Shown: one piece after another, positions 1-48,345 of the stretch | Numbering within the stretch: the stretch's first letter is position 1 | Layout of the letters: each line of letters starts with the position of its first letter | Program-made: the position numbers and the translations under genes | The notes under the pieces: model-generated | Seen by the model: only the letters and a program-made list of their open reading frames with translations | Told to the model about the DNA's origin: nothing | Databases searched by the model: none | DNA from: Crocinitomicaceae bacterium | GTDB taxonomy: Bacteria; Bacteroidota; Bacteroidia; Flavobacteriales_D; Crocinitomicaceae | DNA length: 48,345 nucleotides | Direction of reading: 5' to 3' | NCBI GenBank assembly: GCA_029252405.1 | Contig: JAQXBM010000015.1 | Coordinates: forward strand, 1 to 48,345

Positions 1-282
1 TATATAGAATCTATACTAGTTGCGACATCGAAAGAGTTAAAACAAAGAGCAGTTACAAAAACTGAATTAATTTCAATTGCAGAAAACTTATATCAAATTA
101 AGTGTAAATCCCTTTTAAGAGAAAGCAGGTTTCATACTGATGCCCTAGAAACTCCTTACAGTTACTTCCTGAGTCAAAAGAAGTGCAATGCCATTTTGCA
201 TGCTGAGATCAAAGCCTTGATAATCAGGAGAGATTTGCTCAATCACGGACTTGGTTCGTACGGGATGAACGGTGGTGGCTAA
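1..282 (+). CDS. 3' end of an unrecognised gene (partial)
   Basis: Frame 1 is open from the window edge to a TAA at 280-282 and gives 93 residues with no start codon in view, so the gene begins outside the window. The fragment is mixed helical and charged, has no membrane segment, and ends in a short Gly-rich tail (GMNGGG). I do not recognise a family. The continuous frame, the stop just before a promoter-like sequence and a clear ATG for the next gene support a real C-terminus rather than chance. Function unknown. Confidence 0.5.
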   Translation, partial: YIESILVATSKELKQRAVTKTELISIAENLYQIKCKSLLRESRFHTDALETPYSYFLSQKKCNAILHAEIKALIIRRDLLNHGLGSYGMNGGG

Positions 283-283
283 A

Positions 284-317
284 TTGGCTCATTCATTTAA
301 GGATTTCACTATCTTTA
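284..317 (+). promoter_or_regulatory. Promoter-like sequence for the small membrane protein gene
   Basis: TTG at 284-286 is followed 23 nt later by TATCTTTA at 310-317, one base away from the Bacteroidota -7 consensus TAnnTTTG. The box ends only four bases before the ATG at 322, so a transcript from it would have almost no leader. Confidence 0.4.
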
Positions 318-321
318 ATAC

Positions 322-855
322 ATGAGCAATTTCGAACTTTTAGCAAAAGCATCAGGGTGCCGAATCTATGGAAAAGATGACCTCGTTCTTGTAAAAGAAC
401 AACCTGCTTCCTGGATTCCAACAGCGCGATTTGTTCTATTATTAATTTCAGGAATTCCCCTCATTTTTGGAGTCGTTTCTCTGTTTACGCACTTCCAAGG
501 GTATGAAACGAGCCTCACGATGAGTATTATTTTCATCGCGGTTGGATCAGTCTTTGCGTTTGCTTACGTTTTTCTGAACAAGTACTCAAAAAAAATCAAC
601 GCGCTTCCTCCTTCAGAATTTAGAACACTTTGCTCCTTTGATCTGAAAAACAAGGTTTTGTTGGACTCCTCTGGCAAAGAACTGGACTCATTGAATAATG
701 TCTCTGTCGGTTGTGAATTCCAAATCACTTCAAGCTCCAAAAAGTTGGTTGTACGGTATTCCTCGGGAACGATTTTACTCGCGAAGGGAAATCCATTTGC
801 TGGCGGAACGGCTGCACTAGAAGCTGTTTTTAAGCAATTGGGGTTGATGAAGTAG
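322..855 (+). CDS. Small membrane protein of unknown function
   Basis: This 177-residue protein has two hydrophobic segments, at about residues 36-57 and 66-86, joined by a short loop. A soluble C-terminal domain of about 90 residues follows, containing Lys/Ser-rich strand-like stretches. There is no signal peptide cleavage site or lipobox. The arrangement (short soluble N-terminus, hairpin of two membrane helices, cytoplasmic-looking C-terminal domain) is common in uncharacterised bacterial membrane proteins, and I do not recognise a specific family. It stands alone, with the strong terminator at 1041-1079 about 190 nt downstream. The ATG at 322 is the only reasonable start. Confidence 0.65.
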   Translation: MSNFELLAKASGCRIYGKDDLVLVKEQPASWIPTARFVLLLISGIPLIFGVVSLFTHFQGYETSLTMSIIFIAVGSVFAFAYVFLNKYSKKINALPPSEFRTLCSFDLKNKVLLDSSGKELDSLNNVSVGCEFQITSSSKKLVVRYSSGTILLAKGNPFAGGTAALEAVFKQLGLMK

Positions 856-1040
856 TAGCCATTATAGCCTTATTTATGCGGTTCACAGACGATTCAATTC
901 AACTGATCGAATAAAACAACATTCTCAATGTCACTCAGTCATAATGCACTAATTTTGTGCGTGTAATTGAAGCTCTGAGAGCTAAATTACTTCATAATGA
1001 TAGTGGTTAAGTTAGTATTTAGAATGTGGTGATTCTAAAA

Positions 1041-1079
1041 AAGAAAAAGCCCCGACTATAAACGTCGGGGCTTTTTCTT
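1041..1079. terminator. Bidirectional rho-independent terminator
   Basis: A perfect 16-bp inverted repeat (core GCCCCGAC/GTCGGGGC) spans 1041-1056 and 1064-1079 with a 7-nt loop. It is A-rich on the left and T-rich on the right, so it can end transcription from both sides. It lies between the membrane protein gene and the convergent T9SS gene. Confidence 0.9.
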
Positions 1080-1097
1080 TTCTCTATTTTTTGTTGC

Positions 1098-2792
1098 TTA
1101 CTTCAACATTATTCTTTCAGAATATTGCTGACCTGCATACATCAATTCTACAATGTAAATTCCTGCACTCAAAGACGAAACATTTACGAGTTCATTCGAT
1201 GCAATTTCTTGAACCAGACGTCCATTCAAATCTTTTAATTCGATTGAATCAAACTCAAGTTCAGAAACAACTGAGAAGAATCCTTCCGCTGGATTCGGGT
1301 AAATCGAATAAGCGATGGTTTCATTTTCATCTATTCCTACGCCACATGGGTCAACCACTACGGTTTGAACACCTTGGCCTGAACAACCATTACCGTCTGT
1401 ATAATCGTAAGTAATTGTCCATGTTCCAACCCCTGCTGTTGACGGTGAGAATACACTTCCTGTAGTTGCTGGACCAGTAAACGTTCCTCCTGATGGAGTT
1501 GCTACTAAGGTATAATCTGGATCGTTTATGCATTGATTTGGAATAGCATCGAAGGTAACCGCTGGCGCTTGATTCACCAAAATCGATTCCGTCGCTGAAT
1601 TCGCACACCCGTTGTTATCCACAAACGTATACGTGACATTTGTTGATCCTGCTCCAGCCGCAGAAGGGTCGAACATTCCTCCAGAAACTCCTGTTCCCGA
1701 GTAACTTCCACCGGCGGGTGAGCCTCCAACCAAATTGACTGGACTGCCATTCGAACATAAATCAACAAATGAGCTTTGTGTTACTGTGGGTAAAGGAAAA
1801 ATCACTAAGTCTGATCCGTTATCTGTTCCAATTGTCGCTGGATCGGAAGCGACCACACGAATTCTGTATCCCGTTCCCGCTGGAACAGTTCCTGGGACAA
1901 TCGCCGTAATCAGTTGTATTCCTGATGCCGAAGATGTCAACGTTCCAATCGCCGTTGGTGCCGCAAATGAACCTGTCGCATCTGATAATTCCGCTGTAAA
2001 TACATTTCCAGTATTGTAGGTTCCCAAAGCATCGAAGGAAACTTGAAGTGTTGTGATATCACCAAAACACCAAGCCGCTGTTGGTTGAACATCCGTTGTA
2101 GCAATTGAGTTCGTTGCTCCCATTCCCGTTACAACAATCTCGTCAATGGAAAAGGCTGGATCTGCTGCAGTTGCTGCTGTGTTGTTTACAAAACGATAAG
2201 CGAATTGTAAACTCGCTACGTTGTCCCAAAGTGGATCGGAAATTGCTGTTTGAGACCAGTTTGTAACATTGTTAAAATTGCTCTGCTTAAGCGTCCATGT
2301 TGTTCCTCCGTCCAAACTGTAATAGATTTCTCCATATCCGTCGACACTTCCGGCACACATCCACCAAAAATCGATTGTCACCCCAGTAAATCCTAGAGTG
2401 GAAATTGGCGTTGTCATTTTAGCAAAGTTCGTCTCATCGAAAGCACATAATCCATCAGCAGGAAGATAAGAAGCGCATGTTATTCCGCTCGAAATGGCAG
2501 ATTGTGCTGATATGTGCAAGTAGTTACTCGAAGGCGAACCTGTTATTCCACCAGGCTGCGAAGGTGTATTATTGACTGTAAACGTGAAAGGGAAGCCAAG
2601 GCAAATCAACGTTCCTGAGCCTCCAGCATAGGAGTTATTAACTAACCATGTGTTGTTCACGTAGGCTGCTCCCAAATCTGTGGCATCAAGTGTAAAGGAG
2701 TTACCTGTTTCAAAATTTTCTGAGTAAATAGTGGTTTGTGCAAATAAGAGTCCAGCAAAAAGTGAACACCCAAAAAGTAGTAGTCCTTTCAT
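1098..2792 (-). CDS. Secreted T9SS cargo protein with Ig-like repeats
   Basis: This 564-residue exported protein starts with a signal peptide ending in LLFAQ near residue 19. Residues about 20-225 form an aromatic, strand-rich lectin/MAM-like module that begins YSENFE. Two or more Ig-like repeats follow, each with spaced Cys, GGxFxP and a D-NGC ending (about residues 335-480). The last 75 residues are a type A T9SS sorting domain: YPNPAEG, LKDLNGR, LSAGIYIVE and a basic end. It is expected to cross the outer membrane by the type IX system and be attached to or released from the surface. The lectin/adhesin role is an inference; no catalytic motif is visible. It is transcribed alone and ends at the shared terminator. 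Confidence 0.85.
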   Translation of the reverse strand: MKGLLLFGCSLFAGLLFAQTTIYSENFETGNSFTLDATDLGAAYVNNTWLVNNSYAGGSGTLICLGFPFTFTVNNTPSQPGGITGSPSSNYLHISAQSAISSGITCASYLPADGLCAFDETNFAKMTTPISTLGFTGVTIDFWWMCAGSVDGYGEIYYSLDGGTTWTLKQSNFNNVTNWSQTAISDPLWDNVASLQFAYRFVNNTAATAADPAFSIDEIVVTGMGATNSIATTDVQPTAAWCFGDITTLQVSFDALGTYNTGNVFTAELSDATGSFAAPTAIGTLTSSASGIQLITAIVPGTVPAGTGYRIRVVASDPATIGTDNGSDLVIFPLPTVTQSSFVDLCSNGSPVNLVGGSPAGGSYSGTGVSGGMFDPSAAGAGSTNVTYTFVDNNGCANSATESILVNQAPAVTFDAIPNQCINDPDYTLVATPSGGTFTGPATTGSVFSPSTAGVGTWTITYDYTDGNGCSGQGVQTVVVDPCGVGIDENETIAYSIYPNPAEGFFSVVSELEFDSIELKDLNGRLVQEIASNELVNVSSLSAGIYIVELMYAGQQYSERIMLK

Positions 2793-2870
2793 AAGAAGTT
2801 GGTATTAATTCGTAAACAATATAGTAGATTATCTACTGATAGAAAAACGCAGAATCTATAAAAACGTTGG

Positions 2871-3311
2871 CTAGCGCTTTTTCTGAAAGAACATTTGCAT
2901 CAGTTCTTTGCCCTCATTTTCAAGAACACCTCGAACGATTTTCGTTTTGGGGTGATACAAATTACCCACTTTGCTCGCCCCTCGTTTTTCGTCACTAGCA
3001 GCAAAGACAATTTTGTCGATTTGTGACCAATAGATCGCTCCTGCACACATCACACAGGGCTCCAGCGTGATATACATCGTGCATCCCTTGAGGTATTTTC
3101 CACCCAAGAAATCCGCTGCTGAAGTAATTGCTTGCATTTCTGCGTGTGCTGTTACGTCGTTCAGTTTTTCGGTGAAGTTATGGGCGCGTGCAATTATTTG
3201 ATCATTCGCCACAACAACAGCTCCAACGGGAATTTCATCTTCATTAAAGGCCTTTTGAGCTTCGTCCAGCGCTTTTCGCATGAAATATTCATCGTTGAAT
3301 GGAGTAATCAT
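2871..3311 (-). CDS. tadA: tRNA-specific adenosine deaminase TadA
   Basis: This 146-residue protein of the cytidine deaminase fold converts adenosine 34 to inosine in the anticodon wobble position of tRNA-Arg(ACG). The zinc site is complete: His56-Ala-Glu58 (HAE, with Glu as proton shuttle) and the PCVMC motif with Cys86 and Cys89. The length is normal for bacterial TadA (about 150). A cytosolic guanine or cytosine deaminase is a less likely alternative, since the MCAGAI context after the second motif and the basic C-terminus are typical of TadA. It is divergent from ldcA with a 43-nt gap. Confidence 0.93.
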   Translation of the reverse strand: MITPFNDEYFMRKALDEAQKAFNEDEIPVGAVVVANDQIIARAHNFTEKLNDVTAHAEMQAITSAADFLGGKYLKGCTMYITLEPCVMCAGAIYWSQIDKIVFAASDEKRGASKVGNLYHPKTKIVRGVLENEGKELMQMFFQKKR

Positions 3312-3342
3312 GGTTCGAAATTAAACAAATCAGATGAATCCT

Positions 3343-3350
3343 TATTTTTG
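3343..3350 (+). promoter_or_regulatory. -7 box of the ldcA promoter, directly before the ATG
   Basis: TATTTTTG matches the Bacteroidota -7 consensus TAnnTTTG. It lies four bases before the ATG at 3355 and after the upstream in-frame ATG at 3334. This makes 3355 the likely start and implies a nearly leaderless mRNA. No clear -33 element was found. Confidence 0.45.
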
Positions 3351-3354
3351 GAGG

Positions 3355-4251
3355 ATGACTCAAATCCCAGCTTCGCTTCAAAAAGGTGACCTCATCGCGA
3401 TTGTGGCTCCTGCCAAAGCGATCGAAAGTGAGCACGTTCTTTTTGCCAAATCCTTTTTCGAAAAGGAAGGGTTTCGTGTTGAAGTAAGTGATAATTGCTT
3501 GGGATCGTACAATTACTTTTCTGGTGATATCGCTCATCGTTTACGTGATTTTCAATCGGAATTGGATCACCCAGAAGTTAAGGCAATTATTTGTGCTCGA
3601 GGGGGATATGGTTGTGTTCAATTATTGGACAGAATTCAGTGGGCTTCGCAACTGCGTGAGCCTAAATGGATTGTCGGTTTTAGCGATGTCACGTATTTCC
3701 ACCAAAGGATGCAGATGCATGGAATTGCGAGTATTCATGGAACCATGCCGCTCAACTTTAAAGAAAACTCCAAAGAAGCATTATCAACATTGATCAATTG
3801 TTTGGAAGGAAAACCTTCAGAAATATCGTGGGAGAGGAATTCTTATAACCGCATTGGTGAGACTTCTGGAAAATTGGTCGGAGGAAATTTATCCATTCTT
3901 TATGCTCTGCTCGGAACTGATGATCAAATCAACTTTGACAATACCATTCTGTATATCGAAGATGTGGGCGAGCCAATTTACGCCATTGACAGGATGTTTT
4001 ACGCCTTTTCGAAAGCCGGAGTTTTGGACAAAATAAACGGACTTGTTGTCGGTGGAATGACCAGCCTTTCTGATACTGCCGTTCCATACGGAAATGCCTA
4101 CGAAGAAGTGGTTCTTTCGCACTTTGAATACCGCAAAATTCCTATCGCTTTTGATTTACCTGCAGGTCATATCGATGATAATCGAGCGTTGGTTTTGGGC
4201 AAAGAGGCTCGCCTCGACGCTGGAAAAGACGATTGTCTTCTTTCCTTTTGA
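3355..4251 (+). CDS. ldcA: LD-carboxypeptidase (peptidase family S66)
   Basis: This 298-residue enzyme is of the muramoyltetrapeptide carboxypeptidase family, which removes the terminal D-Ala from murein tetrapeptides during cell-wall recycling. The N-terminal KGDLIAIVAPA, the ARGGYG loop and the GFSDVT motif (nucleophile Ser110 in this numbering) are family signatures. Glu202 in YIEDVGEP and His272 in LPAGH complete the Ser-Glu-His triad. There is no signal peptide, which fits a cytosolic recycling enzyme. An upstream ATG at 3334 adds seven unlikely residues (NPYFWR) and precedes the promoter box, so I chose 3355. The stop codon abuts the stop of the convergent gene at 4252 with no space between. 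Confidence 0.9.
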   Translation: MTQIPASLQKGDLIAIVAPAKAIESEHVLFAKSFFEKEGFRVEVSDNCLGSYNYFSGDIAHRLRDFQSELDHPEVKAIICARGGYGCVQLLDRIQWASQLREPKWIVGFSDVTYFHQRMQMHGIASIHGTMPLNFKENSKEALSTLINCLEGKPSEISWERNSYNRIGETSGKLVGGNLSILYALLGTDDQINFDNTILYIEDVGEPIYAIDRMFYAFSKAGVLDKINGLVVGGMTSLSDTAVPYGNAYEEVVLSHFEYRKIPIAFDLPAGHIDDNRALVLGKEARLDAGKDDCLLSF

Positions 4252-4578
4252 TTAAAGTATCACAAACTTCCTACGAATTGATTGCCCTTTCAAGGTAATC
4301 AAGGCAATGTAAGTTCCCATTCCCAGATCGTTTAGATCAATTCCATTTTCGCGCACTTCCCAAGTACCAACGTACGTTCCAGCAGTACTCACAATCTGAC
4401 AAATTGATCCTTCTGGAGCATTGATGTAAACATCATCGACGGACGGGTTTGGAGAAACCACCACTTCGTATGAAGCCAATTCGCGCTTTTTAGTAATGTC
4501 TTCGATTTCATTTGCTGAAGATTGGGCAAAGCTTGTTCCGCTCAGCAAAAGCAGAGCTAAAAGGGTTGACTTTTTCAT
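4252..4578 (-). CDS. Mini secreted protein: signal peptide plus T9SS-like sorting domain only
   Basis: From the ATG at 4578 (MKKSTLL) this is a 108-residue protein. A signal peptide ends at about residue 19 (SFAQ), a linker of about 20 residues follows, and the remaining 70 or so residues look like a type A T9SS C-terminal domain: VSPNPSVDDVYI, IVSTAGTYVG, IDLNDLGMGTYIALI and the ending RRKFVIL. No cargo domain is present. An upstream ATG at 4602 would put eight residues before the signal peptide and is disfavoured. It could be a small secreted protein, a remnant of a larger cargo, or a signalling CTD protein; P. gingivalis PorA is a known CTD protein acting in PorXY-SigP signalling. The choice between these is open. 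Confidence 0.75.
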   Translation of the reverse strand: MKKSTLLALLLLSGTSFAQSSANEIEDITKKRELASYEVVVSPNPSVDDVYINAPEGSICQIVSTAGTYVGTWEVRENGIDLNDLGMGTYIALITLKGQSIRRKFVIL

Positions 4579-4709
4579 TTTCGGAGATTTAACAGTTATC
4601 ACTCATATAACTGCCTATCGAGTATCTGTTACACCCTCAACTTCTCAGAAAATCAAGGAAAACCCTTGAAAACCTACACTTTATTTAAACTCAATCTAAA
4701 TAAGAAAAC

Positions 4710-4743
4710 TTGCCCGTTAAATGTAGATGATCTATTAAATTTG
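4710..4743 (+). promoter_or_regulatory. Promoter of the succinate dehydrogenase operon
   Basis: TAAATTTG at 4736-4743 is an exact TAnnTTTG -7 box. A TTG at 4710-4712 lies 23 nt upstream, within the usual range. The leader to the sdhC ATG is about 28 nt. Confidence 0.6.
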
Positions 4744-4771
4744 TCCAACGTATATATCATATATCTTAAAC

Positions 4772-5458
4772 ATGAGTAAGTCAGGTCTATTAAAATCATC
4801 CATTGCACGAAAAGTGGCAATGGCATTATCTGCGTTTTTCCTAATGTTTTTCTTGCTTCAGCATTTGACGATTAACATGACATCGGTGTTTAGCGCTGGA
4901 GTATTTAACGATTTATCGCACTTCATGGGAACGAACTTCGTAGTTCAATACCTGTTGCAGCCAGTGCTCATCGTTGGTGTTGTGTTTCACTTCGTGATGG
5001 GATTCGTTTTGGAACTCAAGAACTACAAATCGCGTGATGTTCGTTACGTGAAGTACAAAGGAGGAGCAAGCGCTACTTGGATGAGTAGAAACATGATCTT
5101 ATCTGGTCTTGTAATCTTAGCCTTTATGGGGCTTCACTTCTACGATTTCTGGTTTCCAGAGTTGAAAATCAAATTCATTGAAGGAGATTGGACGGGAGCT
5201 TTGACTGAAGGAGGTGAACCAATTCGTTACTTCGATCACTTGACGGACAAGTTTATGCAACCTGTTCGTGTTGGTATCTACTGTGTTTCATTCGTGTTCT
5301 TGTCTTTGCACTTGCTTCACGGGTTCAACTCGGCTTTCCAATCGGTTGGAGCCAACAACAAATACACAAAAGCACTTCAAAAATTTGGTGTGGCTTATGC
5401 GATACTTGTTCCACTAGGATTCATTTTCATCGCACTTTTCCATCACTTTAATCATTAG
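4772..5458 (+). CDS. sdhC: Succinate dehydrogenase cytochrome b558 subunit
   Basis: This 228-residue protein has five membrane helices, at about residues 12-34, 53-75, 105-128, 163-187 and 205-224, as in the single-subunit diheme (type B) membrane anchors of succinate:menaquinone oxidoreductases. His residues in or near the helices (QHLTINM, VFHFVMG, GLHFYDF, SLHLLHG) are the candidate heme ligands. It anchors SdhA/SdhB to the cytoplasmic membrane and passes electrons between the iron-sulfur subunit and menaquinone. It is the first gene of the sdh operon, 14 nt before sdhA. The same complex can act as fumarate reductase. Confidence 0.92.
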
Positions 5459-5472
5459 AAACTGTAGCTATT

Positions 5473-7488
5473 ATGGCAACTTTAGACGCAAAAATTCCAG
5501 AAGGTCCAATTAAGGATAAATGGACAAATCATAAGAACAAAATCAATCTTGTGAACCCTGCAAACAAACGTTTGATTGACGTTATCGTTGTGGGAACAGG
5601 TTTGGCAGGAGGATCTGCATCGGCTTCTTTGGCTGAAATGGGATACAATGTGAAATCATTTTGTTTCCAAGATTCACCACGTCGAGCTCACTCAATTGCA
5701 GCACAAGGTGGAATCAACGCAGCAAAGAACTATCAAAACGATGGTGACTCTGTTTACCGCTTATTTTACGATACAGTGAAGGGAGGTGATTACCGCTCTC
5801 GTGAAGCAAACGTTTATCGATTGGCAGAAGTTTCTGCAAACATCATCGACCAATGTGTTGCGCAAGGGGTTCCTTTCGCACGTGAATATGGTGGATTGCT
5901 TGACAACCGTTCATTCGGTGGGGTACTTGTTTCAAGAACTTTCTACGCAAAGGGTCAAACAGGTCAGCAATTGTTGTTGGGGGCTTACTCAGCAATGAAC
6001 CGCCAAATTGGTAAAGGAAAGATCAAAATGTACAACCGACACGAAATGCTCGAGTTAGTGAAGGTTGATGGAAAAGCTAGAGGAATTATCGCTCGAAACT
6101 TGGTAACTGGAGAAATTGAGCGTCATTCTGCACACGCTGTAGTGGTCGCTTCTGGTGGATACGGAAACGTATTCTTCCTTTCAACAAATGCAATGGGGTC
6201 AAATGTAACTGCCGCTTGGCGAGTTCATAAAAAAGGAGCTTACTTCGCGAACCCATGTTACACGCAAATTCACCCAACATGTATTCCTCGTTCTGGTGAT
6301 TACCAATCGAAATTGACATTGATGTCGGAGTCATTGCGTAACGATGGTCGTATCTGGGTTCCTAAAAACAAGGAAGATGTTCAAGCCATTCGTGATAAGA
6401 AATTAAAACCAACGGCAATTTCGGAGGAAAACCGAGATTACTACTTGGAAAGAAGATACCCTGCTTTTGGAAACTTGGTTCCACGTGATGTTGCCTCTCG
6501 TGCAGCAAAAGAGCGTTGTGATGCCGGTTATGGAGTAAATAAAACAGGTGAAGCTGTTTACTTGGACTTCTCCGCTGCCATTAAACGTTATGGAACGGAA
6601 AAAGCACTTATTTCAGGTGAAAAGGGAGCTTCTGAAGCTCGAATCATTGAGTTAGGAGAAGCAGTTATTGAAGCTAAATACGGGAACTTGTTCCAAATGT
6701 ATGAGAAAATCGTTGACGAGAATCCATACAAAACGCCCATGATGATCTATCCGGCCGTTCACTACACAATGGGTGGTGTTTGGGTTGATTACAACTTAAT
6801 GACAACAATTCCTGGATGCTACGCAGCTGGTGAGGCAAACTTCTCAGATCACGGTGCAAACCGCTTAGGAGCCTCAGCATTGATGCAAGGTCTTGCTGAT
6901 GGATACTTCGTTCTTCCTTACACCATAGGAGACTACCTTTCTAATGATATTCGAACGGGAGAAATTTCAACGGACACTCCTGAATTTGAAGAAGCTGAAA
7001 CTGCCGTGAAAACACGAATTGAAGGCTTCATGAATAACAAAGGAACGAAGTCAGTCGACCACTTCCACAAACAACTTGGAAAAGTAATGTGGAACAAAGT
7101 AGGAATGGCGAGAAACGAACAAGGACTAAAAGAAGCAATTACTGAAATTCAAGAAATTCGAGCAGCATTCCGCAAGGAAGTATTGATCCCAGGAACTGCC
7201 GCAGAAATGAACCCTGAATTGGAGAAAGCACTGCGTGTAGATGACTTCCTTGAGTTAGGAGAGTTATTTGCCAAGGACGCACTCGAAAGAACGGAGTCAT
7301 GTGGAGGTCACTTCCGCGAGGAGTCTACCGAAATTGGTGGTCCACAAGACGGTGAAGCAAAACGTGATGATGAAAACTTCGCATTTGTTTCTGCTTGGGA
7401 ATATAAAGGCGAGCCTAGCGATGCAGTGCTGCATAAAGAGCAATTAGAGTTTAACGATATTGAGCTGAAACAACGTTCGTATAAGTAG
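5473..7488 (+). CDS. sdhA: Succinate dehydrogenase/fumarate reductase flavoprotein subunit
   Basis: This 671-residue catalytic subunit oxidises succinate to fumarate (TCA cycle) in the membrane-bound complex II. The Rossmann motif GTGLAG is at residues 41-46. His73 in AHSIAAQGG is the expected covalent FAD attachment site. The substrate-side motifs HPTCIP, the Arg-bearing [20 protein letters not shown] and [10 protein letters not shown] are all present. The length fits the Bacteroidota/epsilon-type enzymes (about 640-670). The TAG stop overlaps the first of the AGTGAA repeats that precede the inserted four-helix-bundle gene. Confidence 0.95.
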
Positions 7489-7519
7489 TGAATAGGGAAA
7501 TAGGTAGTTAGTGAACAGT
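7486..7519 (+). repeat. Left flank of the IVS-like insertion (AGTGAA repeats)
   Basis: Two direct copies of TAGTGAA(T/C)A lie at 7486-7494 and 7509-7517. The 12-mer TTAGTGAACAGT at 7508-7519 is the inverted counterpart (11 of 12 bases) of ACTGGTCACTAA at 7899-7910 on the other side of the four-helix-bundle gene. The first copy begins in the sdhA stop codon. Confidence 0.7.
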
Positions 7520-7888
7520 ATGAACTCAGTAAATCAAAAAATATCATCTTACCAAGACTTGATCGTCTGGCAAAAGGATGTTGCTTTGGTTGAACATGTT
7601 TATTCAGCTTCGAAGGCCTTTCCTGAAGAAGAAAAGTTTGGTTTGACTTCTCAAATTAGACGTTGCGCAGTTTCTGTTCCTTCTAATATCGCTGAAGGTT
7701 GGGGAAGAGCATCTAAAGCTTCTTACCGTAATTTTTTAAAGATTACTAGAGGCTCTCTGTTAGAGCTTGAAACACAAACAATAATTAGTGAGCGATTGGG
7801 ATATCTCAATTCGCCGAAAGAAATATTAAACTTAATCGAGGAAGAAAGCAAAATGTTGAATTCCTTGCTAAACAAACTCAAAGACTAG
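7520..7888 (+). CDS. Four-helix-bundle protein, 23S rRNA intervening-sequence family
   Basis: This 122-residue protein is of the S23/IVP four-helix-bundle family (TIGR02436-like). Family marks are the SYQDLIVWQK opening (YxDLxVWQ), a Leu-Thr-SQIRRCAVSVPSNIAEGWGR core and the later SLLELETQ helix. Members occur inside 23S rRNA intervening sequences, as Avd accessory proteins of diversity-generating retroelements, and as solitary genes; their solitary function is not known. I chose the ATG at 7520. A GTG at 7511 is also in frame but lies within the flanking repeat. It sits between sdhA and sdhB, where normally nothing is found, and is bounded by short inverted repeats. No reverse transcriptase or template/variable repeat was seen. 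Confidence 0.88.
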   Translation: MNSVNQKISSYQDLIVWQKDVALVEHVYSASKAFPEEEKFGLTSQIRRCAVSVPSNIAEGWGRASKASYRNFLKITRGSLLELETQTIISERLGYLNSPKEILNLIEEESKMLNSLLNKLKD

Positions 7889-7910
7889 TCACTTTTAGAC
7901 TGGTCACTAA
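7883..7910 (+). repeat. Right flank of the IVS-like insertion (inverted repeats)
   Basis: Two direct copies of GACT(A/G)GTCACT lie at 7883-7893 and 7898-7908. The second, extended as ACTGGTCACTAA at 7899-7910, is the reverse complement of the left-flank 12-mer with one mismatch. The first copy overlaps the TAG stop of the four-helix-bundle gene. Confidence 0.7.
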
Positions 7911-7920
7911 ATAACTTGAT

Positions 7921-8673
7921 ATGAAAGTTACACTTAAAGTCTGGAGACAAAAAAGCGCAAGCGATAAGGGTAAGATTGAGACTTACAAGCTTGACAATGT
8001 TGAAGATCACATGTCATTTCTTGAAATGATGGATATTTTGAACGAGCAGCTAATCTTAGAAGGACAAATTCCAGTAGCATTCGATCACGACTGTCGTGAA
8101 GGAATTTGCGGAATGTGTTCTATGCACATTAACGGTGAGCCTCACGGTCCAGATCGTGGTGTTACAACCTGTCAGTTGCATATGAGGATGTTCAATGATG
8201 GAGATACTATCTACATTGAGCCATTCAGAGCAAAGGGTTTCCCAGTAATCAAAGATTTGGTTGTTGACCGATCTGCGTTTGATCGTATCCAACACGCCGG
8301 AGGATTTATCTCTGTTCCGACTTCTGGAAATACACAGGACGCAAATGCTACACCAATTCCGAAGCCAGATGCAGACAAAGCCTTTGATGCGGCTGCATGT
8401 ATCGGTTGTGGAGCATGTGTTGCCTCTTGTAAAAATGCCTCAGCAATGCTGTTTGTATCTGCTAAAGTTTCACAGTTCTCTCTTCTTCCACAAGGAAAAG
8501 TCGAGGCGAAGCGACGTGTACTCAACATGGTGGAGCAAATGGACAAAGAAGGATTTGGAAACTGCTCGAACACAGGCTCCTGTGAAGTTGAGTGCCCAAA
8601 AGGAATATCTCTTGAAAACATTGCCCGCATGAATCGCGAATATTTAAAAGCATCAGTCTCATCTTCTGAATGA
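7921..8673 (+). CDS. sdhB: Succinate dehydrogenase iron-sulfur subunit
   Basis: This 250-residue electron-transfer subunit of complex II has three iron-sulfur centres. The [2Fe-2S] ligands are Cys58, Cys63, Cys66 and Cys84. Cys160, Cys163 and Cys166 match the [4Fe-4S] motif, with Cys170 and the later Cys215, Cys221 and Cys225 serving the [3Fe-4S]/[4Fe-4S] pair in the usual crossed pattern. It starts 432 nt after sdhA because of the intervening four-helix-bundle gene. A strong terminator follows within 20 nt of the stop, so it ends the operon. Confidence 0.95.
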
Positions 8674-8690
8674 GTCGACATAATTCATTG

Positions 8691-8724
8691 AAGCCTGCCA
8701 ACACTCGTTGTGCAGGCTTTTTTA
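8691..8724 (+). terminator. Rho-independent terminator of the sdh operon
   Basis: An 8-bp stem AAGCCTGC/GCAGGCTT (8691-8698 with 8712-8719) is extended by CAAC/GTTG around a one-base bulge and an ACTC loop, and runs into a T tract. Confidence 0.88.
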
Positions 8725-8797
8725 TTTGACCCCAACCTATTGTCTATTAACATCGTTATGTGCATTAACATATTTTTAATTTGAGGGTAATTTGTTG

Positions 8798-8805
8798 TAC
8801 CTTCG
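8798..8805 (+). promoter_or_regulatory. -7 box before the PA-domain secreted protein
   Basis: TACCTTCG differs from TAnnTTTG at one base and lies 32 nt before the ATG at 8838. The nearest upstream TTTG (8780-8783) is only 14 nt away, shorter than usual, so the -33 element is unclear. Confidence 0.4.
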
Positions 8806-8837
8806 TATCGCTAAATTTTATTTTAAACATTATTCTT

Positions 8838-10595
8838 ATGAAAAAAATTCTACTTTCATTAGCTGTTATTGCTGTTGGTTTTTCAGCGCAATCACAGGTA
8901 ATTGCGGCTGGTGTATCACCAGCATCAATCGCAGGTAACTACAATTTCACGTGGGCTGATCCAGGTGGAGGAGACTGGGGAACACCTGACTTTCTAGTAC
9001 CTGGAACATTCATTCAAGGGTGTCTTGAAATGTCTGAAGACGGAACAACTGGAACTAACCCTCAAGGAAACCCTATCTCTCAAGAGGCTTGTTTCCCACT
9101 AACAAACAGCGCTGCTAACGGAAATGACATGACTGGTAAGATCGCAGTTTGTTACCGTAACACATGTGAGTTCGGAGCGAAAGCATTGAACTGCCAGAAT
9201 GCTGGTGCAATTGGTGTTATCATCGTAAATCGTGACCCTGAGGTGATCGAAATGGGTGGTGGTGCTGACGGTGCTTCTGTAACTATTCCTGTTATCATGC
9301 TTTCAAGCACTGATGGTGCAACACTTATCGCTGAAATGGCGAACGGATGTGTTGACATGCTTATCGGAAACAAAACTGGTTTGTTTGCTGATGATGCTGG
9401 TGTAACTAAAGGAGCTACTTTGTTCTCTAAGAAGACAGGTGTTCTTTCTCAACTGTCTACAAGTGCTGCTGAGTTTAACTTCGATATCGGAACACGTATC
9501 TACAACTACGGTACTAACGATCAAGCGAACATGACTATTACTGCATCTATTGATGGACCTTCTGGAAACGTATACAGTGAGGCTGTTACTTTACCAGCAG
9601 TTGTTTCTGGTGATAGCGTTGATGTTGATCCAACATCTGCTTTGACTTTCCCACAATTCTCATTGGCAGCTTACCCAGATGGTGAGTACATTTTGACTTA
9701 CGATCTTGATCTTGGTATTGCTGATGAGTACGATGCAGATAACACTGTTTCTGGTGCGTTCAACGTTCAGGATTCTGTTTACGCTCTTGCTCCTTTCGAT
9801 GCAGCTGGTGTTCCAGTTCAAAACAACGGGTTCCGTCCAGGAACAAACACATCTACTTTCTCTGATTGTATCGTATTTGACGATCCAAACGGAAGCCGTG
9901 TAGGTATCACAGGATTGTACTTCCAAGCTCTTGGAAACGCTGTTGACCTTTCTGGTGAGGAAATCGCAATTTACTGCTACCGTTGGGAAGATGTATTTAC
10001 TGACGTCAACGATGCTGCATTGGCGTTCGATAACTTGAACCCAGTAGCTGGAGGATTCTACTACTACCCATCAGATCTTCAAGGAGAAACTGTTTACGGT
10101 GCATTCACAGCGCCAGTGGTATTGGAAGACAACCAACGTTTCCTTTTCTGTGCTCAGACAGTGAACTTGGAGGTATTCTTAGGATTCAACGATGATATCG
10201 ATTACACGTGGAACTTGAACTACTACGCTCAGCCTTTAGGACCAATCGAAAACGATGGTGCTTATTTCGCGGCTGGATTTGGTGCTGACATCATTCCTTC
10301 AGTTGGAGCGAAAATGGTTGATGCTGCTACAATTGGTTTGGATGAGAACGGAACTATTGAAGGTTCTGCTTACCCTAACCCAGCGAAAGACCTAGTTACA
10401 ATTGCTATCGAAACTTCGGAAGATGCAACAATCGTTGTGACTGATCTTTCTGGTAAAATCGTTATGAACGATGTACTTTCTTTTGCTAACGGTGAGTCTA
10501 CTGTTAACATTGCTGATCTTCAGTCTGGAATGTACATTTTCAACGTTACTTTGGCGAACGGATTGTCTTCTCAATTCAACGTAGCTAAGAAATAA
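8838..10595 (+). CDS. Secreted PA-domain protein with T9SS sorting domain
   Basis: This 585-residue exported protein begins with a clear signal peptide (MKKILLSLAVIAVGFSAQSQ, cut near residue 20). Residues about 55-185 resemble a protease-associated (PA) domain: GKIAVCYRN, CEFGAKALNCQNAGAIGVIIVN and IPVIMLSSTDG. Strand-rich adhesin-like modules follow, then a C-terminal type A T9SS sorting domain (AYPNPAKD, VTDLSGKIV, LQSGMYIFNV, ending NVAKK). No protease catalytic motif is seen. In frame, a TTG at 8781 would add 19 residues ahead of the signal peptide and overlap the promoter, so I reject it. Codon use is strikingly uniform, which hints at high expression. Likely surface-exposed or secreted; role unknown. 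Confidence 0.85.
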   Translation: MKKILLSLAVIAVGFSAQSQVIAAGVSPASIAGNYNFTWADPGGGDWGTPDFLVPGTFIQGCLEMSEDGTTGTNPQGNPISQEACFPLTNSAANGNDMTGKIAVCYRNTCEFGAKALNCQNAGAIGVIIVNRDPEVIEMGGGADGASVTIPVIMLSSTDGATLIAEMANGCVDMLIGNKTGLFADDAGVTKGATLFSKKTGVLSQLSTSAAEFNFDIGTRIYNYGTNDQANMTITASIDGPSGNVYSEAVTLPAVVSGDSVDVDPTSALTFPQFSLAAYPDGEYILTYDLDLGIADEYDADNTVSGAFNVQDSVYALAPFDAAGVPVQNNGFRPGTNTSTFSDCIVFDDPNGSRVGITGLYFQALGNAVDLSGEEIAIYCYRWEDVFTDVNDAALAFDNLNPVAGGFYYYPSDLQGETVYGAFTAPVVLEDNQRFLFCAQTVNLEVFLGFNDDIDYTWNLNYYAQPLGPIENDGAYFAAGFGADIIPSVGAKMVDAATIGLDENGTIEGSAYPNPAKDLVTIAIETSEDATIVVTDLSGKIVMNDVLSFANGESTVNIADLQSGMYIFNVTLANGLSSQFNVAKK

Positions 10596-10618
10596 GAATT
10601 ACCTCTTAAAACATACGG

Positions 10619-10650
10619 AAGGGCTTCGATTAATTTCGAGGCCCTTTTTT
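10619..10650 (+). terminator. Rho-independent terminator after the PA-domain gene
   Basis: The stem AAGGGCTTCGA (10619-10629) pairs with TCGAGGCCCTT (10636-10646), with one G-U pair and a 6-nt loop, and is followed by six T residues. Confidence 0.88.
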
Positions 10651-10679
10651 GTTTGCTTAAATTTGATCAAACTGAAAAG

Positions 10680-11246
10680 ATGAAATATTCCGCGTACATC
10701 GCAACCAGCGTTGATGGCTTTATCGCCACAAAAGATGGAGGCACAGATTGGTTGCATACCGCCGGAAATGGTGTGGATCTCCCAAAGGAAGATGCCGATA
10801 TGGGTTTTACTAACTATTTGTCTTCTGTAGACTGCATGATCATGGGGCGAAAATGCATGGAAACAATCTCAGCAATGAACCTAAGCCCTGAGCATTGGCC
10901 ATACGGTGATTTACGCATCATTGTGCTCAGTAACACCTTGAAGGTCGCTCCGGAAAACATGTTGAACAAAATAGAGCTCTTCTCAGGGCCTTTGACCTCT
11001 TTGATTGAGACATTGGAGAAAGAAGGCTAGAAACACGCTTATATCGACGGAGGAGCGACAGTACAGTCATTTATCAACCTAAAACGTTTGAATGAAATTA
11101 CAGTTACCAAGGTTCCAGTATTACTCGGAGGGGGTATTCCTTTATTTGGAAAGACAGATCAGCCCATCAAACTAGAGCAAGCTTGCTCCAAGGCCTTTAC
11201 TAACGACTTTGTGCAGTTGGAGTATCAGGTAAACTATGAAGCATGA
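10680..11246 (+). pseudogene. Dihydrofolate reductase/RibD C-terminal-like gene split by an in-frame TAG
   Basis: From the ATG at 10680 the frame encodes MKYSAYIATSVDGFIA, the opening of the RibD_C/DHFR-like fold, with CMIMGRKCMET (NADPH-binding type) near residues 52-62. A TAG at 11028-11030 (codon 117) stops it. The same frame continues without any shift for 71 more codons to a TGA at 11244-11246, with the family motifs YIDGGATVQSFI and PVLLGGGIPLF. The joined length, 188 residues, is normal for the family. This is a single nonsense mutation, a sequencing error, or much less likely a readthrough. The first half alone lacks part of the nucleotide site and is probably inactive. The fold is certain enough; the substrate is not known. 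Confidence 0.85.
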
Positions 11247-11377
11247 AAAAGCTCCTCCCGTCCCGACGATAACTGTCTGGATCAGAAGGAGCCTTGTTTA
11301 CGCTAAACTATACTACTCTCTATTGTGTGATTAAACTTTAAATCTGAGTTTAAATCTAAACGGTACTCAGGCTTTAA

Positions 11378-12259
11378 CTAGAAATTAAGCGATAAACCAA
11401 ACGTTAATGGGTAAATGTCTACTGTCGTTCCCTGCTCGAACAAAGGAAGCAAGCTGTAATTCGCGAACACTCCCCAGTTAGCATATCCAAATCGAACTGC
11501 TGCGTCTAATTTGAATGGATTCAAGTTATATTGACCTTTCACCTTTTCTTTGAATTCTTTCCCGTCGAACTCTCCCTGACGCTTCGTCTTGGATGTTAAA
11601 CGAACACCTCCAACGACTCCTGCTGCTAGGTAAAAACTTCTATCCTCGTCTGCACTGGTATTGAACTCGAGCATTAGTGGAACCGTTAGGTACGATGCTT
11701 TCAATTTATTCTTCGAATATTGGTTCACTGAATCTACAATTGCGAATGTAGAGTCTGCCGTTGCTTGGATCAAATAATCATTCTGAAAGGAAACTGATTT
11801 CCAGCTAAATCCAAGTCCTGTTGTTAAACCAACGTATGGTGTACCGAAGTTGAACTTGTGCTCCAAAATATTGAGGTTCCATACCTGAGATCTCGCGGCA
11901 TCATTCTTCCAATAAGGGTTGTCTGCGAATGTATTCTCTCGGTTTTCATCCATCAAGAGCATGAATCCGAAGTCAAGACCTGCCCAGTGCGCTTCACTTT
12001 TACGAGAACGTCTTGGCTCTTCTTCAATTTCTCCTCCTTCTAGAACTTTGATGTCAACATCTTCGTAGTCTTCATCACCTACTTTACTAATAACCAACAC
12101 TTGTGTTTTTCCAAACTTCATTTTCATTGTGTCGATCTCAGCTTCTTCAGTTTCTGAAGGTGCTTCAGGAGCTGGTGGTGGTGGTGGAATTTCCCCTTCT
12201 TGTGCTATTGATACGAATCCGAGGATTAATGAGGCGATTAATGCGTATAGTGCTTTCAT
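11378..12259 (-). CDS. Outer-membrane beta-barrel protein
   Basis: This 293-residue protein has a signal peptide ending in SIAQ near residue 19, a proline-rich stretch (five Pro near residue 25) and an acidic linker. From about residue 95 there are alternating aromatic strands of a barrel: HWAGLDFGFMLL, YVGLTTGLGFSW, YLTVPLMLEF, FYLAAGVVGGVRL and WGVFANYSLLPLF, ending GLSLNF with a terminal Phe. This is the PorT/OmpA-like eight-stranded outer-membrane class found throughout Bacteroidota. A PorT role in T9SS assembly is possible but not shown; the family has many paralogues. Transcribed alone. Confidence 0.8.
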   Translation of the reverse strand: MKALYALIASLILGFVSIAQEGEIPPPPPAPEAPSETEEAEIDTMKMKFGKTQVLVISKVGDEDYEDVDIKVLEGGEIEEEPRRSRKSEAHWAGLDFGFMLLMDENRENTFADNPYWKNDAARSQVWNLNILEHKFNFGTPYVGLTTGLGFSWKSVSFQNDYLIQATADSTFAIVDSVNQYSKNKLKASYLTVPLMLEFNTSADEDRSFYLAAGVVGGVRLTSKTKRQGEFDGKEFKEKVKGQYNLNPFKLDAAVRFGYANWGVFANYSLLPLFEQGTTVDIYPLTFGLSLNF

Positions 12260-12361
12260 GTCTTTCTGTTTTTCTGATTTGGTTGTAAGACCTACAAGCC
12301 CACGAAAAGTTACAAGAGAAAGTAAAAAAAATTACAAACCACTGTTATTCAAGTGTTTATT

Positions 12362-12745
12362 TTAGTCGTCTAACCACTCATCCAAGAACGTATCCAAGTC
12401 TCGGCGGTCCTTTTTTGAGGGTTTTCCTGTACCATGTTCGCGATAAACGTTTTGTGCTGCTTGATACATTTTGAGCTTTTCACGCTCCTCGTCTGTGGTA
12501 ATATCGATAATATAATCAGGAACCAGCTTCGCTCCTACCCTTCTATTCAAGAGTTGAATGACTTTAAACGAAAAGGTAGCTGTATGACGAATCACCTGAA
12601 TGGTGTCACCCATCTTTACATCACGCGCTGGCTTTACATGTTGATTATTCAGTCTGATTTTGCCTTTCGAAACCGCTTCAGCAGATTGCGAACGGGTCTT
12701 GGCCAGGCGCACGCTCCAAGCGAATTTATCCACCCTGCAGTTCAT
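12362..12745 (-). CDS. hslR: S4-domain RNA-binding protein (Hsp15-like)
   Basis: This 127-residue protein opens with an S4 domain: VDKFAWSVRLAKTRSQ, then SKGKIRLN and VKPARDVKMGDTIQV, as in Hsp15, the heat-shock protein that binds 50S subunits carrying nascent chains. A Lys-rich C-terminal tail (KPSKKDRRDLD) matches the family. Its first 20 nt overlap the 3' end of the MmcQ/YjbR gene, suggesting coupled translation as the last gene of the three-gene operon. The hslR name rests on the fold and length only. Confidence 0.8.
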   Translation of the reverse strand: MNCRVDKFAWSVRLAKTRSQSAEAVSKGKIRLNNQHVKPARDVKMGDTIQVIRHTATFSFKVIQLLNRRVGAKLVPDYIIDITTDEEREKLKMYQAAQNVYREHGTGKPSKKDRRDLDTFLDEWLDD

Positions 12746-13079
12746 TACGTAACTTTTTTGTTAATGACTTTACCACTAATTCGTAGGATTGATCGATCAT
12801 TTCCAAGAACAACTTCTCCGGAACATCCGATTCATTGGCAACTGTGTTCCAATGTTTCTTACTCATGTGATAACCCGGCTTTACGCCTTGAAATGTTTCA
12901 CGTAGCTCAATCGCATATTCAGGATCGCACTTGAGGTTAACCGTTTGGAATAGGTCAACATTCGTGAGGGCAAACATCTTGCCCATCACTTTAAACACAA
13001 GTGTATTGGAATCAAACGGGAATCCTTCCGTTACCCCTGGCTTCGCCAAGCAATAGTCTCGGAACGACTCAACGTTCAT
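12726..13079 (-). CDS. MmcQ/YjbR-family protein
   Basis: This 117-residue protein of the MmcQ/YjbR (CyaY-like fold) family shows the opening VESFRDYCLAKPGVTEGFPF, then VFKVMGKMFAL, the LKCDPEYAIELRE segment and the GYHMSKKHWNTV motif. These small proteins are often called DNA-binding, but the function is not established. Its ATG overlaps the desaturase stop by one base (TAATG) and its 3' end overlaps the S4 gene, so the three genes are translationally coupled. Confidence 0.88.
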   Translation of the reverse strand: MNVESFRDYCLAKPGVTEGFPFDSNTLVFKVMGKMFALTNVDLFQTVNLKCDPEYAIELRETFQGVKPGYHMSKKHWNTVANESDVPEKLFLEMIDQSYELVVKSLTKKLRNELQGG

Positions 13080-14212
13080 TATTTTGCCTCTGCCGTCGCT
13101 AGTTTAGGCTCTTTACGACCCAAACGGTATAACTGCTTACCGTGCTCAAACAAAGCATCTGCAAACGTCTTGTACGAGTAATAAGGTAAGTTATACTCAA
13201 ACGCTGTTTCGCGAACGATATGCGAGATCTTTTTGTAATGTACGTGACAAATATTCGGAAAAAGGTGATGTTCAACTTGGAAATTCAAGCCTCCAACGTA
13301 CCAAGAAAACCATGTCGATTTTGGTGCGAAGTTCGCTGTATTCATCAGTTGACTAACAGCCCAATCTGTTTCAATGTTACCTGTATCGTTAGGCATTGGG
13401 AAGTTTGAAGTAGGGATAACGTGCGCTGGTTGGAAAATAGTAGCCAACACAACACCTGCGATAAAGTGCATTAAGAAATATCCTCCAATAACTCCGTACC
13501 AAGGTAAAGATGAGAAAATCAAAGGAAGTCCTAAGAACACGCCTAAATAACAAATCTTTGTTAGGATAATAGACATCAACATGAAACGATAAGACACGTT
13601 TTGTGTTTTCAATAAATCCTTCTTTTTGTAACGCTCTAGTTGAGAAAAGTCTTTCGTAGAAAACCACATAATAGTCATGAATCCGTATAAGAACCAAGCG
13701 TAAATGTGCTGTAAACTATGCGCTTTTCTTCGTTTCTGGTTTGGTGAGAAACGCATCAATATACCCGTATCAATGTCTTCATCCATTCCAGTTACGTTCG
13801 TGTAAGTGTGGTGAAGAACGTTATGTTGAATTCTCCAGTTCACAGGGCTACCACCAATTGGAAGTAGTAATTTACCCATGATATTATTCACCCATTGGTT
13901 TTTGGAATAAGCATTGTGGTTGGCATCGTGCATAACCGATAGACCAATTCCTGACATTCCAAATCCCATTAAAATCCACATTAATAGAACCATTCCAGTC
14001 GACTCAAAATAAGTCAGCATCAAAATGAATGGAACGATGTACAGGGAAATCATGAAAATTGATTTCACAACCATGTTCGCATTTGCGTGGCGTGAAATGT
14101 TGTTTTCTTTGAAATAACTGTTAACTCTTTTTCTAAGCACTTTATAGAAATCTTCGTGCCCGGCTTTCGCTTCTTTTTCAGAAGCTGCGAATCTAATCTT
14201 TGATAAATCCAT
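13079..14212 (-). CDS. Front-end fatty acid desaturase
   Basis: This 377-residue membrane desaturase acts on fatty acyl chains in phospholipids or acyl-CoA. The three iron-binding His boxes are HDANH (95-99), HNVLHH (130-135) and QVEHH (312-316). Gln in place of His at the start of the third box is the mark of front-end (delta-5/delta-6-like) desaturases. Four or so membrane spans lie between boxes (about residues 50-68, 74-94, 212-232 and 240-260). There is no N-terminal cytochrome b5 domain, so electrons must come from a separate ferredoxin or cytochrome. It is first in the operon. A -7 box lies at 14236-14243. The regiospecificity cannot be read from sequence. Confidence 0.9.
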   Translation of the reverse strand: MDLSKIRFAASEKEAKAGHEDFYKVLRKRVNSYFKENNISRHANANMVVKSIFMISLYIVPFILMLTYFESTGMVLLMWILMGFGMSGIGLSVMHDANHNAYSKNQWVNNIMGKLLLPIGGSPVNWRIQHNVLHHTYTNVTGMDEDIDTGILMRFSPNQKRRKAHSLQHIYAWFLYGFMTIMWFSTKDFSQLERYKKKDLLKTQNVSYRFMLMSIILTKICYLGVFLGLPLIFSSLPWYGVIGGYFLMHFIAGVVLATIFQPAHVIPTSNFPMPNDTGNIETDWAVSQLMNTANFAPKSTWFSWYVGGLNFQVEHHLFPNICHVHYKKISHIVRETAFEYNLPYYSYKTFADALFEHGKQLYRLGRKEPKLATAEAK

Positions 14213-14235
14213 AGTTTTATTCTAATAAGGAAATA

Positions 14236-14243
14236 CAAAGGTA
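14236..14243 (-). promoter_or_regulatory. -7 box of the desaturase operon
   Basis: On the minus strand this reads TACCTTTG, an exact TAnnTTTG match, 24 nt before the ATG. No TTG was found at the expected -33 distance. Confidence 0.5.
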
Positions 14244-14341
14244 CGTCTATTTATTTCGGAAAATAGTGTTTTCCGCATTGTTTTATTCTTTTTTGGGAAG
14301 AATGTGAAAGTCCTAGAAGGCATAATAACCGTTGATTTAAC

Positions 14342-14349
14342 TACTTTTG
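14342..14349 (+). promoter_or_regulatory. -7 box of ispG
   Basis: TACTTTTG is an exact TAnnTTTG match, 28 nt before the ispG ATG. A convincing -33 element is not visible. Confidence 0.5.
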
Positions 14350-14377
14350 TTATACTTTTACTCGAAAACATTGAACA

Positions 14378-16309
14378 ATGTCAAATCATCATCTTCCTCC
14401 TTATTGTGAAAACTTTCTCATTCGAAAACGGTTTCCGACTAAGTCTGTTAAAATTGGAAACCTAACACTTGGAGGGGATGCTCCCATTCGTGTTCAGTCC
14501 ATGACAACTACAGACACAATGGACACGAAAGGTTCTGTAGCTCAGTCAAAGCGCATGATTGACGTAGGTTGCGAAATTGTTAGACTCACCGCTCCGAGCA
14601 AGAAAGACGCTGAGAATTTACGCGAGATAAAAAAAGAACTGAACGAACAAGGCTACACAGCGCCACTCGTTGCAGACATCCATTTTACACCAAATGCTGC
14701 GGAAATCGCGGCGCGCGTAGTGGAAAAGGTTCGAGTAAATCCAGGAAATTATGCCGATAAAAAGAAATTTGAGGAGATAGACTATACCGAGGAATCCTAT
14801 CAGGCCGAATTGGACCGTATTGAGCAAAAGTTTACACCGCTGGTGCATATTTGTAAAGAACACGGAACGGCCATGCGAATCGGAACGAACCATGGTTCTC
14901 TTTCGGACCGGATCCTAAGCAGATACGGCGATACACCTGAAGGAATGGTCGAATCTGCCATGGAATTTCTTCGAATTTGCCGCAAAAACGATTACCACGA
15001 CATCGTACTATCGATGAAGGCGAGTAATACGCTGGTCATGGTTCAGGCTTATCGCTTACTTGTTGCGACTATGAAGGCGGGAGGAATAAATTATCCGCTT
15101 CACCTTGGGGTAACAGAAGCTGGAGATGGTGAAGATGGGCGTATTAAGTCCGCTGTAGGCATTGGAGCCCTCTTGGAGGACGGTTTGGGAGATACAATCC
15201 GTGTTTCATTGACGGAGGCTCCAGAGGCCGAAATTCCTGTTGCTGAGCAGTTATTGAAGAAGCACATGGATGCAACGTCGATCTTTCCAATAAAAGAATG
15301 GAGAGAAACCTTAACATACGATCCATACGATCACACCCGTCGCGAAACACGCGAAGTATCCAAGCTGGGGGATCACAATGTTCCTGTTGTCGTAGCCGAT
15401 TTAAGTGCAGTTGAAACAATCAAACCAGCGCATTTCTTCGGTTTTGGATACAACTACTCTGTTTCTTTGGATAAGTGGAACATTACTGACAGTGCCGCGG
15501 ACATCGTTTATATTGGAAAACAATCACTTTCCTTTGAAACACCAGGAACCCTAATCGTTCTTTCGGATTACTCGAAATGGAGAGAAAGCGACGTCATAAA
15601 GGATGGACATTTTCCCTTGATAGACAAGTCAGATTGCGGCGATTTCAATGCAAATGATGTATTTTACGTGAAACATCAAGCCGAAGACACAGAGGTTGAT
15701 TACTTGTTGAATTACCCCAATGCAATCGTCGTTTTGGAAAGTGAATTCGATAATAAAACACAGTTATATAGAAATATTCACTTGATTTTTGCGAATAACG
15801 AAATTAAAAATCCTGTTATTCTATCGTCAAATCACACAACGACAGATCCAGACACCTTTCAACTTTGGTCTTCCTCAGACCTTGGTGTTAGTCTAATTGA
15901 CGGATTCGGAGACGGAGTATGGTTGCATGGTAATGTTCCGGTTGGATTGATCAACTCTACCTCTTTCGGCATCCTACAGGCCACGAGAACAAGAATATCC
16001 AAGACCGAGTACATTTCCTGCCCTTCATGTGGAAGAACCTTGTTCGACCTACAGGAAACAACAGCTAAAATTCGCGCAAGAACTTCGCATTTAAAAGGAG
16101 TGAAAATCGGGATTATGGGTTGTATCGTAAATGGACCTGGTGAAATGGCCGATGCCGATTACGGATACGTTGGAACGCGTCCTGGGAAAATTCACTTATA
16201 CAAAGAGAAAGAAGTCGTTCGAAAGAATGTTGACGAAAGCGAGGCCGTTGATGCATTGATCGATTTGATTCGCGAGCATGGCGATTGGATCGAGCCGGTG
16301 CTTAATTGA
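14378..16309 (+). CDS. ispG: 4-hydroxy-3-methylbut-2-enyl diphosphate synthase (long form)
   Basis: This 643-residue enzyme catalyses the penultimate step of the MEP isoprenoid pathway, the reductive ring opening of MEcPP to HMBPP. The N-terminal TIM-barrel has GGDAPIRVQSMTTTDT and LVADIHF. The C-terminal [4Fe-4S] domain has Cys548-Pro-Ser-Cys551, then GCIVNGPGE with Cys582 and Glu589 as the fourth ligand. The extra domain of about 250 residues between the two (roughly 300-545) is the long version shared with plants, Chlamydia and Bacteroidota. It is a single-gene unit. The following 580 bases carry no gene. Confidence 0.95.
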   Translation: MSNHHLPPYCENFLIRKRFPTKSVKIGNLTLGGDAPIRVQSMTTTDTMDTKGSVAQSKRMIDVGCEIVRLTAPSKKDAENLREIKKELNEQGYTAPLVADIHFTPNAAEIAARVVEKVRVNPGNYADKKKFEEIDYTEESYQAELDRIEQKFTPLVHICKEHGTAMRIGTNHGSLSDRILSRYGDTPEGMVESAMEFLRICRKNDYHDIVLSMKASNTLVMVQAYRLLVATMKAGGINYPLHLGVTEAGDGEDGRIKSAVGIGALLEDGLGDTIRVSLTEAPEAEIPVAEQLLKKHMDATSIFPIKEWRETLTYDPYDHTRRETREVSKLGDHNVPVVVADLSAVETIKPAHFFGFGYNYSVSLDKWNITDSAADIVYIGKQSLSFETPGTLIVLSDYSKWRESDVIKDGHFPLIDKSDCGDFNANDVFYVKHQAEDTEVDYLLNYPNAIVVLESEFDNKTQLYRNIHLIFANNEIKNPVILSSNHTTTDPDTFQLWSSSDLGVSLIDGFGDGVWLHGNVPVGLINSTSFGILQATRTRISKTEYISCPSCGRTLFDLQETTAKIRARTSHLKGVKIGIMGCIVNGPGEMADADYGYVGTRPGKIHLYKEKEVVRKNVDESEAVDALIDLIREHGDWIEPVLN

Positions 16310-16380
16310 TATTGGTCATTGAAAGATGAAAATGCTAGCGCATTGAAAAATCCTGTGTGGGTTATTCTTCTATTTTTTTT

Positions 16381-16485
16381 GGGCGTTCCTCAGACGATTC
16401 ATTCTTCATGTCTGAGTCGGGTCGATCGTTTCAATCTCCGCCAAAAATGGTCGGAGGATTTTCTCTTCCACCCCTAGCGCGAAAC
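16381..16485 (+). repeat. Structured intergenic element, two hairpins
   Basis: Hairpin 1 is TCAGAC (16390-16395) with GTCTGA (16410-16415). Hairpin 2 is ATCTCCGCC (16434-16442) with the bulged partner at 16449-16459. They are bounded by GGGCGTTCC and CACCCCTAGCGCG and joined by GTCGGGTCGATCG. The layout resembles a dispersed repeat I recall from flavobacterial genomes (GGGCGTT, GGGTCGGGC, CCCTAACGC); that likeness is from memory and was not checked. Confidence 0.5.
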
Positions 16486-16597
16486 CGCACTTTCAAAAAA
16501 CGGACCTCGGCACTCAATTGAAAAATTTCTAAATTAAACGGTTGCACTTCGCTAAGGTCTCGACGCTAACACATCGGTTTGCTCAGTACAAAACCAT

Positions 16598-16627
16598 CAC
16601 CCGAAACCTGAGCGGAGCCGAAGGGTG
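16598..16627. repeat. REP-like palindromic element
   Basis: CACCC at 16598-16602 pairs with GGGTG at 16623-16627 around a GAGCGGAGCCGAA core. Sequences of this type (CCTGAGCGGAGTCGAAGGGT-like) are common intergenic repeats in many bacterial genomes. Only one copy lies in this window. Confidence 0.4.
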
Positions 16628-16888
16628 ACCTCAACAGCGCAAAAAAGCCTAAAACCAACATTTTTTCCCTAAACCTATGATTTACAGTGTGAAACATTCT
16701 CAAAAAACGCGTTCTCAGAATTTAACGATCTCAGATATGGCAATGTGATTGAACCTTGGTTTAGACAAACGTCTCTTAAATCGCTTTAAAATGGAAAAAT
16801 CACGTTGAAAATGGTCCGTTTCTTACTTCACGACCTTTTTCAACAGAAAAAAACACGTTCTGAAAGGTTCGAAATTAAATTTTGCTAT

Positions 16889-18763
16889 TTATCTTCCCAA
16901 ATAAACGAGAAGAACAGAAACGTCGCTCGGAGATACTCCACTAATTCTTGAAGCCTGCCCAATTGTTGCCGGTTGAATTTCTTTGAGCTTGTGTTTCGCC
17001 TCAGCGCTTAAACTCGACAGTTTTGTAAAATCAACATCCGTAGGAATCTTCACTCCTTCCAATCGATTCATTTTATTCGCCACATCTTGTTCGCGAGAAA
17101 TGTACCCATCGTATTTCATTTGGATCTCGGCTTGCATGATTACGTCCTCACGTTCTTCACTCAAACTTGCTGCCAACTTGTTTTCGTGACCATTGTTCAT
17201 TTCACGAATTTCCGACATTGTAATTCCTGGCCGTGTAATAAGCGAACTCATCTTCACTTGTTGCTTAATAGGAGCACTCTTCAATCGTTCCAAAACTGGG
17301 TTCGCAGACTCAGGAGAAACACCCTCTTTGGTTAACAAACGCTTTAATCGGTCCGTTCCCGTTGCCTTTGCTTCCATTCGCTGGAGTGCCTCGTCCGAAG
17401 TAAGTCCAAGTGCATGACCAATTGGAGTCAAACGTAAATCTGCATTATCTTGACGCAAGAGGATTCTATATTCAGCTCTACTCGTAAACATACGATACGG
17501 CTCATCTGTTCCTTTAGTGATAAGATCATCGATCAACACACCTATATATGCTTCACTTCGTGTGAGAATAAACGGATCCTGTTCCTTTACTTTTCTAGCA
17601 GCATTAACACCCGCCATTAATCCTTGACACGCCGCCTCTTCATAACCCGTTGTTCCGTTAATCTGCCCTGCAAAGAACAAGTTTGAAACTCGTTTAGTTT
17701 CGAGCGTATGTTTTAACTGTGTTGGAGGAAAGTAATCGTACTCTATAGCATATCCTGGTCGGAACATTTTTGCGTTCTCAAACCCAGGAATTAATTTCAT
17801 TGCTCTGTGTTGAACCTCTTCAGGAAGTGATGTGCTAAATCCATTCACATAGATTTCCACGGTATTCCACCCTTCTGGCTCAACGAAAATTTGATGGCGA
17901 TCTCGATCTGCAAAACGATTGATTTTATCTTCAATACTCGGACAATATCTTGGCCCCGCACTTTTAATCGCACCGTTAAACATTGGAGAGCGATCAAATC
18001 CCTCTTTCAACATTTCATGTGTTTCAGGATTCGTGTACGTAATGTGACAAGAGCGTTGTTTTGATAGCGGCTTCGTATCAGAAAAACTAAACTTCGATGG
18101 GTCTTCATCTCCGAATTGCTCCTCCATTTTCGAATAATCCAACGAACGACCATCTACTCGTGGAGGTGTTCCCGTTTTCATTCGGCCCGTTTCAAAACCC
18201 AACTCAAGTAATTCTTCAGTGATTCCAGTTGAAGCTCTTTCTCCGGCACGACCTCCCCCGAATTGTTTTTCTCCAAGGTGAATCAAACCGTTTAGAAAAG
18301 TTCCATTCGTCAAAACGACAGAATTTCCTTTCACTTCAATTCCAATGGAAGTTTTGATTCCAACGACTTTATCGTTCTCCACGATCAAACCGCAACACAT
18401 ATCTTGCCAAAAATCAACTCCAGGATTTCTCTCGAGCATCAAGCGCCACTCTTCTGCGAAGCGCATTCTGTCGCTTTGAACTCTTGGCGACCACATTGCT
18501 GGCCCTTTTGATTTGTTCAACATTCGGAATTGAATCGCACTCAAGTCGCTCACAACTCCAGAACCTCCTCCAAGCGCATCAATTTCACGAACGATTTGTC
18601 CTTTTGCCACACCCCCCATTGCAGGGTTGCAACTCATTTGAGCAATCGTGTTCATGTTCATCGTGATCAACAACGTGGAACAACCAAGTTTTGCGGCTGC
18701 ATTCGCAGCCTCACACCCAGCGTGTCCAGCACCCACCACTATCACATCGTATTCCTTCAGCAT
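16889..18763 (-). CDS. mnmG: tRNA uridine-5-carboxymethylaminomethyl modification enzyme MnmG (GidA)
   Basis: This 624-residue FAD protein, with MnmE, installs carboxymethylaminomethyl groups at U34 of several tRNAs. The N-terminal dinucleotide fold has [12 protein letters not shown]. The catalytic Cys lies in [12 protein letters not shown] near residue 47 and a second in RYCPSIEDK near residue 275. The motifs [11 protein letters not shown] and [16 protein letters not shown] also fit. It is the last gene of the DUF4175-HATPase-ybeY-mnmG operon, 69 nt after ybeY. A parS-like site lies in this gap just before the ATG. In many bacteria gidA/mnmG lies near oriC and par loci, which fits the sites here. 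Confidence 0.96.
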
Positions 18764-18771
18764 CTCACTAT

Positions 18772-18787
18772 CGTTTCACGTGGAACA
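18772..18787. promoter_or_regulatory. parS-like site 1
   Basis: CGTTTCACGTGGAACA differs at one base from TGTTTCACGTGGAACA, the reverse complement of the B. subtilis ParB-binding consensus. It lies 8 nt upstream of the mnmG start. Confidence 0.65.
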
Positions 18788-18832
18788 ACTCAACTCCATC
18801 GCGCAGCAAAATTACAACACTTTTAATTAAGA

Positions 18833-19258
18833 CTATGTTTCACGTGGAACAATTAGACTAAGCGCCCAATCTTCTTTTTGGGTCATTTCATTTTGCTCCG
18901 AGTCAGATTTATCATTGTAACCCATTAAATGTAGAGTGCCATGACCGACAACACGATTAAGTTCCACGTGGAACAATTGGCTATTATCCATTGCATTTTC
19001 TCTTACTCTATCAACCGATATAAACAGGTCTCCAGAAACTAAGTTGTCCACAGTGTAATCAAAGGTTATAATATCAGTGTAATAATCATGATCAAGGTGC
19101 TTCCTATTCAAGTCTAATAAATAGTCGTCAGAACAAAAAACCAGAGTAACATCTCCTAAAACAAACCCTTCACACGAAGCAACGTTAGAAAGCCATGAAA
19201 CAAAAAATTCCGGACTCAAGTCCAGAACTTCCGTGTCTTCATAAAAGATTTCAATCAT
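18833..19258 (-). CDS. ybeY: Endoribonuclease/rRNA maturation factor YbeY
   Basis: This 141-residue metalloprotein matures the 3' end of 16S rRNA and takes part in ribosome quality control. The zinc site is His106-x3-His110-x5-Asp116 in GHGTLHLMGYND. The third ligand position carries Asp instead of the usual His, as I recall from other Bacteroidota YbeY proteins. Its ATG overlaps the HATPase stop by one base (TAATG). Two parS-like sites are part of the coding sequence: one encodes LFHVEL near residues 95-100, the other the C-terminal VPRET up to the stop. Confidence 0.92.
   Translation of the reverse strand: MIEIFYEDTEVLDLSPEFFVSWLSNVASCEGFVLGDVTLVFCSDDYLLDLNRKHLDHDYYTDIITFDYTVDNLVSGDLFISVDRVRENAMDNSQLFHVELNRVVGHGTLHLMGYNDKSDSEQNEMTQKEDWALSLIVPRET
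18836..18851. promoter_or_regulatory. parS-like site 2 (exact consensus)
   Basis: TGTTTCACGTGGAACA is exactly the reverse complement of the published B. subtilis parS consensus TGTTCCACGTGAAACA. It lies over the last codons of ybeY. Confidence 0.8.
18960..18975. promoter_or_regulatory. parS-like site 3 (perfect palindrome)
   Basis: AGTTCCACGTGGAACA contains the perfect 14-bp palindrome GTTCCACGTGGAAC, inside ybeY, 109 bp from site 2. Confidence 0.7.
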
Positions 19259-19674
19259 TATATCTTAGAGAAAAAGATGCTAACGCTTCGACCCGAATCA
19301 TCAAACTCCACCGACTCTGCGAGTGACCGCATCAAATAAATTCCCCGCCCATTTTCCTTCTCAATATTCTCGGGTGCCGTTGGATCCGGAAGGTTTTTAT
19401 AATCGAAACCTTCACCTCCATCTTTCACCTTAAAACAAAAGTCTGTTTCCTTATCACCTACATGAACATCAACACTTAAATCCGACTTCATTTTGTTCCC
19501 GTGGATAATGGCGTTGTTCACTGCCTCAGTAACAGCGATGAGCACATTCCCATAATAATCTTCCTTGACTTCCAGTTTTTCACACACCTCATCTATTAAG
19601 GATTCAACCTTATTGATGGATTCAAAACTAGACGGTATTGATAATGTATTTACAAGTACGTATCCTTCTTTCAT
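19258..19674 (-). CDS. HATPase (RsbW-like) ATP-binding protein
   Basis: From the ATG at 19674 (MKEGYVLV) this is a 138-residue protein made of a single GHKL ATPase domain. The N-box TEAVNNAIIHGNK, the G1 box DGGEGFD and the G2 region NGRGIYLMRSL are complete. Such stand-alone domains act as serine kinases or anti-sigma factors of the RsbW/SpoIIAB type, but no anti-sigma antagonist (STAS) gene is next to it. Upstream ATGs at 19770 and 19713 would overlap the preceding gene and lengthen the N-terminus without family support. It lies 13 nt after the DUF4175 gene and one base before ybeY. Confidence 0.85.
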   Translation of the reverse strand: MKEGYVLVNTLSIPSSFESINKVESLIDEVCEKLEVKEDYYGNVLIAVTEAVNNAIIHGNKMKSDLSVDVHVGDKETDFCFKVKDGGEGFDYKNLPDPTAPENIEKENGRGIYLMRSLAESVEFDDSGRSVSIFFSKI

Positions 19675-19687
19675 GCTATGGTATTCA

Positions 19688-22600
19688 TTACAACATTCTG
19701 TTGAAATACTCATTCGCTCTGTCCTTGTAATATTTCCTGTAAGCGGGGTCAACAGAACGAAGGAGCTCAATTTGTTTCAACTTCTCCTTGTTATACTGAT
19801 CAAACCGAATTAGGTTACCATTATTTTCATTTTTTCCTGACTTCGATTCTCTTTTCTCATCTAAGCCCCGTTCTCGCGTTGCTTTCTCGCTCTCCAAAAG
19901 GCGTGTAAGAATGTCTTGTTGACGCTTTACCATGTTATTGCTAAGTCGCTTATTTACCAAGTCACGCTCCTGCTCTTCCAATTCCTTAATAAGAGGAGAA
20001 AGTTTGTTTCCTTCGCCCTTTCCACCTTTGTTCAACTCCCTTCGAAGTTGCTCTAAACGCTTGCGTATAGCGGACTGCTCAGCAGCCATTTTTGCGATCT
20101 CTTTATTGCCAAGACCCATTCCACCTTGACCATCTTTACCCCCAAGTTTCTGACCACCTGGGTTCTTACCTTCTCCTGGTTTTTGACCGGGTTTCTTGCC
20201 TCCCTTCCCTTGGCCCTTCTTCATTTGGTCCAGTTGCTTTTTGAGCATCTGCTTCATGTCCTGATTCGACATGCCATTCCCAGGTTTTGGTTGGCCTTTA
20301 CCTCCAGGTTTATTACAACTTCCTGAACCAGGTTTCGAGTTTTGCATTTGCATTTGCATCTGCTGCAGGCTCTCGTTCAACATCAAAGCGAGATTGTTAT
20401 ATGACGTCATTGTATACTGCTGATGAATGCCTAAATCCGACATTCTACGTTCGTCAATATCCTCTAAACTTAAGTCGTGATTTGCTGATATCTTATTCAA
20501 CTCCGCATCGACGAAACTGGCAATTTTCGGTTGGCGCTCCGCCAAAGCATAAAGGCTATCGCGTACCACTTTCGTATCATCAACAATCTTTCTTTGCTCA
20601 CGAGAATACTTCCTAAACGCTGGATCAGCATCGTCAACACGCGACAACTGCCGCATAACATCTTCCTGATTAAAACTAAGTGCCATTAAGCTTTCAAGAA
20701 TATTCCGCAACATATCCATATCCTCCTGTTGCTTTTCTTGACTCGCCTGAGATTGCATTTCTTGCAACTGCTCAGCCATATCTTCCATCTTCTCAGCAGC
20801 ACCCTCTTGAGATTCGCCCGCTTTGCCTTCTTTACCTTTATCAAGGCTTTCTTTGGCTTCACCTAATTCCTCTTCAATCTCATCGCCCTTCTCAGTTGGA
20901 TCTCCCAAATCCATAGGACTCTTCAACTCTTTATTGAGACTGTCCATCTTCTCAATATCCTTTTGAAGATCATCAAATTTCTCATTGATTTCGTCCTGCT
21001 CCTTCTTGTCCTCTTCGCTTGCTTTACCCTTCTCTTCAATATCCTCTTTGAGCTCCTCTTGCTCCTTAGCGAGTTCCTTCAGTTCCTCCTCAATAGCATC
21101 AATCTTTTCATTCACCTGAAGGCGCTTAAGCATTTCCATTTGGCGCTCCATTTGACGTTTCATGTCCTCAGCAGACATCTCAAGTTCATCGAGTTTTTCC
21201 TCAACACCTTCTTTGTCTTGCTCCTTCATGAGCTCTTCGAGCTCCTTAAGCATTTCACGCAGTTCATCATCCATCAACTCTTCCATTAGCTCTTCGAGTT
21301 GCTTCTGTTGCTCCATTAATTCCTTATCCATTTCAGAGAGTTGCTCCTTTTCCTCTAAGGAATTCTCCATCCCATTCTGCATCTCCTGCAAGCGTTCAAT
21401 CATGGACTTCTGCTGTTCCTGGAGTTGTTGGATTTGATTCTGTTTGTTCCAGTTTGACTTATTCGAATTCAGCGTTTCCTTTCTGAGACGCTCCAAGTTC
21501 TTACGGAAGTCCTCGGCTTGCTTCATCATGTCAGCGAGATCCTCTTTCGCCTTATCTTGCTGCTCATCACGTTGCTCATTCAACTCTTCCAAATTCGGAA
21601 GTTTGTAAACAAACGTGCGGCTCGATGTCGCCTTATTTCCATTGACACCATCATTATCAGTAACCACAAAATAATACGTGATTTTGTCCTCCAGTTGAAT
21701 TTCTTCACGTCTGAAATCTACAGCGAAATCGAACGGACTTTCCGTGCCAACAACACGACCGGCATTCATTCTTTCAGTTCGTTTAGCTCCGTTTTTCGAA
21801 GTGATTGTATACACAAAGTTCAAGCTCGACAAACCATGATCGTCCGTCACAGCACCAGAGAAATAACGAATTCCGTCTTTTATGGAATCCTTAACCTCAC
21901 CCACTTGAATGGATGGGAAATTGTCTTTATCTACCTCTACCAAAAAGTCCGTTGTATCAACATTTCCATTTACTTTATTCTTAAGTATTACCTGTCCTTT
22001 TGCATCATTTTTAAAGACCTCCGAAACCACAAATCCATCTTTAGAAAAAGACTTTTTCGTGTCATTTAACCAGAACTCCGTGTTTTCACTGTGCTTCGTA
22101 ACCACACTCCACGAAACTCGTGTTCCCTCTGGGACAGTTAAATCAGAGGCGTTTTCAACGACTTCGTTCTCCAATCCGAGATAAGGCGGATAAACCAATG
22201 TCGCTTGCATCTTTCCGATTGCCGTCTTTGAAATAACACTCACCTTGAACTCATCACTCCTAACAAGTTCTCCGTCTACATTTGCTTCAAAGCTCATGTT
22301 TGTGCTTTCTCTTAATTGATTCAACTCTCCAACGAACTTATTCTTCGCTGTTCGCTTCAATAAAGCACGCCCATTCGACGATCGTATGTAAACCTTATCA
22401 GGAATTCTATCACCTAACAAAAGTACCTCAAACGGAAAGTTCTCTCCCTCCTCTATGCTGTTGTTATCATTCGAAAAAGAAAACTCAAACGGTGGAGGAA
22501 TCTTGAATTCCTTTGAAAATTGAACTACTCGTTCCGTTCCATCCTTGAACATACCAGGAATAAACAGTAACAAACCAAAAAACAACGCAACAATAGGTAA

Positions 22601-23080
22601 TGCCCATTTCAGGTGCTTCTTGTTTTCATCTAAGTCAATCGCATTTGAAAACGGTACCATACTCAAGTTGGCACTACGCTGCTGTACACTTGCGTTAAGT
22701 AATTCGAAATCAGCAGAATTCTCATCCATCTGATCTTTCAGCTGAAGTGTATTCAAGAGTCGATCGGAAATATCTGGGAAGAAAGATCCAATGATCGATG
22801 ACGCTTGATATCTATTGATTCTTTTGCCGAAAGACTTCAGTTTAAGCAAAGGTTGTACGATATATTTTCCAAGGATAAACCCGTTCACGGCAAGGAAGCC
22901 AAAGAACAGCGACCCGCGGACATAGGAATTGAATCGACCGAAATACTCCAGGGTGATGATCACTAAATAGGTCAATAGCAATACACCAACGAACAAGAAT
23001 ATTCCCTTGATCATTTGATTCTTGTAGAACTTCCGAATGAAACCATCTACTTGATCCAGTAAGCGATCAAATGCACTCAT
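19688..23080 (-). CDS. Large DUF4175-like membrane and coiled-coil protein
   Basis: This 1130-residue protein from the ATG at 23080 (MSAFDRLLDQ) has three membrane spans at about residues 24-45, 55-75 and 158-177, followed by a region with Ig-like strands (about 200-500). A very long Glu/Lys/Gln-rich coiled coil follows (about 500-800), then a Gly/Lys/Pro/Gln low-complexity stretch (about 925-985) and an Arg/Lys/Glu-rich C-terminus. This layout matches the DUF4175 family of Bacteroidota. Function is unknown; envelope association is likely. An ATG at 23128 adds 16 residues and is less likely. It begins the operon that ends with mnmG; the gltX gene is divergent. Confidence 0.8.
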   Translation of the reverse strand: MSAFDRLLDQVDGFIRKFYKNQMIKGIFLFVGVLLLTYLVIITLEYFGRFNSYVRGSLFFGFLAVNGFILGKYIVQPLLKLKSFGKRINRYQASSIIGSFFPDISDRLLNTLQLKDQMDENSADFELLNASVQQRSANLSMVPFSNAIDLDENKKHLKWALPIVALFFGLLLFIPGMFKDGTERVVQFSKEFKIPPPFEFSFSNDNNSIEEGENFPFEVLLLGDRIPDKVYIRSSNGRALLKRTAKNKFVGELNQLRESTNMSFEANVDGELVRSDEFKVSVISKTAIGKMQATLVYPPYLGLENEVVENASDLTVPEGTRVSWSVVTKHSENTEFWLNDTKKSFSKDGFVVSEVFKNDAKGQVILKNKVNGNVDTTDFLVEVDKDNFPSIQVGEVKDSIKDGIRYFSGAVTDDHGLSSLNFVYTITSKNGAKRTERMNAGRVVGTESPFDFAVDFRREEIQLEDKITYYFVVTDNDGVNGNKATSSRTFVYKLPNLEELNEQRDEQQDKAKEDLADMMKQAEDFRKNLERLRKETLNSNKSNWNKQNQIQQLQEQQKSMIERLQEMQNGMENSLEEKEQLSEMDKELMEQQKQLEELMEELMDDELREMLKELEELMKEQDKEGVEEKLDELEMSAEDMKRQMERQMEMLKRLQVNEKIDAIEEELKELAKEQEELKEDIEEKGKASEEDKKEQDEINEKFDDLQKDIEKMDSLNKELKSPMDLGDPTEKGDEIEEELGEAKESLDKGKEGKAGESQEGAAEKMEDMAEQLQEMQSQASQEKQQEDMDMLRNILESLMALSFNQEDVMRQLSRVDDADPAFRKYSREQRKIVDDTKVVRDSLYALAERQPKIASFVDAELNKISANHDLSLEDIDERRMSDLGIHQQYTMTSYNNLALMLNESLQQMQMQMQNSKPGSGSCNKPGGKGQPKPGNGMSNQDMKQMLKKQLDQMKKGQGKGGKKPGQKPGEGKNPGGQKLGGKDGQGGMGLGNKEIAKMAAEQSAIRKRLEQLRRELNKGGKGEGNKLSPLIKELEEQERDLVNKRLSNNMVKRQQDILTRLLESEKATRERGLDEKRESKSGKNENNGNLIRFDQYNKEKLKQIELLRSVDPAYRKYYKDRANEYFNRML

Positions 23081-23200
23081 AAATTTCAGATTGATTAAAC
23101 TAACCGCTTTAAGTTTAAAGAAGTTCAAACTAAGATACTACATATTACCTTGATTCTTCCTAAATAAACGTTAAAGCACAGTACAATCGTATGTGAGTAC

Positions 23201-23213
23201 CGTTCAATGAACG
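23201..23213. promoter_or_regulatory. Palindrome in the DUF4175/gltX divergent promoter region
   Basis: CGTTCAATGAACG is a perfect inverted repeat with a one-base centre. It lies about 20 nt upstream of the gltX -7 box, a position where a regulator could bind. No regulator is known. Confidence 0.3.
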
Positions 23214-23234
23214 TTTAATGCTTCCTCACTATCA

Positions 23235-23242
23235 CTATTCTA
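23235..23242 (+). promoter_or_regulatory. -7 box of gltX
   Basis: TATCTTTG is an exact TAnnTTTG match, 31 nt before the gltX ATG. A weak GTTTA at 23213-23217 lies 17 nt upstream. Confidence 0.6.
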
Positions 23243-23273
23243 GTTATCTTTGCGGTCTAAATAAATTAGCATT

Positions 23274-24803
23274 ATGTCTGAAAGACCTGTTCGCGTAAGA
23301 TTCGCTCCTTCCCCAACTGGACCACTTCACATTGGTGGTGTCCGTACCGCTTTGTATAACTATTTGTTTGCAAAAAAGCACGGTGGAACATTCATCATTA
23401 GAATTGAAGATACCGACCAAACTCGTTTCGTTCCTGGAGCACAGGACTACATTATGGATGCTTTAGCTTGGTGTGGAATTATGCCGACTGAAGGGCCTGG
23501 AATTGGTGGTGACTTTGGACCTTATGTTCAGTCGGAACGAAAATCAATGTACAGAGCTTATGCTGATGAGTTAGTTGAAAACGGACATGCATACGTTGCA
23601 TTCGATTCTTCTGAAGATTTGACAACAATGCGCGAGCAAGCGAAGCAAATGGGAATGCCAAATTGGCAATACAACAGCACTACTCGAACGTCGATGAAAA
23701 ACTCTTTGACGCTTCCATCTGATGAAGTTCAAAAACGAATTGATGCTGGAGACCCATATGTCATCCGTATGAAAATGCCACGTAATAAAGACATTCGTTT
23801 CGAAGATGCAATTCGAAGTTGGGTTGTTGTCAACACGAACAACTTGGATGACAAAGTTTTGTTCAAATCGGATGGAATGCCGACTTATCACTTAGCGAAT
23901 ATCGTTGATGACCATTCTATGAATATCAGTCATGTTATTCGTGGAGAAGAGTGGTTACCTTCTGCCCCACTGCACGTGATGTTGTATGAAGCTTTCGGCT
24001 GGGAAGCACCAACTTTTGCTCACCTTCCGCTTCTATTGAAACCGGACGGAAACGGAAAATTATCGAAGCGCGATGGTGACAGATTAGGCTTCCCTGTCTT
24101 CCCAACAAATTGGACAACAGCTGAAGGAGAGTTGTACTCAGGTTACCGTGAAAACGGATATTTCCCTGATGCCTTTATCAACATGTTGGCCTTCTTAGGA
24201 TGGAACCCAGGAACGACTCAGGAGCTATTTTCATTGGACGATTTGGTTGAAGCATTTACACTTCCAAGAGTATCAAAAGCAGGTGCGAAATTCGATCCAG
24301 ACAAGACGAAATGGTTCCAACAACAATACTTAAGATCAACTCCAAATGAAGAGTTAGCAGTTAAATTATCGCAAATATTAACCGATAATCACGGTTTATC
24401 CCGTTTAGCGACCGTTTGTGGTTTAATGAAAGAACGCGCAACCTTCCTTGAAGACATCCTCACAGAAGGGGCCTTCTTATTGGAACAACCATCTGAATAC
24501 GACGCAAAAACTGTACGCAAGAAGTGGAAAAACAACGCCGCAGATTTAATGACTGAGTGGAACGCTAAACTGTCAACTTTAGCATCATTTGACGCAGCAA
24601 ACGTAGAAACAGAATTCAAAGCATTCATCACTTCAAAAGAACTTGGAATTGGTGCGGTACTTCCACTCTTCCGTTTGTTAGTTACCGGAAAAGGAATGGG
24701 ACCTAGCATGTTTGATATCGCCGAATTCTTGGGTAAAGAAGAATGTGTTGCACGCATCGAAAAAGGATTGGACGCGATGAAGAGTCTCGTATCAAACGAT
24801 TAA
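23274..24803 (+). CDS. gltX: Glutamyl-tRNA synthetase
   Basis: This 509-residue class I aminoacyl-tRNA synthetase charges tRNA-Glu. The HIGH-type motif is PTGPLHIGGVRT near residue 14, and the KMSKS-type loop is GKLSKRDG near residue 264. IRIEDTDQTR and the DxHSMNISHVIRGEEWLPS region fit the catalytic domain, and a C-terminal anticodon-binding helical domain follows. Length is normal. It is divergent from the DUF4175 operon and coupled to folB, whose ATG begins one base after the gltX stop. Confidence 0.96.
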   Translation: MSERPVRVRFAPSPTGPLHIGGVRTALYNYLFAKKHGGTFIIRIEDTDQTRFVPGAQDYIMDALAWCGIMPTEGPGIGGDFGPYVQSERKSMYRAYADELVENGHAYVAFDSSEDLTTMREQAKQMGMPNWQYNSTTRTSMKNSLTLPSDEVQKRIDAGDPYVIRMKMPRNKDIRFEDAIRSWVVVNTNNLDDKVLFKSDGMPTYHLANIVDDHSMNISHVIRGEEWLPSAPLHVMLYEAFGWEAPTFAHLPLLLKPDGNGKLSKRDGDRLGFPVFPTNWTTAEGELYSGYRENGYFPDAFINMLAFLGWNPGTTQELFSLDDLVEAFTLPRVSKAGAKFDPDKTKWFQQQYLRSTPNEELAVKLSQILTDNHGLSRLATVCGLMKERATFLEDILTEGAFLLEQPSEYDAKTVRKKWKNNAADLMTEWNAKLSTLASFDAANVETEFKAFITSKELGIGAVLPLFRLLVTGKGMGPSMFDIAEFLGKEECVARIEKGLDAMKSLVSND

Positions 24804-24804
24804 G

Positions 24805-25158
24805 ATGAAGCACACAATTGAAGTAAATGGAATCAAGTGTTATGCACATCACGGATGTCTTCCAGAGGAAACGGCTATCGGTGGACACTACATTGTAGAT
24901 GTTGCCATACATACCAACTTTAGCATCGCTGCGTTGGAGGATGATTTATCGCAAACTATCGACTATGTAATTGTTAACAGGATTGTCGCTCAAGAAATGG
25001 CCATTCCATCTAAATTGATAGAGCACGTAGGCCAGCGGATCTTAAATCACCTTAAAAAGGAAGTGAAATCCATTGAAAGATTGCGCGTGAAAATCACAAA
25101 ACTTTCTCCACCCATTAATGGAGATGTAGATAACGTCGCAATTATTATCGAAGAATAG
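24805..25158 (+). CDS. folB: Dihydroneopterin aldolase
   Basis: This 117-residue enzyme of folate biosynthesis makes 6-hydroxymethyl-7,8-dihydropterin. The family marks are YAHHGCLPEE with the substrate-binding Glu near residue 21, TIDYVIV, LIEHVGQRI and the C-terminal VKITKLSPPI with the catalytic Lys near residue 98. It sits directly behind gltX with a one-base gap, so the two are cotranscribed. A 7,8-dihydroneopterin triphosphate epimerase (FolX) is the main alternative. Confidence 0.9.
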   Translation: MKHTIEVNGIKCYAHHGCLPEETAIGGHYIVDVAIHTNFSIAALEDDLSQTIDYVIVNRIVAQEMAIPSKLIEHVGQRILNHLKKEVKSIERLRVKITKLSPPINGDVDNVAIIIEE

Positions 25159-25209
25159 ACGCAAGATAGCGGGAAGATTTAAAATTTTCTTACATTTGCC
25201 CTCCAATAT

Positions 25210-25280
25210 GGTTCCGTGGCCGAGCGGCTAGGCAGTGGTCTGCAAAACCATCTACAGCGGTTCGAATCCGCTCGGAACCT
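25210..25280 (+). tRNA. tRNA-Cys (anticodon GCA)
   Basis: The cloverleaf has a seven-base acceptor stem (25210-25216 with 25273-25279), anticodon GCA at 25242-25244 in the loop CTGCAAA, and a T-arm with TTCGAAT. The discriminator base is T, as expected for cysteine. CCA is not encoded. Confidence 0.96.
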
Positions 25281-25284
25281 CAAG

Positions 25285-25312
25285 AAATCCCCTCGTTTTT
25301 AACAGGGGATTT
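25285..25312. terminator. Bidirectional terminator between tRNA-Cys and the response regulator
   Basis: AAATCCCCT (25285-25293) pairs with AGGGGATTT (25304-25312) across a 10-nt loop, with T runs to the right and A runs to the left. It serves the tRNA and, reversed, the minus-strand operon. Confidence 0.85.
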
Positions 25313-25313
25313 T

Positions 25314-25715
25314 TTATTTCCCGAAATATTTATTGATGAGTTCGCGCATTTTCGCCTCGTATAAGGGCTTATCGATGTAGTCTGAAAGCAGGTCATATTC
25401 CTTCGACATTTCGAGGTCCTCCTTCGCCAAGGAAGTTGTAAGCATGCACACCACTACCGACGACTTAATCTTATCGCTTAACTTCTCGTAGTGATCCAAA
25501 AACTCGAATCCGTTCATGATCGGCATGTTGATATCCAATAAAATCATATCTAGTGTCTCCCCTATTTTCTGAAGCTCCTCGATTTTATCAAGTGCAAGTT
25601 GCCCATTTTCCGCCACGTGAATTTGATCGAAAATGTTCATCTTCCCAATCAAGTAACGATTGAAAAAGTTGATCGTTGGATCATCATCAACAAGAAGTAA
25701 GTGTCTCAATTTCAT
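25314..25715 (-). CDS. Single-domain response regulator
   Basis: This 133-residue CheY-like receiver has the acidic pocket Asp10-Asp11-Asp12, the phospho-acceptor Asp61 in MILLDINMP, Thr93 or Thr94 in MLTTS, and Lys116 in YIDKPL. There is no output domain, so it acts by protein contact. It resembles the Rcp1-like regulators found next to hybrid-less kinases. It overlaps the upstream histidine kinase by 4 nt (ATGA), and the two with the TonB receptor form one operon. The last codons fall in the terminator. Confidence 0.92.
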   Translation of the reverse strand: MKLRHLLLVDDDPTINFFNRYLIGKMNIFDQIHVAENGQLALDKIEELQKIGETLDMILLDINMPIMNGFEFLDHYEKLSDKIKSSVVVCMLTTSLAKEDLEMSKEYDLLSDYIDKPLYEAKMRELINKYFGK

Positions 25716-27523
25716 GATTTCGGGCGCTTTGTAGGTAAAGTTATCAAATATCTCAGACCTTTATTTAATTGGCTCTCCAATTTTACCGTACCGTTATTCT
25801 TATCTATCAAACGCTTGATAATATACATTCCAACACCGGTTCCTGAAATGGATTGATCGGAAGTGAAGCGCTGAAACATAGAAAAGAGCTTCCCTTCAAA
25901 TTGTTTTAGGTCGATTCCTTGGCCATTATCGCGGTAGTCGATGTTTGTTTGCCCATTCTTATCGTAGGTGGATATCTCGACCACTAAAAGCGTATCTTTT
26001 CTTCGGTATTTGATGCTATTCGTTAGCAAGTTTTGGAGAACACTCGCCATTTCCGAAAAGGAGGAATAGGTTCCATTATCCTTGAACGACAGTTCTACTT
26101 TTGCTCCAATCTTATTCAGCTCAACTTGATATTCAGGAAGGATAGAATGGAATACTTCCTCTATTTGAATTTCATCCCGGATTTCATCCACTTTCTCAAT
26201 TCTACTGAGTTCCAAAAGGTCCGTGATGGTCAAATCCAAACGGTTTGATGACAACTCGAGGTTCTCGATAATCTTTGGAACCAAGCTCGCTTCCTCCTCG
26301 TTAGTGTGCTCCTTGAGCATGGTAATCATGTTCTTGACATTGATTACCGGTGCTTTCAAATCATGTGAAACACGGTAAACGAAGCTATCCAAGCTTTCAT
26401 TCAGCGCAATAAGTTTCTTGTTTTGTGTACGAACTTCCTCTTCACTCCTTTTCTTTCTTCGGTACTCACGCCAAGCGAAAAAGATCAACGCCAAAATGAG
26501 TATTATTATTCCCGCGAAGAGATAAATTAACAGCCCTTGAGAGCGCATTTTTTCTAATTGTGAGTTGATCTCAGCGTCTTGCTCATTAATCGCTTCTGAT
26601 TGGTTTAAAATACTCTCTTCCTGCTCCGACATCTTATGTCGCTGCTGCAGGAGCTCACGCTTTCTAATTTGAATTGAGTCTTCTTGCTGCTCAAGTGTAT
26701 TCGTCAAGCGAAAAGCTTCATCATTTTGACGATTGATGAGCTCTTGTAAATTGGATAACTCCCGTTTTTGCTGAGCAATTTCAGACAACTTCCGTGACAA
26801 TTCCTCCTGCTTTTCTGAAATATCCCCTTCCTGAGAAATCAAGCTGCGCTGTTGCGCTCGAATTTGATCTCTTTGCGCATCCAAACGAGCCTTTTGAAGA
26901 TCAATTTCCTTATTCAAGGATTCCAATTTGTTGGTTTGAACCTCAATTTTGTTTTGCTCTTCCTCTAACTGAGTAAAGATTTCCTCCCAATCTTTTTGCT
27001 GTTGGATGGAAAAAGTAAGTAGCTGCGGAGAGACCAGTAATCCCGCATCGTTTATTTGTTTTTCATTGACTTCAAAATGCAACTCGTTCTCGAAATCCAT
27101 GAAATTAATCATGGACGCTTGGAACGGGTAATTCTCACTAACGAGAAGGATTTCGCTCAACGCCAACTTGGGTAAAACAGCGTCCAAATTAACACCGCTT
27201 TTCTTATGAATATAGAGAATGTCGATATCCTTAATTCCCTCAACGCTAGTAATGTTTACAACTTGAACAGGCAGGTTTTTAATTCTTTTACGCAGCGCAA
27301 CCTTTCTAAACTCCTTAATCATCGCGTCTTTGTCTTCTCCGTAAACACCTACTGTAAATGATGAATTATCTCCGATATTTGACCAAGTGATGTATTCCGT
27401 AACGTTGTAGATGTAATTAACCCGCTGCTTGTTTCGGATAGTCTTGTTTGCTTCCAAGCCCTGCCCGAAGAGAAGACCGGAAAAACAACTGAGGAATAGT
27501 ATTAGAATGAAGCACTTCGACAT
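25712..27523 (-). CDS. Sensor histidine kinase with YfiR-like periplasmic domain
   Basis: This 603-residue protein has a signal peptide ending in LLFGQ near residue 21 and a YfiR/DUF4154-like domain at about 30-175 (INYIYNVTEYITW-type opening, ILYIHKKSG, ILLVSEN, NFMDFENELHFEVN). A long Gln/Glu/Arg coiled coil follows (about 185-320), then one membrane span at about 330-350, and a HisKA domain with the phospho-acceptor His387 in RVSHDLKAP. The HATPase has LLTNSIKYR, DNGQGIDL and GTGVGMYIIKRL. The coiled coil is predicted periplasmic. It sits one base after the TonB receptor stop and overlaps the response regulator. YfiR proteins elsewhere respond to envelope or redox stress. Confidence 0.9.
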   Translation of the reverse strand: MSKCFILILFLSCFSGLLFGQGLEANKTIRNKQRVNYIYNVTEYITWSNIGDNSSFTVGVYGEDKDAMIKEFRKVALRKRIKNLPVQVVNITSVEGIKDIDILYIHKKSGVNLDAVLPKLALSEILLVSENYPFQASMINFMDFENELHFEVNEKQINDAGLLVSPQLLTFSIQQQKDWEEIFTQLEEEQNKIEVQTNKLESLNKEIDLQKARLDAQRDQIRAQQRSLISQEGDISEKQEELSRKLSEIAQQKRELSNLQELINRQNDEAFRLTNTLEQQEDSIQIRKRELLQQRHKMSEQEESILNQSEAINEQDAEINSQLEKMRSQGLLIYLFAGIIILILALIFFAWREYRRKKRSEEEVRTQNKKLIALNESLDSFVYRVSHDLKAPVINVKNMITMLKEHTNEEEASLVPKIIENLELSSNRLDLTITDLLELSRIEKVDEIRDEIQIEEVFHSILPEYQVELNKIGAKVELSFKDNGTYSSFSEMASVLQNLLTNSIKYRRKDTLLVVEISTYDKNGQTNIDYRDNGQGIDLKQFEGKLFSMFQRFTSDQSISGTGVGMYIIKRLIDKNNGTVKLESQLNKGLRYLITLPTKRPKS

Positions 27524-27524
27524 A

Positions 27525-30221
27525 CTACAAGTTCATGCGCATTCGTAAGTAAAAGGCCGCTCCTCGCACCGCAAATTGCTGAACTCTTCGGCTGTATTGA
27601 ATTGAGCCGCTGCTTGTATTGGCTGAGTGCTTGTGTTTATCCGGATAGATATTGAAGATATTGCTCCCTCCCACTGATAGATCAATGTTCTTGTTGATGC
27701 TGTAACTCACGTTAAAATCAGTGATGAGTTTTCCTTTAAAGGTTTGATCTCTCGATTCTACTTCCCCGGAATACATGTTGAGCACCCAGTTTGCTGGATC
27801 GCCATCATCTGGGTGAACATACTTCACACTTCCGAAGTAGGTATTGCGAGCACTGAAGTCCCATTTTTTCATCGAATAGCTCAAGTAAAAGATCGCCTTG
27901 TTCCTTGGTTGAGCAACTTCCAAACGGGAAACTTCCTCTCGATTAAATAGTGTTTCCGAACTACCCGCTAAAACGCCTGAAACATTTAAGCTGTCCATCA
28001 TTCTCGTTATCGAATAATTGTATTTCAGTGAGAAACGCATGATTCCTTTGTTCAATACCACATTGTAGGAAGACGATACGTCAAATCCAGTTGTTTCCGT
28101 ATTTGCTGCGTTTGTAAAGAATTGAGCAGCTCCTACATTAATCGGGTTCAAAAGTGCTTCATAACCGTCGCTAAAACGACCTGAGAGCACTATTCTATCC
28201 TTGATTCGCATGTAGTAACCATCAAGGTTGAAGGTTAATTGATCACTTGGTTTTCCCGTGAAACCAACACTGGCGTTAGTAGATGTTTCCGCTTTCAATC
28301 GTTCAATCCCGAACAAATTCGCTGCGGCACTTTCATTGTTGAACGTACCAACTTGAAAAGCTTCTCCATCGACAAATTGTGTACTAATGTTGTTGAAATA
28401 AATCTGTTGCAAAGAAGGAGCTCTAAAACTGGTTCCTATTGCTCCTCTAATGGACCACTTGTCCGCTATTTTGTAACGAGAAGCTATTTTCCAGCTCACA
28501 TTTGACCCGAAATCGCTGTAGTTCTCATAACGCAAAGCTGTTTCTAATAATAGATTCTCGATGATGTGCCAGTCGATATCGCCATAAACAGCAGCATTTG
28601 TTCTTCTTTTATCTAGTACGTTACTCGGCTGGAACCCTACAAACCCCTGTGATCCTGCAACGCGAGCGGTACCATCTGCAAGTGTATCTCCACCATCGAT
28701 CCATGATTCCTCATCTCCTGCAGCAATTGCATAATTCTCAACACGGAATTCTGAACCAAAAGCAAGGTCAATTCTGTGCAATCCAAGGACAGAACCGAGC
28801 GTTCTTGAGAAGTTTAAGCTCGTTGTATTCTGATTGTAGGCAAATCCTCCTGCGTAGAAATCCGTTGGAGATGCAATCCCCATGGATGCGTTGTTGCTGT
28901 TGCTTAAGGAATAATCAAAGCGATTGTTTCCCATGGTGTTTGAAAGGTCAATTAACCAACCTTGATTCGTTCCTCTCAGCCCAACAGTGATGGCTCTATC
29001 TTGAATATCTGAACGGATTTCTGGAGAAAAACCATTTGGATGTAATTCCAACACCACCTTTTCCTCATCTTTCGGAAAGCGATAAAAAGCATGTGCATTT
29101 CCTTGTCGGTAATTGAAGCCTCCATTGAAATAAAACTGCGCTTTTTGTCCCATCTCGAGCGATCCGTTCAAGAAAACAGAGCCGTCTAATCTAGATGCTG
29201 CGCCAACTTCCATTGTTTGCATCTCTCCAAACCCTGTTTGGTTATAAAATCCATTTTGCTCAATTAATGCTTGGTCCGACATGCTATCGGCTGTGTAAAC
29301 GGTACCATTGTATTGTCCTGATCGATTGATGGACTCACTGTTTCGCAACTCTGCGGAAAAGTTAATGTGACCAATGTCACTTGACCCTACACCATAATTC
29401 ACGCCAATGCCCAATTCGTCGCCATCTCCTGATATCGTTGGTTGATACGCTGAAAACAATGAAAAAGAGGTTGTTTGATCCTTCAATATTATGTTGATTA
29501 CACCTGCAATTGCATCAGATCCATACTGCGCCCCTGCTCCATCACGCATAATCTCGATGTGGTCAATCGCCGCGAGGGGAATCGCATCCAAATCGGTGCT
29601 AACTGAACCTCTCCCAATCGTTCCATTTACGTTCACTAATGAACTCGAATGACGGCGTTTCCCGTCAATTAACACCAAAAATTGATCTGAGCCTAGGCCA
29701 CGAACAGTTGATGGCGAAATGTGGTCCGTTCCATCCGCGATAGTCTGTCGATTACTGTTAAATGAGGGAACGTGATACATTAAAACTTGACTCAAACTAA
29801 GTTGCGCACTGTTGATAATGTCTGCGTTTGTTATGATTTCCAACGCGACTGGAGACTCTATCTGTGATTTTGGAGCAAAACGTGAACCCAGTTCAATATC
29901 TTCATCAGCAGCACTACCTGGAACTAAAATGATCTTTAATTCTGGGTTCAGGTTATTGAAATCTACCTTGATATCAAGCTCAACTGATTTATACATCAAG
30001 TAGCTTACTCGCAGGGAATATTGACCCGGCACTACTTCAAATGTAAAACCTCCGTTTATATCACAATATGTGCTTTGGCTCGTACCTTTCAATTCGGCTT
30101 TAGCGCCTGAAAGTTCACCAAATTCATCTGAGACAACACCAGAAATAGATCCATTTTGAGCAAAAGCCTGACCGTTGATGAGCATCAATAATAAAATTGA
30201 GAGTTGCAGAATTGCTTTCAT
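27525..30221 (-). CDS. TonB-dependent receptor
   Basis: This 898-residue outer-membrane transporter has a signal peptide (FAQ near residue 22), then an Ig-like CarboxypepD_reg domain (GSISGVVSDEFGELSGAKAEL, about 24-105). A plug domain follows (about 130-250, with LSLSQVLMYHVPSF, VRGLGSDQFLVLIDGKR and MRDGAGAQYGSDAIAGVINI), then a 22-strand barrel ending FYLRMRMNL. The substrate cannot be told. No SusD gene is adjacent. The cotranscribed kinase and response regulator suggest transport and signalling are linked. A -7-like box TACTTTCG lies at 30253-30260. Confidence 0.92.
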   Translation of the reverse strand: MKAILQLSILLLMLINGQAFAQNGSISGVVSDEFGELSGAKAELKGTSQSTYCDINGGFTFEVVPGQYSLRVSYLMYKSVELDIKVDFNNLNPELKIILVPGSAADEDIELGSRFAPKSQIESPVALEIITNADIINSAQLSLSQVLMYHVPSFNSNRQTIADGTDHISPSTVRGLGSDQFLVLIDGKRRHSSSLVNVNGTIGRGSVSTDLDAIPLAAIDHIEIMRDGAGAQYGSDAIAGVINIILKDQTTSFSLFSAYQPTISGDGDELGIGVNYGVGSSDIGHINFSAELRNSESINRSGQYNGTVYTADSMSDQALIEQNGFYNQTGFGEMQTMEVGAASRLDGSVFLNGSLEMGQKAQFYFNGGFNYRQGNAHAFYRFPKDEEKVVLELHPNGFSPEIRSDIQDRAITVGLRGTNQGWLIDLSNTMGNNRFDYSLSNSNNASMGIASPTDFYAGGFAYNQNTTSLNFSRTLGSVLGLHRIDLAFGSEFRVENYAIAAGDEESWIDGGDTLADGTARVAGSQGFVGFQPSNVLDKRRTNAAVYGDIDWHIIENLLLETALRYENYSDFGSNVSWKIASRYKIADKWSIRGAIGTSFRAPSLQQIYFNNISTQFVDGEAFQVGTFNNESAAANLFGIERLKAETSTNASVGFTGKPSDQLTFNLDGYYMRIKDRIVLSGRFSDGYEALLNPINVGAAQFFTNAANTETTGFDVSSSYNVVLNKGIMRFSLKYNYSITRMMDSLNVSGVLAGSSETLFNREEVSRLEVAQPRNKAIFYLSYSMKKWDFSARNTYFGSVKYVHPDDGDPANWVLNMYSGEVESRDQTFKGKLITDFNVSYSINKNIDLSVGGSNIFNIYPDKHKHSANTSSGSIQYSRRVQQFAVRGAAFYLRMRMNL

Positions 30222-30252
30222 AAATATCTAACTAGTAATAGTTACTGTACTT

Positions 30253-30260
30253 CGAAAGTA
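30253..30260 (-). promoter_or_regulatory. -7-like box of the TonB receptor/kinase operon
   Basis: On the minus strand it reads TACTTTCG, one base from TAnnTTTG, 31 nt before the ATG of the receptor. Confidence 0.4.
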
Positions 30261-30289
30261 CCAAAAAAAGGACGCATTGATCTTGAACG

Positions 30290-30619
30290 CTATTCCTTTC
30301 TGTTGAGTATACACGGTTTTCCGTCTAAATTCAGAATTTTCATCTTTTTGTCAGATTGCTCCACTATTTGATAAACCATTCCTGAAATGATCAAACTATC
30401 GCCTGAAACGCGGTAAGCGTGCGTAAACCCTTTCCATTTTACTTCGTATTGATCAAAGGACCAAAGAGTTGTCTCTGTCGAGTCCTCCTCTTGCCAGTTT
30501 CCTATTAAAGCTGCATGCTCTTTGGAAACAAGGTTCCGCTTCTTTGTTTCCGTTTCTGTTGATTCGCAGGATGAAAAGATCAGAATAAACGCAACTAGAA
30601 TCGATGTTTTTACAGTCAT
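30290..30619 (-). CDS. Small lipoprotein of unknown function
   Basis: From the ATG at 30619 (MTVKTSILVAFI) this is a 109-residue protein with a type II signal peptide whose lipobox FSSC gives a lipid-modified Cys near residue 18, followed by a Thr/Glu/Ser-rich linker. Short beta strands fill the rest (WSFDQYEVKW, YRVSGDSLIISG, MKILNLDG). It resembles small lipocalin-like or META-like lipoproteins. An ATG at 30670 would add 17 polar residues before the signal peptide. It lies between the TonB receptor and the divergent SDR operon. Confidence 0.65.
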   Translation of the reverse strand: MTVKTSILVAFILIFSSCESTETETKKRNLVSKEHAALIGNWQEEDSTETTLWSFDQYEVKWKGFTHAYRVSGDSLIISGMVYQIVEQSDKKMKILNLDGKPCILNRKE

Positions 30620-30657
30620 TTTCAAGATCAAATAAGGAATCCCCCGCCTGTTTTCTA

Positions 30658-30685
30658 TTGAACTAAGCATTAAAGATTATCTTTG
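30658..30685 (+). promoter_or_regulatory. Promoter of the epimerase/SDR/membrane operon
   Basis: TTG at 30658-30660 and TATCTTTG at 30678-30685 are 17 nt apart, a full Bacteroidota promoter. The leader to the ATG at 30711 is about 20 nt. Confidence 0.75.
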
Positions 30686-30710
30686 CAAAAATTACAAGGT
30701 AGTTCATTTT

Positions 30711-31706
30711 ATGAAAATATTGGTAACAGGACCCGACGGTGTATTGGGAAGTAATGTTGTTCGTGAGTTGTTGTCACGCGACTATAAGGTTAGCGTAATG
30801 TTGATGGAAGCAACTGCTAAAACGCCGACTCTCGATGGTTTGGAAATTGATCGCTTTTACGGAAACATCTTGAATCCTGCCGACCTTGATGCTGCTTTCG
30901 CAGGTCACGATGCAGTCATTCATTGTGCTGCCTCAACTTCGGTTTATCCTGCAAGAGACGCTTTTGTAAACAAGGTGAACATTGACGGGACACAGAACGT
31001 GATTGATGCTGCCTTGAAGCATGACATCAAACGATTGGTTTACGTTGGAACTGCAAACTCTCACGGTTATGGAGATGAGAAAGAGCCAGGTAAAGAAGGT
31101 AACCCATACACTTCGATTAAATATGGTTTGGACTACATGGATTCTAAGCGAAAAGCACAGGAAATCATTGTTGAAGCTGTAAAAGACAAGAGTCTTCCAG
31201 CCTTAATTGTAAATCCAACCTTTATGATTGGACCGTATGATTCAAAACCGAGTTCGGGAGCGATGATTATTGCTGTTCACCAAGGAAAAGTACCTGGATA
31301 CACCAAAGGAGGAAAGAACTTCGTTGCTGTAAAAGATGCCGCTGTTGCTATTTCTAATGCCCTGACAATGGGTCGAATCGGTGAGAGTTATATTCTCGGA
31401 AATGAAAACCTCAAATTTAAAGACGCTTTCGATATGATTGCTGAAACAATTGGGGCAAAAAAGATCAAGTTTGGACTTCCTAACTTTATCGTGAAAGCTT
31501 ACGGGACAATGACTTCTTTCTTTGCTAAAGTCTTCAAGTTTACCCCAGCAGTTACCAAGGAATTGGCTACTATTTCATGTGATACACATTACTATTCACC
31601 TGAAAAAGCCCGAAAAGAATTAGGATTACCTTCTACTCCTGTGAAAGAAGCCGTGGCTGAATGCTACGCATGGTTTCAGGAAAATGGATACTTAGATAAA
31701 AAATAA
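30711..31706 (+). CDS. NAD-dependent epimerase/reductase-like protein
   Basis: This 331-residue extended short-chain dehydrogenase has the Rossmann motif TGPDGVLG at residues 6-13, NILNPADLDAAFAGHDAVIHCAA, and the YxxxK pair in YMDSK. The nearest relatives I can name are dihydroflavonol-4-reductase-like and 3-beta-hydroxysteroid-like reductases, which act on keto groups of bulky or lipid substrates. The substrate is unknown. It is the first of three genes: the SDR follows one base after its stop. Confidence 0.88.
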   Translation: MKILVTGPDGVLGSNVVRELLSRDYKVSVMLMEATAKTPTLDGLEIDRFYGNILNPADLDAAFAGHDAVIHCAASTSVYPARDAFVNKVNIDGTQNVIDAALKHDIKRLVYVGTANSHGYGDEKEPGKEGNPYTSIKYGLDYMDSKRKAQEIIVEAVKDKSLPALIVNPTFMIGPYDSKPSSGAMIIAVHQGKVPGYTKGGKNFVAVKDAAVAISNALTMGRIGESYILGNENLKFKDAFDMIAETIGAKKIKFGLPNFIVKAYGTMTSFFAKVFKFTPAVTKELATISCDTHYYSPEKARKELGLPSTPVKEAVAECYAWFQENGYLDKK

Positions 31707-31707
31707 G

Positions 31708-32511
31708 ATGTTTAAAGATAAAGTCATCATCGTTACAGGGTCGGTTCAAGGAATCGGGAAACGCACAGCTGAGTTATTAGCTGAACGTGGAGCAAAAGTG
31801 GTGATCAATTCGAGAACCGCAGCAAAAGTTGATGCAACTGTGGAAGAGTTTGTCGCAAAAGGACACGATGTCCTTGGTATCACTGGAGACATTTCTGATT
31901 TCGATTTCTGCGAGGAAATGAAGAATCAAACAGTTGCAAAATTTGGTAGAGTTGATTACCTCATCAACAATGCTGGATTGGCGGCTAAAGGAACTATTTC
32001 CGATACGCAAGCCAACGTTTACAGAAAAATGTACGATGTGAATGTGTTGGGAAGCCTCTACCCTACAATGGTATTCCTTCCAGAAATAAAGAAAACCAAA
32101 GGTGGTGTTTTGTTTATCTCATCGATGGCTGGAATTATTGGACTTCCGAGTTACTCAGCCTACTCAGGGACCAAACGCTCTATTGTAAGTCTGGCAGAAA
32201 GCTTGAAAAACGAATTGGTTGATGACGAGGTTTACATTGGTGTAAACTACCCTGGTTTCACAGAGAATGATGCCAAAAAAGAAATCTTGTCTCCCTCTGG
32301 TGAGGCAAATGTGATGATAAAGAGAGAAGACGTGAAGGTTGAACCACTCGATAAAACAGTGAACAAAATCATCCGTCAAATTGAAAAACGTAAATTCCGT
32401 TCGTATTCTTCATACAAAGGACGTGCGTTACAGACAATGTATCGCTTGTTTCCAACACTTTCATTAGCGGTGTTGAAAAAGAACAGACGGAAAATAATGG
32501 ATATGCAGTAA
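31708..32511 (+). CDS. Short-chain dehydrogenase/reductase
   Basis: This 267-residue classical SDR has the cofactor motif TGSVQGIG near residues 10-17, INNAG, and the catalytic Ser of ISSMAG with Tyr and Lys in YSGTK. Its basic C-terminal tail (YRLFPTLSLAVLKKNRRK) resembles membrane-associated members such as 3-ketosphinganine reductase-like and 11-beta-HSD-like SDRs. This tail and the neighbours suggest a lipid substrate, which is an inference. Its TAA overlaps the next ATG by one base (TAATG). Confidence 0.9.
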   Translation: MFKDKVIIVTGSVQGIGKRTAELLAERGAKVVINSRTAAKVDATVEEFVAKGHDVLGITGDISDFDFCEEMKNQTVAKFGRVDYLINNAGLAAKGTISDTQANVYRKMYDVNVLGSLYPTMVFLPEIKKTKGGVLFISSMAGIIGLPSYSAYSGTKRSIVSLAESLKNELVDDEVYIGVNYPGFTENDAKKEILSPSGEANVMIKREDVKVEPLDKTVNKIIRQIEKRKFRSYSSYKGRALQTMYRLFPTLSLAVLKKNRRKIMDMQ

Positions 32512-33266
32512 TGTTAATTGGTCAAGACTTTGAAAAAATAGAATTTAGTTTTTTAGGGTATGATTTTTTAGAACCTAATGCCCTTTATGGCGACACGATA
32601 GTTGCTATTCTCGCCGTTTATTGCGCTGTGCTATGTTCACGGTACTATAAACAAACCCAACTCCTCTTCTTTAAACACTGGAAGCATTTCTTCTATGTTT
32701 TCGGTATTGGGTTTTTCTTAGGAGGTGTTGCCCACTTCTGTTATGGATATTGGGGAATTCCCGGAAAAGTCATTCCTTGGTATGTATCAGGCATTACCAG
32801 TGCTCTGTTTATTGAATTAGGCATGGCTTCGTTGTTACCAAAAGAACGATACAAAAAACTGGTTCCCTTTTTTATCATTAAAACTGGAGTAATCTGGATA
32901 ATCCAGGCATTGTTAATTGCCTTCGTTGATCTCGAAAAAGAACCTGGTTTGGGTTTAATCGGGCCGACTTTGGCGATGATCACCGCTTTACCAACTTCTT
33001 TAGGTGTTTTAGGGTACCGCTTTTCGAAAACAATTACACCAACGTTCAAGTACTTATGGTGGAGTTTGATCGTCTTCTCCCCTTCTCTATTGTTTCAAGC
33101 CATGAAAATCAACTTTCATCAATGGTTCGATAGAAACGACGTGAGTCACGTATTAATGTTTGTGAATATTCTGTTCTACTTCCTAGCTGTGAAAGGGTAT
33201 TTCTATTTCCAAAAGGATTCGAATGAAGGTAAGAAATCAATTGAGGCGAGAGGTTCTATCTCTTAA
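32511..33266 (+). CDS. Multi-pass membrane protein (seven or so spans)
   Basis: This 251-residue protein has hydrophobic segments at about residues 26-43, 58-80, 90-108, 118-138, 146-165, 176-194 and 210-232. Conserved-looking polar residues are LEPNALYGD at the first loop, VAHFCYG in a helix and HQWFDRNDVSHVLM near the last helix. I place it loosely with DUF6962-like membrane proteins. The His and Asp residues near helices recall membrane hydrolases of the ceramidase/PAQR type, but that is weak. It is coupled to the SDR gene by a one-base overlap. Its last four bases overlap the convergent gene. Confidence 0.7.
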   Translation: MLIGQDFEKIEFSFLGYDFLEPNALYGDTIVAILAVYCAVLCSRYYKQTQLLFFKHWKHFFYVFGIGFFLGGVAHFCYGYWGIPGKVIPWYVSGITSALFIELGMASLLPKERYKKLVPFFIIKTGVIWIIQALLIAFVDLEKEPGLGLIGPTLAMITALPTSLGVLGYRFSKTITPTFKYLWWSLIVFSPSLLFQAMKINFHQWFDRNDVSHVLMFVNILFYFLAVKGYFYFQKDSNEGKKSIEARGSIS

Positions 33267-34135
33267 AACTTGATTGTTAGTCTTTCGTAGATAGGGTAAG
33301 GATTTCCTTCTGAATCATACGCTGAAACCATGTACATGTAGTTTCCTGATGCAACCATATCTCCGGTGCGGATATCGCGTCCATCCCATCTGAAATTAGA
33401 ATCATTCGATTGGAAAACAATGTCTCCATTTGGATTGAATACGACCACAGAGAAGTCTGTTAATCCTTCACTTTCTAGGAAGAACTCATCATTTTCATTA
33501 TCTCCATTCGGAGTAAATACGTTTACAAAACGCTTGATCGGTTCGACTTTAGGAGCTACTGGTTCTTCTGTTATGATTTCCTCAACTTCTTCTGTTGTGC
33601 TTCCGTATTGAGTGACCTCAGAATAAGTAATTACCTCTACAATTTCACGTTCAGATCCTGCTCCTTGACTGAGTGCTTCTGGATTCTTAATTTCCATTTC
33701 AGGAATGACAAAATCAGGATCTGTAATCACTTCAATATTAGAAGACCTATACATAAGAGGCATCTCTGCTTCAACTGTTCCTGAATTATCGTTATCCATT
33801 GATTCGATAACTTCTGGTTGATCAAGCTCTGCAACCTGTTCTTTATTGCTTTCTGTAGTTGATGTAGGTGTTTCCTTTTGAACTTCTTTTGCCGGTTCTT
33901 CTGAAACTATATCTTCTGGAGAGGAAGATAAAATGACAACCGTTGTAATTGCTGCAGCTGAAATTCCAAGCCCAATAGCCACTTTCGCAAATACAGAAAG
34001 TCCTGTCGCTGCCGTTGTTGTGGCACCAGCGGCAACTTGCGACGAAATTTTCGCCCATAACTCTGGATTCACAGGCGCCTCGTAATTCCCGAGCTTCTGT
34101 GAAAACAATTCCTTTATGTTGTCTTTACCTTCCAA
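33263..34135 (-). CDS. Membrane anti-sigma-like protein with gliding motility (T9SS type B) C-terminal domain
   Basis: This 290-residue protein has a cytosolic N-terminus (LFSQKLGNYEAPVNPELWAKI) like those of anti-sigma-type proteins in this phylum. One membrane span lies at about 48-71, then a Glu/Thr/Pro-rich periplasmic linker (about 72-200). The gliding-associated CHU_C domain fills the end (NVFTPNGDNENDEFF, FSVVVFNPNGDIVF, RWDGRDIRTGDMVASGNY). There is no N-terminal signal peptide, so the CHU_C domain should stay tethered to the inner membrane in the periplasm. It overlaps the 3' end of the sigma factor gene by 11 nt. Confidence 0.78.
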   Translation of the reverse strand: MEGKDNIKELFSQKLGNYEAPVNPELWAKISSQVAAGATTTAATGLSVFAKVAIGLGISAAAITTVVILSSSPEDIVSEEPAKEVQKETPTSTTESNKEQVAELDQPEVIESMDNDNSGTVEAEMPLMYRSSNIEVITDPDFVIPEMEIKNPEALSQGAGSEREIVEVITYSEVTQYGSTTEEVEEIITEEPVAPKVEPIKRFVNVFTPNGDNENDEFFLESEGLTDFSVVVFNPNGDIVFQSNDSNFRWDGRDIRTGDMVASGNYMYMVSAYDSEGNPYPIYERLTIKF

Positions 34136-34661
34136 TTTCTAATTCTTCTACTTTAGTTCTTAAATATGCTTTGGCGCGCGAATACTGCGATTTAGAAGTG
34201 TTTTCTGAAACACCCAGCTTCTCTCCTATTTCTTTGTGAGAGAACCCTTCAATCGCAAACATGTTGAATACTGTTTTATAGCCATCTGGCATTTCATGAA
34301 TGAGTTTTAATAAGTCCTCTTCTATCAGCGATGACATTACATCCGCATCAGATTCGACTTTATAATCCACATCATCCATGGAAACATTCGTCTTAAACTT
34401 GTTGGTTTTTCTCAACTCGTCTAGGGCGGTATTCACCATTATTCGTCTTACCCATCCTTCCAATGATCCGTTTCCCGTGTACTTCTCAAGCTTTGTAAAA
34501 ACCTTTACAAATCCATCTTGTAACACATCTTCTGCTTGCGCCTGATCTTTCATGTAACGCAAACAAACACCCATCATTTTCGGGGCATACATTTCAAACA
34601 ACTTCTGCTGAGCTCGCTGATCTCCTTCAATACACTTATTTGCTAAAGTAATTTCATCCAT
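34125..34661 (-). CDS. ECF-type RNA polymerase sigma factor
   Basis: This 178-residue sigma-70 family factor has region 2 at about residues 15-80 (MYAPKMMGVCLRYMKDQAQAEDVLQDGF, the last part binding core and -10 DNA) and region 4 at about 115-170, with the helix-turn-helix FSHKEIGEKLGVSENTSKSQYSRAK. Region 1 is absent, as in the ECF group. It is the first gene of a two-gene operon with the membrane anti-sigma-like protein, whose start overlaps its end. The target regulon is unknown. Confidence 0.93.
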   Translation of the reverse strand: MDEITLANKCIEGDQRAQQKLFEMYAPKMMGVCLRYMKDQAQAEDVLQDGFVKVFTKLEKYTGNGSLEGWVRRIMVNTALDELRKTNKFKTNVSMDDVDYKVESDADVMSSLIEEDLLKLIHEMPDGYKTVFNMFAIEGFSHKEIGEKLGVSENTSKSQYSRAKAYLRTKVEELEIGR

Positions 34662-34930
34662 CGCTCGCGCTTAATATCTAGACTTAAATTATTTAAAAAA
34701 GGTTGCATAGCAATTTGAGTGCTTATTTAAATAGTACCCAACTCGCTATTTTGTGAGGAGTGAAAGATAGTAATCTTCTTGGTGTAAACGACACCTATAT
34801 CTGCCAACCTGACTATCAACTATATTGGATTCTCAATATTGTAGCAGGTTTGTAGTTGATGCCATAATTGCCGTTAAAAGCTCAGAAATGCGCACTAAAA
34901 AGCTTATTTTAGCGCTACCAAAAACATTCG

Positions 34931-36166
34931 ATGAAGTTTATTTTATGTCTGACGTTCGCGTTGGTTACCTATTATGCGTCCGCTCAAAACCTCCCGAAAA
35001 TTGCCTTGAAAAAAGGTAATTGGATCGCTGAATTGGCATTAAACTCTCACGATAAACTTCCTTTTAACTTCGTTGTTTCTAAAACTTCAGACGGCTATTC
35101 TTTCATGGTAGAGAACGGTGAAGAGATGATTAAGTTGAATAAACCTGAACAAAAAGGTGACAGTCTCTACGTACGATTCCCATTTTTCAATTCAATGTTG
35201 GTTTTTAAAGCAGATACAAAGCGATCTGTGAACGGATATTGGATCAATTTCAATAAAAAAGGTGTCTATAAAATTCCATTCTCTTCTAAAAAGACGCGTT
35301 CTCGACGTTTTTCTTTAGCGAAGCGAAAAGTGATGGATAAAAACCTTGATGGGAAATGGGAAGTAACCTTTGAACCGAACACGAACTCTGCTTATCCGGC
35401 AGTTGGTATTTTCTCTCAAGAAAAAGGAAAGAGTAAAATCTCTGGAACATTCTTAACGGAAACAGGTGATTACAGATTTCTCGATGGAAACATTGTGGGG
35501 GATAGTGTTTTTCTCTCGTGTTTTGATGGATCACACGCCTTTCTTTTCAAAGCTCGTATCGATGGTGATAATTTAAAAGGGAAGTTCTTCAGTGGAAAGC
35601 ATTGGTCTTCTTCTTGGGAAGGAAAGCGAAACAGCGATTTCGAATTAAAAAGCCCTGAGGATTTAACTTACATAGTAGATGACAAAAAAGTAAGCTTCGA
35701 CTTGAAGGATATGGAAGGGAAAGACTTTTCATTTCCAAATGAAAATTACGAAGGAAAAGTGACCATTATTCAAATTATGGGAACATGGTGTCCGAACTGT
35801 TTGGATGAAACAATCTACTACAAAGAGTTGTACGACAATTACCACGACGATGGCTTAGAAATTATCTCCATTGCCTACGAGGTGGGGGAAACATCTGAGG
35901 ATTACATTGAAAGTGTTACTCGACTCAGAAATAAATTAAGTTTGAATTTCAACTTTATTATTGGCGGTTCAGCAAAGAAAAGCCTGGCTTCAGAGCACTT
36001 TAGTATGTTGAATGAAATCATCTCATTTCCTACAAGTATCTTTATTGGAAGAGATGGTCAAGTGAAACGTCTTCACACCGGGTTTAACGGTCCTGGAACT
36101 GGAAATTATTATACAGAATACGTTAGAAACACGAATTCGCTCATCGAGAATTTACTCGCTCAGTAA
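34931..36166 (+). CDS. Secreted TlpA-like thiol-disulfide protein
   Basis: This 411-residue exported protein has a signal peptide ending YASAQ near residue 19. Residues 20-255 form strand-rich repeats of the type GKWEVTFEPN and GNIVGDSVFLSCFDG, resembling the DUF4369-like or lipocalin-like N-terminal domains of Bacteroidota redoxins. The thioredoxin fold follows, with GTWCPNC (Cys287, Cys290) and the cis-Pro loop SFPTSIF. The CPNC pair fits a periplasmic reductant or oxidant. It is a single gene, convergent with rpiB 23 nt away. Confidence 0.88.
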   Translation: MKFILCLTFALVTYYASAQNLPKIALKKGNWIAELALNSHDKLPFNFVVSKTSDGYSFMVENGEEMIKLNKPEQKGDSLYVRFPFFNSMLVFKADTKRSVNGYWINFNKKGVYKIPFSSKKTRSRRFSLAKRKVMDKNLDGKWEVTFEPNTNSAYPAVGIFSQEKGKSKISGTFLTETGDYRFLDGNIVGDSVFLSCFDGSHAFLFKARIDGDNLKGKFFSGKHWSSSWEGKRNSDFELKSPEDLTYIVDDKKVSFDLKDMEGKDFSFPNENYEGKVTIIQIMGTWCPNCLDETIYYKELYDNYHDDGLEIISIAYEVGETSEDYIESVTRLRNKLSLNFNFIIGGSAKKSLASEHFSMLNEIISFPTSIFIGRDGQVKRLHTGFNGPGTGNYYTEYVRNTNSLIENLLAQ

Positions 36167-36189
36167 GCTTCCTTGAATTAGGTGTTTTG

Positions 36190-36627
36190 TTAAGCGCAAG
36201 CTATCTTATCAACTCTACGCTCATGACGGCCACCTTCAAAATCAGTAGATAAAAAGGCATCTACCATTTCCAATCCTTCTGCTTCTGAAATAAAACGAGC
36301 TGGTAGCGCTATGATGTTTGCATTGTTATGCAATCTTGCTAATTCCGCTAACTCTTTCTTCCAACACAACGCACTGCGCACACCTTGATGTTTGTTCGCT
36401 GTCATGTTGATACCGTTTCCAGATCCACAAATAAGAATCCCGAGCATTCCTTGATTCTCCTCAACCATAGAAGCAACTGGGTGCCCAAAGTCTGGATAAT
36501 CAATGCTCTCTTCAGAATAACAGCCAAAATCCTTCATTTCATAGCCTGCAGCTTCTAAATGTTGAATAACGGCTGCTTTTAATTCAAATCCTGCGTGATC
36601 TGCTCCAATTGGAATGACTTTTTTCAT
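36190..36627 (-). CDS. rpiB: Ribose-5-phosphate isomerase B
   Basis: This 145-residue enzyme interconverts ribose-5-phosphate and ribulose-5-phosphate in the pentose phosphate pathway. Signatures are GADHAGFELK at residues 8-17 (Asp10, His11), the catalytic Cys67 in LICGSGNGINM, and NKHQGVRSALC. The length is normal (about 145). A -7 and -33 pair is clear just upstream on the minus strand. Allose- or galactose-6-phosphate isomerase is a less likely relative. Confidence 0.95.
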   Translation of the reverse strand: MKKVIPIGADHAGFELKAAVIQHLEAAGYEMKDFGCYSEESIDYPDFGHPVASMVEENQGMLGILICGSGNGINMTANKHQGVRSALCWKKELAELARLHNNANIIALPARFISEAEGLEMVDAFLSTDFEGGRHERRVDKIACA

Positions 36628-36646
36628 GATATAAAGGCTTTTTTGA

Positions 36647-36677
36647 CAAAGCTACCTCTTATTAACAATTCAACAAA
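36647..36677 (-). promoter_or_regulatory. Promoter of rpiB
   Basis: On the minus strand TTTG (36674-36677), 19 nt of spacer and TAGCTTTG (36647-36654) make an exact Bacteroidota promoter. The leader to the ATG at 36627 is about 15 nt. Confidence 0.8.
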
Positions 36678-36810
36678 GTTTTAAAGATCGGAAAAATCGG
36701 ACCCTATAAAACACTAGGATTCCAGTAGTCACTTATTAACTAAAAACGAATTTCAATTGTTGATTACTGTTCAGAACTTTCAACATCTTTCTCTAGGTTT
36801 ATTGATAATC

Positions 36811-36822
36811 CTGTATATACAG
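36811..36822. promoter_or_regulatory. Twelve-base palindrome, possible operator
   Basis: CTGTATATACAG is self-complementary over all 12 bases and stands in the long gene-free stretch before the PAS kinase. It could bind a dimeric regulator; no evidence connects it to one. Confidence 0.25.
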
Positions 36823-37333
36823 ATACATCTTTTACAATTCCTAGGAAAGTTTCGTTCATTTCTCAGCGACTTATCATTAGTTCGTACACATCAAATGACC
36901 ATACAAAGTAAATCTTTTCATCAACAATTAAGCATTCAATACAAATGTGAATAAGTCTGGCAATCCCTTATTCAATAATCGATTGACAACTGTAAAACCT
37001 GTTCATAACCTAGTGGATTCTCTTAATAAGTTGAATTCCTAATTTATCGTAGCATTCTTCTACACATATTAACAGCCCTAATAAGATCTAATAAAACTTC
37101 TTTTATAAAAAGTATTTAAAATATTCTATTCAAATATACCGTACGAAGAGGAAAATTAGGTTAATCGGAAATAGTTGCTATCTTAAGTAATATGATTTCT
37201 TAATCAACTGATAAATAAAGTATTAAGTTTTTAAGAATAAAAAAAAACTCCTGATTGCGCGGCGAAATTTAGCCATTCGAAAAAGAACCTTTAATTTAAC
37301 ACTTCTATCTTACTAAAATGAAAAGTCGATAAA

Positions 37334-40300
37334 TTGGGGTTTTGGAAAATTCTACATACAAGTGACGGCGAATTTCGGCCTTATTTTGAAAGCGAAAATA
37401 GTTTGAATCGACTTGTGCGGATTCAACTGGTTGCTACACTCATTATTGCTCCTATCTATTCCTTGCTCGTTTATTCTTCAGAGATCCCACCCGTTTATTT
37501 CTGGTTGGGAGTTTCGTATTCTATTTGCATGTTATTCTACATTGCTCTGTGCACGATAATTCCTGCGCTTAAGAATAGACTTATCATCTTTTTTATCGGT
37601 CATCTTTTTGCAATGACGATCGCCGCTTATTTTAGTTTGTTTCAAAATGGAATAGCTGAAATAGAATACTTGTGTTTTTTCGCGCTGTATAGTTTAACGG
37701 TCTTCATTATTCAACGATGGTATCCGGCGGTGCTCTACAATATTTTCGTTTTAGTATTGTTGATTTACGCGTTTCATAAAACACCAGATGCAGAAATGAG
37801 TAGCACCTTGGCTTTTGGATTGTTCGCGACCCTTGCAATGAGTTCTACGGTGGTGTTGTATTCTCGAGATAAAATGATTCATGACATTGAGAATTATTCT
37901 GAGTACTTGAAGAAAATCATCAACAACCCTGGATCTGGTTATATCCTGTTTGATTTCGATAGAAATACACCAAACATTCTCGATTTTAATACTGAGGCTC
38001 TCAAAGAATTCGGATTGCAGTCAGATTCGAAAAGTGAAATTCAAACGAAGTTTTTCTCCTATTTCAAAGCGTACGATCTCGATAAAGTTCAACAGATAAA
38101 GTTCGGGAGCAAATACGTTAAGAAGATAAAAACGCGTGCCGTTGTTCCGAACGTTTTGGAAGTTCACATCATACTCATGCGTTTGAAAACGCGGACTTTT
38201 TGGTTGGCTAAAATCAACAATGTTACTGAAGATGTTAAGAAACGACAGGAGTTAGAAATCAACGAAAAGAAATACAGAAATCTCTATTACAGAAATAAGG
38301 CGGGTGTTTTCACCATGAATAAAGACTCGGTGATTATTAATGGGAACACGGCATTCTTTTCAATGTTGGAAAACACAATCAACATTGGAGAAAAACTTTT
38401 TTCAAAGGATCGATCTGAAGATTGGGATTTAATCTTGAATACACTTGATAAAAAAGAAAGTGTTCAGAATTATCAAACGCAATTGGAGCTGGCCAACAAT
38501 CAACAAAAGACCTTGATTTTTAGCTGGTATTTAGATTCTCAAACGGGTTTGATAGAAGGATCCGTTATTGATTTAACGCATATTCAAAAAGCTTCTCAAG
38601 CGTTACGTCAAAGTGAGCGAAAGTACCGTTCGATTTATGAAGAGTCAAATGATGCGATTTTAATTTTGGATGACGATGAAATAGTGGATGTCAATAGAAG
38701 GGCGATTCAACTTTTTGGAAAATCCGAGCGCGAATTACTGAAAACAAAATTGTTTGATTTAAGTATGGATAAGTCCGATGAAAATCGGAAAGCATACGAT
38801 AAATTAAGAAAGAGGTTGGTCAACATCCGAAGCATTAAATTTAATTGGAAGTTTGATGGAAACAGTCGAGAAGTGGAAGGGGAGGTTTCGTTCATTGAAA
38901 TACAATTGGAAGATAAACTCTTTTACCAATGTGTAATTCACGATCAAACGGAACTGAATCGTACGATGAGGTCCATCGAGCAGAACAGAAAGAACCTAGA
39001 AAACATTCTAGAAAACAACCCGGAAGGAATTTTGATTGTTCACGAAGGTGAAATACTTTACAAGAATTCGGAGATTCAATTAATTCTAGGTAAAAACATC
39101 GCCTTAGACGAATTATTTATCAAAGAGAGTCAGAAGTTCTTTGATAAGTGTCTAGAGTTGCAGAAATCGTCTGGAAACCACCAAAACATCCAATTGGACC
39201 TCATGGATAGAAATGGAGAATTACTTCAGGTTGATGTGAGTTTGGTTTCGACCAATTACGAGGAAAAGGAAGCGACGCTTATCATTATTAAAGATATTTC
39301 CGTTCAGAACACCCTGGCCAAGGAAAAATTAAGAGCAGAGCTCGCAGAGGAAACAAACAAACACCTCGAAAGTGAGATAAAGGAAAGAACGAAAGCTGAA
39401 CGATTGGTTCAAGAGCAGTTCTTGAGAACCAAGGCAATTTTGGATAGCTCCTCAAATACCTTCCTACTTACACTTTCTTTAGACAAGGAAATATCTTCAT
39501 TTAATACGCATTTTGAAAAATATGTCTTCGCCGCCGCAGGATCTCACATAAAGGAAGGACAGCATTTCTCAGCATTTTTCGACGGTATATTTTCTCCAGT
39601 TCAACTGCGCTTTTTTGATGTGCTTTTTGAGAAAGTGATATCTGGAAAATCGCAGCAATACGAAGTACAGTTTGATCTTACCGACAAGAATTCTTGGCTG
39701 GAAATCTTCATGAACCCAATTTACGATACAGAAGGAAATGTAGCGGAAGTATCTATTGTGGCCCACGATGTAAGCGAAAAGAAGAAATCGAATATAGAGA
39801 TTGTTGAGTCGCTCAAGGAGAAGGAAGTAATGCTGAAGGAGATTCATCACCGTGTGAAGAACAACCTGCAAATCATTTCCAGTATTCTGAATCTTCAATC
39901 TTCGTTTGTACACGACGAAAACACCTTGGAAATACTCCAAGAAAGTAGAAACAGAATTCGTTCGATGGCTATTATTCACGAAAATCTCTATCGAACGGAG
40001 GATTTTTCGAGTATCAACTTTGCAGACTACTTAGTCAATTTGGTAACAAACTTGATCGCATCTTATCGTATTCAAGAAGTTATAAACTTAGATTCAGATG
40101 TGGATGAAATCGATTTGGTTTTAGATCAGGCAATTCCATGTGGACTGCTTGTGAATGAGTTAATAACGAACTCCTTGAAATATGCATGGGGCAAGCGACA
40201 AGAAGGTACTATTCGTCTGCAATTGAAACAGTCAGGATCGCGTGTAACACTTATAATAGCTGACGATGGTTCAGGGCTTCCAAACAATTTCGACGATATG

Positions 40301-40441
40301 AGCTCTGACACACTCGGTTTACAATTGGTTGTCACTCTTGTGGAACAGTTGGATGGAGAACTGATCGTTAATGTGAAGAATGGAACGGAATATTTAATTA
40401 AATTTGATAATCTCAAAATCCCTACTAATGGCAAAAATTAA
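37334..40441 (+). CDS. PAS-domain sensor histidine kinase, HisKA_2 type
   Basis: This is a 1035-residue protein read from a TTG at 37334. Six or so membrane spans at about residues 30-190 form a MASE-like sensor. PAS domains follow (about 195-300, 305-425, 428-545, 550-660 and 690-820), including EKKYRNLYY, SERKYRSIYEESNDAILILDDD and NNPEGILIV. The kinase core is HisKA_2 with His839 in EIHHRVKNNLQ, then the HATPase with LLVNELITNSLKYAW and ADDGSGLP. The overlap with the LytTR regulator (14 nt) makes them partners. No ATG exists in frame near the start: the upstream ATG at 37318 leads to a stop after four codons, so the start is TTG or the 5' end is damaged. Confidence 0.88.
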   Translation: MGFWKILHTSDGEFRPYFESENSLNRLVRIQLVATLIIAPIYSLLVYSSEIPPVYFWLGVSYSICMLFYIALCTIIPALKNRLIIFFIGHLFAMTIAAYFSLFQNGIAEIEYLCFFALYSLTVFIIQRWYPAVLYNIFVLVLLIYAFHKTPDAEMSSTLAFGLFATLAMSSTVVLYSRDKMIHDIENYSEYLKKIINNPGSGYILFDFDRNTPNILDFNTEALKEFGLQSDSKSEIQTKFFSYFKAYDLDKVQQIKFGSKYVKKIKTRAVVPNVLEVHIILMRLKTRTFWLAKINNVTEDVKKRQELEINEKKYRNLYYRNKAGVFTMNKDSVIINGNTAFFSMLENTINIGEKLFSKDRSEDWDLILNTLDKKESVQNYQTQLELANNQQKTLIFSWYLDSQTGLIEGSVIDLTHIQKASQALRQSERKYRSIYEESNDAILILDDDEIVDVNRRAIQLFGKSERELLKTKLFDLSMDKSDENRKAYDKLRKRLVNIRSIKFNWKFDGNSREVEGEVSFIEIQLEDKLFYQCVIHDQTELNRTMRSIEQNRKNLENILENNPEGILIVHEGEILYKNSEIQLILGKNIALDELFIKESQKFFDKCLELQKSSGNHQNIQLDLMDRNGELLQVDVSLVSTNYEEKEATLIIIKDISVQNTLAKEKLRAELAEETNKHLESEIKERTKAERLVQEQFLRTKAILDSSSNTFLLTLSLDKEISSFNTHFEKYVFAAAGSHIKEGQHFSAFFDGIFSPVQLRFFDVLFEKVISGKSQQYEVQFDLTDKNSWLEIFMNPIYDTEGNVAEVSIVAHDVSEKKKSNIEIVESLKEKEVMLKEIHHRVKNNLQIISSILNLQSSFVHDENTLEILQESRNRIRSMAIIHENLYRTEDFSSINFADYLVNLVTNLIASYRIQEVINLDSDVDEIDLVLDQAIPCGLLVNELITNSLKYAWGKRQEGTIRLQLKQSGSRVTLIIADDGSGLPNNFDDMSSDTLGLQLVVTLVEQLDGELIVNVKNGTEYLIKFDNLKIPTNGKN

Positions 40442-41186
40442 TGTTCTAGTTGTAGAAGACGAATCGATTGTATCAAAAGATATTCAGCACAGCTTGAAAA
40501 AACTCGGATATAGTGTTGTTGGTGCCGCTTCTACAGGAGAAAAAGCGATTGAATTAGCAACGAGTACGCTTCCAGACATTATTCTAATGGACATTATGTT
40601 GAAGGGTGATATGAATGGAATCGAGGCGGCCGATGAAATCCGTAAAACCTGCTCAATTCCTGTTATTTTCCTTACAGCTTATGCTGATGAATCGACCTTA
40701 TCGAAAGCGAAGATTACAGAACCGTACGGATACATTTTGAAACCATTTAAGGAAATTGATCTTCACACATCAATAGAAATGGCGATTTACAAGCACGGTA
40801 GAGAGCAAGAAGTAGTGAAGGAAAGAGATTTACTTTACACCTTGGTAACCAATCAAGAGACGAAGAAAAACGGATACATTTTCGTTAAATCGAATAGTAA
40901 ACTGATCAAGCTCAAAAACAAGGAAATCTATTACATCGAAGCATTGAAGGATTATGTGGTGATCCACACGATAGAATCACGCTACACGATTCACTCAACC
41001 ATGAAGGATATCGAGAGAAAGATGGGGAAAGAAGAATTCGTTCGAATTCACAGATCATTCATCGTTCGTTTGGATAAAATCGCGACGATTGAATACCCGA
41101 ACTTGACATTGGAAGATATCGACAAGCTGATTCCGATCGGAGGATCTTACCGAGATGATTTAAACAATCAGATCAAGCTGGTTTAA
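40428..41186 (+). CDS. LytTR-type response regulator
   Basis: This 252-residue protein reads from the ATG at 40428. The receiver domain has Asp11, the phospho-acceptor Asp55 in IILMDIML, and Lys in YILKPF. The C-terminal LytTR DNA-binding domain starts near residue 145 (IFVKSNSKLIKLKNKEIYYIEALKDYVVIH) and ends IHRSFIVRLDKIATIE. An upstream start at 40404 would lengthen the overlap with the kinase and is less likely. It is the regulator for the PAS kinase and ends overlapping the convergent rnr by 4 nt. Confidence 0.93.
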   Translation: MAKINVLVVEDESIVSKDIQHSLKKLGYSVVGAASTGEKAIELATSTLPDIILMDIMLKGDMNGIEAADEIRKTCSIPVIFLTAYADESTLSKAKITEPYGYILKPFKEIDLHTSIEMAIYKHGREQEVVKERDLLYTLVTNQETKKNGYIFVKSNSKLIKLKNKEIYYIEALKDYVVIHTIESRYTIHSTMKDIERKMGKEEFVRIHRSFIVRLDKIATIEYPNLTLEDIDKLIPIGGSYRDDLNNQIKLV

Positions 41187-43315
41187 TCTACTTCAACCAA
41201 TTCTAAATCGATACGGCGACGTTTCGTAGAAACCTCATAAATACGGACCCGAACAGGATCTCCAAAGTTGTATGTTTTACCTGTGTTCGATCCAACAATC
41301 ATGTATTGGTCAGCATCAAAGGAAAATCTATCTCCAGGTAAATCTTGAAGAGGAATCATTCCTTCACATTGGTTTTCATCCATCTTCACGAACATTCCAA
41401 ACTCAGCAACACCGGAAACAACTCCGTCGAATTCCTGTCCAATTTTATCAGAAACGAACAAGGTTTGGAAATACTTCGTGCTCTCGCGTTCCGCTTCCAC
41501 AGCTTTTCGTTCCATGCGCGAAATTCGCTTACAGATATCGTCGAGCTCAGTGTTGTATTGATGTTTTTTGGACGTCAATGTTTCCTGTAAAATTCGGTGT
41601 ACGACTAAATCAGCGTAACGACGAATAGGGGAGGTGAAGTGTGTATAATATTCAAATGACAATCCGTAGTGACCGATATTTTTGGTCTCGTAGGATGCTT
41701 TTGCCATCGATCGAATCGCCATGGATTGAATCAACGAGTATTCATTTTTATAGCGAATATCGTTCAATAAGGCGTTGATGTTTTTAGAAATTTCATCCGG
41801 GTTATTTGTCTTGATCTCGTATCCAAACTTATTAATGAACATGTTGAACATTTCGATTTTCGCCGAATCTGGTTTGTCGTGACAACGATAAACAAATGGA
41901 ATTTTCGCTTCTCCTTTTTTGTGTTTTGAAACGAAAGTCGCCACCAAACGATTGGCTAACAACATGTATTCCTCAATCAATTTGTGCGCATCTTTTGAAC
42001 GCTTAATCATGAGTGATTCCGGATAACCTTCCTCATCCAAGCGGAAGCGTACTTCTTCTGATTCAATGTTCATCGCACCTGCATTTAGGCGCTTTTTCCG
42101 CAAAATTTTAGCGATTTTATCTAAAATAAGGACTTCGTCCTTAAAATCTCCTTCTGCCCCTTCAATGATTTCTTGCGCTTCTTCGTAGGTAAATCTGCGG
42201 TCAGAATGAATCACCGTTCGACCAAACCACTGGTTGTGAACCTTCCCGTTTTCGTCAATTTCAACAACCGTAGAAAAACTGAATTTATCTTCATGTGGAC
42301 GAAGCGAACAAGCCAAGTTGGAAAGTTGTTCTGGCAACATTGGAACCACGCGGTCGACTAAATAAACAGAGTTCGATCGTCGCACAGCTTCCGTGTCCAT
42401 TGCAGATCCCGGTCGCACGTAATGTGAAACATCAGCAATGTGAATTCCGACTTCAATATTTCCATTTTCCAATCGTTCAAATGACAAGGCATCATCAAAA
42501 TCCTTCGCGTCTTCCGGATCGATTGTGAAGGTTGTTACATTTCTAAAATCGCGTCGCTTCGCGACTTCTTTTTGATCCAAATCGATCGTCACAACTTCGG
42601 CCTCAGAAAGAACGTCGTTGTTAAATTTGAAATCCAACCCTTGGTTGACCAGAATACTGATCATTTCGTTGTCATTCGATGAATTGTTTCCGAGCAATTC
42701 GACAACTTCTCCAAACGGATTGTCTTTTGATTTTGGCCATTTCGTAATACGAACCAATGCTTTTTCGCCGTCTTTGGCTTTTTTGAGTTTTTCCTTCGGA
42801 ATAAAAATATCTGTACCAACTCTTGAGTTATCTGGAATCAGGAAAGCGAAATCTTTGTTCAGTTGAATCGTTCCAACAAACTGCGTTCGCTCGCGCTCAA
42901 GAACGTCAATAATTCTACCTTCCTTTCTTGATTTTCCGTGTTTGGTGATTTGCACTTTTACACGGTCACCGTCCAACCCTTGATTGGTTTGATTTGGAGG
43001 AATAAAAATGTCAGAATCTTCTCCATCGACAATGACAAAACCAGCCCCACGCTGCGTCATTTCCAAGACACCAATGAAGTAATTTGTATCGCCACTCAAA
43101 CGGTAAGTTCCATGACTTAACGAAGTGATGAATTTTTCGCGTTTAAGATCTTCCAAAATATTGAATACTAGTTTACGTAGAGCTTTTTCTCTAACATCAA
43201 TAAGGCTGCAAACTTGGCGATGGTTTAAGGTTGATTCGGGATTTTCGGTAAAGACCTTCCGAATGACGTGTGAAAGGCTACGATTTAGCTTTCCATTCCG
43301 CTTTTTTCTAGACAT
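41183..43315 (-). CDS. rnr: Ribonuclease R
   Basis: This 710-residue 3'-5' exoribonuclease degrades structured RNA. The N-terminal winged-helix and cold-shock (OB) domains precede the RNB catalytic domain, whose metal site is in DPEDAKDFDDAL (about residues 267-278), with VGIHIADVSHYV and LACSLRPHEDKFSF following. The C-terminal S1 domain has GVVSGVAEFGMFV. Length is close to other Bacteroidota RNase R. A -7 box lies seven bases before the ATG, giving an almost leaderless transcript. RNase II is excluded by the longer N-terminus. Confidence 0.95.
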   Translation of the reverse strand: MSRKKRNGKLNRSLSHVIRKVFTENPESTLNHRQVCSLIDVREKALRKLVFNILEDLKREKFITSLSHGTYRLSGDTNYFIGVLEMTQRGAGFVIVDGEDSDIFIPPNQTNQGLDGDRVKVQITKHGKSRKEGRIIDVLERERTQFVGTIQLNKDFAFLIPDNSRVGTDIFIPKEKLKKAKDGEKALVRITKWPKSKDNPFGEVVELLGNNSSNDNEMISILVNQGLDFKFNNDVLSEAEVVTIDLDQKEVAKRRDFRNVTTFTIDPEDAKDFDDALSFERLENGNIEVGIHIADVSHYVRPGSAMDTEAVRRSNSVYLVDRVVPMLPEQLSNLACSLRPHEDKFSFSTVVEIDENGKVHNQWFGRTVIHSDRRFTYEEAQEIIEGAEGDFKDEVLILDKIAKILRKKRLNAGAMNIESEEVRFRLDEEGYPESLMIKRSKDAHKLIEEYMLLANRLVATFVSKHKKGEAKIPFVYRCHDKPDSAKIEMFNMFINKFGYEIKTNNPDEISKNINALLNDIRYKNEYSLIQSMAIRSMAKASYETKNIGHYGLSFEYYTHFTSPIRRYADLVVHRILQETLTSKKHQYNTELDDICKRISRMERKAVEAERESTKYFQTLFVSDKIGQEFDGVVSGVAEFGMFVKMDENQCEGMIPLQDLPGDRFSFDADQYMIVGSNTGKTYNFGDPVRVRIYEVSTKRRRIDLELVEVD

Positions 43316-43321
43316 ATACTG

Positions 43322-43329
43322 CGAAGGTA
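43322..43329 (-). promoter_or_regulatory. -7 box of rnr, just before the ATG
   Basis: On the minus strand TACCTTCG, one base from TAnnTTTG, ends 6 nt before the rnr ATG at 43315. The implied leader is only a few bases. Confidence 0.4.
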
Positions 43330-43349
43330 CGTTTAATTTAGAATAAGCC

Positions 43350-43363
43350 GATGCGAAAGCATC
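43350..43363. other. Small GNRA-loop hairpin
   Basis: GATGC (43350-43354) pairs with GCATC (43359-43363) across a GAAA tetraloop. It lies in the region between rnr and ferritin. Function unknown; it may be chance. Confidence 0.25.
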
Positions 43364-43418
43364 AAGAAAACCAGAAAGGAACTTTTCTGATATTAAAGAC
43401 AGACTTTCAGTGAAATAA

Positions 43419-43442
43419 ACACCTAATTCCGAGTTAGGGTGT
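43419..43442. other. Hairpin between rnr and the ferritin gene
   Basis: ACACCTAA (43419-43426) pairs with TTAGGGTGT (43434-43442) with one bulged G and a 7-nt loop. It has no T tract, so it is not a normal terminator. It could be a regulator binding site before ferritin. Confidence 0.3.
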
Positions 43443-43546
43443 GCTTTATGTTGACTATTGCAGAGATGAAAATAGATGGGTAGTCTAAAATCATTCTATT
43501 TAACTGAATTTCTGAGAAGAATTCAAAAAGGAATAAAGGTTATTCA

Positions 43547-43554
43547 TAACTTTG
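43547..43554 (+). promoter_or_regulatory. -7 box of the ferritin gene
   Basis: TAACTTTG is an exact TAnnTTTG match, 16 nt before the ferritin ATG. No clear -33 TTG was seen. Confidence 0.5.
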
Positions 43555-43570
43555 TTAAAAAATCACCATC

Positions 43571-44089
43571 ATGAAAGAAAAAGTTGAAAAAGCACTAAAC
43601 GATCAAATTAGAAAAGAAGGAGAATCTTCACAATTCTATTTGGCGATGGCATCATGGGCTGAAGCTGAAGGATTGGAAGGAACATCCAACTTCATGTACA
43701 AGCAGTCTGATGAAGAACGTTTTCACATGCTAAAATTGGTGAAGTTCGTAAACGAGCGTGGGGGGAAAGCAATTATCCCTGGTTTTGATACGCCACCAAC
43801 AGATTTTGAATCAGTATTGAATGTATTCGAGTTGTTGTTGAAACATGAAATTCAAATAACAGAAAGCATCAATGATTTGGTAGAGGTTTGTTTGAATGAA
43901 AAGGACTACCCAACGCACAACTTCATTCAGTGGTACCTTTCTGAACAACTGGAAGAGGAAGCTTCAGCACGAACAATTCTCGATAAGGTGAAATTGGTGG
44001 GTAATGACAAAGCTGGTTTATACATGTTTGACCGCGACTTGGAGACGATTACAGTTACTCCTGCAAATACTGTGGACCCAGGAGCCTAA
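43571..44089 (+). CDS. ftnA: Non-heme ferritin
   Basis: This 172-residue iron-storage protein oxidises ferrous iron and stores ferric iron in a 24-mer. Ferroxidase residues are visible at Glu18, Glu49 and His52 (DEERFHM), with later Glu/Gln in FELLLKHE and LSEQLEEE. No heme Met site or C-terminal extension marks it as bacterioferritin. Only 39 nt separate it from the cyclase gene, so the two may share a transcript, although no terminator is visible. Confidence 0.93.
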   Translation: MKEKVEKALNDQIRKEGESSQFYLAMASWAEAEGLEGTSNFMYKQSDEERFHMLKLVKFVNERGGKAIIPGFDTPPTDFESVLNVFELLLKHEIQITESINDLVEVCLNEKDYPTHNFIQWYLSEQLEEEASARTILDKVKLVGNDKAGLYMFDRDLETITVTPANTVDPGA

Positions 44090-44128
44090 TAAGTCTGAGG
44101 TTTTTGGTATTTTGAAGCGGAATTCAAA

Positions 44129-47100
44129 ATGAAAAAACACCTTCTCTATATTGTTTGTGCGATTTTCTCGTTCTCGAGTGCTGCACAAAAAGAATTTCGT
44201 TTTCGAAACTTTAGCATCAATGATGGCCTCTCACAGAGTCTAGTAAGTGCAATCGTACAAGACGAAAACGGTGCCCTCTGGCTTGGAACACAGGACGGGT
44301 TGAACCGTTTTGATGGCAAAGAATTTGAAGTTTTCACGGCAGATAAAACGGAAGGGCTCGAAAGTTCATACATTAAATGTGGACTTGTTGACCCAAAAGG
44401 GAACTTGTGGTTTGGAACCAACAATGGACTCACCTTCTACAATAGAAAAACAGAAACCTTCAAAACCTTTTTCGCTAGAAAAGGGGAGGTACTTCAAATT
44501 GAAGACATCGCTTTAGGCAATAACGGTGACCTTTGGGTAGCAAGTAGTGAGAATGGCTTATTCCGGTTCAATCGGAAAACCTTCGTTTTTGAGAGTTTAA
44601 AATCCAAAGTACCTTCTCGCAAAACGACGGACGTTCAGGTAAATGAAGACGGAGTTGTTATTGTCGCCTCAACAGGAGGAATCCTTCATTTTTACAATTC
44701 GAGCAAGGACAAAACGGTAGAGTTAAGTGCAAATCAAACCCCTTTTTCCAATGTAAACCGCTTGAAACTTCAGGGGAAGGATGAAGTGTTAGTCACATCA
44801 AACAGTGGTGTTTACACGATAGATGTTGCTACGAAAACGATAAAAGAAACATTTCCAGAACTAACGAAAAAGGTTGGCAACATTGCCATTTCTGATGTGT
44901 ACAATTATCAGAATTTCGGTTGGGTGATTGGCACAAAAAATCAGGGGATTTATGTTATTTACGACGATGGCGAGATTCACCAGAGCACCGAGGACATATT
45001 TCAGAAAACATCGCTGCTCAACAACGCGATAATTTCCATTTTTAGGGATAACTCAGGCTTTTTATGGATTGCCTCTCAACGAGGACTTTCGGTCTTTGAT
45101 CCCGGAAGCAAAGAACTTCTAGGTGTTGGTCCAAGTGGAAACGAAGAAAGTGGAATTCCAACTCCAAGCGTGTGGAGTTTTGTCGAAAGTGCTTCGACCA
45201 AGTACGTTTACATCGGAACAGATAATGGAATTTCACGCTACGATAAGTCAACAGGCAAGTTTCGTCAGTTTTACAGAAAGGATAATGTAAAACAAATGAC
45301 CAACGAGATTTCGGTTTTGAGTATCGTTGAAGTAAATGAAAACCTTTTACTAGCTGGTTGCACAGACGGAACCTTTGAACTTCTTATCAGCGGCGAGAAT
45401 TATGCGTATCAAAAAATCAAATACGCATCAACAGAGGTAGAGCAAAACCACCAACGGTCCTATTCGATTGAACAGCTCGAAGAAACAACTTATTTGATAG
45501 CCACAAAAGGAGGAGCAATTACCTACGACATTTCCTCAAAACAAATGCAGGTGTTCGAGCACGATGCCACGAATCCAAGAACGACGATTTCAAAAGGAAT
45601 TTGCCGACTTGCTCACATCGATAAGAAAGGAAACATATGGCTTTCTACGAGCACAGGCGGGTTGAATGTAATGGAAAAGGAGGGGGGAAGTTGGTCCGTT
45701 CGTCCTTATGAATATAACGCTCAACTCAAGGCTGCGTCAAAAGAATACATTACCTCCATCTTTTTAGCCAACAACGGAGAGTATTGGTTCGGTACCCTAG
45801 GTTCTGGTCTCTTGAGGTGGAATCCTAGAACGAAAAAAACGAGCACGTATACGCAAGAAGATGGTCTTCCAAACGATGTCATTTATGGCGTTCTCCGCGA
45901 TGAAAAAGGCAATTTTTGGATGAGCACCAACAAAGGGTTGTGTCAATTCAATGCGAAATCGAAAAAAGCAAAAGTCTTTACCGAAATCAATGGGTTGATG
46001 AGTAATGAGTGCAATATCGGCGCTTATTTAATGGCCTCGGATGGAAAAATGTATTTCGGGGGAATCTTTGGATACAACTTCTTCGAACCCTCGGAACTGT
46101 CAAAACCTCAGCGTGCAATCGACGTCGTTTTCACAAAATTCAAATTGGAAAGCGACTGGCTGAAACCACAGGCAAATTCCATTCTACCAAAACCAATTTC
46201 GGAAATGAAAGCGATTTCATTGTCCTATCAAAAAAGAAGCTTTACGTTGCGCTTCCAGCCTTCGGATTTAAGTCACCCTGAACTAGTGAACTACAAATAC
46301 ATTTTGGAAGGATCAGATGGGGGAGAGGTGCTCATTGGAACAAGCAATGAAATTCACTTTAACGCGTTGGCGCCAGGGGAGTACGTACTCAAAGTATACG
46401 CACGACTTGGAGATGGACCGTGGAGTGAGTACCCAGCAACCTTGTCCATCATTGTGGCCGCTCCATTTTGGGAGCAACTGTGGTTTTGGATTGTTTTAGC
46501 TGTCGTTTCGGCCATATTTATCCGTTGGTTCGTAAGGAGAAGAATTGACTCCGCGCGAAGAGAACAAGTGCGCTTGGAGATGAAAATCCGTGATCGAACG
46601 CGCGAAATACAAGAGCAAAACTTGAAAATCGATCAGCAGCGCCAAAAGATTGAAGAAGAGAAAAACAAGGTTGTTCGTCAACAGAAATTGCTTCAAAAGG
46701 AGAAAGATAAAACAGAGAAATTGCTGAAAAACGTGATTCCTGCCTCAACAGTTGAAGAGTTGAAGAAGCGCGGAAAAGCGCGTGCACGAGCCTACAAAAA
46801 AGTGTCCGTTCTATTTACGGATTTCGTTGGCTTCACCAAGATTTCGGAGCGCATGAAACCAACAGAGTTGGTGAAGAAGTTGGATGTGTATTTCACGAAG
46901 TTCGATGAGATTATTGTGAATAATAACCTTGAAAAAATCAAAACGATTGGAGATGCATACATGTGTGCAGGAGGTGTGCCGGTTCGGAATAACACCAACC
47001 CAATTGATACCTGTTTGGCGGCATTGGAGATCCAAGCCTACATGGAAAAACTCAAAAATGACGCCATTGCCAACGGGAAAGAATACTGGGAACTTCGCTT

Positions 47101-48019
47101 GGGAATCAACACGGGTGAGGTAACGGCTGGAATTATAGGAAGCGAGCGATTGGCCTACGACATTTGGGGTTCCACAGTGAACCAAGCGCAGCGCATGGAA
47201 ATGTTGGGTGAGCCAGGAAAGATTACCATTTCTGGAGCAACCTTCAACCTTATTGAACCCTATTTTGAATGTACGTTCCGAGGAAAGGCACAATCGAAGA
47301 GCCGCGGATTGATTGACATGTACACGGTGGAACAAATCAAGCCAGAACTTTCCATCAAAGGACAAGGACTGCGCCCGAATGATCGCTTCAACCAGATTGT
47401 GAATTTGCACCTGTACAGCTCCATCAACTATTACAAAGCGGAGCGCCACATCATGCAATTGTTGGAGCAGCGTTTATCGAAGAATTTGCACTACCACAGT
47501 ATCGCACACACGAAGGATGTTGTAACCGCTGTAGAACGAATTGCCTTGCTTGAAGGGGTAACGGATGAAGGGTTATTCTTATTGAAATCCGCTGCGACCT
47601 ACCACGATGCAGGTTTCATAGAGCAGTACGACAAAAACGAACCAATTGGCGTGCGCTTGGCGGGAGAAATCCTTCCAAAATATGGATATACAGACAAACA
47701 CATCGATCGAATTAAGGAGTTGATTAACGTCACGACCATTCCACACAAGCCTAAAAACAAGCTGGAAGAAATCATTTGCGATGCCGATTTGGATTACCTC
47801 GGACGAGACGATTTCCACGAAATTGCCGACAAGCTTCGCCGCGAATTAAAAGAGCACGGTAAAATTGAAGGCGACAAGCAATGGGATGAAATTCAAGTGA
47901 TGTTTTTGAAGCAACACAAATTCTTTACGAAGACCGCAATTAAAACGCGCAGAAAGAAGAAAAGAGAGAACTTGAAGGAAGTTCAGGCGCGTTTGGAGCG
48001 CGATGAGTATGAGGACTGA
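44129..48019 (+). CDS. Propeller sensor / adenylate cyclase / HD-domain fusion
   Basis: This 1296-residue protein has a signal peptide (SSAAQ near residue 19), then two-component-type beta-propeller repeats (about 20-680, with LWLGTQDGLNRFD, LWFGTNNGLTFY, LWIASQRGLSVFD and FWMSTNKGLCQF) and a Y_Y_Y domain (about 690-775). A membrane span lies at about 781-803, then a coiled coil (805-880). The class III cyclase domain (about 890-1065) has metal ligands Asp898 and Asp942, adenine-specifying Lys938 and Asp1011, and transition-state Asn1018 and Arg1022. An HD domain follows (His1123, His1127, His1159-Asp1160, Asp1218/1220/1222). The basic tail ends DEYED. All residues fit an active adenylate cyclase; the HD substrate is unknown. 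Confidence 0.93.
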   Translation: MKKHLLYIVCAIFSFSSAAQKEFRFRNFSINDGLSQSLVSAIVQDENGALWLGTQDGLNRFDGKEFEVFTADKTEGLESSYIKCGLVDPKGNLWFGTNNGLTFYNRKTETFKTFFARKGEVLQIEDIALGNNGDLWVASSENGLFRFNRKTFVFESLKSKVPSRKTTDVQVNEDGVVIVASTGGILHFYNSSKDKTVELSANQTPFSNVNRLKLQGKDEVLVTSNSGVYTIDVATKTIKETFPELTKKVGNIAISDVYNYQNFGWVIGTKNQGIYVIYDDGEIHQSTEDIFQKTSLLNNAIISIFRDNSGFLWIASQRGLSVFDPGSKELLGVGPSGNEESGIPTPSVWSFVESASTKYVYIGTDNGISRYDKSTGKFRQFYRKDNVKQMTNEISVLSIVEVNENLLLAGCTDGTFELLISGENYAYQKIKYASTEVEQNHQRSYSIEQLEETTYLIATKGGAITYDISSKQMQVFEHDATNPRTTISKGICRLAHIDKKGNIWLSTSTGGLNVMEKEGGSWSVRPYEYNAQLKAASKEYITSIFLANNGEYWFGTLGSGLLRWNPRTKKTSTYTQEDGLPNDVIYGVLRDEKGNFWMSTNKGLCQFNAKSKKAKVFTEINGLMSNECNIGAYLMASDGKMYFGGIFGYNFFEPSELSKPQRAIDVVFTKFKLESDWLKPQANSILPKPISEMKAISLSYQKRSFTLRFQPSDLSHPELVNYKYILEGSDGGEVLIGTSNEIHFNALAPGEYVLKVYARLGDGPWSEYPATLSIIVAAPFWEQLWFWIVLAVVSAIFIRWFVRRRIDSARREQVRLEMKIRDRTREIQEQNLKIDQQRQKIEEEKNKVVRQQKLLQKEKDKTEKLLKNVIPASTVEELKKRGKARARAYKKVSVLFTDFVGFTKISERMKPTELVKKLDVYFTKFDEIIVNNNLEKIKTIGDAYMCAGGVPVRNNTNPIDTCLAALEIQAYMEKLKNDAIANGKEYWELRLGINTGEVTAGIIGSERLAYDIWGSTVNQAQRMEMLGEPGKITISGATFNLIEPYFECTFRGKAQSKSRGLIDMYTVEQIKPELSIKGQGLRPNDRFNQIVNLHLYSSINYYKAERHIMQLLEQRLSKNLHYHSIAHTKDVVTAVERIALLEGVTDEGLFLLKSAATYHDAGFIEQYDKNEPIGVRLAGEILPKYGYTDKHIDRIKELINVTTIPHKPKNKLEEIICDADLDYLGRDDFHEIADKLRRELKEHGKIEGDKQWDEIQVMFLKQHKFFTKTAIKTRRKKKRENLKEVQARLERDEYED

Positions 48020-48131
48020 TGAGGTCGTTATGTGTACTTGAATGGTGCATAGTATGACGAGAGGGGAGGATATGTGCTACTATGGTTATTTTAGTTGCGC
48101 ATATAAGTAAGTTAGAGACAATTATAGCCCA

Positions 48132-48345
48132 ATGAAGACAATTACATTACCAGACGAATTAAATTTGAGTTCTTCGAAGTCTATTGTGGTTTATGATTAT
48201 GAAAGCAGTACTGAAATATCGAAACAACAAATCTTATTAAATAAAAATACGTTTAGCTTTCTTCAAGAAGGAACTAAAGAAGTTTTTTTTGATAATTCAA
48301 CATCTGCGATAGATAATTCTCAATTTCTATTGATGAAATCTGGAC
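48132..48345 (+). CDS. Probable AraC-family transcriptional regulator (N-terminal part)
   Basis: The frame is open from the ATG at 48132 to the window end (71 codons). The readable part (opening MKTITLPDELNLSSSK, then NKNTFSFLQEGTKEVFF and IDNSQFLLMKSG) resembles the effector-binding N-terminus of Bacteroidota AraC/HTH_18 regulators, as far as I can tell from memory. The helix-turn-helix lies beyond the window. It stands 112 nt after the cyclase gene. The family call is an inference. Confidence 0.5.
   Translation, partial: MKTITLPDELNLSSSKSIVVYDYESSTEISKQQILLNKNTFSFLQEGTKEVFFDNSTSAIDNSQFLLMKSG

What the first reader, a model, noticed from the sequence alone, without database searches (positions are those of the whole stretch)
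44129..48019. Periplasmic propeller sensor fused to an adenylate cyclase and an HD domain in one protein
The propeller/Y_Y_Y sensor usual for hybrid kinases is joined through one membrane span to a class III cyclase with every catalytic residue in place (Asp898, Asp942, Lys938, Asp1011, Asn1018, Arg1022) and a C-terminal HD domain with its metal residues. A surface signal would thus control cAMP synthesis directly, with a possible hydrolase in the same chain. No cAMP receptor gene is in the window. Whether the HD domain breaks cAMP or another nucleotide is unknown.
Basis: partly seen in the sequence, partly recalled or inferred. Interest (0 to 1): 0.7.

Follow-up and report, generated by a model that had tools for sequence, protein, structure and literature searches.

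The report
Sensor cyclase with built-in HD hydrolase
A bacterial membrane sensor carries, in one chain, the enzyme that should make the signal molecule cyclic AMP and a second, equally conserved metal enzyme that may destroy it; relatives of the second enzyme recur joined to or beside such cyclases, but what it cuts is unproven.

Summary
The HD domain is real, although Pfam and PDB sequence searches miss it in this protein: relatives reach PF01966 (9 of 10), the model has pLDDT 95.8, and the metal set is kept in 170 HD domains with one exception at one site. It is an inherited protein, not an oddity: 76 of 80 fetched loci match propeller, cyclase and HD; the layout occurs in six families of the order. 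Some relatives lack the propeller but keep cyclase plus HD, so that pair is the core. The HD family is also fused to receiver-cyclase, kinase-GAF-cyclase and PycTM and lies near cyclase genes (9 of 60 standalone loci). Best reading: one-chain cAMP maker plus cyclic-nucleotide phosphodiesterase; HD substrate inferred (about 50%). Against: nearest solved relatives include a nucleotide pyrophosphohydrolase, and 0 of 8 inspected cNMP-binding proteins show the classic cAMP cassette. New lead: ferritin lies directly upstream in 59 of 68 full-length loci.

The parts
44129..48019 (+). whole gene, 1296 aa
44129..44188 (+). signal-peptide-like N-terminus (residues 1-20)
   Evidence: read from the sequence; hydropathy; no signal-peptide predictor was run
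44189..46456 (+). periplasmic propeller (Reg_prop) and Y_Y_Y sensor, about residues 21-776
   Evidence: Pfam; PDB relatives 4a2l and 3v9f, sensor parts of hybrid kinases
46466..46534 (+). membrane span, about residues 780-802
   Evidence: hydropathy
46532..46735 (+). long signalling helix, residues 802-869
   Evidence: AlphaFold2 model, (pLDDT falls to about 51-52 at its end)
46784..47332 (+). class III adenylate cyclase domain, residues 886-1068; D898, K938, D942, D1011, N1018, R1022
47369..48016 (+). HD phosphohydrolase domain, residues 1081-1296; H1123, H1127, H1159-D1160, E1171, T1202, D1218, D1220, H1263
43571..44089 (+). ferritin gene, 39-bp gap upstream, same strand: conserved neighbour
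   Evidence: PF00210 139.6 bits; 59 of 68 full-length loci

Best explanation
A one-chain second-messenger device. Shown: a periplasmic propeller/Y_Y_Y sensor, one membrane span, a long helix, a class III cyclase with complete ATP-type catalytic residues, and a C-terminal HD domain with a complete metal set, inherited together across six families of the order. Inferred: the sensor sets the cyclase dimer through the long helix (cAMP on), while the HD domain is a metal-dependent phosphodiesterase that cleaves the cyclic nucleotide made next door (cAMP off), so that one protein sets both synthesis and decay. The cyclase-HD pair is the core; inputs are exchangeable (propeller plus span, span alone, a receiver domain, a kinase-GAF array). 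Odds of the parts: cyclase active about 0.9; HD domain an active metal phosphohydrolase about 0.9; its substrate cAMP or another 3',5'-cyclic mononucleotide about 0.5.
For: Cyclase residues over 100 distinct cyclase-HD proteins: K938, D942, D1011, N1018 in 100 of 100; D898 in 98 with 2 gaps; R1022 in 97, Gln in 3. HD metal set over 170 distinct domains: H1123, H1127, D1160, D1218, D1220 in 170 of 170, H1159 in 169. HD as conserved as the cyclase, 75% against 76%, sensor 44% (69 orthologues). Sensor absent but cyclase plus HD kept in L113 and L277-L281. HD fused to cyclase with three other kinds of N-terminus (own paralogue L003: Response_reg; L158: kinase-AAA-GAF; L127: short) and to PycTM, named for cyclic-pyrimidine-activated effectors, in 3 of 10 proteins scanned. 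Cyclase within 4 kb of 9 of 60 standalone HD genes; my estimate of chance is 1 or fewer of 60. Fold: class I phosphodiesterases PDE5A, PDE10A, PDE4 are among the top Foldseek matches, query TM-score up to 0.64. Genome-wide, HD goes with cyclases: 94 of 130 HD genomes have PF00211 against 111 of 265 others. No PDEase_II in the own genome.
Against: No activity was measured or found in print. Sequence profile puts the HD family nearest to 2pq7, YedJ, Lin1889 (E 3e-10 to 9e-9); class I phosphodiesterases only from E 0.005. Foldseek rank 1 is YpgQ, a nucleotide pyrophosphohydrolase, and no match reaches E 0.001. No relative passes PF00233. 36 of 130 HD genomes have no PF00211 cyclase, so the family cannot act on class III products everywhere. 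Of the 9 neighbour cases, five carry related cyclases of about 350 aa, so they are not independent, and L194's cyclase match is weak (21 bits); 0 of 19 loci of the 400-aa HD form had a cyclase nearby. None of 8 cNMP-binding proteins inspected has the G-E-x(6-9)-R-[STAC] cassette expected of a cAMP receptor. Co-occurrence is not corrected for kinship. R1022 is Gln in three loci.
Confidence: 0.5

Rival explanations
1. The HD domain is a nucleotide pyrophosphohydrolase or phosphatase of the YpgQ/YedJ kind (NTP, dNTP, AMP, or an alarmone). It would tune the cyclase by consuming its substrate or by linking cAMP output to another nucleotide.
For: Profile search ranks 2pq7, YedJ and Lin1889 first; Foldseek ranks YpgQ first; YpgQ hydrolyses NTPs and dNTPs (PMC8177086, passages). 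HD proteins occur without PF00211 in 36 of 130 HD genomes.
Against: Repeated fusion and adjacency to cyclases and fusion to PycTM point to a cyclic nucleotide. Query TM-scores of PDE5A (up to 0.64) are no lower than YpgQ's (0.57-0.59).
Confidence: 0.27
2. The HD domain is a regulatory pocket: it binds a nucleotide or metal and controls the cyclase dimer, with catalysis secondary or absent.
For: It sits directly after the cyclase domain on a conserved linker, and 60% or more of the column identity lies also outside the metal site (mean column identity 79%).
Against: The metal and acid-base set is kept in 170 domains including standalone ones that have no cyclase to regulate in cis; a binding-only domain would be expected to lose it somewhere.
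Confidence: 0.15
3. The cyclase makes a product other than cAMP (for example a cyclic pyrimidine), and the protein belongs to a Pycsar-like circuit.
For: HD relatives are fused to PycTM; PADLOC PycC models match the cyclase weakly (best 45.2 bits); no canonical cAMP cassette in 8 cNMP-binding proteins.
Against: PF00211 scores far higher (154.7 bits); K938 and D1011, the ATP-type pair (recalled), are in 100 of 100 cyclase-HD proteins; no PycTM in the own genome; an inherited gene with a conserved neighbour is unlike a mobile defence gene.
Confidence: 0.08

Closest known systems
CAPE, COMBINED AC with PDE, of Marchantia and other streptophytes (PMC5159850, search listing and passages)
   Same: class III adenylyl cyclase and a metal phosphodiesterase of the HD superfamily in one membrane chain; both activities shown there with purified domains
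   Different: phosphodiesterase N-terminal and class I there; here HD C-terminal, smaller, not in PF00233; bacterial; periplasmic propeller sensor; activities untested
Reg_prop/Y_Y_Y diguanylate cyclases GdpX2 and GdpX3 of Xanthomonas oryzae (PMC6637768, passages)
   Same: the same periplasmic sensor joined directly to a second-messenger synthase
   Different: GGDEF (c-di-GMP) output, other phylum; no class III cyclase in the passages seen
Propeller/Y_Y_Y hybrid two-component sensors of Bacteroides (PDB 4a2l, 3v9f)
   Same: sensor part, E 4.5e-81 and 2e-62
   Different: histidine kinase output instead of cyclase and HD
Class III adenylate cyclase Rv1625c/Cya and membrane guanylate cyclases such as GC-A
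   Same: catalytic domain and preceding helix; the top Foldseek matches (5o5l, 5o5k, 9bcv)
   Different: no HD domain; other sensors
YpgQ / YedJ / 2pq7 HD hydrolases
   Same: nearest solved relatives of the HD domain by profile and by Foldseek rank
   Different: standalone; YpgQ acts on NTPs and dNTPs
HD-PycTM and standalone HD proteins of Bacteroidota
   Same: same HD family, same metal residues
   Different: joined to a Pycsar-effector membrane domain, or alone

Membership tests
Class III nucleotide cyclase, PF00211 | profile match over the curated cut-off | tested here: met
   154.7 bits against 21.9
Class III nucleotide cyclase, PF00211 | two metal Asp, Asn-Arg transition-state pair | tested here: met
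   D898, D942, N1018, R1022; conserved as counted
Class III nucleotide cyclase, PF00211 | ATP-type Lys/Asp specificity pair (recalled) | tested here: met
   K938 and D1011, 100 of 100
Class III nucleotide cyclase, PF00211 | homodimer, ATP to cAMP activity | not testable with these tools
   needs purified protein
HD superfamily, PF01966 | profile match over the cut-off in the window protein itself | tested here: not met
   no hit at E<=1 (whole) or E<=10 (C-terminal part)
HD superfamily, PF01966 | profile match in orthologues and paralogues of the domain | tested here: met
   9 of 10 relatives over 22 bits, L148 just under at 21.2
HD superfamily, PF01966 | H...HD...D metal set and helical fold | tested here: met
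   the geometry of the pocket was not measured (no coordinates on hand)
Class I cyclic nucleotide phosphodiesterase, PF00233 | profile match over the cut-off | tested here: not met
   best of 10 relatives 18.7 bits against 24.8; none in the window protein
Class I cyclic nucleotide phosphodiesterase, PF00233 | [YF]-H-x3-H ... HD ... D active-site order | tested here: met
   not distinctive, since an H-x3-H is also seen in YedJ and Lin1889
Class I cyclic nucleotide phosphodiesterase, PF00233 | glutamine switch and catalytic domain of full length | not tested
   glutamine switch seen only as a passage of PMC8177086; the domain here is about 190-216 aa
CAPE-type AC-PDE fusion | both domains in one chain, with both activities | tested here: inconclusive
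   domains in one chain: yes; activities untested; domain order reversed
Pycsar (PycC cyclase with PycTM or PycTIR) | PycC-grade match and an effector gene beside it | tested here: not met
   PycC models only 45.2 bits or less; no PycTM in the genome; neighbour is ferritin

The most novel reading that the evidence does not exclude
The HD family in this protein is an undescribed family of bacterial 3',5'-cyclic-mononucleotide phosphodiesterases of Bacteroidota. It works as the off-enzyme of class III cyclase and PycTM circuits: fused to the cyclase (this protein), fused to the effector (HD-PycTM), or encoded beside the cyclase. The propeller protein is then a bacterial counterpart of plant CAPE, a one-chain cAMP maker and breaker under a periplasmic signal, tied to iron or oxidative state through its ferritin partner gene.
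Probability: 0.35. Interest if true: 0.78.

Novelty: new variant of a known kind. Interest (0 to 1): 0.55.

Why it matters
How Bacteroidota remove cyclic mononucleotides is, as far as I recall, poorly known, and the own genome shows no class II phosphodiesterase by PF02112 (other classes were not searched). If the HD domain cleaves cAMP, one family would supply the off-step for both cAMP-type and Pycsar-like circuits in this phylum, and one enzyme would hold both halves of the cycle under a periplasmic sensor. Both domains are compact and separable, so one expression experiment can decide it. The ferritin partner gives a first guess at the physiology.

Tried and rejected
Chance or mis-called HD domain: rejected by relatives, model and conservation, in spite of the failed direct searches. 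One-off fusion: rejected. Dead cyclase: no sign; of 100 only R1022Q in L076, L077, L078. Pycsar membership: not met. Spread by plasmids: only 2 of 72,556 plasmid records match the HD domain, none over 80% of it. Separate origins of the cyclase-HD fusion: unresolved; the HD tree puts the fused forms in three places (0.988, 0.972 and 0.943 supports), but the cyclase tree joins the receiver form to the propeller form (0.875), which fits one old pairing with later splits. A canonical cAMP receptor: sought, not found, in 8 of the 9 cNMP_binding places; for the ninth (L125) I read the wrong frame. Literature: searches listed no paper that from its title or abstract start describes this layout; most listed papers were not opened, and the library lacks most subscription journals.

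Rows left out: A1 used 79 of the 80 loci (L111 runs on past the usual end), A2 55 of 80, A3 76 of 97 candidates plus the window; propeller forms were thinned to about every fifth in the trees. In one search genome handles were typed. Of the 19 loci of the 400-aa form, Pfam confirmed PycTM in three genomes only.
Full report
Observation. The frame 44129-48019 (+) encodes 1296 residues. Pfam finds five Reg_prop stretches, Y_Y_Y at 715-776 and Guanylate_cyc at 886-1068, 154.7 bits. The sensor's nearest solved relatives are the sensor parts of Bacteroides-type hybrid kinases 4a2l (E 4.5e-81) and 3v9f (E 2e-62) (the organism is recalled).

HD domain. Pfam does not see it in this protein (E<=1, E<=10), nor do PDB sequence searches. 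But 9 of 10 relatives pass PF01966, and the AlphaFold2 model of 1065-1296 from 80 rows has pLDDT 95.8 and pTM 0.91. Over 170 distinct HD domains (84 fused to a cyclase, 60 standalone, 26 in other long proteins) H1123, H1127, D1160, G1162, T1202, D1218 and D1220 are invariant, H1159 is kept in 169, E1171 in 169 with one X, and H1263 in 161. A profile of the broad family (A3) finds 2pq7 at 3.3e-10, YedJ at 7.7e-9 and Lin1889 at 9.2e-9, and class I phosphodiesterases from 0.005. Foldseek ranks YpgQ first (E 5.1e-3, query TM 0.59) and then PDE5A (query TM up to 0.64); no match reaches E 0.001. The domain is therefore a metal-dependent HD phosphohydrolase by anatomy, between the YpgQ/YedJ group and cyclic-nucleotide phosphodiesterases, and its substrate cannot be read from homology.

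Cytosolic half. The model of 801-1296 (56 rows, pLDDT 87.4, pTM 0.75) has a helix at 802-869, then the cyclase and HD folds; confidence drops to about 51-52 near the end of the helix. The cyclase fold matches Rv1625c-like and membrane guanylate cyclases. Over 100 distinct cyclase-HD proteins K938, D942, D1011 and N1018 are invariant, D898 is kept in 98 with two gaps (L054, L111), and R1022 in 97, Gln in three close loci.

Spread. In 199 genomes of the order, 148 match the HD domain. Of 80 loci from genome contigs (the best 80 of 422 by HD similarity; titles name Fluviicola, Brumimicrobium, Lishizhenia, Taishania and other Crocinitomicaceae or Flavobacteriales, and some other names), 76 match all three parts. 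Of 20 regions picked from other families and short forms, 15 have sensor, cyclase and HD and 5, picked for being short, have cyclase and HD without a sensor. The full layout is thus in families f1, f3, f6, f10, f11 and f13 of the order. In most short forms examined the chain begins just before the membrane span, and in L277 it has no clear span. Mean identity to the window protein over 69 orthologues: sensor 44%, cyclase 76%, HD 75%; HD exceeds cyclase in 20 of 69. The cyclase-HD pair is under the stronger constraint.

Company of the HD family. In 395 Bacteroidota genomes 130 match. Pfam on ten relatives shows the own-genome paralogue L003 as Response_reg-cyclase-HD, L158 as kinase-AAA-GAF-cyclase-HD, L127 as short-cyclase-HD, L146, L148 and L168 as HD-PycTM, L159 and L161 as HD-YitT-DUF2179, and L156 and L157 as TPR-HD. 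Within 4 kb of 60 standalone HD genes a class III cyclase is found in nine (L175, L177, L179, L181, L184, L185, L194, L200, L220); L175 has it just upstream, L194 only at 21 bits, and five have related cyclases of about 350 aa. At up to 8 cyclases per 3-5 Mb genome I estimate 1 or fewer by chance. None of 19 loci of the 400-aa form has one. Genome co-occurrence: 94 of 130 HD genomes have PF00211, against 111 of 265 without HD (odds ratio 3.6, p 1e-8, not corrected for kinship); 42 of 47 genomes with standalone HD, but only 48 of 79 of the rest. So 36 HD genomes have no PF00211 cyclase, which limits the claim.

Mechanism. Best reading: the periplasmic sensor sets the cyclase dimer through the long helix, and the HD domain breaks the product (or another cyclic mononucleotide), giving one protein both rates. 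Shown: anatomy, residues, inheritance, company. Inferred: signal, activity, substrate. The strongest doubt is the substrate: the solved neighbours include YpgQ, an NTP and dNTP hydrolase (PMC8177086, passages). A second doubt is the receiver: nine cNMP_binding places exist in the genome, two of the eight inspected carry a clear Crp-type HTH (L117, L119), but none of the eight has the G-E-x(6-9)-R-[STAC] cassette (the motif is recalled).

Ferritin. A ferritin gene (43571-44089, PF00210 139.6 bits) ends 39 bp before the cyclase gene on the same strand. Of 68 full-length loci with at least 700 bp upstream, 59 have it directly upstream, same strand. As a control for plain kinship, the first upstream gene falls in one cluster in 54 of 64 loci, the first downstream gene in 33 of 65. 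In other families and short forms ferritin is seen in 3 of 20 regions (two of which had under 400 bp upstream): near but not adjacent in L263 and L266, adjacent in L277, where the RNase R-like gene and a propeller-less cyclase-HD flank it. Co-transcription and a link to iron are inferred.

What is known. One-chain AC-PDE is known in plants (CAPE; PMC5159850, listing and passages). A Reg_prop/Y_Y_Y sensor on a nucleotide cyclase is known for GGDEF proteins (PMC6637768, passages). PycTM receptors are described as activated by cyclic pyrimidines (PMC11224242, passages). I found no paper on this layout or on this HD family in the searches named in Tried and rejected. Hence a new variant of a known kind, with a plausible but unproven claim to a new phosphodiesterase family.

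Noticed in passing
window 43571-44089: Ferritin gene as conserved upstream partner of the sensor cyclase (59 of 68 loci).
   Followed up: yes
G000:C26, L254 3094-4791 (-), same gene as L003: Second cyclase-HD protein of the same genome, with a receiver domain; the next gene upstream on the same strand is a LytB (PF02401) homologue, no kinase checked.
   Followed up: partly
L146, L148, L168: HD domain fused to PycTM in about 400-aa proteins; frames of this size recur in many Flavobacteriia-class genomes, also without PF00211 cyclases.
   Followed up: partly
L162 3-1079 (-) and 1078-2124 (-): A 349-aa class III cyclase frame abuts an HD frame; the HD protein is of the size of the HD-YitT fusions but was not scanned itself.
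   Followed up: no
L076, L077, L078: R1022 of the cyclase replaced by Gln in three close loci.
   Followed up: no
window 37334-41186: A multi-domain sensor kinase-like frame followed by a receiver-LytTR-like regulator frame (read by eye from the translations, not scanned).
   Followed up: no
L082, L102, L111: The propeller-cyclase-HD gene appears split over frames; a frameshift in gene or assembly, left as it is.
   Followed up: no
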